Shown here: piece after piece, positions 1-64,000 of the stretch
How positions within the stretch are numbered: the stretch's first letter is position 1
Layout of the letters: every line of letters starts with the position of its first letter
Source: Candidatus Gastranaerophilales bacterium
GTDB lineage: Bacteria > Cyanobacteriota > Vampirovibrionia > Gastranaerophilales > Gastranaerophilaceae
Direction of reading: 5' to 3'
Length of the DNA stretch: 64,000 nt
Assembly: GCA_944324915.1 (NCBI GenBank)
Contig: CALUYD010000001.1
Coordinates: 186,001 to 250,000, forward strand
Position numbers and translations under genes: made by a program
Notes under the pieces: model-generated
Seen by the model: only the letters and a program-made list of their open reading frames with translations
Databases searched by the model: none
Told to the model about the DNA's origin: nothing

Positions 1-1
1 T

Positions 2-394
2 TTAAAACGTCTGGCTTCCACTTTACAAGAAACAGTTAGAAAAATTGATATTCCTGCAAGATATGGCGGTGAAGAATTTGTTGTAATTCTTCCTGAAACA
101 GATAAAAAAGATGCTTGTGTTATAGCAGAGCGTATAAGAAAAAATGTTTCTCAAATTAAAGTTAGAATTAACGAAAAAGAAACTATTTCTCCAACTGTTT
201 CAATTGGGGTTGCTCAATATACAACAGACGGACAAGAAGCAAAAGAATTAATCAATTCAGCAGATACAGCCTTATATTATTCAAAACATAACGGCAAAAA
301 CATGGTTTCAACATTTGAAAAAGAAGGTTGCAAAAAGGCTGAAATTGAAACATTTGAACAAATGCAACAAAATAACCCTGATGAATTATTTTAA
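2..394 (+). CDS. GGDEF-domain protein (diguanylate cyclase), C-terminal part
   Basis: This is the last 130 residues of a protein that begins before the window. The visible part is the second half of a GGDEF domain, which makes cyclic di-GMP from two GTP. The active-site motif is GGEEF in the context ARYGGEEF, an allowed variant. RKID lies exactly five residues before it and matches the RxxD inhibitory I-site, so the enzyme is probably active and product-inhibited. The later SIGVAQ and DTALYYSKHNGKN segments are typical of the family. A short polar tail of about 25 residues follows. The gene ends convergently with prmC, with a 9-base overlap of the two 3' ends. The N-terminal sensory part is not visible. 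Confidence 0.93.
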   Translation, partial: LKRLASTLQETVRKIDIPARYGGEEFVVILPETDKKDACVIAERIRKNVSQIKVRINEKETISPTVSIGVAQYTTDGQEAKELINSADTALYYSKHNGKNMVSTFEKEGCKKAEIETFEQMQQNNPDELF

Positions 395-1219
395 TTGAGC
401 ACAAATTACACGCTCGATATTTGATAAATCTTTTGTTATTTCTATATTTTTAAAATCTTTTTCTAATATTTTAAAAACAATATCGCTTTGATTAATTCCA
501 AGCTCAAAAGCTATATAACCATTAGCTTTTAAGCAATTTTTAGCACCGTCAATAATTTTTTTATAAAAATCAACCCCCAATTCATCATAAGCAAATAAAG
601 CTAAATCAGGGTCAAAATTTTTAACTTCATTTTGAAGATTGTTTTTTTCGCTAATTGGAATATAAGGCGGATTTGAAACAATTAAATCAAATTTTTCAAT
701 AGGTCTTATTTTTGAATAAATATCGGACTTTCTTAAAATAACTTTTCTAACTAAATCCAATTTATTGATATTTTCAATAGCAACTTCAAGAGCATCAAGG
801 CTTATATCCACCCCTAAAATCTCAATATTTTTATCCTTTAATTTTTTAGCTAAAGCGCAAGAAATACAGCCTGAGCCTACTCCAATATCTAAAATATCTA
901 TTTTATTTTCGATATTTTTAACCAAATCATAAGCCTTATTTACAAGAATTTCTGTTTCATCTCTTGGAATTAGGACATTTTCGTTAACTATATATTTTTC
1001 GCCCATAAAATAGCTATAACCAAGCAAATGCTGAATTGGGGCTTTTGTTTCAACTCTTTTATTTGCTAATTCAATCATTTTATCTTGATTTGGAATTTCT
1101 TTTTCAAGCATTATTTCTTCTAATTTCATGCCTGATAATTCAAGAACAATTAGCTTTGCTTCTGCCTTATATTCTTCAATACCGCCTTGTTTTAAAATAT
1201 CTTCAATTTTTTTAATCAT
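386..1219 (-). CDS. prmC: Peptide chain release factor N5-glutamine methyltransferase
   Basis: PrmC (HemK) methylates the glutamine of the GGQ motif in release factors RF1 and RF2 using S-adenosylmethionine, which aids translation termination. The 277-residue protein has the usual length. An N-terminal helical domain (residues 1-75, including PIQHLLGYSYF) is followed by a Rossmann methyltransferase domain. The SAM-binding motif is DIGVGSGC (111-118) and the catalytic NPPY motif is at 183-186. It is the last gene of a minus-strand group: the ATP-binding protein gene upstream ends 7 bases before this ATG, so the two are probably co-transcribed. prfA, a frequent neighbour elsewhere, is not adjacent here. 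Confidence 0.95.
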   Translation of the reverse strand: MIKKIEDILKQGGIEEYKAEAKLIVLELSGMKLEEIMLEKEIPNQDKMIELANKRVETKAPIQHLLGYSYFMGEKYIVNENVLIPRDETEILVNKAYDLVKNIENKIDILDIGVGSGCISCALAKKLKDKNIEILGVDISLDALEVAIENINKLDLVRKVILRKSDIYSKIRPIEKFDLIVSNPPYIPISEKNNLQNEVKNFDPDLALFAYDELGVDFYKKIIDGAKNCLKANGYIAFELGINQSDIVFKILEKDFKNIEITKDLSNIERVICAQLK

Positions 1220-1226
1220 TTTTTAG

Positions 1227-2321
1227 CTATATTCCAAAGTCCATTTTTTTCACAATAGGCTCTTTTGTATCCACATCAAAGAAATGTAAATCTCTTGGAT
1301 TGATTGCAAAATCCATATCTTCCAATTTTGGAGTTTGACTTGTTGCAACCGCGCAAAAATCCTTATTTGCAAATTTAAAATAAATATTTTTATAAGAGCC
1401 TAAATTCTCCTCAAATTGCACTTTGGCACTAAATTTAATAATATTAAAATGATAATTAGGATTCATCGAAGTTGCTATATCTTCGCTTCTAACGCCAACT
1501 AAAACTTTTTTATACATTTGAAGCTCAAAAGGCAAAGTGTTTAAATTTATCTTAATATCGCCATAGATTAAATTATTTCCCTCGATTTCAGCTTCCACAA
1601 TATTCATAGGGTTTGAACCCATAAACGTTGCAACAAAAACATTCTTAGGATGATTATAAATATTATAAGGTGTATCAACCTGTTGAATATCACCATTATT
1701 TAAAACAACTATTCTATCGCCCATAGTAAGCGCTTCTGTTTGATCATGGGTAACATATATAAATGTTGTTTTTAATTTTTGATGAAGTTTTTTAATTTCA
1801 GCCCTCATCTCGCTTCTTAATTTTGCATCCAAATTAGATAAAGGCTCATCCATCAAAAATACTTTTGGCTCTCTAACAATAGCACGAGCAAGCGCTACTC
1901 TTTGCCTTTGTCCGCCTGAGAGTTCTTTTGGCTTCCTTTTTAGATATTCTTCAAGTTTTAAAATTTCAGCCGCTCTTTTAACACGTCTATCTATTTCACA
2001 TTTTGCCATTTTTCTAACTTTTAAACCAAGCGAAATATTATCATAGACATTTAAATGCGGATAAAGCGCATAACTTTGAAAAACCATGGCAATATTTCTA
2101 TCTTTCGGATGAACATCATTCATTAATTCATCATCTATATAAATAGAGCCGGATGTAGGAGTTTCTAAGCCTGCAACCATTCTCAACAAAGTTGATTTGC
2201 CGCAGCCTGATGCGCCAACCAAAACAACAAACTCACCGTCATTTATTTCAAGATTAATATCTTTTAGAATTTCTTTATCGCCAAAACTCTTAGAAATGCC
2301 TTTTAATACTACTTTAGCCAT
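1227..2321 (-). CDS. ABC transporter ATP-binding protein, UgpC/MalK type
   Basis: This is the ATPase subunit of a carbohydrate- or polyol-type ABC importer (CUT1 group). It has Walker [10 protein letters not shown] (36-44), a Q-loop [10 protein letters not shown] (81-90), the signature LSGGQRQ (134-140), Walker B VFLMDEP (154-160) and the switch histidine in YVTHDQTEA (around 192). Residues 240-364 form the C-terminal TOBE/OB regulatory domain that separates MalK/UgpC/MsmK proteins from plain ABC ATPases. No permease or binding-protein gene is next to it, so it may be a shared ATPase serving several importers encoded elsewhere. That is an inference from context. A GAGGG ribosome binding site precedes the ATG, and the gene sits 21 bases downstream of the PAS protein gene. 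Confidence 0.93.
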
Positions 2322-2342
2322 TAAGCCCTCAATTTATTCCAT

Positions 2343-3470
2343 CTATCTTAAGGGTAGCACAAATGTAACCATTGTGCCAAAGTTTTGTTTGGAATATACC
2401 CAAATATCCCCTCTAAAATCGCTTATATATAATTTTAAAAGATTTAAAGTTGCTTTTAAGCCGATAGGACGCTTAATTGAGCTTTTATAATATGAATCAA
2501 AAATATTATCCAATTCATCTTGAGAAAATACTAAATCAGTAATTTTTGCTTCAAACAAAACATATTTTTGGCTATCAAGAGAATCGTTTGCTAAAAAATC
2601 ATGAGTTTTTAAAAACTCAACAGGCGGATGACCAATATTTAATGAGCATTTTCCAAGATTTGAAAATCTCAAGAAAATATCCATAATACAGCGCAAAATA
2701 TATTCAACAACCTCGCCATCCAAAAAACAATCTCTTTGAGATAATTTTGAATAATCAAGCGAGAAAATTATTTTGTTATCTTCAAAATCTTTCTTATAAA
2801 CTCTATCTATCGATTTAATTAAACTAATTAAATCAAAGCCTTTGTTATTATATTCAACCTTTTTAGATTCAACTCTAAATAAAGCAAATAATTTTTCTAA
2901 ATCATAATTTAAATCTTTTGAATTGGTATTAATTATGCTTAAATATTTTCTTTGTTTTTCAGATAACGCTCCGCCTATTCCATCTAATAGCGCTCTTGAA
3001 AAACCATTAATTGAAACAAGACTTGATAAAACAGAGCCTGATGCTTCCAATAAAAAGTCATTTTTCTCATCAACTATCTTTTGAGCAAGAGCATATCTTT
3101 CGTTTATTGTTTTTTGTTCGGCTTGTTTTTTAGTAATATTTCTTGCAACAACATAAACTTTAGATGTTTCAGGGTTTCTTGTTGCAGTAATTTCAAAGAA
3201 AACATTTCTTATTTCTTCATCTTTCATTAAAGCCCTAACAGCTTCAGATGAGCCGTCTTGAACTACTTTATTTAAAATAGCTGTACCGTTTTCAACAAAA
3301 TCTGAAAAATATCTTCCTAAAATCTCAAAACGTGTCATTTTATACATTTCAAGAATTTTATTATTTACATCGATAATTTTTCCGTCATGTTCTAGTGTAA
3401 AAATCCCGTCTGGCAATAAATTAAAGTTGTTTTCTTCTTTTTGGCTTTTAAAGTATTCTAGTATCTTCAT
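2343..3470 (-). CDS. PAS-domain protein with degenerate histidine-kinase core
   Basis: The 375-residue soluble protein has an N-terminal PAS domain (about 14-115, ending in a PAC-like VVARNITKKQ). A linker follows, then a region laid out like HisKA plus HATPase (about 135-375). The catalytic features are gone. The H-box position, normally SHELRTPL, reads SGSVLSSL (144-151), so there is no phosphoacceptor histidine. The N-box Asn region reads RCIMDIFLRFS. The G1 box lacks the DxGxG glycines (ITDLVFSQDELDNIF), and the G2 box is reduced to RPIGLKATLNL. The fold signature still holds to the end (GDIWVYSK...GTMVTFVLPL). This suggests a pseudokinase or binding scaffold rather than an enzyme. It leads a probable three-gene minus-strand operon with the ABC ATPase and prmC. 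Confidence 0.8.
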   Translation of the reverse strand: MKILEYFKSQKEENNFNLLPDGIFTLEHDGKIIDVNNKILEMYKMTRFEILGRYFSDFVENGTAILNKVVQDGSSEAVRALMKDEEIRNVFFEITATRNPETSKVYVVARNITKKQAEQKTINERYALAQKIVDEKNDFLLEASGSVLSSLVSINGFSRALLDGIGGALSEKQRKYLSIINTNSKDLNYDLEKLFALFRVESKKVEYNNKGFDLISLIKSIDRVYKKDFEDNKIIFSLDYSKLSQRDCFLDGEVVEYILRCIMDIFLRFSNLGKCSLNIGHPPVEFLKTHDFLANDSLDSQKYVLFEAKITDLVFSQDELDNIFDSYYKSSIKRPIGLKATLNLLKLYISDFRGDIWVYSKQNFGTMVTFVLPLR

Positions 3471-3615
3471 CTTTTTTATATAACACTCTCAACATGCTAA
3501 TACTATCATGTTTTTCTACCAAACAAAAGTTGTATATATACTATTCTTTGTAATTATTAACAATTAAGCTAAAAAACAATAAAATTAATATATCTAACTA
3601 TATGGATGACATGTT

Positions 3616-3945
3616 ATGGAATTTTTTAAGGCAATCAATAAAAAAGAAATTGTTTTCTTTATAAATGCCAAAATTATTGACGATAGCTTAATAGAGCAAA
3701 TAATTTCACAAACTCCGCCTAAAAAAAGAATAGGTCTTGATATGAGCATGGTGCAAAATATCAACAGCCCTCTTTTAATTGAATATTTATTACAAAATAA
3801 AATTAAGCTATTTAATCTTCAAAGTGAAGTATTGACCTACTTTGCAATAGTTTTAAAAGACGGCTTTTTAAAATCTTTCATAAATTATTCCGACTTTAAA
3901 AATAACAAAAGAGAACTAATCAAAAGAAATTTTCTTGTTGCTTAA
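3616..3945 (+). CDS. Small STAS-like protein, function unknown
   Basis: The 109-residue protein is divergently transcribed from the PAS pseudo-kinase across a 145-base AT-rich gap. Residues 38-95 have the rhythm of a STAS (anti-sigma-factor antagonist) domain: a hydrophobic strand then IGLDMSMVQNINSPLLIEYLL, where NS would match the usual DS phosphosite, followed by a KLFNLQSEV strand-turn and a final helix. The match is by eye and weak. If correct, it could be a partner-switching protein, perhaps linked to the neighbouring pseudo-kinase. The first in-frame ATG is at 3616. Another ATG at 3611 is out of frame. Its 3' end overlaps tsaD by 4 bases, convergently. Confidence 0.6.
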   Translation: MEFFKAINKKEIVFFINAKIIDDSLIEQIISQTPPKKRIGLDMSMVQNINSPLLIEYLLQNKIKLFNLQSEVLTYFAIVLKDGFLKSFINYSDFKNNKRELIKRNFLVA

Positions 3946-4916
3946 CCTCTTGAAAAAACTTCAAGTAACAATGAATTATCAGTTTTTATAGGATTAAAAT
4001 AAGCACAACTTGCAACCATTGAAGCATTATCCGTACAATATTTTAATTCCGGCGCATAAGTATCATAGCCTTTTTGTTTTAATTCTTCCATGCGCAATCT
4101 TAACTCTGAATTAGCGGCAACTCCGCCTGCTAGAGCTATTTTCTTGCAATTCAATTTATTTGCAAAATTAACCAATTTATTAATCAAAGTATCTGCTATG
4201 CAATTTTGAAAACTTGCAGCGATGTCTTCTTTAGGCAATTTATCGGGACTAAATTTTTTAACTTCCCTTAAAACTGCTGTTTTTAAGCCCGAAAATGAAA
4301 ATTCATCCTCACCAACTTTTGCTTGAGGAAATTTAAAAGCATTTTTATTACCGCTATGAGCCATTTTATCAAGCAAAATCCCCCCAGGATATGGAATAGA
4401 GCATAATCTTGCAACTTTATCATAAACTTCGCCTACTGCATCATCGATTGTTTGAGCGATAATTTCTTGTTTATCATAATCTTTTACATAAATTATTTGA
4501 CTATGTCCGCCTGATACCAACAAACAAAGAAATGGAGGCTCTAAATTAGTATTTATAAAATTAGCGCTAACATGAGCTGATAGATGATTTACCCCTAAAT
4601 ATGGCTTATTGTGGATTAAAGACAAAGTTTTTGCAGCATTCATTCCAACCAAAAGACAACCAACAAGCCCGGGACCAACGGTAGAAGCAAAAGCATCAAT
4701 TTCATCAGGTTTAATATTTGCTTTTTCATAAACCTCTTTAATAACAGGAATAATCGAATTTAAATGTTCACGAGCAGCCACTTCAGGGACTACTCCGCCA
4801 AATTTTTCATGGATTTTTATTTGACTTGAAACGACATTAGCTAAAACCTCACGACCGTCTTTTACAATAGCTGCTGCTGTTTCATCACAACTTGATTCAA
4901 TTCCTAATATTATCAA
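3942..4916 (-). CDS. tsaD: tRNA N6-adenosine threonylcarbamoyltransferase
   Basis: TsaD (Gcp/YgjD/Kae1 family) transfers threonylcarbamoyl to A37 of tRNAs that read ANN codons, working with TsaB and TsaE. The 324-residue protein begins with the ASKHA ATPase motif GIESSCDETAAA. Its metal-binding histidines lie in NHLSAH (H111 and H115). Later it has DDAVGEVYDKVAR, YPGG, FSFSGLKTA and AGGVAANSELR, all family hallmarks. Length and order are normal. It stands alone, between convergent and divergent neighbours. Confidence 0.97.
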   Translation of the reverse strand: MIILGIESSCDETAAAIVKDGREVLANVVSSQIKIHEKFGGVVPEVAAREHLNSIIPVIKEVYEKANIKPDEIDAFASTVGPGLVGCLLVGMNAAKTLSLIHNKPYLGVNHLSAHVSANFINTNLEPPFLCLLVSGGHSQIIYVKDYDKQEIIAQTIDDAVGEVYDKVARLCSIPYPGGILLDKMAHSGNKNAFKFPQAKVGEDEFSFSGLKTAVLREVKKFSPDKLPKEDIAASFQNCIADTLINKLVNFANKLNCKKIALAGGVAANSELRLRMEELKQKGYDTYAPELKYCTDNASMVASCAYFNPIKTDNSLLLEVFSRG

Positions 4917-4981
4917 ATTTATTTTCCTTTTTTATATAATTTATATTGTAGTTTATTTCTATTTTGCTATATAATAATATC

Positions 4982-5851
4982 ATGAACAAGAAACTCATAA
5001 TTTCAACATTTTTATTATTAGGTTTAACAATGTCAAACCTTTCTTATGGTGAAATTACTGAAGAAAACATCGAAAAAGCAACAGAGCTTTATAATAGTGC
5101 TATTGATTTATATGGAGAAAATCAAACCGATAAATCAATTGAATATTTCACAAAAGCTCTGGAATTAAAGCCTGATTTTTATGAAGCTCATTATAACTTA
5201 GCTCAAATTTTAATGAGCTTAGATAGATATGATGAAGCTATAAAATCGCTTGAAGAAATAAACAAATTAAAGCCAAATGATTCTGAAAATCTTTATAATT
5301 TAGGAAAAATTTATTATAAAAAAGGGTATTTATCAAAATCACATGAATATCTTAAAAAAATCAGCGTAAATTCTGCACAATATGATTCAGCTAAACTTTT
5401 AATTTCAAAAATTGAAAAAAGACAAGATGAATTAAATCTTGAAACAAAAATCAATGAACATCAAAGCTATTCAGATTCACAAGGAAAATTAATAGGTATT
5501 GAATTAGGAAATTTCTCTGCACCATCTGGTAGTGCAATTGATAATCGTGGAAATGTATATATAGCAAGTTTCTTGGAAAATAAAATCTATAAAATTTCAA
5601 TATACGGACAAAAAACGCTATATTCAAATTCGACATTAATAAAAGGTCCAATAGGACTTGCGATAGATAAAGACAATAACTTATATGTTGCAAATTACAG
5701 TGCAAACAATATCATTAAAATTGCCCCAAATAATGTCGCAACAATATTTGCTGATATTAATAAACCCTATTGTTTAACCTATGATTTAGCACATAATCGT
5801 CTTTATGTTACAGAACAAGACACAAATAAGCTCATTAAATATGACTTATAA
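4982..5851 (+). CDS. Secreted TPR and NHL-type beta-propeller repeat protein
   Basis: I start this gene at ATG 4982. An upstream TTG at 4964 is in frame, but the ATG gives a clean signal peptide (MNKKLIISTFLLLGLTMSNL, cleavage probably after SYG). The mature protein has about three TPR units (residues 30-135; signatures AIDLYGENQTDKSIEYFTKALELKP and ALYNLGKIYYKKG-like repeats). The C-terminal half (about 160-289) holds three or more NHL/SMP-30-like strands: PSGSAIDNRGNVYIAS, GPIGLAIDKDNNLYVAN and KPYCLTYD...RLYVTE. It is probably periplasmic or surface-located and binds other proteins; no enzymatic residues are evident. It is monocistronic. Confidence 0.75.
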   Translation: MNKKLIISTFLLLGLTMSNLSYGEITEENIEKATELYNSAIDLYGENQTDKSIEYFTKALELKPDFYEAHYNLAQILMSLDRYDEAIKSLEEINKLKPNDSENLYNLGKIYYKKGYLSKSHEYLKKISVNSAQYDSAKLLISKIEKRQDELNLETKINEHQSYSDSQGKLIGIELGNFSAPSGSAIDNRGNVYIASFLENKIYKISIYGQKTLYSNSTLIKGPIGLAIDKDNNLYVANYSANNIIKIAPNNVATIFADINKPYCLTYDLAHNRLYVTEQDTNKLIKYDL

Positions 5852-5922
5852 TTAATTGTAAAGTTTTGTAAATAAATTATATACTTTTGAAATCGGTGAT
5901 ATATAAAATACTTTATTAATGT

Positions 5923-6348
5923 ATGAGTACAAGTGATTTACAATCTACAATATTTTTTGGTGACGCTAGAGCAGAAAGTCTGACAAATGAAATAACAGAC
6001 AACTCAATGGACTTGCGCCTAGCTCAAAAACAAGCCAGCAATCAAATCGATATGGTTCATGCAAATTATGCTCCTGAAAAAGAAGCAATAAGGAACGAAA
6101 TCGAGGGGCTTGATAAAACCGAGCAGCGAGAAGAATACCAAAATTTAATGACAGAATTAAATGACTTAAAGCAAGAAGAAGAAACAAAAGTAGCTAAAAT
6201 TGAAGATGAATTAAACGAATATGAAACAGAAATTCAAGCTGAAAACGAAATGCTTGAAGTACAATTAGAAGATGTTCAAACTCAAACAGAATCATTTAAA
6301 GAAATGCTTAAACAAAATATCGAACAAGAATTTAGCTATTTCCAATAA
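5923..6348 (+). CDS. Small coiled-coil protein, function unknown
   Basis: The 141-residue, strongly acidic, cysteine-free protein has no signal peptide or membrane segment. From about residue 45 to the end it is an almost continuous heptad-like helix rich in Glu, Gln and Lys (EYQNLMTELNDLKQEEE, EDELNEYETEIQAENEML, LEDVQTQTESFKEMLKQ), so it should form a long coiled coil. The N-terminal 40 residues are more mixed. It lies 71 bases after the TPR/NHL gene on the same strand and is followed by a strong terminator. I do not recognise the family; a structural or chaperone-like role is possible but unsupported. Confidence 0.7.
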   Translation: MSTSDLQSTIFFGDARAESLTNEITDNSMDLRLAQKQASNQIDMVHANYAPEKEAIRNEIEGLDKTEQREEYQNLMTELNDLKQEEETKVAKIEDELNEYETEIQAENEMLEVQLEDVQTQTESFKEMLKQNIEQEFSYFQ

Positions 6349-6381
6349 TCGATTAAACCCTTAAATAAGGTTATTATAAAA

Positions 6382-6414
6382 AACAAGCCCCCTAAATTGG
6401 GAGCTTGTTTTTGT
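6382..6414. terminator. Bidirectional intrinsic terminator
   Basis: The hairpin AACAAGC(C)CC / GG(A)GCTTGTT with a short AT-rich loop is flanked by T-runs on one strand and A-runs on the other. It sits between the coiled-coil gene and the convergent branching-enzyme gene, and it can serve both. Confidence 0.85.
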
Positions 6415-6426
6415 TATATTTAAAAA

Positions 6427-8187
6427 TTACGCCTTTTGAGCCATTCTGTTTTTTTCAACTCTACCTTCATATAAAGGAGCAAGTTTTGAAGATTGTTGAG
6501 GAATTAACCCTTCTTCAATTGAAGAATAAACTCTATAATCAATATCAGCGAAACAGTTATCGATTGACTCAATTTCTGATAATTTTTCCTCATCGATATG
6601 ACCATTTTCAATCATATCAGCAATTTTTTCAAATCTTTCAACATGTTCTCTAAATCTATCTGTTGCATAGTCTTTAGCTTGCCATGTTGTAATCAAGAAA
6701 GGCCAATCAGAACTTTGTAATAACAATTCTTCTCTGGCTAATTGATTTAGGGCTCTATGAAGCAATTTATCAGATGGAATTTCTTGATATTTATCCACAA
6801 TTTCGATAATTCTTTTTTCGCAAGCATGGATAATTGGCCACATCCATTCTGTTAAATGGTTTTGCCATACCCAGAAATGTCCGCCTTGACCCCAAGAAGA
6901 TTCAGGAATTTGTATTGCTTCTGTCGGTGGATGAGCTTTCAAATATTCTCCTGCTGTCATCATTTCAACTTCAGGAACATATTTGTTTAATTTTGTAATA
7001 ACTTGCTTAATAAATTCGATACCTTCGAACCACCAATGTCCGTACAATTCAGTATCAAATGATACCATAACAAGTCCTTCTTTGTTGTTTGCTTTTTTAT
7101 AATCATTTAATAAATGATATATAAGGTTAGTATAGTGATCGGAATTTGAATTTACTTGGTTCATTGCTAGTACAGGGTCATAAAGCATTTTATCCCCAAG
7201 GTCAGTAGTTGATGAAGTAATTCTCCAATAGTGCATGCCGGAGTTGCAGTCTTTTCTGTGAAACTCTCTATAACATCCGTCCCCCGGATAGCCATCAGCT
7301 GCTGACCATACTTGGAATCCTGCTCTATCGTTTCTACCCATCACGGCAACTTGTGCATCAGGTAACCAATATGCGCTGTATGTGTCATATCCGGTTGCCT
7401 CTCTTTTTGGTAATGGTATATACTCAATATTTCCGTAGACTCCGATATTTCTACGGTTTCCGATAGAGTTTCCACCCTCAATCACGTGTGATTCGGTGAA
7501 GAAATATTCAATATCATTGTTTTGAAGTGTTACTTCAATAGCAGGACGCCATTTCTTTTTGCCGTCCTTACCAATGTATTCATAGCCTTGTCTGTATGCA
7601 CATTCCGGCAACCAGCAACCTTTTGCTTTTTTACCGAAAAGTCTTTTTGTAGTATCAGAACCAACTTTAAATTGTGCATTTAAATTAGTATCAGTTGCAA
7701 GCAGAGGAGAAAAACCATGAGTTGCGCCTGACGTAGTTATTTCGATACAACCCAAATCTTGGAATTTCTTAAATCCCGCAATTAAATCTTTATTAAATTT
7801 ATTAATAAATAAATCTTTAATTCTGTTATACCAATCAAAATAATATTTTGCTAAGTATTTTAAATGTTGGCTATGTGCAACTTCAGGATCAGGGTATCTT
7901 TCTAAATCTTCTGAAACTGCTTTAATTCTTGCATCTAAGTAATCAATGAAGCCTTGTTTTAAATGTTCATCGTTTAATTGTTCGCCTAAAATCGGAGTAA
8001 TTCCAACAGTTAATTTAGCTTTTATACCTTCATCATATAATTCGGAAATCATATTTAATAATGGAACGTATGTTTCTTCCATACATTCATATAAACATTC
8101 TTCGCCAAACGGCCACATGCCTGCCATTCTATAATAGGGCAAATGCGAATGTAGCATAAAGACGAATTGTCCTACTTTTTGTACCAT
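6427..8187 (-). CDS. GH57 1,4-alpha-glucan branching enzyme
   Basis: This GH57-family protein (586 residues) has the DUF1957-type C-terminal domain. Such enzymes cut alpha-1,4-glucan and re-attach the piece in alpha-1,6 linkage during glycogen synthesis. HSHLPYY (13-19) is conserved region 1. GCWLPECAY carries the nucleophile glutamate (E195), and VSFDTELYGHWW carries the acid/base aspartate (D378). The C-terminal half contains WGQGGHFWVWQN and the helical LNQLARELLLLQSSDWPFL-like region typical of the family. It is transcribed from a 243-base divergent intergenic region shared with the purH-like gene. A GGAGGC ribosome binding site is visible. A debranching or 4-alpha-glucanotransferase activity is a less likely alternative within GH57. 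Confidence 0.9.
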   Translation of the reverse strand: MVQKVGQFVFMLHSHLPYYRMAGMWPFGEECLYECMEETYVPLLNMISELYDEGIKAKLTVGITPILGEQLNDEHLKQGFIDYLDARIKAVSEDLERYPDPEVAHSQHLKYLAKYYFDWYNRIKDLFINKFNKDLIAGFKKFQDLGCIEITTSGATHGFSPLLATDTNLNAQFKVGSDTTKRLFGKKAKGCWLPECAYRQGYEYIGKDGKKKWRPAIEVTLQNNDIEYFFTESHVIEGGNSIGNRRNIGVYGNIEYIPLPKREATGYDTYSAYWLPDAQVAVMGRNDRAGFQVWSAADGYPGDGCYREFHRKDCNSGMHYWRITSSTTDLGDKMLYDPVLAMNQVNSNSDHYTNLIYHLLNDYKKANNKEGLVMVSFDTELYGHWWFEGIEFIKQVITKLNKYVPEVEMMTAGEYLKAHPPTEAIQIPESSWGQGGHFWVWQNHLTEWMWPIIHACEKRIIEIVDKYQEIPSDKLLHRALNQLAREELLLQSSDWPFLITTWQAKDYATDRFREHVERFEKIADMIENGHIDEEKLSEIESIDNCFADIDYRVYSSIEEGLIPQQSSKLAPLYEGRVEKNRMAQKA

Positions 8188-8430
8188 AGTTTATTATTGC
8201 CTCCGACTTTCTACTTTTATATTTCTATTTATAACATAAATTATAATAAAAAATAATCATTTAGAATTAGTACATTTGTATAAATTTACTAAAGTTAATA
8301 TAGTTAATAAGAAGTATGCTTATTTATTGATTATCAGCAAAAAAACAAATCAAATAAATAGCCCAAAAGGTTATATTATCGATATTCAATTTTTTTATAG
8401 TAGAATATTAATCATAGAAATGAGGTTAAA

Positions 8431-9825
8431 ATGAAAGCATATATAAGCGCTTCAAATAAAGAAAATATAGAACTTTTAGCTAAAAATCTACAAGATAAAA
8501 AATATGAAATATTTGCACCAAAAGAAACTTATAAATATCTTAAAGAAAAAAATATTAATGTTATCGAAAGTTCAATTAAAAAGGCTTTAGACGATAATTT
8601 CGATGTTGTAGCAATTAATTTAAATTCTTTTGAAGAATATTTAGATAAAAATATTGATGAACAAACCCTAATAGAAAATATTAATATAGAAGAAATTGCG
8701 CTATTAAGAGCATCTGCTAAAAATTATGAAAATACAATAGTTATCTCATCAGATAAAGACTATAATATCGATTTAGATGATATTACTTTAGAAAAACGCC
8801 AAGAGCTTGCTCTAAGCGCATTTTTGACAACTTCAAAATATGACTTTTTAGTAAATAAAAAATTATCTAAAGAATTTAAAATAAAAAATAATGAACAAGC
8901 ATATTATTTTAATAAACTCCAAAATTTAAGATACGGAGAAAACCCTCATCAAAGCGCAAGTTTATATAGCTATAAAAAAGAACTTGATTGGAATTTATTA
9001 AACGGAAAAGAAATGTCATATAATAATTTTCTTGATGCAACCGTTGCTCTTGAAATTGTTGCTGAATTTTTTGATGTTTCAGCTATTGCAGTTGTTAAAC
9101 ATTCTAATCCTTGCGCAGTAGCTCTAGCAGCAAATATTGAACAAGCGTTCGATAAAACGCTTGATAGCGACCCTATAAGCCCATTTAAAAGCACAATTGC
9201 AACAACAAAAGAAATAACTCTTTCATTAGCTAAAAAATTAAGACCAATGAATTTAGAAGTTATAATTGCTCCAAGTTATAATTCTGAAGCATTAGAAGAA
9301 CTAAAGAAAAACAAAAATCTAAGAATTTTAAAAATAAATACGCCTTTATGTGAAATTTTAAAATTTCAAGATGAAGAAATTAAATTAACTCCCTTTGGCG
9401 CTTTAATTCAAGAGAAAAACAATAAAGATTTAGATATTAAAACCTTCAAAGTAATGACAAAGAAAAAACCTGAACAAAGCGAACTTGAAGATATGATTTT
9501 TGCACACAAAGTTGCAAAACATGCTAAATCAAACGCTATTGTTGTAGCTAAAGACTTAAGAACAATAGGAATTTGTACAGGTCAACCAAATAGAATAGAC
9601 GCTCTTGAAGTTGCGCTAAATCGAGTATGTGATTCTAATAAAGAGGCAGTTGTTGCAACTGACGGGACTTTAGAAACAGCAGAAAGTATATTAATTATGG
9701 CGCAAAATAGAATAAGCTCAGTTATTCAAGTTGCAAAAAGTGCAAAAGACGCTGAAATTGCAAAAATTGCGGATAAATATAATATCTCAATGATTTCAAC
9801 AGGAATAAGACACTATAAACATTAA
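8431..9825 (+). CDS. purH: PurH-like protein: AICAR formyltransferase domain with reduced IMP cyclohydrolase domain
   Basis: PurH normally carries out the last two steps of IMP synthesis. This copy is 464 residues; the family usually has about 510-530. The start resembles the cyclohydrolase (MGS-like) domain, but at about residue 50 it jumps from the strand NVIESSIKKALDD straight to the FDVVAINLNSFEEY strand. The segment that normally carries GRVKTLHPKIHGG is missing. The DIGGP motif is also changed, to NINIEEIA. The transformylase half keeps RYGENPHQ (167-174) and KHSNPC (223-228). Its FGG motif reads SPFKSTIA, and SDAFFPF reads TDGTLETAES. The enzyme may keep only formyltransferase activity, or be a paralogue with another role. 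It precedes the MFS gene by 2 bases. Confidence 0.8.
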   Translation: MKAYISASNKENIELLAKNLQDKKYEIFAPKETYKYLKEKNINVIESSIKKALDDNFDVVAINLNSFEEYLDKNIDEQTLIENINIEEIALLRASAKNYENTIVISSDKDYNIDLDDITLEKRQELALSAFLTTSKYDFLVNKKLSKEFKIKNNEQAYYFNKLQNLRYGENPHQSASLYSYKKELDWNLLNGKEMSYNNFLDATVALEIVAEFFDVSAIAVVKHSNPCAVALAANIEQAFDKTLDSDPISPFKSTIATTKEITLSLAKKLRPMNLEVIIAPSYNSEALEELKKNKNLRILKINTPLCEILKFQDEEIKLTPFGALIQEKNNKDLDIKTFKVMTKKKPEQSELEDMIFAHKVAKHAKSNAIVVAKDLRTIGICTGQPNRIDALEVALNRVCDSNKEAVVATDGTLETAESILIMAQNRISSVIQVAKSAKDAEIAKIADKYNISMISTGIRHYKH

Positions 9826-9827
9826 TT

Positions 9828-10994
9828 ATGAATACTCTACAAAAAGAAAAAAGAGCAATTTTAGGGCTCAGTTTAGGACATTTTAATATCGATTTATATG
9901 CAGCATTATTGGTGCCATTATATCCTTTAATCACAACAAAATTAGGAATAAATTTGGCTTCAATAAGCGCTATAATTGCCTTGGGACACTTGGTTTCATC
10001 TATGATGCAACCTGTATTCGGCTTTATTTCAGATAAATTGCGCCATAGAGTATTTATGGTTTGGGGGCTTGTTTTTAGCTCAATTTTTATTCCTTTAGCA
10101 GTAAAAGCGACTACAACCGCCCTGTTTTTAACTTGTCTTTTACTTGGAATGCTGGGAAATGCCTTTTTCCACCCTCAAGTAAGCGCTTTAGTTAAAGAAT
10201 TCAACAAAAATAATCCTAATTTATCTAAAGATATGGGGGTATTTTTAGGCTTAGGCACAATAGGTTATGCCATAGGACCTTATTTATCCACTTTCACAAT
10301 GGGAAATTACGGCGAAAACGCATTTTTATTTTTAAGTTTAATAGGTTTAACAACAGCGATTTTTATTTACTTTTTCGTACCTAAAAAACCGGCAAAAGAA
10401 AGCTATGAAAAAGGAAATTTCTTTAAAATAATGTTTGAAATATTAAAAAATAAAACTTGCGTTTATCTAACATTTATTTCAACCATTAAATCAGCTATAA
10501 GCATTTCTTTTGGAACATATATTCCGTTTTTGCTTAAAAATCAAGGTTTTTCACTTGATAGCACAGGAATAATCGTAACCTTATTTTTTATATCAGGCGG
10601 ACTTGCTACCATTTTTAGCTCAAAAATTGAAAATAAAATCGGCGCAAATGGTGTTGTAGTTTTGTCATTTTTAAGCATTTTACCTTTAGTTTTAGGATTT
10701 TTATATACACTTAATTACAACAAAATAATTGCTTGCATATTGTTTATTTTAACAGGGTTTTTTATTCTGCTTTCAGTAGGCGTTATTCTTGTTCAAGCGC
10801 AAAAAACCATGCCGCAGCACACAGGAGTTGTAAGCGGTGTTATGCAAGGCTTTAGCTGGGGCTTAGGCGCATTATTTTTAGCACCGTTAGGAATAATAGG
10901 TCAAAACTTTGGCGTTGAAAAGATTTTAATTCTAATGGCGTCAATAGCTTTTGTAGTCGGTCTATACAGTGCAAAAGCCAAAAGAATAAGCTAA
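9828..10994 (+). CDS. MFS transporter, fosmidomycin-resistance (Fsr) type
   Basis: The 388-residue integral membrane protein has about 12 hydrophobic segments in the MFS pattern. The first loop reads GHFNIDLYAALLVPLYPLI and continues to FGFISDKLRHR, which is the family's G-x-x-D-R-x-R-like loop 2-3 motif and is typical of Fsr/MFS efflux carriers. The late segment QKTMPQHTGVVSGVMQGFSWG also fits that group. It is predicted to export a small toxic molecule or metabolite by proton antiport. It begins 2 bases after the purH-like gene, so the two are translationally close. It ends with a 4-base convergent overlap with the TolC-family gene. Confidence 0.88.
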   Translation: MNTLQKEKRAILGLSLGHFNIDLYAALLVPLYPLITTKLGINLASISAIIALGHLVSSMMQPVFGFISDKLRHRVFMVWGLVFSSIFIPLAVKATTTALFLTCLLLGMLGNAFFHPQVSALVKEFNKNNPNLSKDMGVFLGLGTIGYAIGPYLSTFTMGNYGENAFLFLSLIGLTTAIFIYFFVPKKPAKESYEKGNFFKIMFEILKNKTCVYLTFISTIKSAISISFGTYIPFLLKNQGFSLDSTGIIVTLFFISGGLATIFSSKIENKIGANGVVVLSFLSILPLVLGFLYTLNYNKIIACILFILTGFFILLSVGVILVQAQKTMPQHTGVVSGVMQGFSWGLGALFLAPLGIIGQNFGVEKILILMASIAFVVGLYSAKAKRIS

Positions 10995-12541
10995 ATATCT
11001 TCTTGAGAATTATCAATAACTTCGGAGCTTTCAGATTTTAGGGTTTGACCGATTGCTTTTTCTAAATTTGCTCTTGCGCTATTATAATCATAAATTGTTT
11101 GAAAATAACTTAATTTAGCGTCAAACAAGGCTACTTGAGCGTCTTTTAATTCAATCGCATCACCATAACCAACTTTATATCTGCCTGATGTTAATTCATA
11201 ATTTTCCTGAGCTTTTTCCATAGCTGTTTTTGCAACAGGAATTCTTGCTTTTGCATCTTTTAAGCGAGTATATACCGATTGAATTTCATAATAAATATCA
11301 TTAATTTGAGCTTTTGATTCATATTGAACTTGTTGATAAGCTGCTTTTGCTTCTTTAACTTGATTTCTAAGCATTACAGGATTTACGGTAGGGAATGTTA
11401 AAAAACCGCCATAATTAAACCAATGCTGGTCAGTCCAGCTGTCTATACCTCCTTTTGCATAATTTGCTTGAAATTCTAATGAAGGCATTGCAGTTTTCCA
11501 AGATAATTTAACTGCTTGATTTGCTTCTTCAACGCTTAACATAGTACCTTTAATATCAGGACGATTATTATTCGCAATTTCAACCGCCTCTTTCATAGTT
11601 ATATTAACAGGTTCATAAGTTAAAGATATATCTATCATATAAGGATCAACAAAAGGTAAACCTATTGCGTTATTTAATTGAGAATATGCAATATCTACAT
11701 TATTTTCAGCAGAAATTAGTTGAGCTCTTGCATCTTCCATATTTGTTTGAGCAAATAAAACATCAACTTTAGTTTTTGTGCCAACTTCCCAAAAAGCCAT
11801 TGCTTGATGATAAGTTTTTGTAAAATTATCAAGAGTTTCTTGAGCAACACGCTTTTTATTAAATGCATACAAAAGATTATAATAAGCGTCTTTTACTTGA
11901 CATACCACTTCATTTACGGTTTGATCAATTTCTGCTTTTGATTTTTCATAAGAAATTTTATCAATTGTATATTGATTTTGAGTATAGCCAAAGTCCCAAA
12001 CAAGCTGTCTGATACCAATTTGACCTAGGGTATATTTGTTAAATGCGCCAATTGACATTCTATTTCTCAACATAGAAAGGTCAGGCTTTTGATGATTTAA
12101 TGACGCGCTAAAATCTAAATAAGGAGTATATCCGGATAACGTTTCCCATTTTTTATATTTTGCCATTTCTGATTTAGCATAAGCTGCCTTAATTTTAGGA
12201 TTATTAATTAGCGCAAGCTCAATACAATCAGCCATATTAAGCTCAATAGATTTAGATATTCCGCCTTCTAATTTAACAACTTTATCGCTAGGTTGACCTA
12301 CATTCATATAAATATCAGTAGGAATTGAATATTCTTGAATTACTTTTTCATCAATTTTATATTCTTTTTTAGGTTTCTTTGTTTTTACCTTGATTTTTTT
12401 AGGTTTCTTTTCTCTTTTAAAAATAGATTTTCCTATATCAAGATCTTTATTGTTATCAGCGTTGTTATCTTCGCAATATGCACATTGTGTCATTGCTAAA
12501 AGACAAAGAATTATAAATGAAATCCTAATTCTATCTTTCAT
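10991..12541 (-). CDS. TolC-family outer membrane efflux protein
   Basis: This 516-residue protein is the outer-membrane channel of a tripartite exporter. An N-terminal signal peptide ([20 protein letters not shown]) is followed by a lysine-rich stretch (about 33-70) with low complexity. Two OEP repeats follow, each with long alpha-helical hairpins (about 100-290 and 310-500). AKSEMAKYKKWETLSGYTPYL and the YELTSGRYKVGYGDAIELKDAQ segment are typical. It is the last gene of the MFP-RND-TolC operon; its ATG overlaps the RND stop in a TAATG junction, so translation is probably coupled. Confidence 0.93.
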   Translation of the reverse strand: MKDRIRISFIILCLLAMTQCAYCEDNNADNNKDLDIGKSIFKREKKPKKIKVKTKKPKKEYKIDEKVIQEYSIPTDIYMNVGQPSDKVVKLEGGISKSIELNMADCIELALINNPKIKAAYAKSEMAKYKKWETLSGYTPYLDFSASLNHQKPDLSMLRNRMSIGAFNKYTLGQIGIRQLVWDFGYTQNQYTIDKISYEKSKAEIDQTVNEVVCQVKDAYYNLLYAFNKKRVAQETLDNFTKTYHQAMAFWEVGTKTKVDVLFAQTNMEDARAQLISAENNVDIAYSQLNNAIGLPFVDPYMIDISLTYEPVNITMKEAVEIANNNRPDIKGTMLSVEEANQAVKLSWKTAMPSLEFQANYAKGGIDSWTDQHWFNYGGFLTFPTVNPVMLRNQVKEAKAAYQQVQYESKAQINDIYYEIQSVYTRLKDAKARIPVAKTAMEKAQENYELTSGRYKVGYGDAIELKDAQVALFDAKLSYFQTIYDYNSARANLEKAIGQTLKSESSEVIDNSQEDI

Positions 12542-15500
12542 TAATTTTCATCCCCTTTATCTTTATTATGACATCTTTTTCTTTGACTATCCTCTCTTAA
12601 TTTTTGAATAATTGCATAGAACGATGGAACAAGCAATGTACCAACGATTACAGCTGCTACCATACCGCCAAATACAATTACACCCAATGATTTTCTTGAA
12701 TTACATCCGGGACCTACCGCAAATACTAACGGTAAAATACCTAAAATAAACGCTAAAGAAGTCATTATAACCGCTCTGAAACGTGTTCTTGCAGCGTTAA
12801 TTGCAGCTTCAATAATTGTAGCATTTTTTTCTTCACGTTCAGTTTTTGCAAATTCAATAATCAAAATCGCTTGTTTTGCAGCAAGACCGATTAACATAAT
12901 TAAACCGATTTGCGCATATAAATCCAAAGATTGACCCCAAACATATTGGAACAAAATAGCTCCCAACATCGCAATAGGTGCAATCAACATAACGCCGACA
13001 GGCAACATCCAGCTTTCATATAATGCTACTAAGAATAAATATACAAAAGTTAAAGACATAACAAGTACTGCCGTTGTTTGTCCTGCTGATTCAAGCTCTT
13101 GTAATGATGTACCTGACCAAGCAAAACCGGCGTCAGACGGCAAGTTTTCTTTTGATAGTTTTTCCATTTCCTTAATAGCATCGCCTGAAGATTGACCTTT
13201 AGCAGGGTTACCTGTAATTTGAATTGAATTATACATATTAAATCTTGTTATATTATATGGACCTACCACAGGTTCAATTGTAACCAAAGTCGATACAGGA
13301 GCAGATTTACCGTCTGCGGTTTTAACATAGATTTTATCAATAGAATCGATTGTTTCACGATATTGTTCATCAGCAGACATCATAACCCTGAATACACGAC
13401 CTTGAAGATTGAAGTCGTTTACATAATATGTACCAAATTGACTAGACAAGGCAGTATATACATCATTTACATTAATTCCTTGAGCAAGAATTTTTTCATA
13501 ATCAACCTTAATCATTAATTGAGGCGTAGCAGAGTTATATTGAGTAAATACACTTGTAAGTTTTGGATCTTGATTTGCCTTTAAAATAAGAGTTTTAGCC
13601 AAATCATGAAGCTCTTGAGGAGTTCTTGAACCTTTATCCAATAATTGATATTCAAAACCGCCAAACATAGATAAACCTTGAATTGCAGGCGGAACAAAAG
13701 CATACATGGAAGCATTCGGATATTTAGCACTCAGTGCATTAACCCTTGAAATAATTTCATCTACTTCTTTTTTAGAATTTTCTTTTTCTTCTTTTGACAT
13801 GAATAAAGATTTAACAAAAGAAGGTTTTAACCTTGTTTTCCATTCATCAAGATGCGCAATGATAATAGAAGTATTTTGACCGTTAAAACCATTCATGGTT
13901 AATGCTGAATGAATACCCGGGATTTTTAGTAAATCTTCTGTTAATTGATAAGTCATTTCATTAGTTTTAGCTAATGAAGTACCATCTTTAAATTGAACAT
14001 TTGTAAAAATAGCGCCCTTATCTTCAGTAGGCAAGAAACCTGATGGAATTAATTTAAACATCATAACTAACGCTAATAAAAGTACAAAATAAGTTATAAC
14101 CGTACGCTTTGGCATATCTATAAAATATTTTGTACCTTCCATAAAAGCAGTCTTAGTACGCTCAAAACCTCTATCAAATTTCTTTAGGGAAACATCCCAG
14201 CCGTAAGCTAAAAATTCGCCCCATGCTTTTAATTTTTCAATTCCTTTAAGATCTTTTTTATCAGACCAATAAGCATTATACAATTCTCTATATTTATTAT
14301 AAAAACTTCTTTGTGGCATTTCTTCTTTGCTTCTTAAGAAAATTGCACACAAAGCAGGAGCTAAAGTCAAAGCCATAACAGTAGAAATACCAACAGATAC
14401 AGCGATTGTAAGTGCAAATTGCTGATACATTTTACCTGTAATACCCGGGATAAATGCAACAGGAACAAACACCGCCATAAGTACCAAAGATGTTGCTATA
14501 ACAGCGCTTGAAACTTCTTCCATTGAAACAATGGCTGCTTCTTTAGGTTTTTTCCCTTCTTCAATATGCCTTTGTACGTTTTCAACAACAACAATAGCGT
14601 CATCAACAACCGTACCTACCGCAAGCACCAAACCAAATAAAGTTAAAATATTAATTGAAAATCCAAACATTGCAAACGCTGCAAATGTACCTATTAAAGA
14701 TACAGGAATTGCGCAAAACGGAACGATACTTGCTCTCCAATCGCCTAAGAATAAATATACTGTTGCAACAACGATTAATACAGCCAAAACAATTGCTTCA
14801 ACAACTTCATGCAATGAATCTTTTACAGAATCCGTTGCATTATAGAAAACATTATATGCAATACCATCTGGGAAAGATTTTGACAATTCTTCCATTTTCT
14901 TATTACATTTGTTTGCTACATCAATCGAATTAGCATAAGATAATTGGTTAACTGACATAACCGCAACTGATTTATTATCAACTTTACCGTCTGCTACATA
15001 ATTTTCACCTGCAAGCTCAACTCTTGCAATATCTTTAAGTCTTATAGTTTGACCCAATGAAGATGAGCGAACTATAATATTTTCAAATTCTTCAGGTGTT
15101 TTTAAACGCCCAGGTGTTCTTAACGTTAGAGCCATTTCAGTCATTTTTTTCATCGGTTGATTACCCAAAGCACCCGCTGAAACTTGGGCATTTTGTGCTG
15201 TTATCGCATTAGCTACTTCAGATGGCGAAACATTGAGTGCTGCCATTTTTTCACTATCAAGCCAAACACGCATAGAATAATCTTTACCGCCGAAAACTTG
15301 AACTTCTGCAACACCATAAATACGAGCTAATTCGTCTTTTAAATATATAGAAGCATAGTTTGATAAAGTTACCAAATCAACGGAATTATCAGGCGAATAA
15401 ATACCATAATACAATAATCCGCCACCACCTGTATTTTGTTTAACTGTTAAACCGTAACGAGATACATCAGACGGTAAGCGCGATGTTACTAAAGAAACTT

Positions 15501-15828
15501 TATTTTGAACGTTTACTACGTTCATATCAGGGTCTGAGCCTACTTCAAAATAAATTGTAAGTCTATATGAACCATCTTTAGAGTTTGAAGTCATATACAA
15601 CATTCTCTCAACACCGTTAACGGCAGATTCAATAGGTGCTGCAACCGTTGATTCAACTACATCGGATGAAGCACCCATATATGTAGCACTAACGGTAACT
15701 TGCGGAGGAGTAATTGTAGGATATTCCTCTAATGGCAAATTCTTCATTGCAATTAATCCGACTAAAATAATTACAATAGAAATTACAAACGCAAATCTCG
15801 GTCTATTTATAAAAAACTTACAATCCAT
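12541..15828 (-). CDS. RND multidrug efflux permease, HAE-1 (AcrB-like)
   Basis: The 1095-residue inner-membrane proton antiporter is slightly longer than AcrB (about 1050), mainly from an extra cytoplasmic stretch of about 60 residues around 500-560. It has the first membrane helix at residues 9-29, two large periplasmic porter domains and helices 2-6 and 8-12. Helix 4 contains [23 protein letters not shown], which holds the paired aspartates of the proton relay. The Lys partner region near [17 protein letters not shown] is also present. Substrates are probably amphiphilic drugs or bile-like compounds; this is inferred from the family. The start codon overlaps the adaptor stop by one base. 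Confidence 0.95.
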
Positions 15829-17000
15829 TATTCTTTTTCCTCTTTGGATTTATCTTCTAAATCCTCACTGTTGGTCTTGGCAATTTTCACTTTCATTTTT
15901 GGCATTAATTTTGTCAAATTGGTTGCAACATAATCATCACCCAATTTTAAGCCATCTTTTATAATCCAATAATTTTCATATTGTCCACTGTCTTTAAAGT
16001 ATCTGACTTGAATAATATTATTTTCATTAACTACATACACATATCTTCCTTTTGAATCTTGCAAAGTAAATTCTTGAGGAAGTAATAAAACTTTTTGTTT
16101 AACATTTGAATAAACTTTAACTTTTACAAAATCCCCCGGAATTAAAATATGGTCATCATTTTGAAAAGTTGCTCTAAAATCAATAGTACCTGTTGTCATA
16201 GAGATTTGATTATCCCAAAAATCTTGAACACCTTTTATAGGATAAACTTTTCCGCTAGGTAAAATTACATCAACTTTAGGCAGTGCATCACCTTTTTTTG
16301 TAATAAAATCAAGCTCTCTTAATGTTTCAAATTGCTTTGAATCAACGCTATATTTTACATATATAGGATTTGTTTTAGTAACAGTAGCTAAAGTTCCAGA
16401 TTGAGCGCTAACATAATTCCCTTCTTGAATTTGAAGAGAACCGATTTTACCATCCACAGGAGAAGTAATTTTTGTATAACCGTAATTTCTTTGTGCCTCA
16501 GCTAAAGCTGCATTTGCTGATTGTAATTGAGCTTGAGCAGATAATTTATCAGCATATAAGCCATCAAAAGTAGATTTTGAAATAAAATCTTTCTTAACAA
16601 GCTCTGCTCCTCTTTCATAATCACGATTTGCTCTAAATAAATTAGCTTTTGCATTTTCAACATCAGCTTTTGCTTTATTTAATGCATTAATATATTGAGT
16701 AGGTTCAATAATCATTAGAACCTGACCTTTTTTAACAAAATCGCCTTCTTTAAAATATTTTTTTTGAAGATAACCGTCTATTCTGGCAACCAAATCAACC
16801 TTATCGCTTGATTGAACTCTGCCCGGGATTTCAATTGATTTATATATTTCAGCTTCTTTAACATAACCCAATTGAACAGTTGGAGTTGATGTTGCTTCGA
16901 GCATTTTTGCCCTGTTGTTTTCTCCAACTTTAACAATAGTAAAACGAATTCCGACTAATATTAAAATAACAATAGAAGTAATAATTAATATTTTTTTCAT
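15828..17000 (-). CDS. RND efflux periplasmic adaptor (AcrA/MexA-like)
   Basis: The 390-residue membrane-fusion protein is anchored by an N-terminal hydrophobic helix (residues 3-22). A biotinyl-lipoyl-like half motif ([31 protein letters not shown]) follows, then an alpha-helical hairpin (about 100-165) and the second lipoyl half ([23 protein letters not shown]). Beta-barrel and membrane-proximal domains complete it. A Glu/Lys-rich tail ends the protein. As first gene of the operon it links the RND pump to the TolC channel. The 180 bases upstream hold its promoter region, but I cannot pick out a clear consensus pair. Confidence 0.94.
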
Positions 17001-17231
17001 AGTAAAACCTATTTGCTCCCCAATTTACAGTATTTAATTTAACATAAATTAAAATGAATAATACGAAAAACTCAATAAAATCGTATATCAGATGTAGTGC
17101 AACACTAATTATACATAGCTAAAAAACTTTTTTCAAATAAGCGATTTAGGCAATATTAATTCTATCCAATCAGAGAATTTAAAAAAATGAAAAACTGCGA
17201 TAATAAAATTATCCTTTGCTTGGAGGTGATT

Positions 17232-17384
17232 ATGAATATAGAATATTTTAAAAAAATTATAAAAAATGTTGAAAAATATGATAAAAAAGCGACAAACCCC
17301 TTTCTTCAAAATCAATTTGAAAATAATCCTTTTAAATCAATATATGAACAAACTTATATTTGGGTGACAAAAGAGCGGGAATAA
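17232..17384 (+). CDS. 50-residue protein of unknown function
   Basis: I start this gene at ATG 17232 because a perfect Shine-Dalgarno sequence (GGAGGTGAT) lies just upstream; a longer in-frame ATG at 17187 has none. The product is small and basic-aromatic (MNIEYFKKIIKNVEKYDKK, then NPFLQNQFENNPF and YIWVTKE). It is soluble and has no recognised domain. The stop codon lies inside the loop of an intrinsic terminator, so this is a compact single-gene unit. I cannot assign a function. Confidence 0.6.
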   Translation: MNIEYFKKIIKNVEKYDKKATNPFLQNQFENNPFKSIYEQTYIWVTKERE

Positions 17385-17396
17385 ATCCCGCTTTTA
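17374..17396 (+). terminator. Intrinsic terminator of the 50-residue gene
   Basis: AGCGGGA-ATAAA-TCCCGCT followed by TTT. The TAA stop codon of the upstream small gene is in the loop. Confidence 0.8.
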
Positions 17397-17480
17397 GACT
17401 ATAAAATATTATTTTTTTTACAAAACATAATTTTTGTAGTATCTTTATATTAAATAGAATGTGGGAGTGATTTTAAGTCA

Positions 17481-18824
17481 ATGGCTGACGTAAATACGGT
17501 TGTTATAATTAGTGATAAACAGGAGTTAATCAATCAAATTTCTTCAAAATTAGTACTTTTGAGAAATTTGGATAAAATTAAATCTTGTTCGATTGAAGAA
17601 GCCCAAAATATGTTTGACGGCTTTAATCCTAATGTCATAATTTTACATTGCGATAACAACAACATGCGCGCACTAAGCCTAATTAGAAAAATAAAAAATC
17701 AAGAAATATATAAAAATCTTCCAATTCTTTTAATTAATGAAAATTGTTCAAGAGAAGTCATAATAGAAGCATTTGATAACGGCATAAGCGATGTTTTATT
17801 TATGCCAATTATAGATTACGAATTGCTTATAAGAACAATTTGGTGCTTACAAAAAAATGAATTAAATTTAAGCATTGAATCAAGAACTCAATTTCTAACA
17901 AATTTAGGAATAGTCCAAGCGCAAACAGGCGTTTATACACAAAAATATTGTGATGATTTCTTAAAAAATGAAATAGCTCAATCAAAAAAATACTCTCAAA
18001 AGGCTTGTATTCTATTAATTGCGCCTGATAAAAAATATCCTAATTATAAAGATCCTAAAGATTTTATCTCTATAATTAAAAAATCAATCCGTATCAATGA
18101 TTCGGTTGTTATTAAAGATGTTGACGAGTTTTATGTTTATTTGCAAAAAACAAAATTAAACGGTGCATATAGCGTTTTTGAACGTATCAACAACAATCTT
18201 GGCGTTGATTTTGGTGCTAACGCAGGAGTTGTTGAAGTTCAAGACCAAAGTTTTGAAGATATTAAAGACGCGCTAAGCGCAGCACTTAATAAAGCAAGCG
18301 AAAACACAAATTCGTTAATTGTTGCGTCTGATTTTTATGTAAAAGAGAAAAAACCTACAATCAGCCTTAAAAAACCGTCTGAAATTTTAGCAAGACATGA
18401 GGCTTTAATTGAAGATAACAAAACTTCAGCAAAACCTGCAAATGAAGTACAAAACGCTTTTGATAAAAACAGCATTAAATTATTTAATCAAGCGTTTTTA
18501 AGAAAAGTCAAAGTTGTTATTAACCCTGTATTTAAAAAATATGAAAATATCTTACGCATTAAAAAGCAAGATTTTGCAATAAATTCATATACAGGCAACA
18601 AATCCATGTTCAGCGTTTCATCAGGCGATGTTTGCGCTTCAATGGCTATTGAATATGACGGTATAGAACATGCACTTGTTCGCCTTACAATTACCGATAA
18701 CGACCAAAAAAGGCTGTTCGAAACCGAAACCATTGACTTTACTATTTTAGATTACCGCAAATTATCTTTGATGCTTAATGAATTAATTGATAAATTCATT
18801 ATCATATTAAAAAAGAAAGCATAA
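17481..18824 (+). CDS. Degenerate response-regulator/GGDEF protein
   Basis: The 447-residue soluble protein starts with a receiver-like domain (about 5-125) followed by a GGDEF-like fold (about 135-300). Both have lost their key residues. The receiver phosphosite position reads ILHCDNNNM, with His 56 where Asp is expected. The conserved Lys before a Pro (usually KPF) is Met (LFMPI). In the GGDEF part the opening AQTGVYTQKYCDDFLKNEIAQ is clear, but the active motif reads DVDEF (213-217). The last 110 residues form a separate beta-rich domain (about 340-447) that I do not recognise. It probably works as a binding protein rather than a cyclase. It is monocistronic, with a GGGAGTG ribosome binding site upstream. 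Confidence 0.75.
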   Translation: MADVNTVVIISDKQELINQISSKLVLLRNLDKIKSCSIEEAQNMFDGFNPNVIILHCDNNNMRALSLIRKIKNQEIYKNLPILLINENCSREVIIEAFDNGISDVLFMPIIDYELLIRTIWCLQKNELNLSIESRTQFLTNLGIVQAQTGVYTQKYCDDFLKNEIAQSKKYSQKACILLIAPDKKYPNYKDPKDFISIIKKSIRINDSVVIKDVDEFYVYLQKTKLNGAYSVFERINNNLGVDFGANAGVVEVQDQSFEDIKDALSAALNKASENTNSLIVASDFYVKEKKPTISLKKPSEILARHEALIEDNKTSAKPANEVQNAFDKNSIKLFNQAFLRKVKVVINPVFKKYENILRIKKQDFAINSYTGNKSMFSVSSGDVCASMAIEYDGIEHALVRLTITDNDQKRLFETETIDFTILDYRKLSLMLNELIDKFIIILKKKA

Positions 18825-18831
18825 TACTTCT

Positions 18832-18857
18832 GTGGTTCATCAGGACACCACTTTTAA
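18832..18857 (+). terminator. Possible weak terminator
   Basis: GTGGT / ACCAC stem with a 10-base loop followed by TTTT, just after the degenerate GGDEF gene. The stem is short. Confidence 0.4.
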
Positions 18858-18868
18858 TAACATCAAAA

Positions 18869-19075
18869 TTAATTGTTGCTAACTAAAATTTCTCTAAACG
18901 CTGCTAAACCGCGAGCAGAAATCTTTTTGTTTGTTTGTCTTTGTTCTTTTGCAATGTTAAAAATACGAACAATTCTTCTGATTTCTTCTTGGCTTTTAAT
19001 TGTATTTGTAGCATACACATTTTTAACTTTTTCAGCGGAAATGTTAAATAAAGCATTTAGTTCAACTTCTGTCAT
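18869..19075 (-). CDS. Small helical protein, function unknown
   Basis: The 68-residue hydrophilic protein has no signal peptide (MTEVELNALFNISAEKVKNV, then IRRIVRIFNIAKEQRQ and ARGLAAFREIL). The composition suggests three helices and a nucleic-acid-binding size, but I see no definite helix-turn-helix. An AGAGAG purine stretch precedes the ATG. I prefer this strand because the opposite reading is an uninterrupted hydrophobic mirror of it. Function unknown. Confidence 0.55.
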   Translation of the reverse strand: MTEVELNALFNISAEKVKNVYATNTIKSQEEIRRIVRIFNIAKEQRQTNKKISARGLAAFREILVSNN

Positions 19076-19174
19076 AACTACTCTCTATAATTGGCTATAA
19101 TACTTTTCATGTTTATAAAGTATTTTTTTGTCGCCTAATTGCAGAAAAGATTTATTTTGTTACAAAAGTTAATA

Positions 19175-19203
19175 AAAGACCCTCTTTAATAAGAGGGTCT
19201 TTC
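19175..19203. terminator. Strong intrinsic terminator below fabI
   Basis: A perfect 12-base stem AAAGACCCTCTT / AAGAGGGTCTTT with a 4-base loop lies 18 bases beyond the fabI stop. A/T runs on both sides would let it work in either direction. Confidence 0.88.
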
Positions 19204-19220
19204 GATATTTAATATTTATT

Positions 19221-20015
19221 TTATTGAACTTGAGCCATTTCGTCAGCTGAAGCATATACACAATGACATCCACAATCAACGTGGATAATTTCACCTGTAA
19301 CACCTGAAGATAAATCAGATAACAAGTATAAGCCTGTTTTACCAACATCTTCAAGAGTAACATTTCTTTTTAGAGGTGCTTTTGCAACTGCGGCTTTTAA
19401 CATTCTGCCAAAGCCGTCAATTCCTGAAGCAGCTAATGTTTTAACAGCGCCAGCTGAAATACAATTAACTCTAACGCCATATTTACCCATATTATCTGCT
19501 AAGTATCTTGCAGATGATTCTAGAGCAGCTTTAGCTACACCCATTACATTGTAATTTGCAACAACTTTTTCACCGCCAAGATATGTTAAAGCAAGGATTG
19601 AACCGCCTTCGTTCATAATCGGCTGAGCACATCTTGTTAAAGTAACTAAAGAATAAGCGCTAACGCCCATTGCAATATCCCAGCCTTCTTTAGATGTATT
19701 AATAAAATCACCTGTTAAATCTTCTCTTTTTGCAAAAGCAACCGCATGAACCACAAAATCAATTTTGCCGTATGTTTTTTCTAATTCTGAAAATACTGCT
19801 TTTACTTCATCTTCTTTTGTAACATCACAAGACATAATAACTTTAGCATTCATTCCCTCTGCAATCGGGCGAACACGTTTTTCCATAACTTCGCCTGCGT
19901 ATGTAAAAGCAATCTCAGCACCTGCTTCAAATAATTGTTTTGCGATACCGTATGCTATACCATGGGTATTAGAAACACCAAAAATAACACCTTTTTTACC
20001 GGTCATTAAACCCAT
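19221..20015 (-). CDS. fabI: Enoyl-[acyl-carrier-protein] reductase (NADH)
   Basis: FabI reduces trans-2-enoyl-ACP in the last step of each fatty-acid elongation cycle. The 264-residue short-chain dehydrogenase has the FabI-type cofactor loop (GVSNTHGIAYGIAKQLFEAGAE). Its catalytic pair is Tyr155-x6-Lys162 in ANYNVMGVAKAALE, and a second Tyr lies at 145. TLAASGIDGF is the flexible substrate loop. The tail (HCVYASADEMAQVQ) is slightly extended. A GGGAG ribosome binding site lies 8-9 bases before ATG. A good promoter and an upstream palindrome are described separately. It is monocistronic. Confidence 0.96.
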   Translation of the reverse strand: MGLMTGKKGVIFGVSNTHGIAYGIAKQLFEAGAEIAFTYAGEVMEKRVRPIAEGMNAKVIMSCDVTKEDEVKAVFSELEKTYGKIDFVVHAVAFAKREDLTGDFINTSKEGWDIAMGVSAYSLVTLTRCAQPIMNEGGSILALTYLGGEKVVANYNVMGVAKAALESSARYLADNMGKYGVRVNCISAGAVKTLAASGIDGFGRMLKAAVAKAPLKRNVTLEDVGKTGLYLLSDLSSGVTGEIIHVDCGCHCVYASADEMAQVQ

Positions 20016-20047
20016 ATAAAATCTCCCTTTTATCTTCTAATGGCTTA

Positions 20048-20076
20048 ATTATAATATAAAGCGAATAATTATGCAA
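20048..20076 (-). promoter_or_regulatory. Promoter of fabI
   Basis: On the minus strand, TTGCAT (20076-20071), a 17-base spacer and TATAAT (20053-20048) form a near-consensus sigma-70-type promoter about 33 bases before the fabI start codon. Confidence 0.75.
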
Positions 20077-20077
20077 A

Positions 20078-20105
20078 ACGTGAAACTTTTTATCAAATTT
20101 CACGT
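20078..20105. promoter_or_regulatory. Inverted repeat upstream of fabI promoter
   Basis: ACGTGAAA and TTTCACGT are exact inverted copies separated by 12 bases. They lie immediately upstream of the fabI -35 box. A regulator operator is the simplest reading. A short RNA hairpin on the plus strand is the alternative. Confidence 0.45.
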
Positions 20106-20136
20106 CTATTAAAGTATAAATGCCGTATTTGCTACT

Positions 20137-20168
20137 AGGCTCTTGGGGTATCAAGAGCCTTTTTTTAT
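20137..20168 (+). terminator. Intrinsic terminator with no obvious plus-strand gene
   Basis: AGGCTCTTG / CAAGAGCCT (9 base pairs, 6-base loop) is followed by eight T on the plus strand, the classical layout. Both neighbouring genes run on the minus strand; on that strand the hairpin follows the membrane-protein stop but lacks a good T-run. Confidence 0.7.
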
Positions 20169-20752
20169 TTCTTTCTGTATATCAAAATTAAAGCCAAAAT
20201 TAAGCAATATAATACAAATTCTGCTGTTTCTTCAATGCAAGAATTATGAAGATATTTTTCAGAATACATTTGAATAAATACGCAAGCAAATGAAGCTAAA
20301 AATGTCCAAACAGGAAATTTTACATTTTTAACCATTTCAATTACATCAACCCAAATCTTTTTAATTAATGCGTATAAAACACCGATTGCAATATAAATTC
20401 CAACTATAATGTGTGCTAAATAACCATATTTATAATGCGACCAAGTGTAAAATTGATCAACCGTTCCGGGTATTCTTCCAAAAATAGCTCTGCCATAGCT
20501 TAATTCTCTTGCAATCATTAAAAATAAAAGCATAGCTAAAAATGTATAAAATACTTTGTATTTTTTTGTAAATAAACAAACAACAAAACCGCCAAAAAGC
20601 GCAACAAGTTGAATATTTTCAAGCATGCTATTTTCAGGAATACTATCTAAATTAAATATTTTAATAAAAATAACACTAAAAATTAGCGCAAAAACAGCGT
20701 ATAAATTCTCTTTATGGATTTTAAAATCCACCATTTCAAAAATCTTTTTCAT
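20165..20752 (-). CDS. Integral membrane protein, function unknown
   Basis: The 195-residue protein has about five hydrophobic segments (roughly residues 17-33, 46-62, 67-85, 112-132, 146-165 and a last one at 175-193). Conserved-looking polar patches are RELSYGR and SHYKYGYLAH. It has no signal peptide beyond the first helix and no recognised transporter motif. It starts 70 bases from the divergent FlhA-like gene, so the two may share a control region. I cannot name a family. Confidence 0.72.
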   Translation of the reverse strand: MKKIFEMVDFKIHKENLYAVFALIFSVIFIKIFNLDSIPENSMLENIQLVALFGGFVVCLFTKKYKVFYTFLAMLLFLMIARELSYGRAIFGRIPGTVDQFYTWSHYKYGYLAHIIVGIYIAIGVLYALIKKIWVDVIEMVKNVKFPVWTFLASFACVFIQMYSEKYLHNSCIEETAEFVLYCLILALILIYRKK

Positions 20753-20823
20753 AACTTAATTCCTATATAAACACAACTTATATTCTATCACAAATCTATC
20801 AGATTTTATGATAAAATAAATAT

Positions 20824-22275
20824 ATGACTAAAGAATTTAAACAAGAATTTTCAATTAAATCAATCCCAACAGATGATACCGTATTATTAGAAAATACACT
20901 AAATGCAATGAGTACAACAGGTTGGGAGTTGTATTCAATATATGAAGCAGAGCAAAACTCTAAAATTGTTTATAATTGCATTTTTGTTAAAGAATCAGCA
21001 ATAGAAGACGATGAAGCCACTGATGAAATTATTAATTTCAGAAGTACGGTTGAGCGTATGATGTATTCTAAAGAAGAACCATACGAACTTTGTTTAAATT
21101 TACAGAAAAAAATTAAAGATAAAAAAGAAAAAATTGAAAAAATTAAAAGCCTCTTAGACGGCGCTAAAGACGATGAAAGAGAACTTTTAAACGAAGAAAT
21201 CAATAAAGATATTGATGAGTTAAACGACATTAAAAGAGATTTAAAAGAAATTTTAGCACCCTCTAAAATGTCAAAATTTTTAGGCGAAGAAAGATTATCG
21301 ATAAATCTTTCATCTGAAAATTATTCAATTTGCAATCCTACCGACGAGAAAAACTTATTATCTCAAACAGTTAAAATAAGACAAGAATTAACTCAAAAAT
21401 TAGGCTATATAATTCCTAAAGTACAATTTATTGAAAATACTTCATTAGATGAGTACGATTTTTCAATAAATATCCATGGAGTTCCCGTAGTAAAAGCTAA
21501 AGCATATCCTGAATACTTAGCTTTTTGGGAAGATGAGCTTAATTTTGATAAAATTCCAAAAGATGCAATAAGAGAAAAAGACCCTCTAACAAAAAGAAAA
21601 ATTCTTTGGATACCAAAGGAAGATTGTAAGAATTATTGGCTGGAAGGGCTTGAAGCAAGCGAATACATTGCAAATTATTTGGAATATTATGCAATTGTTC
21701 ATGTTGATGAAATTTTTGATTACAAAGATTTAAACAGATACGTTGAATTTGTAACAAATGAAAATGAATTTTTAACAGAAACAATTTTAGGCGATTATAT
21801 AAGCGTTTCAGAGCTTAAATATATCCTAACTCAATTAATCAGAGAAAAAGTTTCGATAAAAGATATTACATATATCTTTGAAAAATTAAATGATTTTTCA
21901 GACGACCCTAATAAAGCTGATTTATTGGATAGATTAAGAGTATCTCTATCAAGACAAATCTCACAAAGTGTTGCAAATAAAGATAAAGAAATTTTTGCTT
22001 ATGAAATTGATGATGACACTATGGAGCTTTTAGAAAAACAAACAAATAAAGATGAACATAATGTCAAAATCGATTTATCTAAATTCAGCAAATTTAAAAA
22101 AATATTGAAAGAAACAAGAAAAGATTTACTTGAGCAAAATGCCGTTCTTATTGTTAAACAACAATACAGACAAGTTATCTTCATTCTTGTTTCTCAGTTA
22201 TTTATGGATATACCTGTTATTTGCTATGAAGAAGTTAATTTAGATTATAAATTAAATATTTTAGGTAAAATTTAA
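20824..22275 (+). CDS. Soluble FlhA/SctV cytoplasmic-domain (FHIPEP) protein
   Basis: The 483-residue protein has no membrane segment. Residues 5-57 form a small domain with the GWEL motif (33-36), resembling DUF4177. Residues 85-145 are a charged coiled coil. From about 158 to the end the sequence follows the cytoplasmic domain of type III export gate proteins (FlhA, InvA/SctV): KIRQELTQKLGYIIPKVQF, then the FSINIHGVPVVKAKAYPEYL strand pair. It continues with SVSELKYILTQLIREKVSIK, the DLLDRLRVSLSRQIS helix and a closing QYRQVIFILVSQLFMDIPVI. Export gates have eight membrane helices before this domain; none is here. No flagellar or secretion gene is nearby. The role is unknown; docking of export-like substrates or a borrowed scaffold are possibilities. 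Confidence 0.82.
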   Translation: MTKEFKQEFSIKSIPTDDTVLLENTLNAMSTTGWELYSIYEAEQNSKIVYNCIFVKESAIEDDEATDEIINFRSTVERMMYSKEEPYELCLNLQKKIKDKKEKIEKIKSLLDGAKDDERELLNEEINKDIDELNDIKRDLKEILAPSKMSKFLGEERLSINLSSENYSICNPTDEKNLLSQTVKIRQELTQKLGYIIPKVQFIENTSLDEYDFSINIHGVPVVKAKAYPEYLAFWEDELNFDKIPKDAIREKDPLTKRKILWIPKEDCKNYWLEGLEASEYIANYLEYYAIVHVDEIFDYKDLNRYVEFVTNENEFLTETILGDYISVSELKYILTQLIREKVSIKDITYIFEKLNDFSDDPNKADLLDRLRVSLSRQISQSVANKDKEIFAYEIDDDTMELLEKQTNKDEHNVKIDLSKFSKFKKILKETRKDLLEQNAVLIVKQQYRQVIFILVSQLFMDIPVICYEEVNLDYKLNILGKI

Positions 22276-22276
22276 T

Positions 22277-24889
22277 CTATTTTTTACCTTCTTTCACAAC
22301 TGTATAGATATATGGTTTTGAAAAATATTTATTAGCTACTTCTATAACATCGCTTTGAGAAACTTCACCGATAAGTTTTTTATATTCTTCAAGTGCATTT
22401 AATCCATAACCTAATGAAGAAAACCAATTAAGGGTATTTGCTTCATCCATATTTGTTTCTTGAGATAATAAGAAGTTACCTAAAATCTTATCTTTAGCAT
22501 CATTTAATTCTTTTGTTGTTACCATTTCATTTTTAATAGTATCAATTTCAGCTAAAATCCCCATTTTAGCCTTATCAACGCTATTTGCATTAGTTCCTAT
22601 ATATGCAATAAAAGCACCGTCTAATACATTGGTTGATAAACTTGAACCCACCGCATAAGCAAGCCCTTGTTCTTCTCTTAATTTAGTAAATAACCTTGAT
22701 GACATGCCTTCACCTAAAATTGCATTTATTACATTTAAGGTTGCTATATCTTTTCTATTAAAAATATTTGTTGTCTTATATCCCAAAGCAAGCCAATTTG
22801 CTTGAACCTCATTTTTATATAAAACGGTTTCAATATTTTTTTGAGGATGATATTGTTCAAATTTTTGATTTTTAAAATTAAATTTTGTACCTTTTGGATT
22901 TTTCTTTATAATTTCTTCCAATTTATTTACAATATAATTCTCATCAACATCCCCAACGACTGCAATAGACATATTTTGAGGGTCAATTATGCGAGAATAA
23001 TAATTAACAATATCATCACGAGTAACTTTATTAATATTATTCAAAACAAATGTTGAATTTTGTCCGTAAATTGTATTTAAATATGCTAAACGCTTAAATT
23101 CATCAAAAACATAGCTTGATGGATTATCTGAAATTGCTTTTAATTCTTGGATTTTGCGCTCTTTAATTTTATTTATTTCATAATCTGAAAAAACAGGATT
23201 ATTAATAACTTCATTCAAAGCAACAAAAGCCTTATCCAGATTATCTTTTGTAGATTGAATAACTATTGAAAAAATATCATTTGAACTAGAAACAGATAAT
23301 TTTATTCCATTTTCATCTAAAAATGTTGCAAATTGAGAATTTGTAAAATTCTTAGAACCGGCTGTTGCACTCAATGACGCTAGCATTACAGTAGTTGGTT
23401 TTTTTTCTTGAGCTTTTGAACCTTTAATTGAAATATCTATTGCAACAATAGAATTTGTTTTTTTATTTTTTGTAATTAATGTTGCACCATTCGCTAAAAG
23501 CACTTTTTTCGTGTTATCTTTTTGCTCTAAAACCTTAACAGCGCCCCAATTTTGCTTATTTACGACATTTGAAACAGGCTTAAATGAATTTGGACGAACT
23601 ACGCTTTTTGCGTATTTATCTAAAATTATATATTTTTTTGCAACTCGCTCAATGTCATCTGGTGTAACTTTATCAATATTTTTTAAATAATTATCATAGT
23701 AATTTATATCTTTTGAAAAAGTAAAATTATAGCCTAAATCGTCTGATATATTTGAAATTGACTCACGAGAATAATATGTATCTGTTTTAATTTGATTTTT
23801 TGCTTTTGCTAATAAATTTTTATCAAAATCACCTTTTTGAATTTTTGCTAATTGCGAAAATAATTCTTCTTGCAATTTTTCTTCATTTTCAGGTTTTAAT
23901 GTGAAATAAAAATAAAATAACCCTGAATCCTTTTGAGAATAATTACCGCAATCAACGCTTAGCGCTAATTGATTTTCTTCTTTTAATTTTTGGCTTAAAA
24001 CTGAGCTTTTCCCGCTTGCAAGCATTGTTGCTAAAACATCAAGCGCATAATTATCATCGCTACCGTCAAACTTAGGAGCTAAAAACCCATACATAAGATG
24101 AGTTTTATTGATATCCATAACATCTTCTTTTATCTCAATTTTAGATATAGGTTTAATTCTTGGATAATTTATTTTAACTTGTTTTTTCTTAGTTTGCTTG
24201 AATGCTTCGCTAACTTTAGCTAATGCCTCATCTTTATTCACATCACCCACAATAACAGTAGTATAAGCATCAGGAGTATAGAATTTATTAAAATAATCAA
24301 GAATTTCTTCTCTTGTAACTGTTTCTATAACATCTCTTGTGCCTATAACGCTTCTTTTATAAGGATGATTAGATTTTGAATAAATTAAAGTATACAAATT
24401 ATCCATAACTTTTCTTGATGGAGAATCTTCGCCTTTAGATATTTCTTCTAATACAACAGGGCGCTCACGCTCAAGCTCTTTTCTTGGTATTAGAGGATTT
24501 TGAAGCATATCAGAATGTAATTTTAGCGCTAGGTCAAAATCTTTAGATGGAATTTGAATATAATAATGAGTAAAATCCTTGCTTGTTGCAGCATTTACTA
24601 TTGCGCCTTTTGAATCAAGTATTCTATCCATAGTGCCTGTCGGATAATTTTTAGTTCCTTTAAAGAATAAATGCTCTAAAAAATGGCTTATGCCTGTTGT
24701 TTTGTCATCTTCATTGATTGAGCCTGTATTAATCCAAGTATCAATTTTAACAATCGGATTATCTTTTACTTCTTTTATAACAACTTTTTGACCGGAAGGT
24801 AAAACACTATAACTCAAACCATCTTCAAGAGCTAGTGCTAAATTAAAATTTAATAAAAAAATCGCTAAAAGAAGTAATATTTTTTTCAT
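22277..24889 (-). CDS. M16 family zinc metalloprotease (two-domain, secreted)
   Basis: The 870-residue protein has a signal peptide (MKKILLLLAIFLLNFNLALA) and is probably periplasmic. The first M16 half holds the inverted zinc motif HxxEH in ISHFLEHLFFKGT (H69, E72, H73), with the distal Glu in the ERPVVLEEISKGED region. The second half (from about 460) repeats the fold without a zinc site, as in pitrilysin-like peptidases that close like a clam shell. QGLAYAVGSSLS near residue 735 is the typical R/Y substrate-binding loop. It degrades peptides. The gene ends one base from the stop of the FlhA-like gene, with no terminator visible between them. Confidence 0.93.
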   Translation of the reverse strand: MKKILLLLAIFLLNFNLALALEDGLSYSVLPSGQKVVIKEVKDNPIVKIDTWINTGSINEDDKTTGISHFLEHLFFKGTKNYPTGTMDRILDSKGAIVNAATSKDFTHYYIQIPSKDFDLALKLHSDMLQNPLIPRKELERERPVVLEEISKGEDSPSRKVMDNLYTLIYSKSNHPYKRSVIGTRDVIETVTREEILDYFNKFYTPDAYTTVIVGDVNKDEALAKVSEAFKQTKKKQVKINYPRIKPISKIEIKEDVMDINKTHLMYGFLAPKFDGSDDNYALDVLATMLASGKSSVLSQKLKEENQLALSVDCGNYSQKDSGLFYFYFTLKPENEEKLQEELFSQLAKIQKGDFDKNLLAKAKNQIKTDTYYSRESISNISDDLGYNFTFSKDINYYDNYLKNIDKVTPDDIERVAKKYIILDKYAKSVVRPNSFKPVSNVVNKQNWGAVKVLEQKDNTKKVLLANGATLITKNKKTNSIVAIDISIKGSKAQEKKPTTVMLASLSATAGSKNFTNSQFATFLDENGIKLSVSSSNDIFSIVIQSTKDNLDKAFVALNEVINNPVFSDYEINKIKERKIQELKAISDNPSSYVFDEFKRLAYLNTIYGQNSTFVLNNINKVTRDDIVNYYSRIIDPQNMSIAVVGDVDENYIVNKLEEIIKKNPKGTKFNFKNQKFEQYHPQKNIETVLYKNEVQANWLALGYKTTNIFNRKDIATLNVINAILGEGMSSRLFTKLREEQGLAYAVGSSLSTNVLDGAFIAYIGTNANSVDKAKMGILAEIDTIKNEMVTTKELNDAKDKILGNFLLSQETNMDEANTLNWFSSLGYGLNALEEYKKLIGEVSQSDVIEVANKYFSKPYIYTVVKEGKK

Positions 24890-24961
24890 TTTTAAATCCT
24901 CATAAATTCATTATAATTTTATCATTTATAATCAACATTGTCATCTTAGCCTATATAACAA

Positions 24962-24990
24962 TAAAACCCGCCTAATATAGACGGGTTTTG
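24962..24990. terminator. Intrinsic terminator below pgk
   Basis: AAAACCCG...CGGGTTTT hairpin with one mismatch in the lower stem, 25 bases beyond the pgk stop and followed on the minus strand by T-rich sequence. Confidence 0.75.
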
Positions 24991-25014
24991 AATTATTTTT
25001 AATTGTTATTTAAA

Positions 25015-26214
25015 TTAATCATCCAACGCATCAACGCCGGGAAGAACTTTACCTTCGATGAATTCTAATGAAGCTCCGCCACCTGTTGAAACGTGAGTGA
25101 AATCTTCAGCTTTCGCAAATTTCTTAGCAGCAGAAACAGAATCACCACCACCGATTACAGATACAGCGCCATTTTTAGTAGCTTCAACGATAGCTTCTAA
25201 TACAGCTTTTGTACCTTGGGCAAATTTTGGATTTTCAAAAGCACCAACAGGACCATTCATTAAGATTGTTTTTGATGATTTTAATACATCAGCAAACATT
25301 TCTCTAGATTTAGGACCGGCGTCAACCCCTTCAAATCCGTCAGGAATAGCATTGATGTCTACAAATTCATTTTTGCCGTTTCCTGAAAAATCATCAGTAG
25401 CTAAAACGTCAACTGCCATAACTAATTTAACGCCTTTATCTTGAGCTTTCTTTTCGATAGCTTTTGCAACATCCATTTGATCATCTTCACAAATAGAATT
25501 ACCGATTTTACCGCCGTTAGCTTTAACAAATGTATAAGCCATACCGCCACCGATGATTAAATTATCAACTTTATCGATTAAATTTTCTAATACACCGATT
25601 TTAGATGAAACTTTAGCACCACCAACAACAGCAGTGAATGGATGAGTTGGAGCATTAAGAGCTTCGCCTAGACATCTTAATTCTTTTTCCATTAAAAGAC
25701 CTGAAACTGCAGGTTTTAAAACTTTAGCCAATTTAGCAGTAGAAGTATGATTTCTGTGAGCTGCGCCAAATGCGTCATTTACATAAAAATCACCAAGTTT
25801 TGCTAATTCGTTAGCAAAAGTCATATCGTCATCTTTAGCTTCTTCAGCTTTATAGAAACGAATGTTTTCTAATAGCGCAACTTGACCGTCTTTTAGTGCA
25901 CTCAATTCTTCATCAGCACCATCACCTACAGGAGATTTAACAAATAAAACATCTTCACCTAAAACTTTTGATAAATGTTTTGCAGCAGGAAGTAATGAAA
26001 ATTCTAAATTCCATTCTCCTTTTGGTCTTCCCAAGTGAGCCATTAAAATAACTTTAGCACCACGTTCTGTTAAATATTTAACAGTAGGGATAATTGCTTG
26101 AATTCTTGTGTCATCTGTAACATTTTTGTTTTCATCAAGAGGAACATTAATATCAACACGAACTAAAGCGCGTTTTCCTTTGATGTCGCCTAGATCTTTA
26201 ATGGATTTTTTCAT
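25015..26214 (-). CDS. pgk: Phosphoglycerate kinase
   Basis: Pgk makes ATP in glycolysis from 1,3-bisphosphoglycerate and ADP. The 399-residue protein has the normal length. The N-terminal substrate domain holds RVDINVPLD, AHLGRPKG and DAFGAAHRNHTST. The C-terminal nucleotide domain holds VVGGAKVSSKIGVLENL, NGPVGAFENPKFAQGT and GGGDSVSAAKKF. The usual AAV after GGGDS is replaced by SAA, a mild variation. It is monocistronic here, with no gap gene nearby. Confidence 0.97.
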   Translation of the reverse strand: MKKSIKDLGDIKGKRALVRVDINVPLDENKNVTDDTRIQAIIPTVKYLTERGAKVILMAHLGRPKGEWNLEFSLLPAAKHLSKVLGEDVLFVKSPVGDGADEELSALKDGQVALLENIRFYKAEEAKDDDMTFANELAKLGDFYVNDAFGAAHRNHTSTAKLAKVLKPAVSGLLMEKELRCLGEALNAPTHPFTAVVGGAKVSSKIGVLENLIDKVDNLIIGGGMAYTFVKANGGKIGNSICEDDQMDVAKAIEKKAQDKGVKLVMAVDVLATDDFSGNGKNEFVDINAIPDGFEGVDAGPKSREMFADVLKSSKTILMNGPVGAFENPKFAQGTKAVLEAIVEATKNGAVSVIGGGDSVSAAKKFAKAEDFTHVSTGGGASLEFIEGKVLPGVDALDD

Positions 26215-26282
26215 TTTAAAACTCCTTATTTATAAATTATAAGGTCATTTTAAAATAAATATGGATATTGTTCAATATTAAA

Positions 26283-26552
26283 TTATTTAGTAAATAAACC
26301 TTTAATAGCTTCAAAAATATCCAAAAATAAATTTTTAATTATTTCCAAAAAGCTCTGCTGTTGAATTTCATCTAGCGTTCCTTCTTTTTCAAAAGAATCA
26401 TCAGGATAATCTTTAGCAAAGCCCAAATCTTGTTCATCATCATCAGCTTGTCCACGCTTAAAATAGCCTGTATTTCCTCCACCACCTGCGCAGGATTTAT
26501 GACTTGCTTGTACGTTAGACAAATTTTGCATTGGACCAAAATCAAATGACAT
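26283..26552 (-). CDS. Small Cys-Gly4 protein with amphipathic C-terminal helix
   Basis: The 89-residue protein has three parts. Residues 1-18 are polar. A glycine run follows, SCAGGGGNTGYFKRG (20-34), with the only cysteine. An acidic middle (DDDEQDLGF, DDSFEKEG) leads to an amphipathic helix at the end (FLEIIKNLFLDIFEAIKGLF, 68-87) that could lie on a membrane. No signal peptide is visible. The gene has its own start and lies between pgk and the HD-GYP gene on the same strand. I do not recognise the family. The motif and helix could fit a membrane-attached or processed peptide, which is speculative. Confidence 0.6.
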   Translation of the reverse strand: MSFDFGPMQNLSNVQASHKSCAGGGGNTGYFKRGQADDDEQDLGFAKDYPDDSFEKEGTLDEIQQQSFLEIIKNLFLDIFEAIKGLFTK

Positions 26553-26618
26553 ATTTTTTCTTCTTTCTACTATAATTATAGCAGATATTTGAACAAACTA
26601 CAAGCCAAGCGCTAATTT

Positions 26619-27725
26619 TTAAGAATTAAGCTCTCTATATAGCGTTGAATATTGCATATAAAATTCTTCCGGATTTTCTTTAGCAGCCTTAATTATAGGG
26701 CTAATTTCCACAAATTTTTTAGCTAAAACAGGGTCAAATTGAGTTCCTGCACATTTTTCAATTTCATCAATCGCTATTTCATGATCAAGCGCTTTTCTAT
26801 ATGAACGAGTTGATGTCATAGCATCATAAGTATCAGCTATTGCAATAACTCTTGCTGAAAATGGTATATCTTCGCCGGCCAAACCGTCAGGATAGCCTCT
26901 ACCGTCCCATCTTTCATGATGATGTTTAACCCCTGGGGATACTTCGTGTAATTTTTTAATACTTGAAATTAATTTTTCAGAATTAACGGGATGAGATTTC
27001 ATAACAACAAATTCATCATCAGTCAATCTTCCCGGTTTACATAAAATTGCCTGAGGAATGGCAATTTTTCCGATGTCATGTAATAAACCGGCAGTTTCTA
27101 TGCTTTCCAATTCATTTTCATCAACATTAAATTCTTTAGCTAAAATAATTGAATATAAAGTAACCCTCATAGAATGTCCGTGGGTATATGGGTCTTTAGC
27201 ATCAAGCGCTGAAGCAATGGATTTAATTGTTTTATAGAATAATTCTTTTAAATCTTTTAAAATTAATGATTTTGAGCTCGCTAAATCAAATTTATCAATG
27301 CCATTTTTAACAACTTCCTGTAATTCTTCAGGATTAAAAGGCTTTAGAATATATTGAAATAAGCTGCATTTATTAACCGCATCTGTAATTATTTCAATAT
27401 CTGAAAAACCTGTTAATAAAATTTTTATAACATCAGGCGCTATATGATTTGCTTCTTCTAAAAATTTAGTACCTTCCATAATAGGCATTTTATGGTCTGA
27501 CACTATAAGACTAACGTCATTAATGTTATTTTTTAGCGTTTCTAACCCCTCAAGTCCGTTTGAAGCAGTTAAAATTTTATACTTTCCTCTAAAAATTCTT
27601 TTTAAAAGTTGAAGATTATTAATCTCATCATCAACAATTAATATTGTATGCTCATGATGAACATTTGTCGCACTGATTAAATCTCCTACACTATTCAAAA
27701 AAAGGTCATTTTTGACATTTAACAC
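26619..27725 (-). CDS. Response regulator with HD-GYP domain
   Basis: The 368-residue regulator has a receiver domain (about 25-145) with phospho-acceptor Asp77 in LIVSDHKMP. The HD-GYP phosphodiesterase domain (about 165-345) holds LLHDIGKIAIP for HD, the metal-ligand HH in VKHHHERWDGRGYPDGLAGEDIP and the GYP triad. This family hydrolyses cyclic di-GMP to GMP. The protein therefore opposes GGDEF enzymes such as the one at the left edge of the window. No partner kinase is adjacent. The last 25 residues are an alpha-helical tail. Confidence 0.95.
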   Translation of the reverse strand: MLNVKNDLFLNSVGDLISATNVHHEHTILIVDDEINNLQLLKRIFRGKYKILTASNGLEGLETLKNNINDVSLIVSDHKMPIMEGTKFLEEANHIAPDVIKILLTGFSDIEIITDAVNKCSLFQYILKPFNPEELQEVVKNGIDKFDLASSKSLILKDLKELFYKTIKSIASALDAKDPYTHGHSMRVTLYSIILAKEFNVDENELESIETAGLLHDIGKIAIPQAILCKPGRLTDDEFVVMKSHPVNSEKLISSIKKLHEVSPGVKHHHERWDGRGYPDGLAGEDIPFSARVIAIADTYDAMTSTRSYRKALDHEIAIDEIEKCAGTQFDPVLAKKFVEISPIIKAAKENPEEFYMQYSTLYRELNS

Positions 27726-27785
27726 AACTAAATCCTCTTATGTTTCATAAGTTATAACGACACTTTTTTTAAAAACTTTAATTTT

Positions 27786-29126
27786 TTATTTCATTTTTTT
27801 AATATTATATATAACTCTATTTGATGTAACTATTGCAGCTAAAAATAAAGCTAGCGCTAAACCTATCCAAAATCCTTCCAAAACAAGATTTTTTTGATAA
27901 GCAAGATACATTCCAAAAGGAATTGCAACTAAAAGATATGCGCTAAGCATTGTTATAGCTATGATTTTTGTATCTTTTAAACCTTTTAAAATACCCACGC
28001 AAGCACCTTGAATACCGTCAAAGAATAAAAATGCCATAGCAATTACAAGAATTTTTTCTGATAATTCTATAACTTTAATATCACGAGAAAATATTGAAAC
28101 TATATCATTTGAGAAAAATCCCAAAAGTATAAATGAAACTAAACAAACGCAAATTACTATAAATACATTTGAAATTGAATATTTTATAATATTTTCTTTA
28201 TCTTTTTTGCCGTTAAAATATCCGATTTTAATACTTGCAGCATTTGCAACAGATAAAACTATCATAAAAGTAAAGTTTGCAATACATAAGATAATATTAT
28301 GAACTGCAGCAAATAAAGCTGAAAATTTACCGATTAAAACAGCAGTTAAATTAAATCCTAAAAATTCAAAAAATACTGCAAATGAAATAGGTAAACCTGT
28401 TTTAAACAAATCTTTAAGATATTTTTTAGAAATTTTAAACGGAGTTTGGAATAATCTTATACAATAAATCAACATAAATACGCTAACAAGCGTTTTAGAT
28501 AATAATGTTGCAACAGATAAACCAATAACGCCCATCTGGGGTATTGAAAAAATACCAAAATCAAAACCAAAAGTTAAAACAATATTTAAAATAACGTTTA
28601 ATATAACCATTAAAAGCATTAAAACATTTGCAAATACAACTTTTTCATACGCTTGCAAAAATTCTTTTATAGCTATAAAAATTGCAGTAGGAAAAACGCT
28701 CCAAGAGCAAATTTCTATGTATTGTTTTACATAAACAACCATATCAGGGCTTAATTTAATTAAATCAATATAATGTAGCAACAATTCCAATATCAAAAAG
28801 AAAGGAATTGAAATTAAAATTGAAAATAATACAGTTAATTTAAAAAACTTTTTAGCAGGCTCTCTGCGTCCTCTAAAATTAGCTATTACAGGACTTACAC
28901 TCAAAATAAGCCCAATAGCTCCTATTGTAACTGTCATTACAATAGCAGAAGCAACACTAACAGCACCCAAAGCAAGCGTTGAATATCTTCCAGCCACTGC
29001 CGTATCTGCAAAATTAATTAAAACCTGAGAAATATTTCCGCCTAAAATCGGAAGCGATAATTTTATTAAATTTAAAATTATTTCCTTATATTCTTTTAAT
29101 TTGTTCATTTTAGATTGATTTTCCAC
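27786..29126 (-). CDS. MATE family efflux transporter
   Basis: The 446-residue polytopic protein has 12 predicted membrane helices in two six-helix halves. The opening LPILGGNISQVLINFADTAVAGRYSTLALGAVSVA matches the DinF/NorM-type MATE start, and the PVIANFRGRREPAKKFF loop separates the first helices. It exports cationic or toxic compounds using sodium or protons. The gene starts inside the end of the upstream oxidase gene, a 17-base overlap that suggests translational coupling. Confidence 0.92.
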   Translation of the reverse strand: MENQSKMNKLKEYKEIILNLIKLSLPILGGNISQVLINFADTAVAGRYSTLALGAVSVASAIVMTVTIGAIGLILSVSPVIANFRGRREPAKKFFKLTVLFSILISIPFFLILELLLHYIDLIKLSPDMVVYVKQYIEICSWSVFPTAIFIAIKEFLQAYEKVVFANVLMLLMVILNVILNIVLTFGFDFGIFSIPQMGVIGLSVATLLSKTLVSVFMLIYCIRLFQTPFKISKKYLKDLFKTGLPISFAVFFEFLGFNLTAVLIGKFSALFAAVHNIILCIANFTFMIVLSVANAASIKIGYFNGKKDKENIIKYSISNVFIVICVCLVSFILLGFFSNDIVSIFSRDIKVIELSEKILVIAMAFLFFDGIQGACVGILKGLKDTKIIAITMLSAYLLVAIPFGMYLAYQKNLVLEGFWIGLALALFLAAIVTSNRVIYNIKKMK

Positions 29127-30477
29127 TGTTTAATATGTTATCTGTATCCAATAATTTTTTTATATTTTTCATTAAATTATGAGCATTTTTATCAAGCGCT
29201 AATGGTAGATATTTTTGCTTTTGAATACCTATACCGTGTTCTCCGGATAAGGTTGCACCTATTGAAATTGCATAGAAAAATAATTCATCTTTTAATTTTT
29301 CAAAGTTATTTTTTTCAATCTCATTTTCTAAATCAAGAGCAAAATTAGGATGAATATTACCATCTCCTGCATGCCCCATAATAGCTGCTATAATATTATA
29401 TTTTTTTGATAATTCCTGTGTTTTTTTCACAAAATCAACAATTTTTGACTTAGGAACAACAATATCTTCAGTTATAACATTGGGTTTTAGCTGAGTTAGC
29501 GCTGAAAAAGCGCTTCTTCTTGCTCTCCAAATATTTTCATTTTCTTCATCATTTTTTGCTTGAACGATTGATGTTGCGCCTGATTTTTCAAGAATATCTT
29601 TTAAAATTTCAAGCTCATATTTAACGCATTTTTCAAAGCCATCAAGCTCAATTAAAAGCATAGCTTCGCTTTCAGTCAACAATCCGCATGGATTAAATTT
29701 TTCAATTGTTTGAATTGTAAATTTATCAATTAAATCTAAAGTGGAAGGTATAAAACCACTATTTATAACGTTATTAACGCATTTTGTCGCATCAATTAAA
29801 TTATCAAAATAAGCAAGAGTTAAAAGTCTTGTTTGAGGTTTTGGAATTAATTTTAAAACAGCCTTGCAAACAAGCCCTAAAGTACCTTCTGAACCTACAA
29901 AAAGACTTGTTATATTATATCCTGAAACATTTTTTGCAACATTTTTTGATGTTTGAATAATTGTTCCATCCGCTAAAACAATCTCAAGATTAATAATATA
30001 ATCCTTGGTATTGCCGTATTTAAAAGTTCTTGGACCACCTGCGCATAATGCAATAGCGCCACCTATTGTAGAAACAGCCATATTAGACGGGTCAGGCGGG
30101 AAAAACAAATTAAATTCATCTAATTTTTTATTTAAATCACCGATAACTACGTTAGGTTCAACCTCTGCGATTAAATTTTCTTTATCAATTTTAATTATTT
30201 TATTCATCTTTGAAAAATGAATAACTATGCAATTTTTAACAGGTCTTGTCCCTCCGCAATGGTTTGTGCCTTGAGCTCGAGGAACAATAGAAATTTTATA
30301 TTCATTACACAATTTTGCAATTTTAGATACTTCCTGAGTATTTTTAGGAAAAACTACCGCCAAAGGCAAAATTAATTCCTCGGGATTTTGAGATGTATCA
30401 TGCGCATACACATACAAATCCTCTTTTTTAAGCAAAATATCCGATGTAATTTTCTTTAATTCTTTTAAAAAATCCAT
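29110..30477 (-). CDS. FAD-binding oxidase, GlcD / D-lactate dehydrogenase type
   Basis: The 455-residue flavoprotein oxidises a 2-hydroxyacid such as D-lactate or glycolate. The FAD_binding_4 domain (about 35-215) contains PRAQGTNHCGGTRP and DPSNMAVSTIGGAIALCAGGPRTFKYGNTKDYI. The C-terminal FAD-oxidase domain ends with the metal-site region MGHAGDGNIHPNF and SGEHGIGIQKQKYLP. No iron-sulfur partner subunit is adjacent, so D-lactate dehydrogenase of the single-chain type is favoured over glycolate oxidase. It is co-transcribed with the MATE gene. Confidence 0.9.
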   Translation of the reverse strand: MDFLKELKKITSDILLKKEDLYVYAHDTSQNPEELILPLAVVFPKNTQEVSKIAKLCNEYKISIVPRAQGTNHCGGTRPVKNCIVIHFSKMNKIIKIDKENLIAEVEPNVVIGDLNKKLDEFNLFFPPDPSNMAVSTIGGAIALCAGGPRTFKYGNTKDYIINLEIVLADGTIIQTSKNVAKNVSGYNITSLFVGSEGTLGLVCKAVLKLIPKPQTRLLTLAYFDNLIDATKCVNNVINSGFIPSTLDLIDKFTIQTIEKFNPCGLLTESEAMLLIELDGFEKCVKYELEILKDILEKSGATSIVQAKNDEENENIWRARRSAFSALTQLKPNVITEDIVVPKSKIVDFVKKTQELSKKYNIIAAIMGHAGDGNIHPNFALDLENEIEKNNFEKLKDELFFYAISIGATLSGEHGIGIQKQKYLPLALDKNAHNLMKNIKKLLDTDNILNSGKSI

Positions 30478-30520
30478 AATTAATATTCTATTATAAAAAT
30501 AATAACTAACAATTTAAATT

Positions 30521-30543
30521 AAAAAACTGCCCAAGATGGGCAG
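30521..30543 (-). terminator. Intrinsic terminator of RNase P RNA
   Basis: CTGCCCA / TGGGCAG with a 3-base loop, followed on the minus strand by six T, directly at the 3' end of the RNase P RNA. Confidence 0.9.
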
Positions 30544-30545
30544 AA

Positions 30546-30871
30546 AGTCGGCTATAAGCCGAGTTCTGTATTAAGATGAACATCTGTCTAAGCGTTTTTT
30601 CTTGTAATTCCAATAATGGACGGAAATAGCACCTTCTTACAAATTAAAACTTGCAGTCGATCGGGGTTTACCATGCCTGATTCCTCACGGTCTCAGCGGT
30701 GAGCTCTTACCTCGCCGTTGCACTATCACTGTATATAATACAGCTACCTATTTTCTGTGGCACTGTCCTCACCCTCACGGGCACTTGGGTTTCCCAAGCA
30801 AATCTGCTATTTGGACTGCCCGGACTTTCCTCACGCTTGAATTTATCAAACGCGCGTTCATCAGCCGACTT
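30546..30871 (-). ncRNA. rnpB: RNase P RNA component
   Basis: The catalytic RNA trims tRNA 5' leaders. Read on the minus strand, the start contains the AGTCGGCTGATGAACGCGCG stem strand and then the universally conserved GAGGAAAGTCCGGGC core. The 3' end holds AGAACTCGGCTTATAGCCGA, which pairs back to the start to close helix P1-P4. The length is about 326 bases, in the range of bacterial type A molecules. Ends are estimated to a few bases. The immediate terminator supports the 3' limit. Confidence 0.95.
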
Positions 30872-30972
30872 TTTTAGTTATTTTAACATAAAATAACTCA
30901 ATTAGTGGAAGTGAAAAATAAATTAAATAGTATAATTAGCTTGGCTAGTAGTATTTTAAAAGGATAGTGCTT

Positions 30973-33387
30973 ATGAAAAAAATCTTTAAAGGCATTTTTA
31001 TGCTTGGAGCACTTTTGTTTTCAACTCTACCAATGTTTGCTTCAGAAGCAAGTTTAGTTGTTCCTAATATAAAAGAACACGAACTAAGCTATAATTTGCT
31101 TTTAATTGGTATAGTTGTTGCAATAGTAGGCTCAATCTTTGGTTTAATTGAATATTTAAAAATCAAAAAAATCAAAGTTCATCCTGTAATGGAAGCTGTT
31201 GGTACAACAATCTTTGAAACATGCAAAACATATTTAATTCAACAAGGAAAATTCCTAATTTTATTAGAAGTTTTAATTGCATTATGTATAGCTTATTACT
31301 TTGGATTTTTGGAAAAAATGGGAATAGGCGGAGTTGGTCTTATTCTTTTATGGTCAATAATCGGTATTTTAGGCTCATACTTTGTAGCATGGTTCGGTAT
31401 CAGAATGAACACTTTAGCTAACGCTAGAACTTCATTTATGGCTTTACGCTCAAAACCAATACATTGCTTAAATATACCTCTTAAAGCAGGTATGAGCATT
31501 GGCGTTTTATTGGTTTCAGTTGAACTTATTTTAATGCTTGTAATTTTATTATTTGTCCCAGGACACTTAGCAGGCGCTTGCTTTATCGGTTTTGCAATCG
31601 GTGAATCACTAGGTGCATCAGCACTTCGTGTTGCAGGCGGTATATTCACAAAAATCGCTGATATTGGTTCAGACTTAATGAAAATCCAATTCGGTATCAA
31701 AGAAGATGACCCAAGAAACCCTGGGGTTATTGCCGATTGTACAGGCGATAACGCAGGCGATTCAATAGGTCCGTCTGCTGATGGTTTTGAAACATACGGT
31801 GTAACAGGGGTTGCGCTTGTTAGCTTTATTTTATTAGGGGTTTTCCCACAATATCAAATTCAGCTTTTAGCTTGGATTTTCACAATGAGATTTTTGATGA
31901 TAGCAACATCAGTTATTGCATATTGGCTAAACAATGTTAAAACTTGCTTATATGCTAAAAAATGTGAAAAAACAAATAAACGCTTTGATTTTGAAAAACC
32001 TTTAACCGATTTAGTTTGGTTAACATCAATTTTATCAATAATTATGACTTTTGGCGTAAGCAAATGGTTATTAGGAGAAATGCCAAACAACTTATGGCTT
32101 GTATTATCGCTAATCATTTCTTGCGGAACATTAGGCGCAGCCTTAATTCCGGAAGCTACAAAAATTTTCACATCTCCAAAAGCAAAACACACGAACGAAG
32201 TTGTTGTTGCTTCTCGTGAAGGCGGAGCATCTTTAACAATCCTATCAGGTATTGTTTCAGGTAACTTCTCAGGTTTTTGGATTGGTGCAATCATCGTATT
32301 GTTAATGGGCTTAGCATACGTTGCAAGCCAACATATAATTGATGTTATGATTTATCCATCCGTATTTGCATTCGGTCTTGTTGCATTCGGATTTTTAGGA
32401 ATGGGACCTGTTACAATCGCTGTTGATAGCTATGGACCTGTAACAGACAACGCTCAATCAGTTTATGAATTATCATTAATTGAAGAACAAGAAGATATTT
32501 CAATGCAAATTGAAAAAGCATACGGTTTTAAACCTGATTTTGAAAATGCTAAAAAATACTTAGAAGAAAATGACGGCGCAGGAAACACTTTCAAAGCTAC
32601 TTCAAAACCTGTATTAATCGGTACAGCAGTAGTTGGCGCAACTACGATGATTTTTTCTTTAATTTTAGTAATTCAAAAAACTTTAGGTGTAACTCCTGAA
32701 AGCATATTAAATATGTTAAATCCATACACATTACTTGGCTTTATCGCAGGTGGTGCAGTAATTTATTGGTTCTCTGGCGCTTCTATGCAAGCTGTAACAA
32801 CAGGCGCATACAGTGCAGTTGAATACATTAAATCACACATCAAACTAGGTGAAGCTGATGATAAAAAAGCAAATCTTGAAAATTCAAAAGAAGTAGTTAA
32901 AATATGTACTCAATACGCTCAAAAAGGCATGTTTAACATATTCGTTGCACTATTTTCTTTTGCTTTGGCACTTGCTTTCCTATCAAGCCCATCAGCTTGC
33001 AATAATCAAGCAGTATCGTTCTTTATAAGCTACTTGATTGCTATTGCAGTATTTGGTTTATTCCAAGCTGTATTTATGGCAAATGCAGGCGGTTGCTGGG
33101 ATAATGCTAAAAAAATTGTTGAAGTAGATTTAGAAGAAAAAGGAACACCTTTGCATGACGCTACTGTTGTAGGTGATACAGTTGGTGACCCATTTAAAGA
33201 TACATCTTCAGTTGCTATGAATCCGATTATTAAATTTACAACATTATTCGGCTTATTGGCAATGGAAATCGCTATTTCAGAACAATTTAGAGCACATTCA
33301 AAAATTGTGGGTGCGATATTCTTAATCATTGCATTGATATTCGTTATTCGCTCATTCTATGCAATGAGAATACCATCCAAAAAATAA
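30973..33387 (+). CDS. hppA: Membrane-bound ion-translocating pyrophosphatase
   Basis: This large polytopic enzyme (804 residues from ATG 30973; an in-frame GTG lies 6 bases upstream, but AAGGA spacing favours the ATG) couples pyrophosphate hydrolysis to proton or sodium export. The active loop contains IKEDDPRNPGVIADCTGDNAGDSIGPSADGFETYG, where most relatives have GDCAGMAADLFESYA. The final loops DATVVGDTVGDPFKDTS are conserved. The GNTFKAT segment has Lys at the site that in classical enzymes marks potassium independence. The sequence is a divergent branch, so the ion cannot be called with certainty. It could re-use pyrophosphate from biosynthesis to energise the membrane. Confidence 0.93.
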   Translation: MKKIFKGIFMLGALLFSTLPMFASEASLVVPNIKEHELSYNLLLIGIVVAIVGSIFGLIEYLKIKKIKVHPVMEAVGTTIFETCKTYLIQQGKFLILLEVLIALCIAYYFGFLEKMGIGGVGLILLWSIIGILGSYFVAWFGIRMNTLANARTSFMALRSKPIHCLNIPLKAGMSIGVLLVSVELILMLVILLFVPGHLAGACFIGFAIGESLGASALRVAGGIFTKIADIGSDLMKIQFGIKEDDPRNPGVIADCTGDNAGDSIGPSADGFETYGVTGVALVSFILLGVFPQYQIQLLAWIFTMRFLMIATSVIAYWLNNVKTCLYAKKCEKTNKRFDFEKPLTDLVWLTSILSIIMTFGVSKWLLGEMPNNLWLVLSLIISCGTLGAALIPEATKIFTSPKAKHTNEVVVASREGGASLTILSGIVSGNFSGFWIGAIIVLLMGLAYVASQHIIDVMIYPSVFAFGLVAFGFLGMGPVTIAVDSYGPVTDNAQSVYELSLIEEQEDISMQIEKAYGFKPDFENAKKYLEENDGAGNTFKATSKPVLIGTAVVGATTMIFSLILVIQKTLGVTPESILNMLNPYTLLGFIAGGAVIYWFSGASMQAVTTGAYSAVEYIKSHIKLGEADDKKANLENSKEVVKICTQYAQKGMFNIFVALFSFALALAFLSSPSACNNQAVSFFISYLIAIAVFGLFQAVFMANAGGCWDNAKKIVEVDLEEKGTPLHDATVVGDTVGDPFKDTSSVAMNPIIKFTTLFGLLAMEIAISEQFRAHSKIVGAIFLIIALIFVIRSFYAMRIPSKK

Positions 33388-33400
33388 AAAATAGACAAAC

Positions 33401-33432
33401 AAAAAGCGGTGATATAACTATCACCGCTTTTT
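33401..33432. terminator. Bidirectional terminator between hppA and kor genes
   Basis: AAAAAGCGGTGATA / TATCACCGCTTTTT, a 14-base perfect stem with a 4-base loop between two convergent genes, with A- and T-runs on either side. Confidence 0.92.
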
Positions 33433-33447
33433 TAATATAAAAAATTA

Positions 33448-33705
33448 TTATTTTTTAACTACTTTAATTGCGCTATCCGGACATGTCAAAGCACACATAC
33501 CACAAGCAATACATTCTTCAGGATTAGGTTCAACACAAGGAGTTTGATATAAACCAACTTCTTTTGACCATTTTAAGCATTTTTTAGGGCATTTAACCAT
33601 ACACAGACCGCAGCCTTTGCATAAGTCTGTGAATAAATACCAATCTGCTTTACCTTTTGCACAATTTTCTACTTTGTAGCCTTTATATTCAATATCTTTT
33701 GCCAT
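33448..33705 (-). CDS. korD: 2-Oxoacid:ferredoxin oxidoreductase, ferredoxin-like subunit
   Basis: The 85-residue protein has two 4Fe-4S motifs: CKGCGLCMVKCPKKC and CIACGMCALTCPDSA. Such small subunits pass electrons from the thiamine-diphosphate core to ferredoxin. It is the last gene of the four-gene operon (alpha, beta, gamma, delta order), and its ATG meets the gamma stop with a one-base overlap. Confidence 0.9.
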   Translation of the reverse strand: MAKDIEYKGYKVENCAKGKADWYLFTDLCKGCGLCMVKCPKKCLKWSKEVGLYQTPCVEPNPEECIACGMCALTCPDSAIKVVKK

Positions 33706-34265
33706 TATGCACCAACTTTCTCTAATAAAGCCATGCCCATTTCAAGAGCTTTATAGTTTAATTCTCTTAATTCGGGTTTTGCGTCAAATTTCTTTCCTAG
33801 AGCAATTTCCATTGCATTTTTAATATCATCAATTTCTAATACGTTAGTTGCTTTTAATAAAACGCCTAAAATCATAATATTAAATACACGAGCACTTAAT
33901 TGTTCGTTTGCAATTTTATTTGCTTCAACTGCAATAACTTCTTTGCATTTTGCAGTCGGTTTAGTTTTACAAACAGATGAATCATAAACTACGATTGAAT
34001 TTTCAGCAGTATATGTTTCACATCTTGCAATTGCTCTATCAGATAAAGCAATAATTATATCGCCTTTAGAAAAACGTGGTTCACCGATTTTTTCATCACC
34101 GATTTGACAAAAAGCAACAGATACACCGCCACGTTGCTCAACGCCGAAGTTTGGAATATAAAGAATTTCTTTGTTAGCTTCATAACCTGCTTCAACCAAA
34201 ATTTTTGCTATTGATTGAACGCCTTGTCCGCCTTCACCCGCTAATACGATTTTTGTTCTTGCCAT
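33705..34265 (-). CDS. korC: 2-Oxoacid:ferredoxin oxidoreductase, gamma subunit
   Basis: The 186-residue gamma subunit starts with the nucleotide-fold motif VLAGEGGQGVQSIAKIL, then NFGVEQRGGVSVAFCQIG, both characteristic of the POR/KOR gamma family. It forms part of the catalytic core that converts a 2-oxoacid (probably 2-oxoglutarate) and CoA to acyl-CoA, CO2 and reduced ferredoxin. It lies 3 bases after korB. Confidence 0.92.
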   Translation of the reverse strand: MARTKIVLAGEGGQGVQSIAKILVEAGYEANKEILYIPNFGVEQRGGVSVAFCQIGDEKIGEPRFSKGDIIIALSDRAIARCETYTAENSIVVYDSSVCKTKPTAKCKEVIAVEANKIANEQLSARVFNIMILGVLLKATNVLEIDDIKNAMEIALGKKFDAKPELRELNYKALEMGMALLEKVGA

Positions 34266-34268
34266 ATT

Positions 34269-35024
34269 CTACTCCAATCCTTCACGAACTAAGAATTCTT
34301 TAACTTCAAAACATTCTTCCATAGTTTTTAATCTTTCCCAAGTTGCTTCGTTGTTTGTTCTCCAATTCAGTGGACAAACAGATAAAACTTCTACGAAAGA
34401 ATAACCGCCATCTGCAACATTTTTAAGAGCTTTTTTAAATACTTGATTTAATTTTCTTAAATTTGAAACAGAAGCTCTTGCTACATAAGATTTATTAGGA
34501 TCAGCAATAGCAGCAACAAGCTCAGCCGCTTTCGCAGGTCTGCCTGTAACTTCAGGGTCACGACCATATGGAGTTGTTTCTGTTTTTTGACCCGGCATAG
34601 TAGTAGGGCTCATTTGACCGCCTGTCATACCATAGTTTGTATTGTTTGCAACAATTACAAGTAAATTTTCACTTCTTGTTGCAGCATTTACAAGGTGTTG
34701 AGCACCGATTGCCAAACCACCGCCATCGCCCATATAAGCAATACCAACTGTTCCCGGGTTAGCTCTTGTAACACCGTAAATAACAGGAGTTGTTCTGCCG
34801 TGGTGAGTTTGAACTGTATCTAAATCCATATAGTTCCAAGATAATAAAGAACATCCGATATCACAGCCAAAAACTGCTCTTTCTTTAAGTTCTAGTTCAT
34901 CTATTGTTTTAGCTAATGTTTTCAAAATCATACCATGACCGCAACCGGGGCAGAATTTACTTGCACCCGCCGCAGCATTTTGAGCATTGGCTAAATCCGG
35001 TTTTACATCTAATGTTGTTATCAT
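34269..35024 (-). CDS. korB: 2-Oxoacid:ferredoxin oxidoreductase, beta subunit
   Basis: The 251-residue beta subunit binds thiamine diphosphate. KFCPGCGHGMILKTL is the opening signature. FGCDIGCSLLSWNYMDLDTVQTHHGRTTPVIYGV gives the cofactor-contact region, and AYMGDGGGLAIGAQHLVNAATRS with ANNTNYGMTGGQ gives the GDG-N thiamine motif. The compact size and the TPP motif favour the KorB type over larger PorB forms. Adjacent to korA and korC in the operon. Confidence 0.93.
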   Translation of the reverse strand: MITTLDVKPDLANAQNAAAGASKFCPGCGHGMILKTLAKTIDELELKERAVFGCDIGCSLLSWNYMDLDTVQTHHGRTTPVIYGVTRANPGTVGIAYMGDGGGLAIGAQHLVNAATRSENLLVIVANNTNYGMTGGQMSPTTMPGQKTETTPYGRDPEVTGRPAKAAELVAAIADPNKSYVARASVSNLRKLNQVFKKALKNVADGGYSFVEVLSVCPLNWRTNNEATWERLKTMEECFEVKEFLVREGLE

Positions 35025-35044
35025 TTTATTTCCTCATCAATTCC

Positions 35045-36148
35045 TTACACGCTTGCCATTTCACGAACCATTGATTCAACTTTGGCAACAATATCGTCAC
35101 CTGTTACACCAACGCCCATTTTGTATAGTGTTTGATATGGTGTTGTTAATCCATATAATTTTTCTAAACACATTTGAGCAAGTTGTCCGTTAGCTGATTC
35201 TGTAAACAATACTTGTTTAGCACGTTTAACAGCAGCTCTCATCGGATTAACAGGAAGTGGTCTGATTGTAATTGGTCTGAATAAACCTGCTTTAATGCCT
35301 TTAGCTCTTAATTCATCAATAGCAGTCATTGCAGAACGTGCTACAATACCATGAGCTATCACAAGAACTTCAGCATCTTCAGCTTTATATTCAAGATATT
35401 CTTCAATTTCAGGAGAAATTCTTTCAAATTCTTCTTGATAAGAATCAAGAACTTCCATTAATTCTTCTTCTAAGTTATATGTGTTTCTTAAATGTGTTGC
35501 TTCTCTATCAACGCCGATTTTACCTTCAGCACGAAGTGCAGCAGTTGTTGGAACCATTTTAATACCACGAGAAGCTGGGTCATACAATGTTACAGGCTCT
35601 CTCATTTTACCTTGGTAGCCATCAGCCAACATAAATGTTGGGAAGCGATATTTCCAAGCTGTATTAAATGCTTTAATCATATAATCATATAAATCTTGGT
35701 GTCCTGCTGTTGAATAAACAATTCTAAAGCCTTCACCGTTTCCGCCAAAACAAGTTAGACGTGTTTCTTGTTGAGCATAAATTACAGTAGCGGTAGATGG
35801 TCCGCCTCTTTGCATAACAGCACAAACAAACGGTATTCTCATCATTTCAGCCATTGATTGAGCGTCTTGCATAATTACGTTACCGGGTCCTGCTGTTGCA
35901 GTAAATGCTCTTTTACCTGCTAAAATACCGCCGATTGTAGAAAAACCGGCTGATATTTCATCTTCTGTTTGTAAAAATCCTGCTTCTGTTTTAGGAAGCA
36001 ATTTACACCAAGTATGCATAATTTCGTTTTGTGGTGTAATCGGGTAGCCATACATAAATTCAGCTTCGGCTGCGTTTGCTGCATAAGCAATAACCTCATT
36101 ACCCGTCAAGAACATTCTGGTGTCTTGAGTGATAAGTTTTTTTACCAT
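35045..36148 (-). CDS. korA: 2-Oxoacid:ferredoxin oxidoreductase, alpha subunit
   Basis: The 367-residue alpha subunit contains the pyrimidine-binding fold of the thiamine enzyme. GNEVIAYAANAAEAEFMYGYPITPQNEIMHTW and AFTATAGPGNVIMQDAQSMAEMMRIPFVCAVMQRGGPST are family signatures, and the C-terminal transketolase-like domain contains VLVIAHGIVARSAMTAIDELRAKGIKAGLFRPITIRPLP. It starts the operon with an AAGGA ribosome binding site. 2-Oxoglutarate is the likely substrate, but isovalerate- or pyruvate-type enzymes are close relatives. It indicates anaerobic, ferredoxin-based metabolism. Confidence 0.93.
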   Translation of the reverse strand: MVKKLITQDTRMFLTGNEVIAYAANAAEAEFMYGYPITPQNEIMHTWCKLLPKTEAGFLQTEDEISAGFSTIGGILAGKRAFTATAGPGNVIMQDAQSMAEMMRIPFVCAVMQRGGPSTATVIYAQQETRLTCFGGNGEGFRIVYSTAGHQDLYDYMIKAFNTAWKYRFPTFMLADGYQGKMREPVTLYDPASRGIKMVPTTAALRAEGKIGVDREATHLRNTYNLEEELMEVLDSYQEEFERISPEIEEYLEYKAEDAEVLVIAHGIVARSAMTAIDELRAKGIKAGLFRPITIRPLPVNPMRAAVKRAKQVLFTESANGQLAQMCLEKLYGLTTPYQTLYKMGVGVTGDDIVAKVESMVREMASV

Positions 36149-36246
36149 AATTAATCCTTAACCCTTAATCTGTAAACTATATTCACTTTTAAATTACTAC
36201 AAATTGCGCATTGTTTCAAGAAGTTAATAATTTTTTTTGATATTAT

Positions 36247-37146
36247 TTAAAATTTTATACCTTGTCTTGAATTTCTTTGAATTAAAATTTTATCTATCAT
36301 ATTTAAAATTTCAAATCTGCGATTAACCCATTTTGGTTGTATGGTGGTTTCGCTGAAGCCTGTTCCTGCAATTCGCTCTATTGTGCAACTTGGAGGTAAA
36401 ATCTCTAAAATATCACATACAATTTCGCAATATTGCTCCATATCCATTAAATAAAAAGGATTTTGGTTATATAAATTCAATAAAGGAGAATCAGCCAAAA
36501 TTGTTAGCATGTGTATTTTTATTCCGTCAATTTCAAGTTCAGAAAGACGTTTTGCTGTTTCAAGCATCATAGATTTTGTTTCGTTTGGAAAGCCTAAAAT
36601 AATATGGGCGCAAACTTTAATACCTCTTTTTTTAGTTTCAATAACGGCATGCTTAAAACATTCAAAATCATGCCCTCTATTCATCCATTTTAAGGTTTCA
36701 TTATGAGAACTTTGCAAGCCGTATTCAATCCAAGGCACTTTATATGTTGAAATTAAATCAAGTTTTTTACTATCAACGCAATCAGGACGTGTTCCTATTG
36801 CAATAGATACAATTTTTTCATCAAAAAATACGGAATCATAAATTTCTTTTAATTTTTCAACAGGCGCATAAGTATTGCTATACGATTGAAAATAAGCAAT
36901 AAAAGCCTCTGCTTTGAATTGTTTTTCTAAATGCTCCATTGAAGTTATAATTTGCTCTTGAATTGTTTTTTTAGAATCGGAACATCTTGAAAAACTTCCC
37001 ACTTCATCACAAAAAATGCATCCGCCCGATGATATTGTGCCATCTCGATTAGGACAATAAAAACCGCTATCAAGGGTTATTTTATAAACTTTTTTGTTAA
37101 AAGTATCTTTTAAATATTTTGAATAAGGATAATATCTTTTTTCCAT
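36247..37146 (-). CDS. Radical SAM protein, TIGR01212 (YhcC/YtqA) family
   Basis: The 299-residue protein starts at ATG 37146 (MEKRYYPYSKYLKDTFNKKV), which matches the family's usual start. A GTG at 37236 would add 30 untypical residues. The iron-sulfur motif sits in YCPNRDGTISSGGCIFCDEVGSF, the form C-x(n)-GGC-x-FC that defines this group. The EYGLQSSHNETLKWMNRGHDF and CAHIILGFPNET segments follow the radical-SAM barrel. The exact reaction is unknown; tRNA or small-molecule modification has been proposed for relatives. An AT-rich stretch and a possible structured leader precede it. Confidence 0.88.
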   Translation of the reverse strand: MEKRYYPYSKYLKDTFNKKVYKITLDSGFYCPNRDGTISSGGCIFCDEVGSFSRCSDSKKTIQEQIITSMEHLEKQFKAEAFIAYFQSYSNTYAPVEKLKEIYDSVFFDEKIVSIAIGTRPDCVDSKKLDLISTYKVPWIEYGLQSSHNETLKWMNRGHDFECFKHAVIETKKRGIKVCAHIILGFPNETKSMMLETAKRLSELEIDGIKIHMLTILADSPLLNLYNQNPFYLMDMEQYCEIVCDILEILPPSCTIERIAGTGFSETTIQPKWVNRRFEILNMIDKILIQRNSRQGIKF

Positions 37147-37215
37147 AAATATATTATATATAAAATTAGACGATACTCTAATGAAAAGATATAAAAATTC
37201 TTTTATATTATATAT

Positions 37216-37294
37216 GGGTCGGATGTTTCCCATCACCTTATTTAGCGTCTATTATTTAAAATTAAGGATGGGTTCAATTCTAAAACTCCGGCCC
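37216..37294. other. Possible structured RNA or leader between two minus-strand genes
   Basis: On the plus strand GGGTCGG (37216-37222) pairs with CCGGCCC (37288-37294), and inside it CCCATC (37229-37234) pairs with GATGGG (37267-37272), with CCTTA / TAAGG extending it. This GC-rich fold in AT-rich surroundings lies upstream of the radical-SAM gene. I could not match it to a known riboswitch or to tRNA. Confidence 0.35.
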
Positions 37295-37301
37295 TTTCAA
37301 A

Positions 37302-37892
37302 TTAAAAAATTAATTCGAAACAATCAAATAATTGTTCTAATTCTTTTTCTTGAATTGCTTTTTGGATTTTTTCATTAACTAAATTTAATTTTTCATCAGA
37401 TAATTTTTTCAAATTATCAGGAATTATTATTTGATTTGTCTTAGAACATTCAACAAAACCTTTATTTAAAACAAGAAATTGTTTATAAGTTTTTAAAATC
37501 GGCAAATATTTTTCATCAGGAATATAATTTTTTCCAAGGTAATATTTAAAATCTCTTGGTAATTGATTTGAAACAAAATCAATTAAAAAATTAATTTCAC
37601 TTGTGTATTCATCCTCATCACAAACTTCGCCTAATAATTTATTTCCTTCAATTTCATAATCATTAAATTGCTTAATATATGACGCCCACAAAAGACATCC
37701 TAAATAAAAAGCAACGTTTTTCCTTAAATAAAATTCAAGTTTTCTTGAAGTATGAACAAAATTCATCTTTTTTAATTTTACATTTTGAATAGCGCAAAAT
37801 GTGTAATAAATATATCCCACTTGACCAAGTGCATCCATAACAACAGGCGCAAACCCTGGGTCAAACTTAGCTGTTTTTTCATTATTTTCCAT
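37302..37892 (-). CDS. Protein of unknown function
   Basis: The 196-residue soluble protein is encoded upstream of the radical-SAM gene. It is rich in Lys, Tyr and Phe, with hydrophobic helices such as NVAFYLGCLLWASYIKQF and INFLIDFVSNQL and an acidic, charged C-terminus (KAIQEKELEQLFDCFELIF). No signal peptide, no clear metal or nucleotide motif. It lies between the radical-SAM gene and ftsZ. I do not recognise the family. Confidence 0.7.
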   Translation of the reverse strand: MENNEKTAKFDPGFAPVVMDALGQVGYIYYTFCAIQNVKLKKMNFVHTSRKLEFYLRKNVAFYLGCLLWASYIKQFNDYEIEGNKLLGEVCDEDEYTSEINFLIDFVSNQLPRDFKYYLGKNYIPDEKYLPILKTYKQFLVLNKGFVECSKTNQIIIPDNLKKLSDEKLNLVNEKIQKAIQEKELEQLFDCFELIF

Positions 37893-38044
37893 ATAAATAT
37901 TTTATATTAAACACATAAAAAGTAACAGTTATTTACAAATTTGAATTTATGTTAAATTTAGCGCATAATTCTAGTAGAAATTCTTTACATATAAAAATTT
38001 TTTAAATATAGTTAAATTAAAGTAAATATTAAGAGGGCTAATAA

Positions 38045-39250
38045 GTGGATAAGTTCAAATTAGATAATTATAACAGACAACCTGCAGAGTATCCAAGGTA
38101 TTCATCAAATGCTAATATCAAAGTTGTTGGTGTTGGCGGCGGCGGTGGAAACGCTGTTAACAGAATGATTGCTTCAGGATTAAGCGGTGTTGAATTTTGG
38201 GCAATGAACACTGATGCCCAAGTTCTTGAAATGTCCAGCGCTCAAAAGAAAGTTCAATTAGGTACAAAATTAACAAACGGACTTGGTGCAGGCGGTAATC
38301 CTTCAGTTGGTGAAAAAGCAGCTGAAGAATCAAGAGAAGATATTACAGTAGCACTAGACAGTGCTGATATGGTATTCGTTACAGCCGGTATGGGCGGTGG
38401 CACAGGAACAGGTGCTGCTCCTGTTGTAGCTAAAATCGCTAAAGAAATGGGTGCATTAACAATCGGTGTTGTAACAAAACCATTTAAATTCGAAGGTAAA
38501 AAACGTTTAGCTCAAGCATTAGCTGGTCTTGAAAAATTAAAAGAAAATGTTGATGCGCTAATTGTTATTCCTAATGATAAATTAATGGAAGTTGTTGAAA
38601 GAAGAACAACATTCAAAGACGCATTCTCTGTTGTAGATGAAGTTTTATTATGCGGTGTTCAAGGTATTTCAGATATAATCCTTGTTGGCGGTTTAATTAA
38701 CGTTGACTTTGCCGATGTTAAAACAATTATGCAATCTTCAGGTTCTGCTCTAATGGGTATTGGTAAATCATCAGGCGAAGGTAGAGCTCTTGAAGCTGCT
38801 AAATTAGCAATTGATTCAAAACTTCTTGAAACATCAATCAACGGCGCAACAGGTATCATCATGAACGTTACAGGTGGTCCTGATATGACATTATTTGAAG
38901 TTAACGAAGCAGCAAGCGTTATCCATGACGCTGTTGCAGATGATGCGGAAGTTATCTTCGGTGCTGTTGTTGATGATAGAATTCAAGGAGAAATCCAAAT
39001 CACAATCATTGCAACAGGTTTCGAGTTGAAAAACGGTGAAGTTTCAGCTCCGACAACATCAGCTGCAGACAATAAATTATCAGCAGCAGGATTATTCGGT
39101 GGATTTAGCGCAAGCACAATGGGTGCAAGTTCTTCATTCCCATTCGGCATGCCAAGCAACACAGAAGAAGTTAAAAGAGAACCGGCTCCTCAAACATCTT
39201 CAAGCTCATTGGATATTCCGGAATTCTTAAATCCAAAAAACAGATTATAA
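38045..39250 (+). CDS. ftsZ: Cell division protein FtsZ
   Basis: FtsZ is the tubulin-like GTPase that forms the division ring. The 401-residue protein starts with GTG behind a GAGGG ribosome binding site. [14 protein letters not shown] (29-42) and the tubulin signature GGGTGTG (117-123) bind GTP, and [11 protein letters not shown] carries the T7-loop residues. A variable linker of about 60 residues ends in the conserved SLDIPEFLN peptide that binds FtsA/ZipA-type anchors. The gene is away from the murC-ftsQ cluster at 56-61 kb. It is monocistronic with a strong terminator. Confidence 0.98.
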
Positions 39251-39271
39251 TTTAAATAATTAAATATAACT

Positions 39272-39301
39272 AAAAAGCTCTGTTATTAAACAGAGCTTTT
39301 T
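39272..39301. terminator. Bidirectional terminator between ftsZ and ylxR
   Basis: AAAAAGCTCTGTT / AACAGAGCTTTTT with a 4-base loop. The stop codon of the convergent ylxR gene lies within it. Confidence 0.9.
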
Positions 39302-39546
39302 AGTATTTCTTCTACTTTTAAAATTTCATCCATATTTGAATATTTTAGTGCAGTTTTTAATTTTTTCTTTTTAATAAGTTGCTTTATGCATTCTTCATTT
39401 TTGCAAACATAAATGCTTCTTCCAAGTTCATATTTACTTGGATTAACTTTTAATGTGCCGTCTTTTAGCTTTGTAATTTTAATTAGCTCATTTCGATTAA
39501 TGAGATTAAAACATCCTTGGCACTTTCTTTTTATTTCTTTTTCCAT
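39286..39546 (-). CDS. ylxR: YlxR-family RNA-binding protein (DUF448)
   Basis: The 86-residue basic protein follows the YlxR pattern: KCQGCFNLINRNELIKI (CxxC plus LIR-like strand), DGTLKVNPSKYELGRSIYVC (GRxxYxC) and CIKQLIKKKKLKTALK. Its role is not firmly settled; relatives bind RNA or modulate RNase P and are usually encoded between nusA and infB. Here it follows the exonuclease gene by 6 bases on the minus strand. Confidence 0.85.
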   Translation of the reverse strand: MEKEIKRKCQGCFNLINRNELIKITKLKDGTLKVNPSKYELGRSIYVCKNEECIKQLIKKKKLKTALKYSNMDEILKVEEILKSSV

Positions 39547-39552
39547 AAAAAA

Positions 39553-40485
39553 TTATTTATTTTTATCTGGTTTTACAACGCTGAATGATTTATTTTCAGA
39601 AATTTCAACACGAGCGGATTTAATTTTTTCTCTAATATCTTCATTAACAGCATTACCTGAAACAAGCCTATCTACAAAAGCATTGTTTAATTTAATTGCT
39701 TTAGGCAGCGCACCAATTTCTTCTAAAACCTCTTTGATTTGCGAAAAATCGTAAGAGAAAGTTTTTTTATGATTATATGTTAAAACTTCGCCTGTATTTG
39801 ATTGAATTTCTTTTCCGCCTCTTTCAAAATAAATTTTAAAAATCGAGCGCAAATCTTGAATTTCAGATTGCATTGTATTAATTGCAGATTGCAAGCGCAA
39901 ATATCTTTCAAACAAATATTCCACATGCTCAATTTGAGATAATTGCCAATTATATTTTTGATAGTATAAAGCCTTTAATTTTGGATAGCACTTTGCTAAT
40001 GCCATAGCATCACCCATAGCTCTATGACGTTTTTTATTTGAAGCACCAAAAACGCTTGCCATAGTATCCAAACCGCAAGATTCATATTGCGGATAAACCT
40101 CTTTAAACATCATTTGAGTATCAACGTAATTGTTTTCAAATGGTTTATTATAAAGTCTTTTAGATGTTCTGTTTAAAAATGAATAGTCAAATATTGCATT
40201 ATGTGCAACAACAGGAGCATCACCAATAAATTCAAAAATTTTAGGATAAATTTCTTCTTCTATGGGAGCATCAATTAAATCTTCTTCTGAAATTCCATGG
40301 ATTGCTTGAGATGATTTTCTAATATGTTGTTTTGCATTAATTAAAGTTTCAAACTTTTCTTTAACTTTACCATTTACCAGCTTAACGCCTGCAAATTCGA
40401 TTATTCTTTCTCTTGTATAATCAAGACCTGTTGTTTCAACGTCTATTACTACTTCAATTTCTTTTTCTTTAGGCTGTTTTGGCAT
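39553..40485 (-). CDS. DnaQ-like (DEDDh) 3'-5' exonuclease
   Basis: The 310-residue protein has the DEDDh exonuclease core. Exo I is VIDVETTGLD (Asp and Glu ligands), Exo II is VAHNAIFDYSFL, and Exo III is HRAMGDA, with His as the general base and Asp as the last metal ligand. It resembles the exonuclease insert of PolC and DNA polymerase III epsilon. The C-terminal 120 residues (from about 185) form a mixed helical domain that I do not recognise. It probably edits or trims DNA or RNA ends. Transcribed just before ylxR. Confidence 0.9.
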   Translation of the reverse strand: MPKQPKEKEIEVVIDVETTGLDYTRERIIEFAGVKLVNGKVKEKFETLINAKQHIRKSSQAIHGISEEDLIDAPIEEEIYPKIFEFIGDAPVVAHNAIFDYSFLNRTSKRLYNKPFENNYVDTQMMFKEVYPQYESCGLDTMASVFGASNKKRHRAMGDAMALAKCYPKLKALYYQKYNWQLSQIEHVEYLFERYLRLQSAINTMQSEIQDLRSIFKIYFERGGKEIQSNTGEVLTYNHKKTFSYDFSQIKEVLEEIGALPKAIKLNNAFVDRLVSGNAVNEDIREKIKSARVEISENKSFSVVKPDKNK

Positions 40486-40524
40486 TTATTTCATTCTTCC
40501 CTTCAAGAAAATCTTAACATAAAA

Positions 40525-41181
40525 TTATTTTTTTATAAATTGGTTAAGTTTTTCTACATTATTATTAACACCTTTGATAGTTTCAATTACTTCATCTTGC
40601 TTTGTTTTAACAACTTCAAGTTTATCTGAAATTCCGCTTTCTATATCTTTAAAATCGTCACCCACAGCTTTTATCTTATCATCTTTCAATGATTTCATTT
40701 CATATAAAAACTTCTGAACACTTTTTTGATTGATATTTTTTACATATTTTTCAATAATTTCAACAACTTCAACTATACCAATTGCCTCATGAACTACATC
40801 ATTTAATCTTATGGTATCACCTGTTAAAATTCCAACATTACAACTGCCATTAGGTGGCATTAATTCGATTGATTTTGAACCTCCAAGACCGTAAAATTCA
40901 ACTCTTGCTGCGGTGCCATTTGGAATTTTCATATCTTTTTGAGTAATTATAATTTGAACATCAACATATTTATCTTTCGGTCTTAATTTTCGAACATAAC
41001 CGACATTAATTCCCATAAATCTAACAGGAGAGCCTTTTGTAATACCGTCAATATCTCTAAATTGAATTGTGTATATATTTGGTTCAACAAAAATTTTAGA
41101 ATAAGCAAATATGCAAACATTGAAAATTATTGTTAAAAATATAGTCCAGATAATAAATTCAATCAAAATCGGTTTTTTCAT
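40525..41181 (-). CDS. MCE/MlaD-domain lipid transport protein
   Basis: The 218-residue protein has a membrane anchor at residues 10-30, then one MCE domain (about 35-115, with FRDIDGITKGSPVRFMGINVGYV and the GLGGSKSIELMPP turn). A coiled-coil tail of about 100 residues follows. MlaD-type proteins bind phospholipids in the periplasm and pass them between membranes, usually with MlaE/MlaF, whose genes are not in the window. The presence of this family points to a double-membrane envelope. It ends 39 bases before the exonuclease gene starts, on the same strand. Confidence 0.88.
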   Translation of the reverse strand: MKKPILIEFIIWTIFLTIIFNVCIFAYSKIFVEPNIYTIQFRDIDGITKGSPVRFMGINVGYVRKLRPKDKYVDVQIIITQKDMKIPNGTAARVEFYGLGGSKSIELMPPNGSCNVGILTGDTIRLNDVVHEAIGIVEVVEIIEKYVKNINQKSVQKFLYEMKSLKDDKIKAVGDDFKDIESGISDKLEVVKTKQDEVIETIKGVNNNVEKLNQFIKK

Positions 41182-41312
41182 AAGTTAATTATAAAGCATA
41201 TATTTAAAATTTTAATACATTTTTTATCTGATTATATTTTGTTGATTAAGAATGAAATTTATTATAAAATCGACTTATAAATTATCGTTATAAAAAAAGA
41301 AAGAAGAAAAAG

Positions 41313-43454
41313 ATGTCAAACATTCCAGAAACCAAAAAAATGGTACTTACGGTTGGTGGGAAAACCGTAGAAGTTGAAACAGGAAAATATGCTAAACAAG
41401 CAACAAGCTCTGTAACAGTGAAATGCGGAAACACAATGTTATTCGTGCATGCAACTGTTAGCAAAGAACCTCGTGTAGGGATAGATTTCTTCCCGTTATT
41501 AATTGATTATGAAGAAAGAATGTCTGCAATAGGCAAAATCCCTGGAGGATACACAAGAACAGAAGGAAGAAGTTCTGAAAAAGCAATCTTAATTTCAAGA
41601 TTAATAGATAGACCAATTAGACCTCTATGGCCTAAAGGATATAGAAATGATGTTCAAATCGTTTCACAATTATTTGCTTATGATCAAGAAGAACAACCGG
41701 ATATTTTATCTATTATCGGTGCTTCAACTGCCCTAATGTTATCAGGCGCTCCTTTTGAAGGTCCTGTTGGCGCAGTTAGAGTAGGAAGAATTGATGGTCA
41801 ATTTATTGCAAACCCAACTCATTCTCAAGACGAAAAATCAGATATGAATATCGTTATAGCAGGTACTCATGATTCAGTTATCATGGTTGAAGCAGGTTGC
41901 AACTTCGTAACTGAAGACGATATTATGGCAGCAGTTGAATTCGCTCAAGTTGAAATTAGAAAACAATGCGAAGCTCAATTAGCTTTTGCTAAAGAATGCG
42001 GAGTTGAAAGACAAGAATTTGTTAATCCTTATGACACATCAGAATTAGCTTCAATCATCAAAGAAACAGCTTATGATGCTGTGGTTGATGCATATCATAC
42101 AACAGATAGAGATGAAAGAAGCGAAAAATTAGAAAAAATCAAAGAAGTTGTTAAAGAAAAAATCGAAGCATTAGGCGAAGAACATCCTATCGCTAAAATG
42201 ATTGAAGAAACAGGCATTGATTTTGTTGCTGAAGAATTCAAAGCTCTTGAAAAGAAAATCATGAGAGCAATGATTAAAAACGAAGGTATTCGTGCAGACG
42301 GTCGTAAAACTTTTGAAGTTCGTCCTATTTGGTGCGAAGTTGGGGTTTTACCAGGTGTTCATGGTTCTGCCGTATTTACAAGAGGTCAAACTCAAATTTT
42401 ATCAGTTGCAACTCTAGCTGGCCCGGGTATGGCTCAAGAACTAGACGGCGTTGACCCTGTTAAAACAAAAAACTACATGCATAAATACATTTTCCCAGGG
42501 TTCTCAGTTGGCGAAGTTAAACCTCTAAGAGGACCGGGCAGACGTGAAGTAGGTCATGGAAATTTAGCAGAAAGAGCTAATGTTCCTGCACTTCCATCTC
42601 AAGAAGAATTCCCTTATGCAATAAGAGTAACATCAGACGTTTTAGAATCAAACGGTTCAACATCAATGGGTTCAACCTGTGCAAGCTCTATGGCATTAAT
42701 GGATGCCGGTGTTCCTGTTAAATGTATGATTGGCGGTGTTGCAATGGGTCTAATCCATGAAGAAGATACTGACATCGTTTTAACAGATATTCAAGGTATT
42801 GAAGACTTTTTAGGTGATATGGACTTCAAAGTTACAGGTAACAGCGAAGGTATTACAGCTCTTCAAATGGATATGAAAATTAAAGGCATATCTAACCCTA
42901 CACTAAGAAGAGCCCTAGCTCAAGCAAAAGACGGCAGATTGTATATTATGGAATGTATGAAAGAAGCAATCAGTGCGCCAAGAGCTGAAATTTCACCTAA
43001 TGCACCAAGATTATTATCTATGACAATACCTCAAGAAGACATTGGAACAGTAATCGGACCTGGCGGTAAAACAATCAGAGGAATTATCGATGCAACAGGC
43101 GCTGAAATTGACATCCAAGATGACGGTAAAGTTACTATCACATCAAACGATAAAGAAGGCGCTGAATTAGCTAAGAAAATGATTAAAGATTTAACTTTCA
43201 AAGCTGAAGTTGGCATGATTTGCAAAGGTAAAGTAGTTAGAATTATTCCAATCGGTGCATTTGTTGAATTGGCCCCAGGAAAAGACGGTATGGTTCATAT
43301 TTCACAAATCTGTAACGAAAGAATTGAAACTATTGAACCACATTTAACAATAGGACAAGAAGTTATTGTTAAAGTTCAAAAAATCGATGATAAAGGTAGA
43401 GTAAATCTAACAATCAAAGGTGTTACAGACGAAGAAAAAGCAAACTTGAATTAA
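41313..43454 (+). CDS. pnp: Polynucleotide phosphorylase
   Basis: PNPase is a phosphate-dependent 3'-5' exoribonuclease that degrades and processes RNA, often as a degradosome part. The 713-residue protein has the usual order: first RNase PH-like domain (about 10-145), helical linker, second RNase PH domain (about 330-560; ELDGVDPVKTKNYMHKYIFPGFSVGEVKPLRGPGRREVGHGNLAERA), KH domain with IGPGGKTIRGIIDATGAEIDI (about 570-635), and S1 domain (about 640-710). An AGAAAGAAGAAAA purine run precedes the ATG. Its last codons and terminator are duplicated about 412 bases downstream. Confidence 0.98.
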   Translation: MSNIPETKKMVLTVGGKTVEVETGKYAKQATSSVTVKCGNTMLFVHATVSKEPRVGIDFFPLLIDYEERMSAIGKIPGGYTRTEGRSSEKAILISRLIDRPIRPLWPKGYRNDVQIVSQLFAYDQEEQPDILSIIGASTALMLSGAPFEGPVGAVRVGRIDGQFIANPTHSQDEKSDMNIVIAGTHDSVIMVEAGCNFVTEDDIMAAVEFAQVEIRKQCEAQLAFAKECGVERQEFVNPYDTSELASIIKETAYDAVVDAYHTTDRDERSEKLEKIKEVVKEKIEALGEEHPIAKMIEETGIDFVAEEFKALEKKIMRAMIKNEGIRADGRKTFEVRPIWCEVGVLPGVHGSAVFTRGQTQILSVATLAGPGMAQELDGVDPVKTKNYMHKYIFPGFSVGEVKPLRGPGRREVGHGNLAERANVPALPSQEEFPYAIRVTSDVLESNGSTSMGSTCASSMALMDAGVPVKCMIGGVAMGLIHEEDTDIVLTDIQGIEDFLGDMDFKVTGNSEGITALQMDMKIKGISNPTLRRALAQAKDGRLYIMECMKEAISAPRAEISPNAPRLLSMTIPQEDIGTVIGPGGKTIRGIIDATGAEIDIQDDGKVTITSNDKEGAELAKKMIKDLTFKAEVGMICKGKVVRIIPIGAFVELAPGKDGMVHISQICNERIETIEPHLTIGQEVIVKVQKIDDKGRVNLTIKGVTDEEKANLN

Positions 43455-43472
43455 GTGTGTGAAGCCGTATAA

Positions 43473-43502
43473 AAAAGCCAAGGTGATGAGCCTTGGCTTT
43501 TT
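43473..43502 (+). terminator. pnp terminator, first copy
   Basis: AAAAGCCAAGG / CCTTGGCTTTT (11 bp, 7-base loop) and T-run. Confidence 0.9.
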
Positions 43503-43650
43503 AGGCGTAACCGTTCTATGGCGACGTAGGATAATCGAGTAAACGAACGACAGCAAAGCGATAGTGAGTTTTACGAGATACCCACAGGAGCATGCGCAAG
43601 CCGGTGCGATAACGAGCTTTTGTTGAGAAAGCGAGTTAAGCACTACGATG

Positions 43651-43694
43651 GCGACGTTTCAAATTCTTGCCGTAGGCGAATTTGACAGGAGCAA
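43651..43694 (+). repeat. 44-bp palindromic repeat, copy 1
   Basis: Direct 44-bp copy of the repeat at 43812-43855, with its own inverted arms CAAATTC ... GAATTTG and a GCC-GTA-GGC tip. It sits inside the insert after pnp. Confidence 0.85.
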
Positions 43695-43704
43695 TGGGAA
43701 TGAT

Positions 43705-43737
43705 GTAAAACCGTAGCGCGACTGCGCTAGGTTTTAC
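43705..43737 (+). repeat. Perfect imperfect-tip hairpin
   Basis: GTAAAACC and GGTTTTAC frame TAGCGC / GCGCTA around a GACT tip with a single bulged G. The compact 14-pair hairpin lies between the two copies of the 44-bp repeat and has no T-run, so it is not a terminator. Confidence 0.7.
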
Positions 43738-43811
43738 GAATGACCCTATGGTGTGTGAGCTCGTGACGGCAGAGCGTTGAGCTCTGGCGAACAGAGCGAA
43801 ACCGTACCTAA

Positions 43812-43855
43812 GCGACGTTTCAAATTCTTGCCGTAGGCGAATTTGACAGGAGCAA
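43812..43855 (+). repeat. 44-bp palindromic repeat, copy 2
   Basis: Second exact copy of the 44-bp repeat. Its end (GGAGCAA) runs directly into the duplicated pnp tail at 43851. Confidence 0.85.
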
Positions 43856-43882
43856 ACTTGAATTAAGTGTGAAGCCGTATAA

Positions 43883-43912
43883 AAAAGCCAAGGTGATGAG
43901 CCTTGGCTTTTT
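43883..43912 (+). terminator. pnp terminator, duplicated copy
   Basis: The same 11-bp hairpin and T-run as at 43473-43502. It is now far from pnp. Confidence 0.85.
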
Positions 43913-43913
43913 T

Positions 43914-44016
43914 GTCATGCTGAATTTATTTCAGCATCTTATTGATTTAAGACCCTGAAACACTCAAAAAGAACAGAAAATCACGCTTGCGCTATTTTCT
44001 AGCTAGTTCAGGGTGA
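43914..44016 (+). repeat. Palindromic element 1 (A arm, B arm with inserted hairpin)
   Basis: Arm A, GTCATGCTGAA...TTCAGCATCTTA (43914-43941), and arm B, TAAGACCCTGAAA...TTCAGGGTGAC (43948-44016), are inverted relatives, so the element opens with GTCA and closes with TGAC. Arm B is split by a 40-base insertion that forms AGAAAAT / ATTTTCT with an inner CGC / GCG stem. Confidence 0.85.
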
Positions 44017-44033
44017 CGGGATTGTTATATTTT

Positions 44034-44116
44034 GTCATGCTGAACTTGTTTCAGCATCTTACCATGTTTATTTAAGATACTATACCTATTAAGACCCTGA
44101 AACGAGTTCAGGGTGA
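44034..44116 (+). repeat. Palindromic element 2 (simple A-B pair)
   Basis: Arm A at 44034-44061 and arm B at 44090-44116, with 28 bases between. It is separated from element 1 by the linker GGGATTGTTATATTTT, which recurs between elements 2 and 3 and, nearly, between 3 and 4. Confidence 0.85.
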
Positions 44117-44132
44117 CGGGATTGTTATATTT

Positions 44133-44519
44133 GTCATGCTGAACTAGTTTCAGCATCTTACCAACTAACAAAGCTCACTTCCAATCCAGTGATAAATCTT
44201 TAAAATCGGGATTATTTTCTTTTATAAGATTTAACTTCCATTCCCTATGCCATCTTTTTAACTGTTTTTCTCTTTTAATTGCGGATTCTATTGAATCAGT
44301 TAATTCAAAGTATACTAATTTGTTAACATTATATTTATTTGTAAAACCTTTAACAACTTTATTTTTATGCTCCCAAACCCTTTTTTCTAAATTGCTTGTA
44401 ACTCCTATATACAAAGTTGTTTCAGAATAATTTGTCATTATATAAACTGCACAAGTTTTATCCATAGATTGATTATAACATATTTTAGTTTTCAGACCCT
44501 GAAACGAGTTCAGGGTGAC
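44133..44519. mobile_element. Candidate element 3: GIY-YIG gene between A and B arms
   Basis: Arm A (44133-44160) and arm B (44495-44519) are the same inverted ends as in elements 1, 2 and 4. Here they enclose the complete GIY-YIG nuclease gene (44175-44465, minus strand), with 14 bases on one side and 29 on the other. The whole is about 387 bases. This is the layout of an autonomous small mobile element with short non-autonomous relatives beside it. Movement is an inference; no target duplication is clearly visible. Confidence 0.55.
44175..44465 (-). CDS. Small GIY-YIG endonuclease
   Basis: The 96-residue nuclease-domain protein starts at ATG 44465 (MDKTCAVYIMTNYSETTLYI). A longer frame would include 25 residues that are only a reading of repeat arm B (VTLNSFQG). 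It has the GIY element as VYIMTN, YIG as LYIGVTS, the Arg in NLEKRVWEHKNK, the Glu region in KREKQLKRWHREWKL and the closing NPDFKDLSLDW. This is the single-domain UPF0213/YhbQ-like group, which cuts DNA. It is embedded in the palindromic repeat array and probably depends on it or acts on it. Confidence 0.9.
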   Translation of the reverse strand: MDKTCAVYIMTNYSETTLYIGVTSNLEKRVWEHKNKVVKGFTNKYNVNKLVYFELTDSIESAIKREKQLKRWHREWKLNLIKENNPDFKDLSLDWK

Positions 44520-44535
44520 GGGTTTGTTATGTTTT

Positions 44536-44597
44536 GTCATGCTGAACTTGATTCAGCATCTTATTAGTTTAAGACCCTGAAACGAGTTCAGGGTGAC
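44536..44597 (+). repeat. Palindromic element 4 (A-B pair, shortest)
   Basis: Arm A (44536-44563) and arm B (44570-44597) with only 6 bases between; the linker GGGTTTGTTATGTTTT precedes it. Confidence 0.85.
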
Positions 44598-44605
44598 GTT
44601 TTAGA

Positions 44606-44717
44606 TAAGACCCTGAAATGCTCAAAGAGAACAGAAAATCACGCTTGCGCTATTTTCTAGCTAGTTCAGGGTGACGGGGTCAAATTCAGGGTGACGAGTT
44701 TAAGTTCAGGATGGCGG
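44606..44717 (+). repeat. Orphan B arm with inserted hairpin and partial B ends
   Basis: 44606-44675 is a B arm split by nearly the same 40-base hairpin insertion as in element 1. It is followed by two fragments of the B end (TTCAGGGTGACG, and a mutated TTCAGGATGGCG). No matching A arm precedes it directly. Confidence 0.75.
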
Positions 44718-44767
44718 AGTAGAATTATTTCTCTTCATAGCGTCATGCTAAACTAGCTAAAAAACAG

Positions 44768-45250
44768 CTAATTAGCATTTTGCTTATACAATTCAGTTGA
44801 ATAAAGCATTTCATACAATTGTTCTAATCTATATTTTGCATTCAATAATTTATAATTTTCAGAAATGGTTATCGGCATATATGGAGGATAATTATCGCCA
44901 AAAGTACTATCTAAAAATGAGTTATCTTGCTCATAAAATTCTTGCCATTTTTGTTGAGATTTAATTAATTTGCTATATTGTTCATCCGATAATACTTTTT
45001 TAAATTTTTTTACTGTTTTTTCAATTTCAATGTTATATTTATTTTTTCCTTCAATTGTACATTGAAGCATTTGGTGATACGTAATATCTTCTTTTTCTAA
45101 ACAGCTATTGAATTCGTCATCAATTTTTTTAGGAATATTTGAGTGTGAAATATTTTTTACCTTTTCTTTAATTGAATTTTGAACTTGAGAAAAACAAAAA
45201 GGTACAGTGCATAAAATAATTACGGTTGTTAATAAAATAATTTTTTTCAT
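44768..45250 (-). CDS. Exported LprI-like (DUF1311) protein
   Basis: I start at ATG 45250, which gives the signal peptide MKKIILLTTVIILCTVPFCF; the frame stays open for 60 codons upstream without a better start. The mature part (about 140 residues) resembles the lysozyme-inhibitor LprI/DUF1311 domain: Cys in NSCLEKEDITYHQMLQC, a long helix KYNIEIEKTVKKFKKVLSDEQYSKLIKSQQKWQEFYEQD, and an aromatic end. It is probably periplasmic. Its leader and signal peptide closely match those of the gene at 45958-46413, although the mature domains differ. Part of the accessory island. Confidence 0.7.
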   Translation of the reverse strand: MKKIILLTTVIILCTVPFCFSQVQNSIKEKVKNISHSNIPKKIDDEFNSCLEKEDITYHQMLQCTIEGKNKYNIEIEKTVKKFKKVLSDEQYSKLIKSQQKWQEFYEQDNSFLDSTFGDNYPPYMPITISENYKLLNAKYRLEQLYEMLYSTELYKQNAN

Positions 45251-45403
45251 AGGATTATTATATTTCAAATTTAAGAATGAGTAAAGTTGGATTAATTTTA
45301 AACTTTTATCAATTTGATTTATAGAACACAACACCAAAGACAAACTAAAAGGCAACTTTTCTATTTGTGATATAGTATTAACAAAAGATGAGCTTGATAA
45401 AAT

Positions 45404-45961
45404 ATGGAACAAAAAATAGATAACAAGCATATTATGAAGTATATTTTAAAGGCAATATTATATATTGCCTTTGTTTACTATATTTACATGTATCTTATAG
45501 GTTTTTTTACAATTATATCTGTAACTATTTTTGTTATTTTAAATTCTATTTTTAAAATGTTATTTTCGAATTATTCCGAGTATCAATTTATTGATTTAGC
45601 TATTGTAGTATATTTTGCTTGTTTTATAGTTTTTTCACCTATTATTTGTTATATTTTAGCTAAAATATTCGGTATTTTTAAATATATTGATAAATTAAGG
45701 AATATAATAACCAAATTTTTAGCTCTTATCTTGGTTTCTTTTTTATCGTTTTTAATATTGTTTTTGAAAAATAGCTATAATAATTCTAGTTTTAAAATAT
45801 CATTATGCTTATCATTAACAGTTTTTGGCTTGATTCCAACTTTCTTGTTGTATAAATATTTTCAGTATTTAACTAAAAAATATCCAACTCCATTTGAAAA
45901 AATTAGCTATTATTGTTCGATTGAATATTATAAAAATTTTTTTAAAAGAAAAAATCCCTAA
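45404..45961 (+). CDS. Integral membrane protein, function unknown
   Basis: The 185-residue protein has about four to five hydrophobic helices (about 15-50, 62-85, 100-122, 130-150) and a basic tail (YYKNFFKRKNP). Its composition is even more AT-rich (Ile, Phe, Tyr, Lys, Asn) than most neighbours, as often seen for accessory genes. No motif is recognised. It overlaps the convergent gene downstream by 4 bases and lies between two signal-peptide genes on the other strand. Confidence 0.6.
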   Translation: MEQKIDNKHIMKYILKAILYIAFVYYIYMYLIGFFTIISVTIFVILNSIFKMLFSNYSEYQFIDLAIVVYFACFIVFSPIICYILAKIFGIFKYIDKLRNIITKFLALILVSFLSFLILFLKNSYNNSSFKISLCLSLTVFGLIPTFLLYKYFQYLTKKYPTPFEKISYYCSIEYYKNFFKRKNP

Positions 45962-46413
45962 AATCTCTTACATAATTCCTTGCAAATTAATTCACCGTTT
46001 ACAAGTCCACGACAACTGCAACCTATCCCATGAGTATTTTCTTCATCGAATAAAATATTATTATTTTTGTCAAAATATTTAACATGCCTAATAAATATAC
46101 CGTCGTCGCCCTCAGTGCAATCAACTTCATATTTATCGATTGTATAATAAACATCAACACCATTTACAGTATATAAATCATCTTCAGGAGTGTCATAAAT
46201 TTTAAACCATCCGGAAATAAGATATTTTGTTTTAGAAATTGAAGAAGTATCTAGATAAACATTGTCGCTAACTTTTACCCATTTTGTTTTTTCATTTTTA
46301 ACAGTCATTATAGCACTTTGTATTTGCTCTTTAATAGAATTTCGAACTTCAGGAAAAGATAGAGGGACTATATAAATAAGAGCAATAATTGTAATTATGA
46401 TAAATTTTTTCAT
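45958..46413 (-). CDS. Exported protein, Adhesin-E-like domain
   Basis: I start at ATG 46413, which gives the signal peptide MKKFIIITIIALIYIVPLSF. The mature region has WVKVSDNVYLDTSSISKTKYLISGWFKIYD, a KYEVDCTEGDDGI strand, then HVKYFDKNNNI and a Cys-rich end (CSCRGLVNGELICKELCKRF). This layout recalls the surface-adhesin E family (small beta-rich exported proteins), though the match is by eye. About 35 bases before the start and the first 30 codons are near copies of those of the LprI-like gene, so the two share an export cassette. Confidence 0.6.
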   Translation of the reverse strand: MKKFIIITIIALIYIVPLSFPEVRNSIKEQIQSAIMTVKNEKTKWVKVSDNVYLDTSSISKTKYLISGWFKIYDTPEDDLYTVNGVDVYYTIDKYEVDCTEGDDGIFIRHVKYFDKNNNILFDEENTHGIGCSCRGLVNGELICKELCKRF

Positions 46414-46453
46414 AGGATTATTATATTTAAAATTTAAGAATAAGGAAAGAATT

Positions 46454-46792
46454 TTACTTTCTATACCAAGGTTTAAATTCTTCAATTTCATCAAATAAAT
46501 TGCAATAATCTCCTTTAAAACAAATACATCTATCATCAATATAAAGATATGAAGATAATTTTGTATTAGTTACATCTTTAAAAAATTTATCTAAATTATT
46601 ATTAATTAGCCATTTTGTTGCAAGCATTAAATTTCTTGATGTAAAAAGATATAATTCAGCTTGTTTTGATAATTTTTCTATAAATTCATAAGCTCCAATT
46701 TTAATTTCAGGAATATAATTTTCATTGAATTTATCTTTTCCATATTCATTCAAAACGCCATCTAAATCTATAAGTATTTTTTTGGTGAACAT
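46454..46792 (-). CDS. HAD-superfamily phosphatase-like protein
   Basis: I start at ATG 46792, because upstream codons run into the divergent regulator promoter. The 112-residue protein has HAD motif I KILIDLDGVLNEYG (nucleophile Asp in DLDG), motif II LFTSRN and the acidic motif YIDDRCICF. It is a minimal HAD fold without a cap, like small 5'-nucleotidases and phage-encoded phosphatases. The substrate is unknown. It is divergent from the XRE genes, so both may be controlled by the palindromes between them. Confidence 0.78.
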   Translation of the reverse strand: MFTKKILIDLDGVLNEYGKDKFNENYIPEIKIGAYEFIEKLSKQAELYLFTSRNLMLATKWLINNNLDKFFKDVTNTKLSSYLYIDDRCICFKGDYCNLFDEIEEFKPWYRK

Positions 46793-46811
46793 AAATATTA
46801 TCCTGTTATTG

Positions 46812-46846
46812 CTAGTGGTACTAGTTGAAGATATTGCTAGTATAGC
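46812..46846. promoter_or_regulatory. Two short palindromes between HAD gene and XRE genes
   Basis: CTAGT-GGT-ACTAG (46812-46824) and GCTA-GTA-TAGC (46836-46846) share a CTAGT-like half-site. They sit 14-68 bases from the starts of the divergent genes. This looks like an operator for the adjacent XRE repressor. Confidence 0.45.
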
Positions 46847-46859
46847 TAACAATTTAAAA

Positions 46860-47078
46860 ATGAACAAGTCTTTTTTGGAAAAATTAGCAAAAAGATTAAA
46901 ATATTTAAGAGAAGAAAGAAAATTAACACAAGATGATCTTGGTGTGAATGGTGTATCAAGATCAATGATTAGTTTGCTTGAACTTGCAAAAACTGATGTT
47001 ACAGTTTCTAAACTAAAAATAATTGCTGATAACTTGGGAGTTGAAGTTAAAGATTTGTTTGATTTTAGTGAAAAATAA
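46860..47078 (+). CDS. XRE-family helix-turn-helix regulator
   Basis: The 72-residue protein starts at ATG 46860 (MNKSFLEKLAKRLKYLREER). It is a bare Cro/CI HTH domain: LTQDDLGVNGVSRSMISLLELAKTDVTVSKLKIIADNLGVEVKDLF. It probably represses its own and the divergent gene. The second XRE gene starts 2 bases after its stop, so the pair are co-transcribed. Such twin small XRE genes are common in mobile or defence islands. Confidence 0.85.
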   Translation: MNKSFLEKLAKRLKYLREERKLTQDDLGVNGVSRSMISLLELAKTDVTVSKLKIIADNLGVEVKDLFDFSEK

Positions 47079-47080
47079 AT

Positions 47081-47290
47081 ATGAGCCAAGATATTAGACA
47101 AATATTAGCAAACAACATAAAAAACCTTAGAACCCAGAAAAAGTTGAAAAGAGAAGAATTATCTTTGATTTTAGGAGTTGATAATTCTTATATTTCTAAA
47201 CTTGAGAAAGGTAAAATAAATATCACTTTAGATAAAATTCAATTATTAGCTGATTATTTTGAAATAGAGGCTTATTTATTGCTAAAATAA
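47081..47290 (+). CDS. Second XRE-family helix-turn-helix regulator
   Basis: The 69-residue protein follows the previous XRE gene by 2 bases. It has an intact HTH: IKNLRTQKKLKREELSLILGVDNSYISKLEKGKINITLDKIQLLADYFEIEAY. The sequence differs enough from its partner to suggest separate targets. The target is unknown. Confidence 0.83.
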   Translation: MSQDIRQILANNIKNLRTQKKLKREELSLILGVDNSYISKLEKGKINITLDKIQLLADYFEIEAYLLLK

Positions 47291-47398
47291 ATTTATGTAT
47301 AAATTATTATTACAAAATCCAACTAAATTTTTAAATTTTTGAATTTTAATATAGTATCAAAAATAATCCTTATGGCTAATTTATTTTTTCTTATGTTT

Positions 47399-47430
47399 AA
47401 CTTAAAGTATCTTACAAGATACTTTAAGTT
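47399..47430. repeat. Perfect 15-bp inverted repeat
   Basis: AACTTAAAGTATCTT and its exact reverse complement flank a 2-base centre, between the XRE genes and the AbiEi-like gene. It could be a terminator for the XRE unit, but the T-run after it is short, so a protein-binding site is also possible. Confidence 0.65.
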
Positions 47431-47458
47431 TTAAAATACAAAAATTTACAAAAAAGAC

Positions 47459-47487
47459 TTGAAAATTAATAAAAAATATGATATAAT
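47459..47487 (+). promoter_or_regulatory. Promoter of the AbiEi-like antitoxin gene
   Basis: TTGAAA (47459-47464), a 17-base spacer and TATAAT (47482-47487). The -10 box overlaps the left end of a 26-bp perfect palindrome. Confidence 0.75.
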
Positions 47488-47510
47488 TGGTATTATACAT
47501 AATACCAATT
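47485..47510. promoter_or_regulatory. 26-bp perfect palindrome, likely autoregulatory operator
   Basis: AATTGGTATTAT - AC - ATAATACCAATT overlaps the -10 box and probable start point and ends 7 bases before the AbiEi-like ATG. AbiEi antitoxins are known to repress their own promoter by binding inverted repeats. Confidence 0.7.
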
Positions 47511-47517
47511 ATCTAAA

Positions 47518-48408
47518 ATGAAAAACACAAGCGCACAATTAAAAATGGAAAAAAATAGAGAAAACATCCTCTCTTTTTTTAATACTAATGCCCATTTTTA
47601 TTACATAAAAGAATTACGCCAATTTTATAACGAAAGCATCAATAAGAAATTTATCTACCCTAGTACCACATTTAATGCATTTTTAAAATTTTTACTTAAC
47701 AATAAAATTTATGAAGATAAAATTATTTTCAATTTTCCTTCAAAAAAATATACTAGGTATTTTGTAAAAACGCCTAACCTTTTTGAAGCTATTCAAAGTA
47801 TAAGCACCAAAGCATATTTTAGCCACTACACCGCAGTTGAATATCACAACCTAACAAACAATTTGCCGAAAACAATTTTTATAAATATTGAAAAATCTAA
47901 ACCGTTAAAGGAAGTTACTAAAAAAAGCCTATCGCAAGAAGAAATAAATAAGGCTTTTTATATGCCACCAAGAATAAGCAAAAATTTAACAATAAAAGGT
48001 ATTTATACTATAAACCTCCTACAAAGCAAATATAGTAACAATCTAGGAATTATAAATACTAATTACCACAATATAAATATAAACATAACGAATATTGAAA
48101 GAACACTAATAGACATAACCGTTAGTCCTTATTATTGCGGTGGCTGTTATGAAGTTCTAAATGCATATAAAAAAGCTAAAGGCAGAGTAAATATAAAAAA
48201 AATGCACGAAATACTTTTAAAATTAGATTACATATATCCGCATCATCAAGCTATCGGTTTTTATTTAGAAAAAGCCGGGTACTCAGAAAAAGATTTAAGT
48301 TTTTTTGATTATAACAAAAATCTACGTTTTTTTATTCAACGTGAATTAAAAGAAAAAAATAGAAAATATAGTGAACGTTGGAATTTATTTTACCCAGAAT
48401 TCTTCTAA
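47518..48408 (+). CDS. AbiEi-like antitoxin / transcriptional regulator
   Basis: The 296-residue protein resembles the AbiEi antitoxin family of type IV toxin-antitoxin systems. The first 80 residues look like a winged helix for DNA binding. The middle has AYFSHYTAVEYHNLTNNLPKTIFI and, later, ITNIERTLIDITVSPYYCGGCYEVLNAYKKA, which is the typical AbiEi C-terminal core (sheltered Thr-Leu-Ile-Asp and Gly-Gly). The predicted role is to oppose AbiEii and repress transcription. A near-perfect promoter with an overlapping palindrome lies just upstream. It has no visible Shine-Dalgarno sequence. The 3' end overlaps the toxin gene by 24 bases, in convergent orientation. Confidence 0.8.
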   Translation: MKNTSAQLKMEKNRENILSFFNTNAHFYYIKELRQFYNESINKKFIYPSTTFNAFLKFLLNNKIYEDKIIFNFPSKKYTRYFVKTPNLFEAIQSISTKAYFSHYTAVEYHNLTNNLPKTIFINIEKSKPLKEVTKKSLSQEEINKAFYMPPRISKNLTIKGIYTINLLQSKYSNNLGIINTNYHNININITNIERTLIDITVSPYYCGGCYEVLNAYKKAKGRVNIKKMHEILLKLDYIYPHHQAIGFYLEKAGYSEKDLSFFDYNKNLRFFIQRELKEKNRKYSERWNLFYPEFF

Positions 48409-49266
48409 ATCAGCTACTATATCTAATACATATTCAAAATAGTAATCAAAAATAGCAGGATGTCTTTTTGAAAATACATCTGTCAAAAGTACATTTTGAA
48501 AATCATCTTCATGAATTTGCCTTTTTTCTTTTATTTTTAATAGCAAGTTTAAATCTACATTTTTAGCATTAAAAACTTGTCTTAAAAGTTCTCTATTTTC
48601 CAACTTTTTAAAATCTACCTTTAATAAATTTTCAGAAACAAGATAAATATCATAAAAATCTCTTGATCTCGGCAAATCAATATCTTCGAATTTATTTCTA
48701 TATTCTTTCATTTTTTGACAAATTGCTCTTAATTTTTCACAAATTAACATTTGTGGAGGATAAACAAATATTTTAAATTCATCAATTTCCTTTATTTCTT
48801 TATTATCAACAAATTCGTATTTACTTATATCAATTACAAAATCCTTTTTATTTGATTGTCCCAAAGATATAGCACGATTTCTTAGTTGATTAATATCATT
48901 ACAATATTTTTTATAAAGTTCAAATGAAATTAATTTAAAACTTAAATTATAACCTGACATCTTTATGTCTTTTGGCAAATCTATAGGTTTATCTTTTATT
49001 TTAAAATCAAAAACATAATAACCTTTTTCATTAAAAATATTATTAAAATTTTTAGGCAAATTATTTAAAATTTGTTCTCTCTCTTTATTTGAAAATTCAT
49101 CTTTAATAGAAAAATCAATGTCCTTCGAAGAACGAGAATGAATTTTATACGCTAATTCCAAGCATGTACCACCCTTTAAAACAAGTTTATTCATTAATGT
49201 ATCATTGGATACAATTGATTTTAAAATTAATTTTTTAATTCTTAAAAACTCGTCACCGCTAATCAT
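48385..49266 (-). CDS. AbiEii-like nucleotidyltransferase toxin
   Basis: The 293-residue protein has the nucleotidyltransferase start LVLKGGTCLELAYKIHSRSSKDIDFSI (GGT at 32-34; DxD at 49-51), then YPPQMLICEKLRAICQKMKEYRNKFEDIDLPRSRDFYDIYLVSE, the fixed second half of the AbiEii/AbiGii family. Relatives in type IV systems modify tRNA ends or other targets and stop growth. It is transcribed towards the antitoxin gene, whereas characterised AbiE systems are single operons. Two small XRE genes and a HAD gene lie beyond the antitoxin. Confidence 0.85.
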   Translation of the reverse strand: MISGDEFLRIKKLILKSIVSNDTLMNKLVLKGGTCLELAYKIHSRSSKDIDFSIKDEFSNKEREQILNNLPKNFNNIFNEKGYYVFDFKIKDKPIDLPKDIKMSGYNLSFKLISFELYKKYCNDINQLRNRAISLGQSNKKDFVIDISKYEFVDNKEIKEIDEFKIFVYPPQMLICEKLRAICQKMKEYRNKFEDIDLPRSRDFYDIYLVSENLLKVDFKKLENRELLRQVFNAKNVDLNLLLKIKEKRQIHEDDFQNVLLTDVFSKRHPAIFDYYFEYVLDIVADLEEFWVK

Positions 49267-49335
49267 ATTCTAACTATTTCACCAATATTAACTAGTATTT
49301 ATTATTATCAACTAACCTCAATATTAAAACAATTT

Positions 49336-50598
49336 TTAAATTTTTGAATTTTCCAACAACTTTTCAACTACACCCTTAAGAGCGATTTTAACATGAAAAT
49401 AGCTCAAACCGCCCTGCATATAAATTGCCCAAGGGGCTCTTGTAGGGCCGTCTGCGGATAATTCAATGGTTGAGCCTTCAATAAAACTTCCCCCTGCCAT
49501 TAATAAATTACAATCATACCCGGGAACTGTATCAGGTATTGGGGTTAAGTAACTTTCAACAGGTGAAAATCTTTGAATCATTGAACAAAAATGTTGCTGT
49601 TCTTTTTCATTATTAAATTGAATTGTTTGAATTAAATCTGTTCTTTTGGCGCTTGATGATGGGAATGTTGTAAAACCCATATCTTCAAAAACTTTAGCAG
49701 CTAAAATCGCCCCCCTATGCGCATTTGAAGTAATAGAAGGCGCCATAAAAAAGCCTTGCAACATAACTCTTGTTTGATTATGCATAGCACCGCCCTCTGC
49801 GCCAATTCCGGGGGCAGTTAAGCGTCTTGCTGCCATATCAACATATTTTTTCTTGCCTAAAATATAACCGCCTGCTTCAACTATACCGCCACCAGGGTTT
49901 TTAATCAGACTGCCTGCGATTAAATCTGCTCCAACTTCAGTTGGCTCTAGTTTTTCAACAAATTCACCATAACAATTATCCACAAAACAACAAATATCAG
50001 GATTTTTTGCTTTGACTATTTTAATAATTCGCTCTATATCAGCTATATTAAGAGGTTTTCTTAAAGAATATCCTCTTGAGCGCTGTATTAATACCATTTT
50101 AGTATCATCTAAAAGATATTTTTCAATATTTTCATAATCAACTTCAACGCCATTTTTTAAAGGAATTTCGCTATATTTAACCCCATGACCCATTAAACTT
50201 GAGTCAAAATCATCGCAATTAGGGCGTGAACCTATGATTTGCTGCATTGTGTCATAAGGTTCTCCTGCAATAGAAACAAGTCTATCGCCATATCTTAAAA
50301 CGCCAAATAAAGCGCATGCTATGGTGTGTGAGCCTGATACAAAATGAGGTCTTACAATTGCTGCTTCTGCCCTAAAAGCATCAGCAAAAACCTTATCTAG
50401 GGCATCTCTACCTATATCATCATGCCCGTAGCCTGTAACTGTATAAAAATGTTCTTCGCCAATTTTATTATTATAAAAAGCATCTAGGACTTTTTTTTGG
50501 TTATATTCTGTTATTTCATCAATTTCATTAAATGTTTCAAATAAAGATTTATGAGCATTATCTACGATTTCAGAGGCTTTAATTTTAAGATTTTCCAT
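49336..50598 (-). CDS. PLP-dependent enzyme, methionine gamma-lyase-like (aluminium-resistance family)
   Basis: The 420-residue protein is a fold-type I PLP enzyme. HFVSGSHTIACALFGVLRYGDRLVSIAGEPYDTM shows the PLP-phosphate region. CCFVDNCYGEFVE supplies the ring-stacking Asp, and the Schiff-base Lys lies in LIAGSLIKNPGGGIVEAGGYI. Database relatives are named methionine gamma-lyase family or aluminium resistance protein; the true substrate is not settled, and cysteine/methionine-like sulfur compounds are likely. It has no operon partner. Confidence 0.88.
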   Translation of the reverse strand: MENLKIKASEIVDNAHKSLFETFNEIDEITEYNQKKVLDAFYNNKIGEEHFYTVTGYGHDDIGRDALDKVFADAFRAEAAIVRPHFVSGSHTIACALFGVLRYGDRLVSIAGEPYDTMQQIIGSRPNCDDFDSSLMGHGVKYSEIPLKNGVEVDYENIEKYLLDDTKMVLIQRSRGYSLRKPLNIADIERIIKIVKAKNPDICCFVDNCYGEFVEKLEPTEVGADLIAGSLIKNPGGGIVEAGGYILGKKKYVDMAARRLTAPGIGAEGGAMHNQTRVMLQGFFMAPSITSNAHRGAILAAKVFEDMGFTTFPSSSAKRTDLIQTIQFNNEKEQQHFCSMIQRFSPVESYLTPIPDTVPGYDCNLLMAGGSFIEGSTIELSADGPTRAPWAIYMQGGLSYFHVKIALKGVVEKLLENSKI

Positions 50599-50635
50599 TA
50601 TTTTAATTCCTTTTCAAAAAAATTTTATCATAAAA

Positions 50636-50656
50636 AAGGCTCATAAAATGAGCCTT
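50636..50656 (-). terminator. Terminator of the hsp20 gene
   Basis: AAGGCTCAT / ATGAGCCTT with a 3-base loop, followed on the minus strand by TTTT. It overlaps the hsp20 stop codon. Confidence 0.85.
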
Positions 50657-51119
50657 AATCTATTTTTAATTTCTTAACATCGTCTTTTTTATCTTCATGG
50701 ACTTTCGGCAATTCAATATGTAAAACCCCGTTTTTAAATTCGCTTTTGGCGTTGTCCGGAATAATTTCATGCTCCAGAGGAATTACCCTTGTAAAATGAC
50801 CATAGCGAAATTCACTTGTTTTAATATTTTCGTCCTCTTTGCATTCTTCAAATTTTGACTCTGCTTTAATTGAAATTGAATTTTTTGTTAAATCAACATC
50901 AATATCTTCTTTATTAACATTAGGCAATTCAATTTTTACGCTATATTTATCCTTTTTTTCTTTAACTTCAAGAGCAGGTCTAAACGCTTTTAGGACAGGA
51001 ATATTTGTTTTATCAATATATTCAATATCGCCGAAAGTATCCTTTAAAAAGCGATTTAAGTCTTCATGGATATTTTCAAAAAAATATGACGGCTCTCTTT
51101 TTATAATACTAAATCTCAT
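50655..51119 (-). CDS. Small heat-shock protein, Hsp20 family
   Basis: The 154-residue chaperone has a short N-terminal arm, the alpha-crystallin domain (about 45-135, with ALEVKEKKDKYSVKIELPNVNKEDIDVDLT and EFRYGHFTRVIPLEHEIIPDNAKSEFKNGVLHIELPK) and a charged tail. It holds unfolding proteins in soluble form. The AGGAG ribosome binding site is clear. Heat or redox stress control is inferred only from the family. Confidence 0.94.
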   Translation of the reverse strand: MRFSIIKREPSYFFENIHEDLNRFLKDTFGDIEYIDKTNIPVLKAFRPALEVKEKKDKYSVKIELPNVNKEDIDVDLTKNSISIKAESKFEECKEDENIKTSEFRYGHFTRVIPLEHEIIPDNAKSEFKNGVLHIELPKVHEDKKDDVKKLKID

Positions 51120-51255
51120 AATAACTCCTTTTTTTATATAACAATTAATTTTAAATGATTTTTTTAATCATCTCATTAGCCAAAAAGACAATTCTTTAAA
51201 TATACTTAAAAAAATGTTACAATCATTCTGTTATCAGTTTAAAAAGGAGTTGATT

Positions 51256-52452
51256 ATGTGGGAAAAAGACATTAACATCAATGAAATTAAGGAAATCAGA
51301 ACTCGCACAAACGTATTTTTTGGAATAGGTGCAATTCAAAAAATCGAAGATATTGCAAAAGACTTGAAATCGAAAGGAATAAATAAATTAATAGTAATGT
51401 CAGGAAGAAATGCCTACAAGGCAACAGGCGCTTGGGATTATGTTGAAAAAGCTCTAAAAAATAATCAAATAGAATACATTAATTATGATAAAGTAACTCC
51501 AAACCCAACAAATGTCGCTATTGATGAAGCTGCTAAATTAGCTCGTGATTTTGGCGCACAAGCAGTTATTGCAATAGGCGGAGGCTCTCCGACTGACGCC
51601 GGTAAATCAGTTGCAATTTTATTAAAATATCCCGATAAAACTGCAAATGATGTTTATGAATTTACTTTCACACCAAATGAAGCAGCTCCAATTGTAGCAA
51701 TTAATTTAACTCATGGAACAGGTACTGAAACAAACAGATTTGCAGTTGCAACAATCATAGAAAAAGATTATAAACCGGCTATTGCCTATGATTGCATTTA
51801 TCCAATGTATGCAATTGATGATCCTCAATTAATGACAAAATTATCTGAAAAACAAACAAAATACGTTTCAATTGACGCACTTAACCACGTTGTTGAAGCA
51901 GCAACAAGCAAAGTTGCTTCACCATACACAGTTTGTTTAGCTCATGAAGTAATTTCAATGGTAGCTAAATATTTACCAAAAGCTCTGGCTAATCCTGAAG
52001 ATTTAGAAGCAAGATACTATTTGGCATACGCTGCTATGATGGGCGGTGTTTGCTTTGATAACGGTTTATTGCACTATACACATGCGCTAGAACATCCTCT
52101 ATCAGCAGTAAAACACGAATTATCTCATGGTTTGGGTCTTGCAATATTATTACCTGCGGTTGTTGAAAATATGTGGGAAGCAAAAAAAGAAACCCTAGCT
52201 CATATTCTAAAACCGATTGCTCCTGAAATTTCAACAAATACAACCGCTAAAGAAGCAAACACTTTTGTTTATGATTGGCTAAAATCAGTTGGTGTACCTA
52301 ATAAATTAAAAGATGAAGGTTTTGGCGAAAATGATATTGATAGATTAGTTGAACTTGCTTTCACTACCCCATCTTTAGATGGTTTATTAGCAATAGCTCC
52401 AACTAATGCAGATAAAAAAGCAGTTAAAGAAATATACGAAAAATCTTTATAA
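51256..52452 (+). CDS. Iron-containing alcohol dehydrogenase
   Basis: The 398-residue protein starts at ATG 51256 because AAGGAG lies 8 bases before it; a longer reading from a TTG has no such site. It is a Fe-ADH of the butanol/propanediol type: AIGGGSPTDAGKSVAILLKYPD for NAD(P), NLTHGTGTETNRF, then the iron ligands in SIDALNHVVEAATSK (Asp and His) and HALEHPLSAVKHELSHGLGLAILLP (His). It probably reduces aldehydes to alcohols in fermentation. Confidence 0.93.
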   Translation: MWEKDININEIKEIRTRTNVFFGIGAIQKIEDIAKDLKSKGINKLIVMSGRNAYKATGAWDYVEKALKNNQIEYINYDKVTPNPTNVAIDEAAKLARDFGAQAVIAIGGGSPTDAGKSVAILLKYPDKTANDVYEFTFTPNEAAPIVAINLTHGTGTETNRFAVATIIEKDYKPAIAYDCIYPMYAIDDPQLMTKLSEKQTKYVSIDALNHVVEAATSKVASPYTVCLAHEVISMVAKYLPKALANPEDLEARYYLAYAAMMGGVCFDNGLLHYTHALEHPLSAVKHELSHGLGLAILLPAVVENMWEAKKETLAHILKPIAPEISTNTTAKEANTFVYDWLKSVGVPNKLKDEGFGENDIDRLVELAFTTPSLDGLLAIAPTNADKKAVKEIYEKSL

Positions 52453-52456
52453 AACT

Positions 52457-52484
52457 AAATGACCGGCATTTAAGCCGGTCATTT
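52457..52484. terminator. Bidirectional terminator
   Basis: AAATGACCGGC / GCCGGTCATTT, a perfect 11-bp stem between the alcohol dehydrogenase gene and the convergent MBL gene. Confidence 0.92.
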
Positions 52485-52485
52485 T

Positions 52486-53121
52486 TTATCTATTTAAACC
52501 AAAATAGGGATTATATTCTTTTTCATATTTTATAGTCGTACTATCGCCATGCCCAGGGTAAACTATTATATTTTCATCCAAAGTAAATAATTTTTCTTTT
52601 ATACTTTTTTCAATTTCGCTCATAGAGCCACCCCACAAATCACATCTTCCGATTGAGCCTTGGAATAATGTGTCGCCTGAAAATAAGATATTATCAATTA
52701 AATAGCAAACTCCGCCTTTTGAGTGTCCACTTGTGTGAATGACTTTTATTTTTTTATCTCCAAGACATAAATTAGTTGTATTTTCATCAACAAGCCCATC
52801 TATACAAGGAATTTTTATATCTTCAATTCCTGCCATGGTGCATTGCGTTTCCATTTTATCCAATAAATACATATCTTCTTTATGAATTAATATCTGTATT
52901 TGAGGAAAGGTTTTCTTTAATTTGGAAACACAATAAACATGATCAAAATGACCATGGGTAATTAGAGCATATTTTAAATGAATATTTTCTTTTTTTACTA
53001 TTTGCTCAATTTCTTCAATTGCACAAGTGCAATCTACAATAGCTCCTTCTTTAGTTTTTTTATCATAAACAAGGTAAGTTATTGCACCAAAAATTCCGTT
53101 GGGAAATATTTTAATCTCCAT
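52486..53121 (-). CDS. MBL-fold metallohydrolase (glyoxalase II-like)
   Basis: The 211-residue protein holds the metal motif THGHFDHVYCV (HxHxDH), then HTSGHSKGGVCYL, FSGDTLFQGSIGRCDLWGG, and a late PGHGDSTTI His. This is the typical single-domain GloB/YcbL-like hydrolase, which cleaves thioesters such as S-lactoylglutathione or related disulfides. Its ATG follows the stop of a small gene directly (TAA-ATG), so they are co-transcribed. Confidence 0.92.
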   Translation of the reverse strand: MEIKIFPNGIFGAITYLVYDKKTKEGAIVDCTCAIEEIEQIVKKENIHLKYALITHGHFDHVYCVSKLKKTFPQIQILIHKEDMYLLDKMETQCTMAGIEDIKIPCIDGLVDENTTNLCLGDKKIKVIHTSGHSKGGVCYLIDNILFSGDTLFQGSIGRCDLWGGSMSEIEKSIKEKLFTLDENIIVYPGHGDSTTIKYEKEYNPYFGLNR

Positions 53122-53361
53122 TTATCTTTCCTTTAAATTAATCCTTTTAATATATTTGGATTTTAACATATAAATCCAATTTTTGATTAAATTAAAGGGA
53201 GATAAATCTTGATATACTTTATATAAAATCGAGCGCATTTTTTTATCCGAAACATCAAAATGTCTTTGAAGTTCTTGAATATATTTATTTATATACTCTT
53301 TTATTCGAGCTTCCTTGAAAGTTTCTTCAAGAGATTTATTTTTATGGAATAAGTTTTGCAT
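53122..53361 (-). CDS. Small basic protein, function unknown
   Basis: The 79-residue lysine-rich helical protein (EARIKEYINKYIQELQRHFDVSDKK, then YKVYQDLSPFNLIKNWIYMLKSKYIKRIN) has no signal peptide and no clear family. It ends exactly where the MBL gene begins, so it is translated in the same transcript. It might bind nucleic acid or a partner enzyme; this is only a guess. Confidence 0.55.
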   Translation of the reverse strand: MQNLFHKNKSLEETFKEARIKEYINKYIQELQRHFDVSDKKMRSILYKVYQDLSPFNLIKNWIYMLKSKYIKRINLKER

Positions 53362-53474
53362 AATACACCGCTTTTCAAGTTTATTTTAAAAAAAAATTCT
53401 GCGCTTTTCATTAGAATAATGCACAATAAAGGCTAATATACACAAGTTTAAATATTGTGTTAAAATTATTTGTA

Positions 53475-54374
53475 ATGAGAGAGGTTAAATTTAAATTTAA
53501 TATATTTTTTATAGTTTTTTTGATGTTATTTAATTTAATAACAGCTCAAAAAGCCCATGCCATAAGAATAGGGCTAAATGAAGGTGTTAAAAAAACTTAT
53601 GTCGGAAGCTCTCAAAATGCTTGGTTTAGAGATGCTAACACAGGAAAATTACTCTTTATATCTCGTTCTTTTTTCCCTTATTCAATTAAGGCCTATGGAG
53701 ATGAATCAATAGCAATAAAATTAAAAGGTAAATATTATGATTGCGCAACCAATGCTATATTCATAGAAAACCCAGAAAAAAGAGGGTTTTTAGCTACAAA
53801 AAGAAGATGGTATAGAGGAGATATTGTAATTTATAATATTAATGGCACCTTAACTGTTGTAAATTCGCTGCCGTTAGAAGAATATCTGATGGGTGTCGTG
53901 CCATCTGAAATGCCCTCTAAATGGAATATAGAAGCTCAAAAAGCACAAGCAATTGCAGCAAGAAGCTATGCTTTAGCTAATCTGAATAAAAGAGGTTCAC
54001 ACGGTTATGATTTAAAAGACACTCCTCATGATCAAGCCTATGGCGGAGCAAGCAGTGAAACACCTCAAACAACAAGAGCAGTATTATCCACAAGAGGCGA
54101 AGTTTTAACTTATGATAATAAAATAATTCCAGCTTACTACCATGCCTCAGCAGGCGGTAAAACTATTCAAGCAGGAGAAATTTGGAATCATGACTTACCT
54201 TATATACAATCTGTTAACAGTTTCGATTGGGGAATAAGAAAAAATGGTCATGGAGTAGGCATGAGTCAATATGGAGCTAATAACCTTGCAAATAAAGGCT
54301 TTAGCGCTCGTCAAATTTTAAATTATTTTTATAAAGACATAACATTTTCAAAATTAAAAACCAAAGAAGATTAA
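53475..54374 (+). CDS. SpoIID/LytB-domain protein (peptidoglycan lytic transglycosylase-like)
   Basis: The 299-residue protein starts at ATG 53475 (a GTG at 53457 is the alternative; neither has a good ribosome site). A signal peptide or anchor lies at about residues 6-29 and ends in QKAHA. The SpoIID domain (about 125-290) has LPLEEYLMGVVPSEMPSKWNIEAQKAQAIAARSYAL (catalytic Glu region), AYYHASAGG and WGIRKNGHGVGMSQYGANNLANKGFSARQILNYFY. It cuts denuded glycan strands and is expected in the periplasm or cell wall. Its presence outside spore formers matches cyanobacteria and relatives. Confidence 0.9.
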   Translation: MREVKFKFNIFFIVFLMLFNLITAQKAHAIRIGLNEGVKKTYVGSSQNAWFRDANTGKLLFISRSFFPYSIKAYGDESIAIKLKGKYYDCATNAIFIENPEKRGFLATKRRWYRGDIVIYNINGTLTVVNSLPLEEYLMGVVPSEMPSKWNIEAQKAQAIAARSYALANLNKRGSHGYDLKDTPHDQAYGGASSETPQTTRAVLSTRGEVLTYDNKIIPAYYHASAGGKTIQAGEIWNHDLPYIQSVNSFDWGIRKNGHGVGMSQYGANNLANKGFSARQILNYFYKDITFSKLKTKED

Positions 54375-54402
54375 TTTTAAAAGTTTTTCAAACATAAAAG
54401 AC

Positions 54403-54430
54403 TTGCAAAAGCCTTTTAAATGTGTATAAT
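54403..54430 (+). promoter_or_regulatory. Promoter of the HU gene
   Basis: TTGCAA (54403-54408), 16-base spacer, TATAAT (54425-54430), followed by the AAGGAG ribosome site 11 bases before ATG. Confidence 0.8.
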
Positions 54431-54460
54431 AAAGTGGTGTTATTTAAAAGGAGTTGCAAA

Positions 54461-54733
54461 ATGAACAAAGAAGAATTAGTAAAAGCAGTTGCAGCAGTTG
54501 CTAAACTATCTCAAAAAGAAACAGCTGAAGTTATCGGTGCTACAATCGAAACAATCCAAAAAACAGTAGCTAAAAAACAAAAAGTTACTTTAGTTGGTTT
54601 TGGTACTTTTGAAGCTAGAAAAAGAGCTGCTAGAGTAGGTAGAAATCCACAAACAGGTAAAGAAATTAAAATCGCTGCTAAAACAGTTCCTGCTTTCTCA
54701 GCTGGTAAAAAATTCAAAGAATTAGTAAAATAG
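54461..54733 (+). CDS. hup: HU-family DNA-binding protein
   Basis: The 90-residue histone-like protein starts at ATG 54461, with AAGGAG before it. It has the HU fold: N-terminal helices MNKEELVKAVAAVAKLSQKE, then the signature VTLVGFGTFEARKRAARVGRNPQTGKEIKI, the beta-arm that wraps DNA, and the terminal AKTVPAFSAGKKFKELVK. It is monocistronic, highly expressed by its promoter and codon use, and ends with a terminator. Confidence 0.96.
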   Translation: MNKEELVKAVAAVAKLSQKETAEVIGATIETIQKTVAKKQKVTLVGFGTFEARKRAARVGRNPQTGKEIKIAAKTVPAFSAGKKFKELVK

Positions 54734-54750
54734 TTCTTTAAATTAACTTT

Positions 54751-54781
54751 AAAAAGGCCCTTATTTGTTAAGGGTCTTTTT
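54751..54781 (+). terminator. Terminator of the HU gene
   Basis: AAAGGCCCTTA / TAAGGGTCTTT hairpin with a 5-base loop and one wobble pair, then TTTTT. Confidence 0.85.
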
Positions 54782-54955
54782 ATTTGAAAAAAAAGAGCGT
54801 GATTAACGCTCAAAGTCATGTTTTTGGTTTATTAAGTTATAAAATTATATTTTAGAATATATATAAATTATATTGATATATAGTAACTTTAAATTAACAT
54901 TATGTCAAATATTGTTATTTTATGATATATTTAATATATGTAGTTAGGAGGAATT

Positions 54956-55456
54956 ATGGCAAAAGATGCTAGTTTTGATATTGTTTCGGAATTTGATAAA
55001 CAAGAGCTTGTAAACGCGATAGATCAAGTTAAAAGAGAATTATCCACTCGTTTTGATTTAAAAGATTCTAATTCAACCATAGAACTTGTTGAAGATAAAG
55101 CCATTAATATCACCACAAATGACGAAATGAAATTAAAAAATATATACGATATTTTGCAATCAAAATTAGTTAAAAGAAATTTAAGTCTTAAAATTCTTGA
55201 TCCCCAAAAATCTGAAAATGCTCTTGGCGGAAATGTTAAACAAGAAATTAAACTTAAAAAAGGCTTATCAGTTGAATTAGCCAAAAAAATTGTTGCCATG
55301 ATTAAAGATACAAAATTAAAAGTGCAAGCCTCTATTCAAGGTGACAGCGTTAGAGTAGTCGGAAAATCAAGAGATGACCTCCAAGACGTTATAAAAGCAA
55401 TTAGAGCCAAAGAAGACTCAATTGACGCGCCTTTGCAATTTACAAATTATCGTTAA
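54956..55456 (+). CDS. yajQ: YajQ-family nucleotide/cyclic di-GMP-binding protein
   Basis: The 166-residue protein is a typical YajQ: ASFDIVSEFDKQELVNAIDQVKRELSTRFDLKDS, then LDPQKSENALGGNVKQEIKLKKGL and VQASIQGDSVRVVGKSRDDLQDVIKAIR, two ferredoxin-like repeats. Some members bind cyclic di-GMP and act with a transcription factor. The GGAGG ribosome site is strong. It fits with the GGDEF and HD-GYP genes in the window, though adjacency is lacking. It precedes the glycosyltransferase gene by 23 bases. Confidence 0.94.
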   Translation: MAKDASFDIVSEFDKQELVNAIDQVKRELSTRFDLKDSNSTIELVEDKAINITTNDEMKLKNIYDILQSKLVKRNLSLKILDPQKSENALGGNVKQEIKLKKGLSVELAKKIVAMIKDTKLKVQASIQGDSVRVVGKSRDDLQDVIKAIRAKEDSIDAPLQFTNYR

Positions 55457-55479
55457 TATCAACAGGGTAAATTTCAAAA

Positions 55480-56799
55480 ATGAAAGAACGAATAACGCTT
55501 TTAACAATAATCACTTCTTTAATCGCATTCATAATTGTTTTTCAAAATTATTTTAATACAATGTGGGCAATTATTTTTCTTGTAGGCTTCATGACATTGT
55601 ATTCAATCTATATGTGGATTGCAACCAAATACAGAAAAAGAATTTTAAGAAAAAAACCGCCTATTATCAATTATGACTTTCATCCTTTCGTATCAATTTT
55701 AATTCCTTGCCATAATGAGCATGAAGTTATTGAAAAAACTGCTCAAAATATCTTAAACATTGATTATGATAATTTTGAAATCATCTTAATTGATGATAGA
55801 AGCGAAGATAACACGGCTGAAATTATCAAAAATTTAGAAAAAAAATATGATAAAATTACAGCCTTAATCCGCTCAAAAAATGCTATTGCAGGAAAATCAG
55901 CAGTATTAAATGATGCTATGAAAATAGCAAAAGGTGAAGCTATTCTTGTATTTGATGCTGATGCTAAAGTTGAAAATGATTTTCTTAAAAAAATGCTTCC
56001 AAAATTAGAACCGACTGATGTTGGCGCAGTTCAAGCACAAAAAGTTATAATTAACGCAAAACAAAACTTTTTAACACAATGCCAATATAACGAATATATC
56101 TTAGATACTCACTTGCAAGTCGGTCGTGATGCTGTTAGAGGAGCAGTTGAACTAAGAGGAAACGGCGAATTAATTAAACGCCAAGCAATTAACAATATTA
56201 ACGGCTGGAATGAAGAAACAATAACAGATGACCTTGATATGTCTACAAGATTACACATCAAAGGCTGGGATATTCGTTTTTGCCCTGAAGCACGTGTATA
56301 TGAAGAAGGTGTTATAACTTTTGGTGCGCTAATTCGTCAAAGAAGAAGATGGGTTGAAGGCTCAATCAGAAGATATTTAGAATACGCAGGACAAGTTTTC
56401 ACTTCAAAAGATATGTCCCTAAGGGTTGGTTTTGACCTTATTGCTTATATTACAGAGTTTTTATTGCCATTTTGGTTAATTGCTGAAATTTTCTTTCAAG
56501 CCTTTCATTTTATCCAAGGGGATACAAATTGCATATTATCATCAGCAATTTTAGTTGTAACAACAGCATTTTTCTTTGCGGGAAGTTTTATCTATGCCCT
56601 TAGAAAATATGCTAATTTAAAATTTAAAGACGCACTATGGCAATCAATCGTAACATCAATATATTTCCTAACTATTTGGTTTCCGATTGCAATGCTTATC
56701 ATATTTAAAATAGTATTTACCAAAAAAACAATGGATTGGGGCAAAACTCAACACGGAGTAGCAACAGTAATAGCCGAGGAATTAGAAAATGGACAATAA
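55480..56799 (+). CDS. Family 2 glycosyltransferase, processive membrane type
   Basis: The 439-residue protein has two N-terminal membrane helices (about 6-22, 26-46), a GT-A domain and three or more C-terminal helices (about 320-425). Catalytic acidic residues are in FVSILIPCHNEHEVI, LIDDRSEDNT, VFDADAKVE and TDDLDMSTRLHIKGW. RQRRRWVEGSIRRY is the QxxRW-type acceptor motif of processive synthases. It probably builds an exopolysaccharide or an envelope glycan. Its end overlaps murC by 11 bases, linking it to the cell-wall cluster. Confidence 0.92.
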   Translation: MKERITLLTIITSLIAFIIVFQNYFNTMWAIIFLVGFMTLYSIYMWIATKYRKRILRKKPPIINYDFHPFVSILIPCHNEHEVIEKTAQNILNIDYDNFEIILIDDRSEDNTAEIIKNLEKKYDKITALIRSKNAIAGKSAVLNDAMKIAKGEAILVFDADAKVENDFLKKMLPKLEPTDVGAVQAQKVIINAKQNFLTQCQYNEYILDTHLQVGRDAVRGAVELRGNGELIKRQAINNINGWNEETITDDLDMSTRLHIKGWDIRFCPEARVYEEGVITFGALIRQRRRWVEGSIRRYLEYAGQVFTSKDMSLRVGFDLIAYITEFLLPFWLIAEIFFQAFHFIQGDTNCILSSAILVVTTAFFFAGSFIYALRKYANLKFKDALWQSIVTSIYFLTIWFPIAMLIIFKIVFTKKTMDWGKTQHGVATVIAEELENGQ

Positions 56800-58165
56800 T
56801 CCGAATTTTCATTTCATTGCTATCGGAGGCGTTGGTCAAAGCGCATTAGCAAAAATCCTTTTATGCTTAGGTTATAGTGTATCAGGTTCAGATATAAATG
56901 AAAGCAAATATACTAAATTAGTTCGTGATTTAGGAGCAGAAGTTTATATGGGACATAATAAAAACAACATCAAAGGAACTCCTAAAATCGTTGTTTCATC
57001 GGCAATTAAAGAAGATAACCCTGAACTTATTGAAGCTAAAAAATTAAATTTAGAAATTATGCACAGAAGCGATTGCCTTAAATTCATATCACAACAATTT
57101 CCTAAATTTATAGGACTAGCCGGAACTCACGGCAAAACCACAACATCAGGACTTTTGAGCTTTATTTTAGAAAATTTAAAAGCAAATCCAAGTTATGCAA
57201 TAGGCGGAATTATTCCAAAATTAAATATTAACGCTAATGCAAATAAAAATTCAAAATATTTTATAGCTGAACTTGATGAATCAGATGGAACAATTCAAAA
57301 ATATTCTCCTGATTATCTTGTAATTAATAATCTTGAGGCTGATCATCTTGATTATTATAAAAACGGTTTAAATGATATTATAAAAACTTTTGAAAAATTA
57401 ACAACAAATATGAATGAAAATTCAAAAATTTTTATAAATATCGATGATGAAGGATGTAATAAATTTTTATCTCAAACAAATTATAAAAATTTTATTACTT
57501 ATGCAATAAATAAAAATGCGTCCTATCAAGCAAAAAACATTGTTTTCGATGAATTAAATTCTAGTTTTGAAATTTATAAAGAAAATAATCTATTAGGTAA
57601 AATTAATCTTATAATCCCCGGAATACATAATGTTTATAATGCTTTAGCTATTGTTAGCGTATTAGACAATTTAGGTTTTAAATTCGATGATTATAAAGAA
57701 TTTTTCAGCGAATTTTCAGGTATGGGAAGAAGATTTCAACTTGTTGCGGATGTAAACAACATCAAAATTATTGACGATTATGCTCATCATCCAAAAGAAA
57801 TCAAATCCACACTCAATTCAATCAAAAATCTAAAAAGAAGAAAGGTTGTAATTTTCCAACCACACAGATACACAAGACTAAAAGGTCTTTGGGAGGAATT
57901 TTTAGATAGTTTTAATGATATAGATGAGCTTTTTGTTGTTGATACATTTTGCGCAGGCGATAAATTTGATGAAGAATATAACAGCAAAAATTTTGTCAAA
58001 GAAATATCTAAAAAAGGCGTAAATGCGCAATATATTGATGGAGAAATAGCGCAAGCAGGAGAAAAAATTACACCATATTTAAAAGAAAATGATATAGTTT
58101 TAACTCTTGGTGCAGGCGATATTACTAAAATTGGCGGGGTGATAAATGGTCTGCTCGCAAAATGA
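56789..58165 (+). CDS. murC: UDP-N-acetylmuramate--L-alanine ligase
   Basis: MurC adds L-Ala to UDP-MurNAc with ATP. The 458-residue protein has the sugar-binding start FIAIGGVGQSALAKILLCLGYSVSGSDINESK, the P-loop GLAGTHGKTTTSGLL, and ELDESDGTIQKYSPDYLVINNLEADHLDYY (catalytic and ATP contacts). Ligands also include IPGIHNVYNALAI and DDYAHHPKEIKSTL. Genes follow in the order murC, murB, ddl, ftsQ, with overlaps that indicate one operon. murB starts 20 bases before its stop. Confidence 0.97.
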   Translation: MDNNPNFHFIAIGGVGQSALAKILLCLGYSVSGSDINESKYTKLVRDLGAEVYMGHNKNNIKGTPKIVVSSAIKEDNPELIEAKKLNLEIMHRSDCLKFISQQFPKFIGLAGTHGKTTTSGLLSFILENLKANPSYAIGGIIPKLNINANANKNSKYFIAELDESDGTIQKYSPDYLVINNLEADHLDYYKNGLNDIIKTFEKLTTNMNENSKIFINIDDEGCNKFLSQTNYKNFITYAINKNASYQAKNIVFDELNSSFEIYKENNLLGKINLIIPGIHNVYNALAIVSVLDNLGFKFDDYKEFFSEFSGMGRRFQLVADVNNIKIIDDYAHHPKEIKSTLNSIKNLKRRKVVIFQPHRYTRLKGLWEEFLDSFNDIDELFVVDTFCAGDKFDEEYNSKNFVKEISKKGVNAQYIDGEIAQAGEKITPYLKENDIVLTLGAGDITKIGGVINGLLAK

Positions 58166-59075
58166 AATAAAAAACTATAAAGATTTTCAAATGACAAACT
58201 ATAACACTTTGCGAATTAAATCAATCGCAAAGGAATTTTGGATGCCTGATAATACAGGTGAATTAATTTCATTATTAAAAAAATTTAAAAACGATAATCC
58301 GATTATCATAGGAAACGGCTCAAATATTCTTTGCTCATCTAGTGGCATATATGAACCTGTTATATACAGCGGAAACATTAAATCAGCAACCTTTTTCAAT
58401 ACAACAGTTGAAATTGAAGCAGGAGCCAAAAGCCAAATGATATCCAAAATGGCTCTTGATAAAGGTTTATCAGGGTTTGAATTTTTAATTGGAATACCTG
58501 CTACCATTGGAGGCACTGTATATATGAATGCAGGCGCACACTCTCAAACAATTAGCGACTGTTTAATAAGTGCCAAAGTATTTGATTGTCAAAAAAATAA
58601 AGTTTTAAATTTATCAAAAGAAGAACTTGATTTTTCATACAGACATTCAATTTTAAAAGAAAAACCATATATTCTTTTAAGTGCTAAATTTGAACTTGAA
58701 AAAAAAGATAAAGCAGAAATTAAAGCAAGAATGGATGAAAATTTAATCTTTAGAAAAAATAGACAACCTAACTTAGCACTTCCAAACGCAGGTTCTGTTT
58801 TTAAAAATCCTAAAGATTGCGAATTTTCAGCAGGTGCATTGATTGATAAATGCGGACTTAGAGGCTTTAGAATAGGCGATTGCGAAGTTTGGGAAAATCA
58901 TTGTAATTTCATAATCAACAAAGGAAAAGCGACAAGCATTGATTATACAAATATCGTTTTTGAAATTTATCAAAAAGTAAAAGAAAAATTTAATGTAGAA
59001 TTAACACCCGAGATAATATATGTCGGAAAAATGACAAAGGATGAAAAAGAAAAATGGAAAATACTAAAAAAATAA
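58146..59075 (+). CDS. murB: UDP-N-acetylenolpyruvoylglucosamine reductase
   Basis: MurB reduces the enolpyruvyl group with NADPH and FAD. The 309-residue protein has NTLRIKSIAKEFWMP, then IIGNGSNILCSSSG (FAD), the GFEFLIGIPATIGGTVYMNAGAH region with the Tyr/Arg active site nearby (DFSYRHSIL), and the proton donor Ser in PNAGSVFKNP. The short type (type II-like) form ends in NFIINKGKATSIDY and PEIIYVG. Overlaps with murC and ddl show translation coupling. Confidence 0.96.
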   Translation: MVCSQNEIKNYKDFQMTNYNTLRIKSIAKEFWMPDNTGELISLLKKFKNDNPIIIGNGSNILCSSSGIYEPVIYSGNIKSATFFNTTVEIEAGAKSQMISKMALDKGLSGFEFLIGIPATIGGTVYMNAGAHSQTISDCLISAKVFDCQKNKVLNLSKEELDFSYRHSILKEKPYILLSAKFELEKKDKAEIKARMDENLIFRKNRQPNLALPNAGSVFKNPKDCEFSAGALIDKCGLRGFRIGDCEVWENHCNFIINKGKATSIDYTNIVFEIYQKVKEKFNVELTPEIIYVGKMTKDEKEKWKILKK

Positions 59076-60004
59076 ACAAAAATTCTAAAATTGCAGTTTT
59101 ATGCGGTGGTTTATCAAATGAAAGAGAAGTATCGCTTCGCTCAGGCAAAAATGTCTATAAAGCATTAATTGAACTAGGCTACAAAGACACTACTTTAATT
59201 GATGTAAATAGAAATATCGCCTCAGTTTTAAAAGAAGAAAAAATAGAATATGCAATAAACGTTCTTCATGGAAGATATGGTGAAGACGGTTGCATTCAAG
59301 GAGTTTTAGAATTTTTAAATATACCTTATTCAGGTTGTAATGTTAAATCAAGCGCAATTTGTATGGATAAGATTATGACAAAAAAAGTTTTATCAACAGT
59401 TGATGTAAATCTTATCAAATCCGTAAATGTTACAAAAGATGATTACAAAACAAAAGTAAAAGAATTGAATTATCCGATTATAATAAAACCGGCAAACGAA
59501 GGCTCATCAATCGGTATGACAAAAGTAAACAGTGAAAATGAGCTTGATTGCGCTATGGATGAAGCTCTTAAATGCGATAAAGAAATTTTAATCGAAGAAT
59601 ATTTAGAAGGAACATCAGCAACAGTAGGCGTTTTAGAACGTGAAAAAGATGGCAAAATCGAAACTTTTGCAACACCTATACTTGCTTTTAAAACAAAAAC
59701 CGAATGGTATGATTATGAAGCAAAATATACAAAAGGCTTAACAGAATTTATTTTACCTGCTAATTTTGATGAAAATTTAACCAAAAAAATTCAACAAATG
59801 GCAATCACAGCACACAAATCTTGCTCATGCAAAGGTGTTTCTCGAGTTGACTTTTTAGTACATAATAACATACCATATATATTAGAAATAAATACTAACC
59901 CCGGTATGACAGATACTTCTGATTTACCGGCTCAAGCTCAAGCTATGGGCATAAATTACAACGAATTAGTCGATATAATTTTAAAAACAGCAGACATAAA
60001 ATAG
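59054..60004 (+). CDS. ddl: D-alanine--D-alanine ligase
   Basis: The 316-residue ATP-grasp enzyme joins two D-Ala for the peptide stem. It has VLCGGLSNEREVSLRSG (glycine-rich start), the ATP loop PIIIKPANEGSSIGMTKV, ILIEEYLEGT, and C-terminal RVDFLVHNNIPYILEINTNPGMTDTS (Mg ligands). It starts 22 bases before the end of murB. Confidence 0.97.
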   Translation: MENTKKINKNSKIAVLCGGLSNEREVSLRSGKNVYKALIELGYKDTTLIDVNRNIASVLKEEKIEYAINVLHGRYGEDGCIQGVLEFLNIPYSGCNVKSSAICMDKIMTKKVLSTVDVNLIKSVNVTKDDYKTKVKELNYPIIIKPANEGSSIGMTKVNSENELDCAMDEALKCDKEILIEEYLEGTSATVGVLEREKDGKIETFATPILAFKTKTEWYDYEAKYTKGLTEFILPANFDENLTKKIQQMAITAHKSCSCKGVSRVDFLVHNNIPYILEINTNPGMTDTSDLPAQAQAMGINYNELVDIILKTADIK

Positions 60005-60013
60005 AGGCAAAAA

Positions 60014-61015
60014 TTGGGTTTACTTTATCAAAAAAGAAGACTTAAAGTTAATAAAATAAAAAGGCAAATAGCTTCCAATAGAGCATTATTAATGCGCTTG
60101 AGGATGTTTTTATCCTTAATTTTAATAATCGGAATTTGCTATTGTTGCTATTTTATTCTTAAATTGCCTCAATGGTATATTGATTCTGAAAAACTATCAA
60201 AAGCCGACCCGAGCGTATTAAAAATACAAGGAAATAACATAACACCGGATTATAAAATTATCAATATGATAAGGCAAACTCAACTGCCATACACTCAAAT
60301 TTTCAGATTGGATACAGATGAGCTTGAAAATAACATCTCTCAACTGCAACCAATTAAAAAAGTTTATGTAAGAAGATATTGGTTTCCTGCAAGATTGGTG
60401 ATAAATGTTGATGAGAGAACACCTGTTTTTCTTTTAGCACCAAATCTTGAATCTGAAGCAACTTCAGCTCTTACAACAGACGGTGTTTTAATTGATCATG
60501 ATTATTTACCTTTTAATCCTGCAATAAAAACTAAAAAACTCTTAACTTATGGCGTAAGAGATGGGCATGATGAAGTTTGGGACAAAAAAAGAATAGAAGA
60601 AATATTAAAATTAACAAAAGCAATTGAAGCATATTCAAATCAAGAGGTTCAATATATCGATTTAAGAAATCAAAAAGATGTTTATATTATGCTTGAAGAA
60701 TATTTAATCCGTCTGGGAGAAATCAACGAAACATCCCTAAATCGTGCTAAATGGATTGCTTCAATTTTGCCTGAAGCAAAAAAATACAATCAGAAAGTAA
60801 AATATATCGACCTAAGGTGGGATGATTCATATTATTTACGTCTAAAAGAATCAAAAGACGAAGTTAAAAAAGAAATACAACAACAAAAAGAAGAAAATAA
60901 AGAAATAAAAGAAAAAAAACCGCAAGTTCAACAAGCGGCGAAAATCCAAGAAGAAACAATCCGGCAAGAACTACAAAAAGAAGCTGAAAAAGAAAATAAA
61001 ACGAATGAACAATAA
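60014..61015 (+). CDS. ftsQ: FtsQ/DivIB-type cell division protein
   Basis: The 333-residue protein starts at TTG 60014, supported by GAGGC just upstream and 9 bases after the ddl stop. A cytoplasmic basic N-terminus (YQKRRLKVNKIKRQIASNRALL), one membrane helix (about 31-50) and a POTRA domain (about 62-130; LKIQGNNITPDYKIINMIRQTQLPYTQIFRLDTDEL) lead to the FtsQ core (RRYWFPARLVINVDERTPVFLL). A 60-residue Glu/Lys/Gln-rich coiled tail ends it and is unusually long. It helps recruit the divisome in the periplasm. It completes the murC cluster. Confidence 0.9.
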   Translation: MGLLYQKRRLKVNKIKRQIASNRALLMRLRMFLSLILIIGICYCCYFILKLPQWYIDSEKLSKADPSVLKIQGNNITPDYKIINMIRQTQLPYTQIFRLDTDELENNISQLQPIKKVYVRRYWFPARLVINVDERTPVFLLAPNLESEATSALTTDGVLIDHDYLPFNPAIKTKKLLTYGVRDGHDEVWDKKRIEEILKLTKAIEAYSNQEVQYIDLRNQKDVYIMLEEYLIRLGEINETSLNRAKWIASILPEAKKYNQKVKYIDLRWDDSYYLRLKESKDEVKKEIQQQKEENKEIKEKKPQVQQAAKIQEETIRQELQKEAEKENKTNEQ

Positions 61016-61055
61016 AAACATTTATTCGTTATAATTCATATCCTGTGGAGAATAA

Positions 61056-62669
61056 ATGAACAACAAAAATAAAAAAATTATAATTTTTATTGCCGTTTTA
61101 ATATTTTTTGCAAACAGCCTAAATTCTGCATTTGCAATTGAAGAAAATACACCTCAAGAAACAAAAAAACCAAAATTTTCTTGGTTTAAGAAAAATAAAA
61201 ATAATGCTTCCAAAGACGATACTTCAAATAATACAACCACAACAAAAAAATTAAACAATAAAAAAACAAGAGTTGAAGATATAAAATTGCCCCAAATTAC
61301 AGAAGGCAGACCGAAAATCCCATTTAATAAACTTTCTGTTATGTCAATTGATGATTGCGTAGAATATGCAATCAATCACAATCCTAATTTAGCAGTTTCA
61401 ACACAAAGAATTGAAGCCGCAAAATCAGGCATAGGACAAGCTCGCTCTAATTATGCACCAAAATTAACAGGAAGAATTAATTATAATCACAACGATACAA
61501 GAGCAACAGCTGCAAGTACAAACAACGATAGCGCAGGTTTTAACGTTGGTATTTCAGAAATGATTTGGGATTTTGGAAGAACAACAGCAAAAATAAACAT
61601 GGCAAAATATGATACAGAATCAGCTCAATATGACTATGATTATGATGTTTTAGATGTTGTTTATAATGTTAGAATTAACTATTTCAAAGTTTTAGCAGCG
61701 CTCGCTCATCTTGATATATACGAACAAAACGTAAGAATTCAAACTCTTAACAAAGAAAGAACTCAAGCAATGTTTGATGAGGGTTTAAAATCTAAAATCG
61801 ATGTGGTAAATGCTGATGTTAACCTAACGGATGCTAAAATTCAACTCGTTGAAGGTCAAAACAATCTTCAAATTGCTTTGATAAATTTGAAAAATTCAAT
61901 GTTTTTCCAAGAAGATGAACCTTTTATTGTTGAAAACACCGAAAATTTTAATTTCTTAAAAACAAGCTATAAAGAAAAAATCGAAAGTTTGACCACAATT
62001 AAACCATCGGAAAATAAAATCAAAGTCAATAAAGACGGTTTAATTATGCTATCATCAGGAATTGAGCATAAAGATATAATTCAAAATTTTGAATTTGTTC
62101 CTATGACAATATCTAAAAAAGAAGCAGTAGAGCAAGCTCTTGAAATGCGACCAGATTTAAAATCAAATGAAATGATAGCAAGAGTTCAAGAAGAATCTCT
62201 AAAAGCAATCAAAAAGCAATATCTCCCTGAAATCACAGGCGATTTAACTTGGGGCTATACAAAATATGACGGAAGATATTCAAGCCCATTGCAATTAGGC
62301 GCAAGCGTGGGTCTTGGTTCAATAAATCCTATGGGTATTCATTATCAGGTTAAAGAAGGTGAAAGTTTGCTTGATATTGCATATCATAATGTTAATATTG
62401 CAAAAACAGATATTTTTTGGGAAGTTCAAACCAATTATGTTAATATGCGCCAATTAGAGCGCCAAATTCCTCTTATGAATTTAAAAGTTAAAGCAACGCT
62501 TGAAAATTTTGAATTGGCAGATGGTAGATATAGCGTTGGTTTAAATAACTATGTAGAATTACAAGATGCACTAACTAACTACAACAATTCGCAGTTGAAT
62601 TTTGTAGAGGCTGTGTTTAATTATAATGTAGCAAGAGAAACTTTATTAAAATCCATGGGGGTTAAATGA
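61056..62669 (+). CDS. TolC-family outer membrane efflux protein (second)
   Basis: The 537-residue protein has a signal peptide (MNNKNKKIIIFIAVLIFFAN, ending near ALNSAFA) and then a Lys/Asn/Thr-rich linker to about residue 80. Two OEP repeats of long helices follow (about 95-280, 345-535; ERTQAMFDEGLKSKIDVVNADVN and FELADGRYSVGLNNYVELQDAL). It shares layout with the TolC protein at 11-12.5 kb but is clearly a different copy. It precedes a MacA-like adaptor and a MacB-like ABC gene, so this is a type I or MacAB-type exporter. ATGA overlap with the adaptor gene. Confidence 0.92.
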   Translation: MNNKNKKIIIFIAVLIFFANSLNSAFAIEENTPQETKKPKFSWFKKNKNNASKDDTSNNTTTTKKLNNKKTRVEDIKLPQITEGRPKIPFNKLSVMSIDDCVEYAINHNPNLAVSTQRIEAAKSGIGQARSNYAPKLTGRINYNHNDTRATAASTNNDSAGFNVGISEMIWDFGRTTAKINMAKYDTESAQYDYDYDVLDVVYNVRINYFKVLAALAHLDIYEQNVRIQTLNKERTQAMFDEGLKSKIDVVNADVNLTDAKIQLVEGQNNLQIALINLKNSMFFQEDEPFIVENTENFNFLKTSYKEKIESLTTIKPSENKIKVNKDGLIMLSSGIEHKDIIQNFEFVPMTISKKEAVEQALEMRPDLKSNEMIARVQEESLKAIKKQYLPEITGDLTWGYTKYDGRYSSPLQLGASVGLGSINPMGIHYQVKEGESLLDIAYHNVNIAKTDIFWEVQTNYVNMRQLERQIPLMNLKVKATLENFELADGRYSVGLNNYVELQDALTNYNNSQLNFVEAVFNYNVARETLLKSMGVK

Positions 62670-63808
62670 AGAAAAGATATATAATAGGAGCAATTTGCGC
62701 TTCATTTATTTTATTATTATTAATGAGTTTTGTTAAAAACGGCTCTATAAAATATACAACAAAACCTGTAACTAAAGGAACAATTACTCAATATGTTGAA
62801 GCGTCAGGTACAATTAAACCAATCAACACTATCGCAGTAGGTACACAAGTTTCAGGAACAGTATCTAAAATTTATGTTGATTATAACTCAACCGTAAAAC
62901 AAGGTGATTTATTAGCAGAATTAGACCCAAGTTTATTTCAAGCTAATGTTGACCAATCAAGCGCAAAATTAAATAATGCAAAAGCTACATACGCAAAAGC
63001 TCAAGCAACACTAAACTATAAGAAAAACAATTATCAAAGATATAAACATCTTTATGAAAAACATTATGTTTCAAGAGATGATGTTGAGTTAGCTCAAGCA
63101 AATTATCTTCAAGCTAAAGCTGAACTTGATTCTGCTAAAGCTGATGTTAGCGCACAAAGTGCCGCTTTAGAAAATAATTTAACAAATTTAAGATATTCAA
63201 AAATTACATCACCTGTTGATGGAACAGTTATTTCAAGAGCGGTTGACGTAGGTCAAACAGTTGCTGCAAGTTTTAACACACCAACATTATTTGAAGTAGC
63301 CAAAGACCTTACTAAAATGCAAATTGAAACAAGTGTTTCTGAAGCTGACATTGGAAAAATTAAAGTAGGACAAGACGCAACATACACTCTAGACGGCTAT
63401 CAAGATAAAAAATTCCACGGCGAAGTTACTCAAGTCCGCCTTGCTTCAACCACTACAAACAATGTTGTTACATATACAGTTATCATTTCCGTTGATAATA
63501 CAGAAAAATTTGCAATCCCCGGAATGACAGCAAATGTTTCTATTAAAGTAGGCGAAGCAAAAGATGTTCTTTGCGTTGAAAATAGAGCCTTTAAGTTCAC
63601 TCTTGAAGATTCTAAAAAATATGAAAAGCAAGGAGTTTGGATTTTAACTTCATCAGGTCCAAAACGCTATGATGTTGAAATTGGTTTATCCGATGATAAT
63701 AAATCACAAATTATTTCAAATGAAATAAAAGAAGGAGATAAAGTAATTATCTCATCATCAGATAACAAGAAAAAACAAAATCAAAAACAAGCAGGCAGGA
63801 TGTTTTAA
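62666..63808 (+). CDS. macA: MacA-like periplasmic adaptor (membrane fusion protein)
   Basis: The 380-residue adaptor has an N-terminal membrane anchor (residues 4-23), a lipoyl half ([44 protein letters not shown]), a helical hairpin (about 90-165), and the second half ([41 protein letters not shown]). Beta-barrel and membrane-proximal domains end in [15 protein letters not shown]. HlyD/MacA type; it bridges the MacB-like ATPase/permease and the TolC protein. Start overlaps the TolC gene stop (ATGA). Confidence 0.92.
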
Positions 63809-64000
63809 TGTCATTAATATCTGTTAAAAATGCTATAAGAACTTATGAAATGGGCGATGAAACATTTTACGCTCTAAATGATGTGTCTTTTGAAATTGAA
63901 GAAGGCGAATTTGTAGCAATTATGGGAGCTTCAGGCTCAGGTAAATCAACTTGTATGAATATGCTTGGTACACTTGATAGACCAACCTCAGGGCAATATC
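63808..64000 (+). CDS. macB: MacB-like ABC transporter ATP-binding part, start only
   Basis: The first 64 codons of an ABC ATPase, cut by the window end. It contains the Walker A motif GASGSGKST after EGEFVAIM, and [15 protein letters not shown], which is close to MacB/LolD proteins. The TAATG junction with the adaptor shows coupling. A permease part or separate gene is probably beyond the window. LolD or a plain ABC efflux ATPase is the alternative. Confidence 0.88.

Follow-up and report, generated by a model that had tools for sequence, protein, structure and literature searches.

A soluble FlhA-type cytoplasmic domain in Gastranaerophilales, related to the gate of a second flagellar-type export system

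What might a bacterium do with the cytoplasmic half of a type III export gate that lacks its membrane half, and which machine would such a protein serve? Type III gates are described as homo-nonameric rings whose single kind of receptor domain is anchored at the membrane. The question is raised by a gene in Candidatus Gastranaerophilales, a gut-dwelling group ("Melainabacteria") with cyanobacteria as its relatives (assembly GCA_944324915.1, contig CALUYD010000001.1, positions 186,001 to 250,000, forward strand); this whole 64,000-nucleotide stretch is called the window here. The genome (G000; 1.8 Mb, 36 contigs, 99.98% complete) was searched family by family. An uninterrupted open reading frame with an ATG start, at window positions 20824-22275 on the plus strand, encodes a protein of 483 amino acids, referred to below as the stand-alone protein. 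The features of the locus are as follows.

20165..20752, minus strand: membrane protein of 195 aa, divergent neighbour without a family match, found in the same place in 21 loci
20824..22275, plus strand: stand-alone FlhA2-C-like protein, 483 aa (open reading frame; FHIPEP E 6.1e-46; AlphaFold2 [AF2]/Foldseek; dN/dS 0.04-0.13)
20824..21003, plus strand: DUF4177-like (GWEL) beta-alpha-beta-beta domain, residues 1-60 (PF13783 sub-threshold; AF2 pLDDT 87.6)
21034..21258, plus strand: predicted helical/coiled-coil region in place of the membrane part, residues 71-145 (AF2 helices)
21205..21291, plus strand: FlhA2-type linker, residues 128-156, with P146 and M149 (residue conservation)
21292..21510, plus strand: FlhA-C D1, first part, residues 157-229 (mapped to Salmonella FlhA 362-434)
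21511..21654, plus strand: FlhA-C D2, residues 230-277, client pocket remodelled, F234 and W272 new (alignment)
21655..21714, plus strand: FlhA-C D1, second part, residues 278-297 (alignment to Salmonella FlhA)
21715..21951, plus strand: FlhA-C D3, residues 298-376 (alignment to Salmonella FlhA)
21952..22248, plus strand: FlhA-C D4, residues 377-475 (alignment to Salmonella FlhA)

Residues 134-473 of the stand-alone protein correspond to positions 321-654 of the 657 in Pfam FHIPEP (157.6 bits, with a cut-off of 29.1 bits), and residues 144-483 correspond to positions 333-678 of NCBIfam FlhA (E 3e-42); the curated equivalog scores are reached neither for FlhA (144.7 versus 772 bits) nor for SctV (95.7 versus 692 bits). 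An AF2 model built on 52 homologues (mean pLDDT 81, pTM 0.64) was matched by Foldseek to FlhA-C (6ch1; E 5e-20, TM 0.83 by target length) and to the C-domains of MxiA, YscV and EscV, the closest solved structure to the protein being B. subtilis FlhA-C (3mix). With the domain limits that we take to hold for Salmonella FlhA, 100% of the D1, 93% of the D2, 98% of the D3 and 95% of the D4 positions of Salmonella FlhA-C are occupied. The original prediction, which had allowed that the structure might not match FlhA-C, saw an FlhA/SctV C-domain through all subdomains; FHIPEP and the model bear this out, but its start at residue 158 was placed too late, as FlhA homology begins at residue ~121-128 and therefore includes the linker that follows the last membrane helix of FlhA. 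The eight-helix membrane half itself is absent by alignment and hydropathy (open frame of about 486 aa). These results confirm that the window protein is a complete FlhA/SctV cytoplasmic domain, comprising the linker and D1-D4 (residues ~128-483), without the membrane part.

In place of the eight helices, a GWEL-type small domain and a coiled coil had been proposed, and AF2, alignment and hydropathy agree with this. Against PF13783 (DUF4177; Pfam cut-off 25), the window protein scored 15.1 bits and the best family member 23.5 bits (E 6.5e-5); AF2 placed helices at residues 86-111 and 116-144, with low confidence at residues 60-84. A search of the genome with the domain's own alignment found no second copy of the domain. 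Deriving a function from the N-terminal fold was abandoned because the PDB gave no match below E 0.019 and hence no significant solved structure.

As the original prediction stated, the window holds no export or basal-body genes, checked against 32 flagellar/export proteins. The suggestion that the protein exists apart from a type III system, however, finds no support in the genome, which has two sets of FlhA, FlhB, FliP, FliF and FliI. The two FlhA genes lie at C3:96825 and C1:132910 (FlhA2, G000:C1:132910-134946); FliP is duplicated on C3 and C4 and FlhB on C3 and at C1:2632, together with two FliI and two FliF. System 1 is the flagellum: FliPQR-FlhB-FlhA1 are encoded on C3, FliF-FliG-FliH-FliI around C1:164-169 kb, and rod, ring and hook-associated genes around C1:34-42 kb, and the genome gives five flagellin-N matches. 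System 2 consists of SLT-FliE-FliF2-(FliG-like)-FliH2-FlhA2 at C1:133-139.5 kb and SpoA/FliN-FliO-FliP2-Q2-R2 on C4, to which, going by gene order, one of the two FliI presumably belongs. The system-2 cluster of G063 also has FliI, FlgB, FlgC and two FlgF/G-type rod proteins, and the flagellin-less G033 has FliJ-, FliK- and hook/rod-type genes near FlhB2. System 2 in relatives comprises FliE/F, a FliG-like protein, FliH/I/J/K, FlhA2, FlhB2, FliP/Q/R and rod proteins, with no filament (loci L034:10896-17524, L138:8831-12508, L219:5081-11067, L220:2652-10787 and L222:8686-19379), and is kept, independently of flagellin, in Gastranaerophilales genomes that lost flagellin. Its protein at the FliG position has 317-338 aa (L034:13777-14730 and L219:7233-8249); Pfam and NCBIfam recognised no FliG domain in it, and it is possibly a novel adaptor or ring protein of the cytoplasm.

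A second type III system in Gastranaerophilales is not described in the literature that we searched, whose coverage of subscription journals and preprints is thin. It has been reported that only three of nine Gastranaerophilales genomes have complete flagellar sets (PMC4040986) and that MEL.A1 is without the requisite flagellar genes (PMC3787301). These incomplete flagellar sets may in fact be system 2, and the stand-alone protein is a pointer to conserved export machinery of a second kind underlying them.

Which of the two gates the protein comes from was addressed by placing 52 cytoplasmic domains in a tree. All 20 stand-alones group as a single clade (100/100) within the FlhA2 clade (100/100), apart from FlhA1, and the branch that bears them is long, at 1.35 changes per column. 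Linker residue P146 is present in 20/20 stand-alones and 19/19 FlhA2 but 2/11 FlhA1, and M149 in 18/20, 19/19 and 0/11, respectively. Compared with the gates of its own genome, the protein matched FlhA2 with E 2.5e-47 and FlhA1 with E 2.4e-13. Altogether, the phylogeny and linker residues indicate that the stand-alone protein descends from the FlhA2 cytoplasmic domain. It diverges much faster than FlhA2: between G000 and G033, identity is 40% for the stand-alone protein and 81% for FlhA2.

The gene spans an order and is not the decayed remnant in a single strain that had been considered. In a sample of Gastranaerophilales counted row by row, 76 of 80 genomes have the stand-alone form, the four others being G029, G030, G057 (63% complete) and G077 (83% complete). 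In a survey of 292 genomes across the phylum, 129 of the 130 that belong to this family have it, as does one further genome of the order; no other class or order of the phylum yielded it, and the other 22 FHIPEP-bearing genomes of that survey, from other families and classes, gave matches of full-length-FlhA strength only. Within the genus, dN was 0.02-0.16 and dS 0.46-2.1, with the upper dS values near saturation, giving dN/dS of about 0.04-0.13; the gene is under purifying selection.

Seventeen family genomes are without flagellin and FlhA1, and among these FlhA2 is kept in 17, an FlhB in 17 and the stand-alone protein in 15, which contradicts a link to the flagellum proper. All high-completeness family genomes examined that have the stand-alone protein keep FlhA2; G296 (97% complete, from the phylum survey) showed it alone among FHIPEP genes, possibly because of a gap. 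Conversely, FlhA2 occurs without it in the family genomes G029 and G030 and in other orders, and it is therefore not essential to the gate. That it is kept across the order even without flagella suggests a role in the second, filament-less export machine. The original prediction had suggested that the protein could act in another machine; this is borne out in part, as that machine is most likely system 2, a second flagellar-type system rather than an unrelated one such as pili, because the protein derives from FlhA2 and stays when the flagellum is lost.

An operon partner was sought beside the gene and rejected, as adjoining genes are not conserved between genera: no neighbour conserved across genera was found, and the surroundings vary. 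The neighbouring membrane-protein gene, whose conservation had been proposed as informative, is present in 21 loci that all belong to the closest relatives (stand-alone proteins 68-96% identical) and is not the adjoining gene in other genera; as far as the evidence goes, it is not part of the system. Elsewhere in the window, positions 17481-18824 (plus strand) encode a response-regulator receiver together with a GGDEF-like domain, for which the match is weak, and an additional C-terminal part; the product may be a degenerate diguanylate cyclase.

The stand-alone protein has the four domains of FlhA-C (6ch1, 3a5i and 3mix), folded alike and in the same order, and it keeps the equivalents of Asp456 and Arg391 and roughly half of the core positions that are shared. 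The C-domains of the injectisome proteins SctV/YscV/EscV share this fold (E values of 1e-16 to 1e-18 in Foldseek), but the sequence is nearer to FlhA, as the bit scores above indicate, and the protein comes from its lineage's own FlhA2, which is of flagellar type. Unlike FlhA, the protein has a DUF4177-like head and a coiled coil instead of the membrane half, and it is encoded away from export and basal-body genes. It also departs from FlhA-C in its chaperone pocket, formed in Salmonella FlhA numbering by Asp456, Phe459 and Thr490 (PMC5932034, PMC8166844). The Asp456 equivalent, D253, is kept in 19/20 stand-alones, whereas that of Phe459 is replaced by T/S/N/I/L and that of Thr490 by R/N/S and others; the GYXLI glycine is serine in 19/20, and F234, W272, G275, Y300 and N356 are new near-invariant residues. 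The alignment indicates that two of the three classical pocket residues are lost and that the pocket is remodelled in stand-alones.

Further, independent FlhA2-C derivatives were found in genomes of other genera; they keep linker-D1-D3, and most lose D2 and D4. In small derivatives of 210-285 aa, D1 and D3 are 90-100% occupied, D2 2-24% and D4 0-8%. These small linker-D1-D3 proteins span several genera, some genomes having more than one copy (L207:6567-7424, L208:7227-8084, L209:7037-7684 and 8804-9520, L211:6740-7372, L212:6482-7120, L213:6851-7501 and L214:3001-3750). A 590-aa type, on a separate branch inside FlhA2, keeps D1, D3 and D4 and misses D2, and a 509-aa type (L218) has most of D2 and misses D4. 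The 590-aa proteins (L216:6042-7823 and L217:6400-8172) have two likely membrane helices between an N-terminus related to the FliG-like protein and FlhA2-C without D2; the N-termini of the two resemble the system-2 FliG-like protein by blastp (E 8e-7 and 6e-5) and phmmer (E 3e-7 and 2e-4). Because linker, D1 and D3 hold the Salmonella FlhA-C ring together (PMC8166844), the D2-less derivatives may be ring components stripped of the client-binding portions.

A stand-alone FlhA-C, or FlhA combined with DUF4177, is not described in the same literature. The closest precedent is HP1575, a stand-alone homologue of the FlhB cytoplasmic domain described as a "spare part" in H. pylori (Wand et al. 2006, cited in PMC3040844). 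Both are separate soluble copies of an export-gate cytoplasmic domain, HP1575 of FlhB and the present protein of FlhA. As with HP1575-like paralogues, the stand-alone protein derives from the C-domain of a gate, FlhA2, that is still in the genome. We know of no added N-terminal domain in HP1575. Chlamydia, with a FliI/FlhA/FliF set alongside its injectisome, likewise has two type III export sets per cell, one of them filament-less; unlike in Gastranaerophilales, a separate FlhA-C is not mentioned in the abstract of that report (PMC2830194).

We propose, with a probability slightly short of even, that the stand-alone protein has been repurposed to serve the second export gate as a soluble accessory, acting as a ring partner or as an alternative client receptor. 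Its linker, D1 and D3, all retained, would make contact with the FlhA2 ring, the protein being either an additional or mixed subunit of that ring or a second, soluble ring; the altered D1/D2 pocket and the DUF4177-like/coiled-coil head would serve clients or regulators not bound by FlhA2, and the protein would tune which substrates system 2 exports, and when. Against this, its gene is in no operon with system 2, G029, G030 and other orders with FlhA2 do without it, and its fast divergence and the loss of the GYXLI glycine mean that it may no longer fit an FlhA ring. A bolder extension, rather doubtful at present, is that soluble FlhA-C paralogues would join the FlhA2 ring so that exchangeable subunits, not a fixed homo-nonamer, set gate selectivity. 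The retention of a soluble receptor domain throughout an order of common gut bacteria, with stripped-down derivatives in some genera, offers a testable case for such modular selectivity.

A cytosolic client carrier or depot, which would use the altered D1/D2 pocket to bind substrates or their chaperones off the membrane and would always stay outside the FlhA2 ring, fits a soluble protein whose pocket is retained and remodelled with near-invariant aromatics and whose additional N-terminal domain could bind partners; we nevertheless regard it as unlikely, as the sister derivatives drop the client-binding D2 and keep the ring-forming part. The orphan locus with its changing neighbours, the fast divergence and the loss of the Phe459, Thr490 and GYXLI residues would suit recruitment outside type III export, for example into regulation by way of the DUF4177-like domain or into a different envelope machine, with the fold alone shared; yet the linker is still of FlhA2 type and FlhA2 itself is retained in the high-completeness genomes examined, making such recruitment quite unlikely. 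That the window genome has a flagellum and FlhA1 would allow the protein to be an HP1575-like spare for the FlhA1 cytoplasmic domain, or a competitor of it, a reading that is highly improbable given a sequence far closer to FlhA2 and retention in 15 of the 17 genomes without FlhA1 and flagellin. An export-gate gene in decay might likewise lack its membrane half, but the low dN/dS, frames intact across the order's family-level groups and the new near-invariant residues refute decay, leaving it a negligible probability. The soluble accessory of the FlhA2 gate is the reading that we prefer.

Mobile origins were also considered and rejected. IMG/VR gave one weak match, to the N-terminal domain only, and the matches on plasmids were to ordinary FlhA/SctV, with identities of about 20-25%. 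Residues 156-482 of the stand-alone protein are also matched by phrog_12657 (E 3.7e-24), a PHROGs family to which no function is assigned; this is probably FlhA from a bacterial contig counted as viral.

Follow-up and report, generated by a model that had tools for sequence, protein, structure and literature searches.

Can a toxin and an antitoxin of the AbiE families work as a pair when their genes do not share an operon? In textbook toxin-antitoxin (TA) logic, one antitoxin-controlled promoter serves both genes, so that loss of the antitoxin raises both products. The question is posed by a stretch of 64,000 nt (hereafter the window, to whose positions all coordinates refer), in which genes of the two AbiE families lie tail to tail:

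47518-48408, plus strand: AbiEi-family antitoxin gene, ATG start, 296 aa (ORF list; PADLOC AbiEi, 4.8e-19)
48385-49266, minus strand: AbiEii nucleotidyltransferase toxin gene, intact, ATG start, 293 aa (Pfam AbiEii; invariant motif columns)
48385-48408, no strand: tail-to-tail overlap of the two coding sequences, 24 nt (ORF list)

The ORF list reproduces exactly the reading frames, strands and 24-base tail-to-tail overlap given in a preliminary description of this locus, and the family names proposed there (AbiEi-like and AbiEii-like) proved right in profile searches. Each gene is present once in the 1.8-Mb genome. In each case treated by Dy et al., the regulator gene precedes the nucleotidyltransferase gene, and in the operon form of AbiE the antitoxin represses both genes (PMC3985639). 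Here, toxin and antitoxin are on opposite strands, which excludes a single operon; instead of a bicistronic operon with the antitoxin first, the locus is convergent with a 24-nt tail overlap. As the proteins belong to the AbiE families but the operon feature is missing, we have classed the locus as an AbiE variant.

Two AbiE-family proteins

The window toxin matches the Pfam AbiEii model at 1.3e-26 (94.5 bits, cut-off 22.5), and the model also recognizes the toxins of 21/21 clade members. Its motifs GG, RxSxDxD, EKxRA and RxxDxxDI, assigned to published motifs by spacing and by eye (with their meaning taken from PMC3985639), hold residues that are invariant across the 21 aligned members (G32, G33, R45, D49, D51, K178, R180, D203 and D206), and S47 is invariant as well. 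The locus thus possesses one hallmark of AbiE, an AbiEii/DUF1814 nucleotidyltransferase with intact motif residues, and we infer that the toxin would be an active enzyme of this type. The toxin-clade profile also finds the solved AbiGII chain 9hlo_B (3.4e-8).

The antitoxin is recognized at 4.8e-19 by its best PADLOC AbiEi model, and such models match the antitoxins of 21/21 clade members. Pfam AbiEi_1 scores the window antitoxin at 0.26, under the cut-off, and matches just four of the 21; the antitoxin-clade profile yields weak matches to 9hlo_A and to the solved AbiEi 6y8q (E 0.014 each). In AbiE, a type IV TA system, the antitoxin (COG5340) combines an N-terminal winged HTH with a C-terminal domain and neutralizes the toxin without binding it stably. 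PADLOC models recognize both proteins, but more weakly than their tandem enterobacterial counterparts (e.g., PDLC02306 gives 77 bits for the window toxin vs. 330 and 343 bits for the enterobacterial toxins), and neither protein was matched above cut-off in NCBIfam. Structure prediction was poor for the toxin (mean pLDDT 47.0) and gave an antitoxin model (50.8) too poor for a fold test. The family assignments suggest that AbiEi would neutralize the AbiEii nucleotidyltransferase. A type I TA system (a small toxic peptide countered by an antisense RNA) was considered and rejected, both partners being conserved proteins of about 290 aa.

Relatives within the family and the phylum

Among 288 genomes of the same family, the toxin has a match at E<=0.001 in 12 and the antitoxin in six, these six (the window's own genome included) being the same six that carry a strong toxin match. 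The pair is convergent in all five other genomes, so that all six strong same-family pairs share this arrangement, which is not due to chance. The three relatives whose toxin is intact and lies on a single contig likewise have a 24-nt overlap; in G210 the toxin is divided between two contig ends, and in G087 (locus L026) the toxin is broken next to an open antitoxin gene. Identity to the window proteins is 74-75% for the antitoxins of the five relatives and 67-69% for the toxins. Wherever dS could be computed, dN/dS was 0.06-0.23 for both genes, indicating purifying selection; for the window antitoxin against its relatives dS is saturated and the ratio is not computable.

The remaining six toxin matches are weak. 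Five belong to a different, tandem pair (L008-L012) whose first gene is of the DUF6088 type, as tested in L008, and the sixth (L013) is without an AbiE pair; the ordinary gene order is therefore also present in this bacterial family. Integrase-like genes adjoin several of these tandem DUF6088-AbiEii pairs, as judged by eye.

Beyond these genomes, the 19 other listed genomes of the same genus have no match, and a scan of genome contigs returned only the five same-family genomes already known, the relatives including gut genomes of Candidatus Gastranaerophilales. A genome of another family of the phylum (G354, locus L034) carries a convergent pair, again with a 24-nt overlap. A second draw from the phylum, searched with a profile of 21 toxins, gave matches in three of 385 genomes (G354, G065 and G181). 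In a search for an empty insertion site at 21 same-genus loci around the gene at 49336-50598, the window's other flank was seen in none within 1,500 nt.

Plasmid relatives, alignment and trees

A tblastn search of plasmids with the G354 proteins yielded 38 records for the toxin and 84 for the antitoxin (60 of the 84 listed). Among the matches listed, 19 of the 38 toxin records are convergent with an antitoxin gene, 16 divergent, none tandem and three without a partner; an antitoxin gene thus adjoins the toxin in at least 35 of 38, many of these paired records being near copies (e.g., four from Riemerella and six from S. suis), so that they count neither as independent nor as events. Four scans of viral contigs and the phage records contained no relatives. 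The 20 toxin-bearing plasmid regions that were fetched come from Bacillota, Bacteroidota, Pseudomonadota and Planctomycetota, and the branch occurs on chromosomes as well as on plasmids. The neighboring antitoxin in these 20 regions is annotated as a 'hypothetical protein' in 18 (split in one of them) and as AbiEi in one, and is absent from one.

These data bear on an alternative in which an AbiEi-like regulator merely stands beside an AbiEii-like enzyme, either as no TA pair at all or as a decaying remnant. The broken toxin of G087 fits such decay, and a broken toxin beside an open antitoxin would also agree with the toxin being the harmful one of the two. The association on plasmids (at least 35 of the 38 toxin records, among the matches listed), the purifying selection seen for both genes in the computable comparisons and the invariance of the catalytic residues in 21 members all speak against this alternative, which we regard as very improbable.

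For alignment, we assembled 24 pairs (18 convergent, four divergent and two tandem outgroups), excluding from the fetched plasmids a broken toxin of L. plantarum, a partnerless remnant of P. terrae and an L. capsici copy with a split antitoxin. Two of the plasmid loci are of interest in themselves. In L. plantarum (L047), a split or broken toxin gene lies beside an open antitoxin gene. On the Lysinibacillus capsici plasmid (L054) the module occurs twice; a group II intron gene lies upstream of each copy, the toxin is split in one of them and the antitoxin, per annotation, in both.

In both protein trees, the 22 non-tandem rows lie together on one side of a branch with 100/100 support. The four divergent rows, in which 147-210 nt separate the genes, group together (support 95/92 for the toxin and 94/91 for the antitoxin), with the convergent P. 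citreus as their sister. With an outgroup of just two distant tandem loci, the simplest history suggested by these trees would start from an ancient convergent form and include a single change to the divergent one; a closer tandem relative could exist outside the searched collections.

A survey of other genomes for the convergent form had been proposed with the preliminary description, and its outcome is positive: five same-family genomes, G354 and plasmids of four phyla share the layout. The same description had named a recent rearrangement with loss of function as evidence against its proposal. Tandem AbiE loci are indeed known in other bacteria and a different tandem pair is present in this family, which makes it conceivable that one gene of an ordinary operon was recently inverted. 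Nevertheless, the layout recurs at 27-42% identity across several phyla, the non-tandem rows unite in both trees, and no close relatives in tandem order were found in the searched collections; we consider a recent inversion to be exceedingly improbable.

Palindromes on the antitoxin side

The region upstream of the antitoxin gene contains a strong promoter match and two long palindromes:

47399-47430, no strand: distal palindrome, second candidate AbiEi operator, 15-nt arms and 2-nt gap; kept in five relatives
47459-47464, plus strand: -35 element of the antitoxin promoter, TTGAAA; best promoter match of the stretch, 11/12
47482-47487, plus strand: -10 element of the antitoxin promoter, TATAAT with TG upstream; kept in five relatives
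47483-47512, no strand: proximal palindrome, candidate AbiEi operator, 14-nt arms and 2-nt gap

The promoter match (TTGAAA-17-TATAAT, 47459-47487) was equalled by none of 100 shuffles. The proximal palindrome overlaps its -10 element and ends 6 nt 5' of the antitoxin ATG, and in the relatives it shows a symmetric, paired base change in both arms. A pattern covering both palindrome cores has exactly two sites in the 1.8-Mb genome, both 5' of the antitoxin (the reversed control has none). Two adjacent small genes of the HTH_3 (Cro/C1) type stand in tandem at 46725-47290, just 5' of these palindromes.

For each gene of the aligned loci, we have scanned the upstream 200 nt together with 30 nt of the gene itself for perfect inverted repeats (arms >=11 nt, gap <=2). 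Palindromes are present on the antitoxin side in 17 of the 18 convergent loci, the exception being Phycisphaera, and on the toxin side in none of the 18, against six of 780 control tiles taken elsewhere in the same loci. Most convergent loci have two repeats on the antitoxin side, and a palindrome core, GTATATATAC, is common to several Bacillota members and G354. A laxer scan (arms of 9) added a single toxin-side repeat, GC-rich, in Phycisphaera. In each of the 17 convergent rows that have a palindrome on the antitoxin side, 32 or more of 200 shuffles equalled the best match to the operator core upstream of the toxin. All four divergent loci have palindromes in their common promoter region, counted on both sides because the intergenic region is common to both genes, and the two tandem outgroup loci also carry them 5' of the antitoxin.

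Inverted repeats are present and conserved at the antitoxin promoter, and they fit the operators of this type known for AbiEi of S. agalactiae and for Rv2827c (PMC7319586). The long palindromes are likely AbiEi operators, and this anatomy, as read from the sequence, suggests that AbiEi would bind them and repress its own promoter. Joint autoregulation of both genes appears to be missing, by anatomy alone, from the convergent loci (toxin-side palindromes in 0/18). The earlier proposal, which places the toxin outside the autoregulation exerted by the antitoxin, is accordingly in keeping with the predicted operator map.

Expression of the toxin

The toxin side is a short interval behind another gene:

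49267-49335, minus strand: upstream gap of the toxin gene, 69 nt, without a palindrome; contains TGAAATAGT

In the five relatives, TGCTATAAT lies about 10 nt 5' of the toxin ATG, of which TGAAATAGT in the window is a degenerate form; the conservation of TGCTATAAT is weak evidence, since these relatives are close to one another. The gene at 49336-50598 has the same direction as the toxin and lies 69 nt upstream of it. No terminator was found between the two, so that read-through into the window toxin is possible, and the promoter match on the toxin side of the window is no better than in shuffles. On plasmids, the gene annotated upstream of the toxin faces away from the toxin in six loci, making a separate toxin promoter likely there. 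The claim of the preliminary description that the toxin would have a promoter of its own is thus not borne out in the window and is probably correct for those six plasmid loci.

These features invite a tentative alternative, in which the window toxin would have no promoter of its own, would share a transcription unit with the gene at 49336-50598, as its second gene, and would thereby escape AbiEi control. The shared direction, the 69-nt gap, the failure to find a terminator and the shuffle-level promoter score are all compatible with it; the six other members whose upstream gene faces away from the toxin, and the TGCTATAAT element 5' of the toxin ATG in the five relatives (degenerate in the window), are not what it would lead one to expect. 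On balance, we consider it somewhat unlikely.

The overlapping gene ends

Across the 18 convergent rows, the genes overlap by 24 nt in eight and by 4-49 nt in 17, Phycisphaera having an 8-nt gap; both the length and the frame of the overlap vary over the clade. The idea that the exact 24 nt is a conserved and meaningful length was dropped because the spacing ranges from this 8-nt gap to the 49-nt overlap. The tight spacing in several phyla could nevertheless mean that convergent transcription is itself a form of control, with polymerase collision or 3'-end pairing letting antitoxin transcription damp the toxin, and the two transcripts of the window may indeed collide, as no intrinsic terminator was found around the pair. 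Such control is rather unlikely, in our estimate, given that overlap length and frame are unconserved and that the divergent sister form keeps both genes without a tail overlap; variable overlaps and a divergent branch imply that an antisense effect is not essential to the clade as a whole. Still more doubtful is a two-layer hybrid, in which AbiEi would neutralize the toxin and repress its own gene only, a cis-acting RNA layer would operate through the overlapping ends, and the clade would have switched between convergent and divergent wirings.

A probable non-operonic branch of AbiE

The reading that we favor, at a probability of roughly 0.7, is that this locus represents a widespread non-operonic branch of AbiE, in which AbiEi would neutralize AbiEii and repress its own promoter through the palindromes while the toxin stays outside the operator. 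It starts from gene identity, layout, conservation and palindrome asymmetry, all of them observed. The putative toxicity of the AbiEii nucleotidyltransferase would be countered by AbiEi, and repression of the antitoxin promoter would follow from AbiEi binding to the long palindromes 5' of its own gene. The toxin would be transcribed from the opposite end, free of the AbiEi operator. With no operator at the toxin, only the antitoxin gene would be derepressed if the antitoxin level fell, which would act as a corrective loop. The toxin might then prevail only once antitoxin synthesis ceases altogether, for example through plasmid loss or a phage that shuts down its host. In the divergent wiring, both genes could be controllable through common operators; in the convergent one, the antitoxin could control only itself.

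Among known systems, the AbiE of S. agalactiae resembles the window pair in having an AbiEii (DUF1814) toxin whose motif residues are of the same kind, in its COG5340-type antitoxin (PMC3985639) and in the inverted repeats at the antitoxin-side promoter (PMC7319586). It differs in being an operon with the antitoxin first, a 4-nt overlap and repression of both genes by AbiEi (PMC3985639), whereas the window pair is convergent, with palindromes on the antitoxin side alone. The Rv2827c-Rv2826c pair of M. tuberculosis shares an AbiEi-type antitoxin and several promoter inverted repeats, likened here by description, but forms an operon under the repeat-bearing promoter (PMC7319586). In Rv1044-Rv1045 (TakA-TglT), the toxin is also of the DUF1814 type and its phosphorylated S78 (in RTSKDFD; the TakA target) aligns by eye with S47 of the window toxin, although the two genes form an operon with a 3-nt overlap (PMC7205606). 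Finally, AbiEi-AbiEii-PP2C loci of enterobacteria (E. coli pDW54_3 and Providencia pPROV099-NR3) have the same two families and palindromes 5' of the antitoxin, but in tandem order and with a third, phosphatase gene. A search of the open-licence literature, with subscription papers mostly outside its reach, found no description of a convergent or divergent AbiE.

By its anatomy, the clade departs in several phyla from the assumption of a single shared promoter. The convergent and divergent wirings of the same two proteins offer a natural test of whether a TA module, plasmid addiction or phage defence requires joint autoregulation. The clade is also a matter of annotation, the partner antitoxin of its toxins being mostly labelled 'hypothetical protein' on plasmids.

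Other loci and the wider neighborhood

Two enterobacterial plasmid loci (L058:1489-3945 and L061:227-2679) contain tandem AbiEi and AbiEii genes followed by a gene for a PP2C-type phosphatase, annotated in both and matching Pfam PP2C at 3.4e-6 in L058. A phosphatase reversing toxin phosphorylation has been postulated (PMC7205606), for which this third gene is a candidate. On plasmids of Aliarcobacter and Sulfurimonas (L059:944-3277 and L060:933-3280), an AbiEi-like gene is divergent to a gene for a HipA-family toxin, and no AbiEii is annotated in either stretch. PADLOC AbiEi models match the AbiEi-like protein in L060 (2.1e-9) and leave that of L059 unmatched at 1e-5; the pairing is possibly a partner swap. 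Within the window, a dense family of intergenic repeats occupies 43457-44724, one repeat entering the 5' end of a GIY-YIG ORF (44175-44540), and similar pieces are also found in a same-genus genome (L069).
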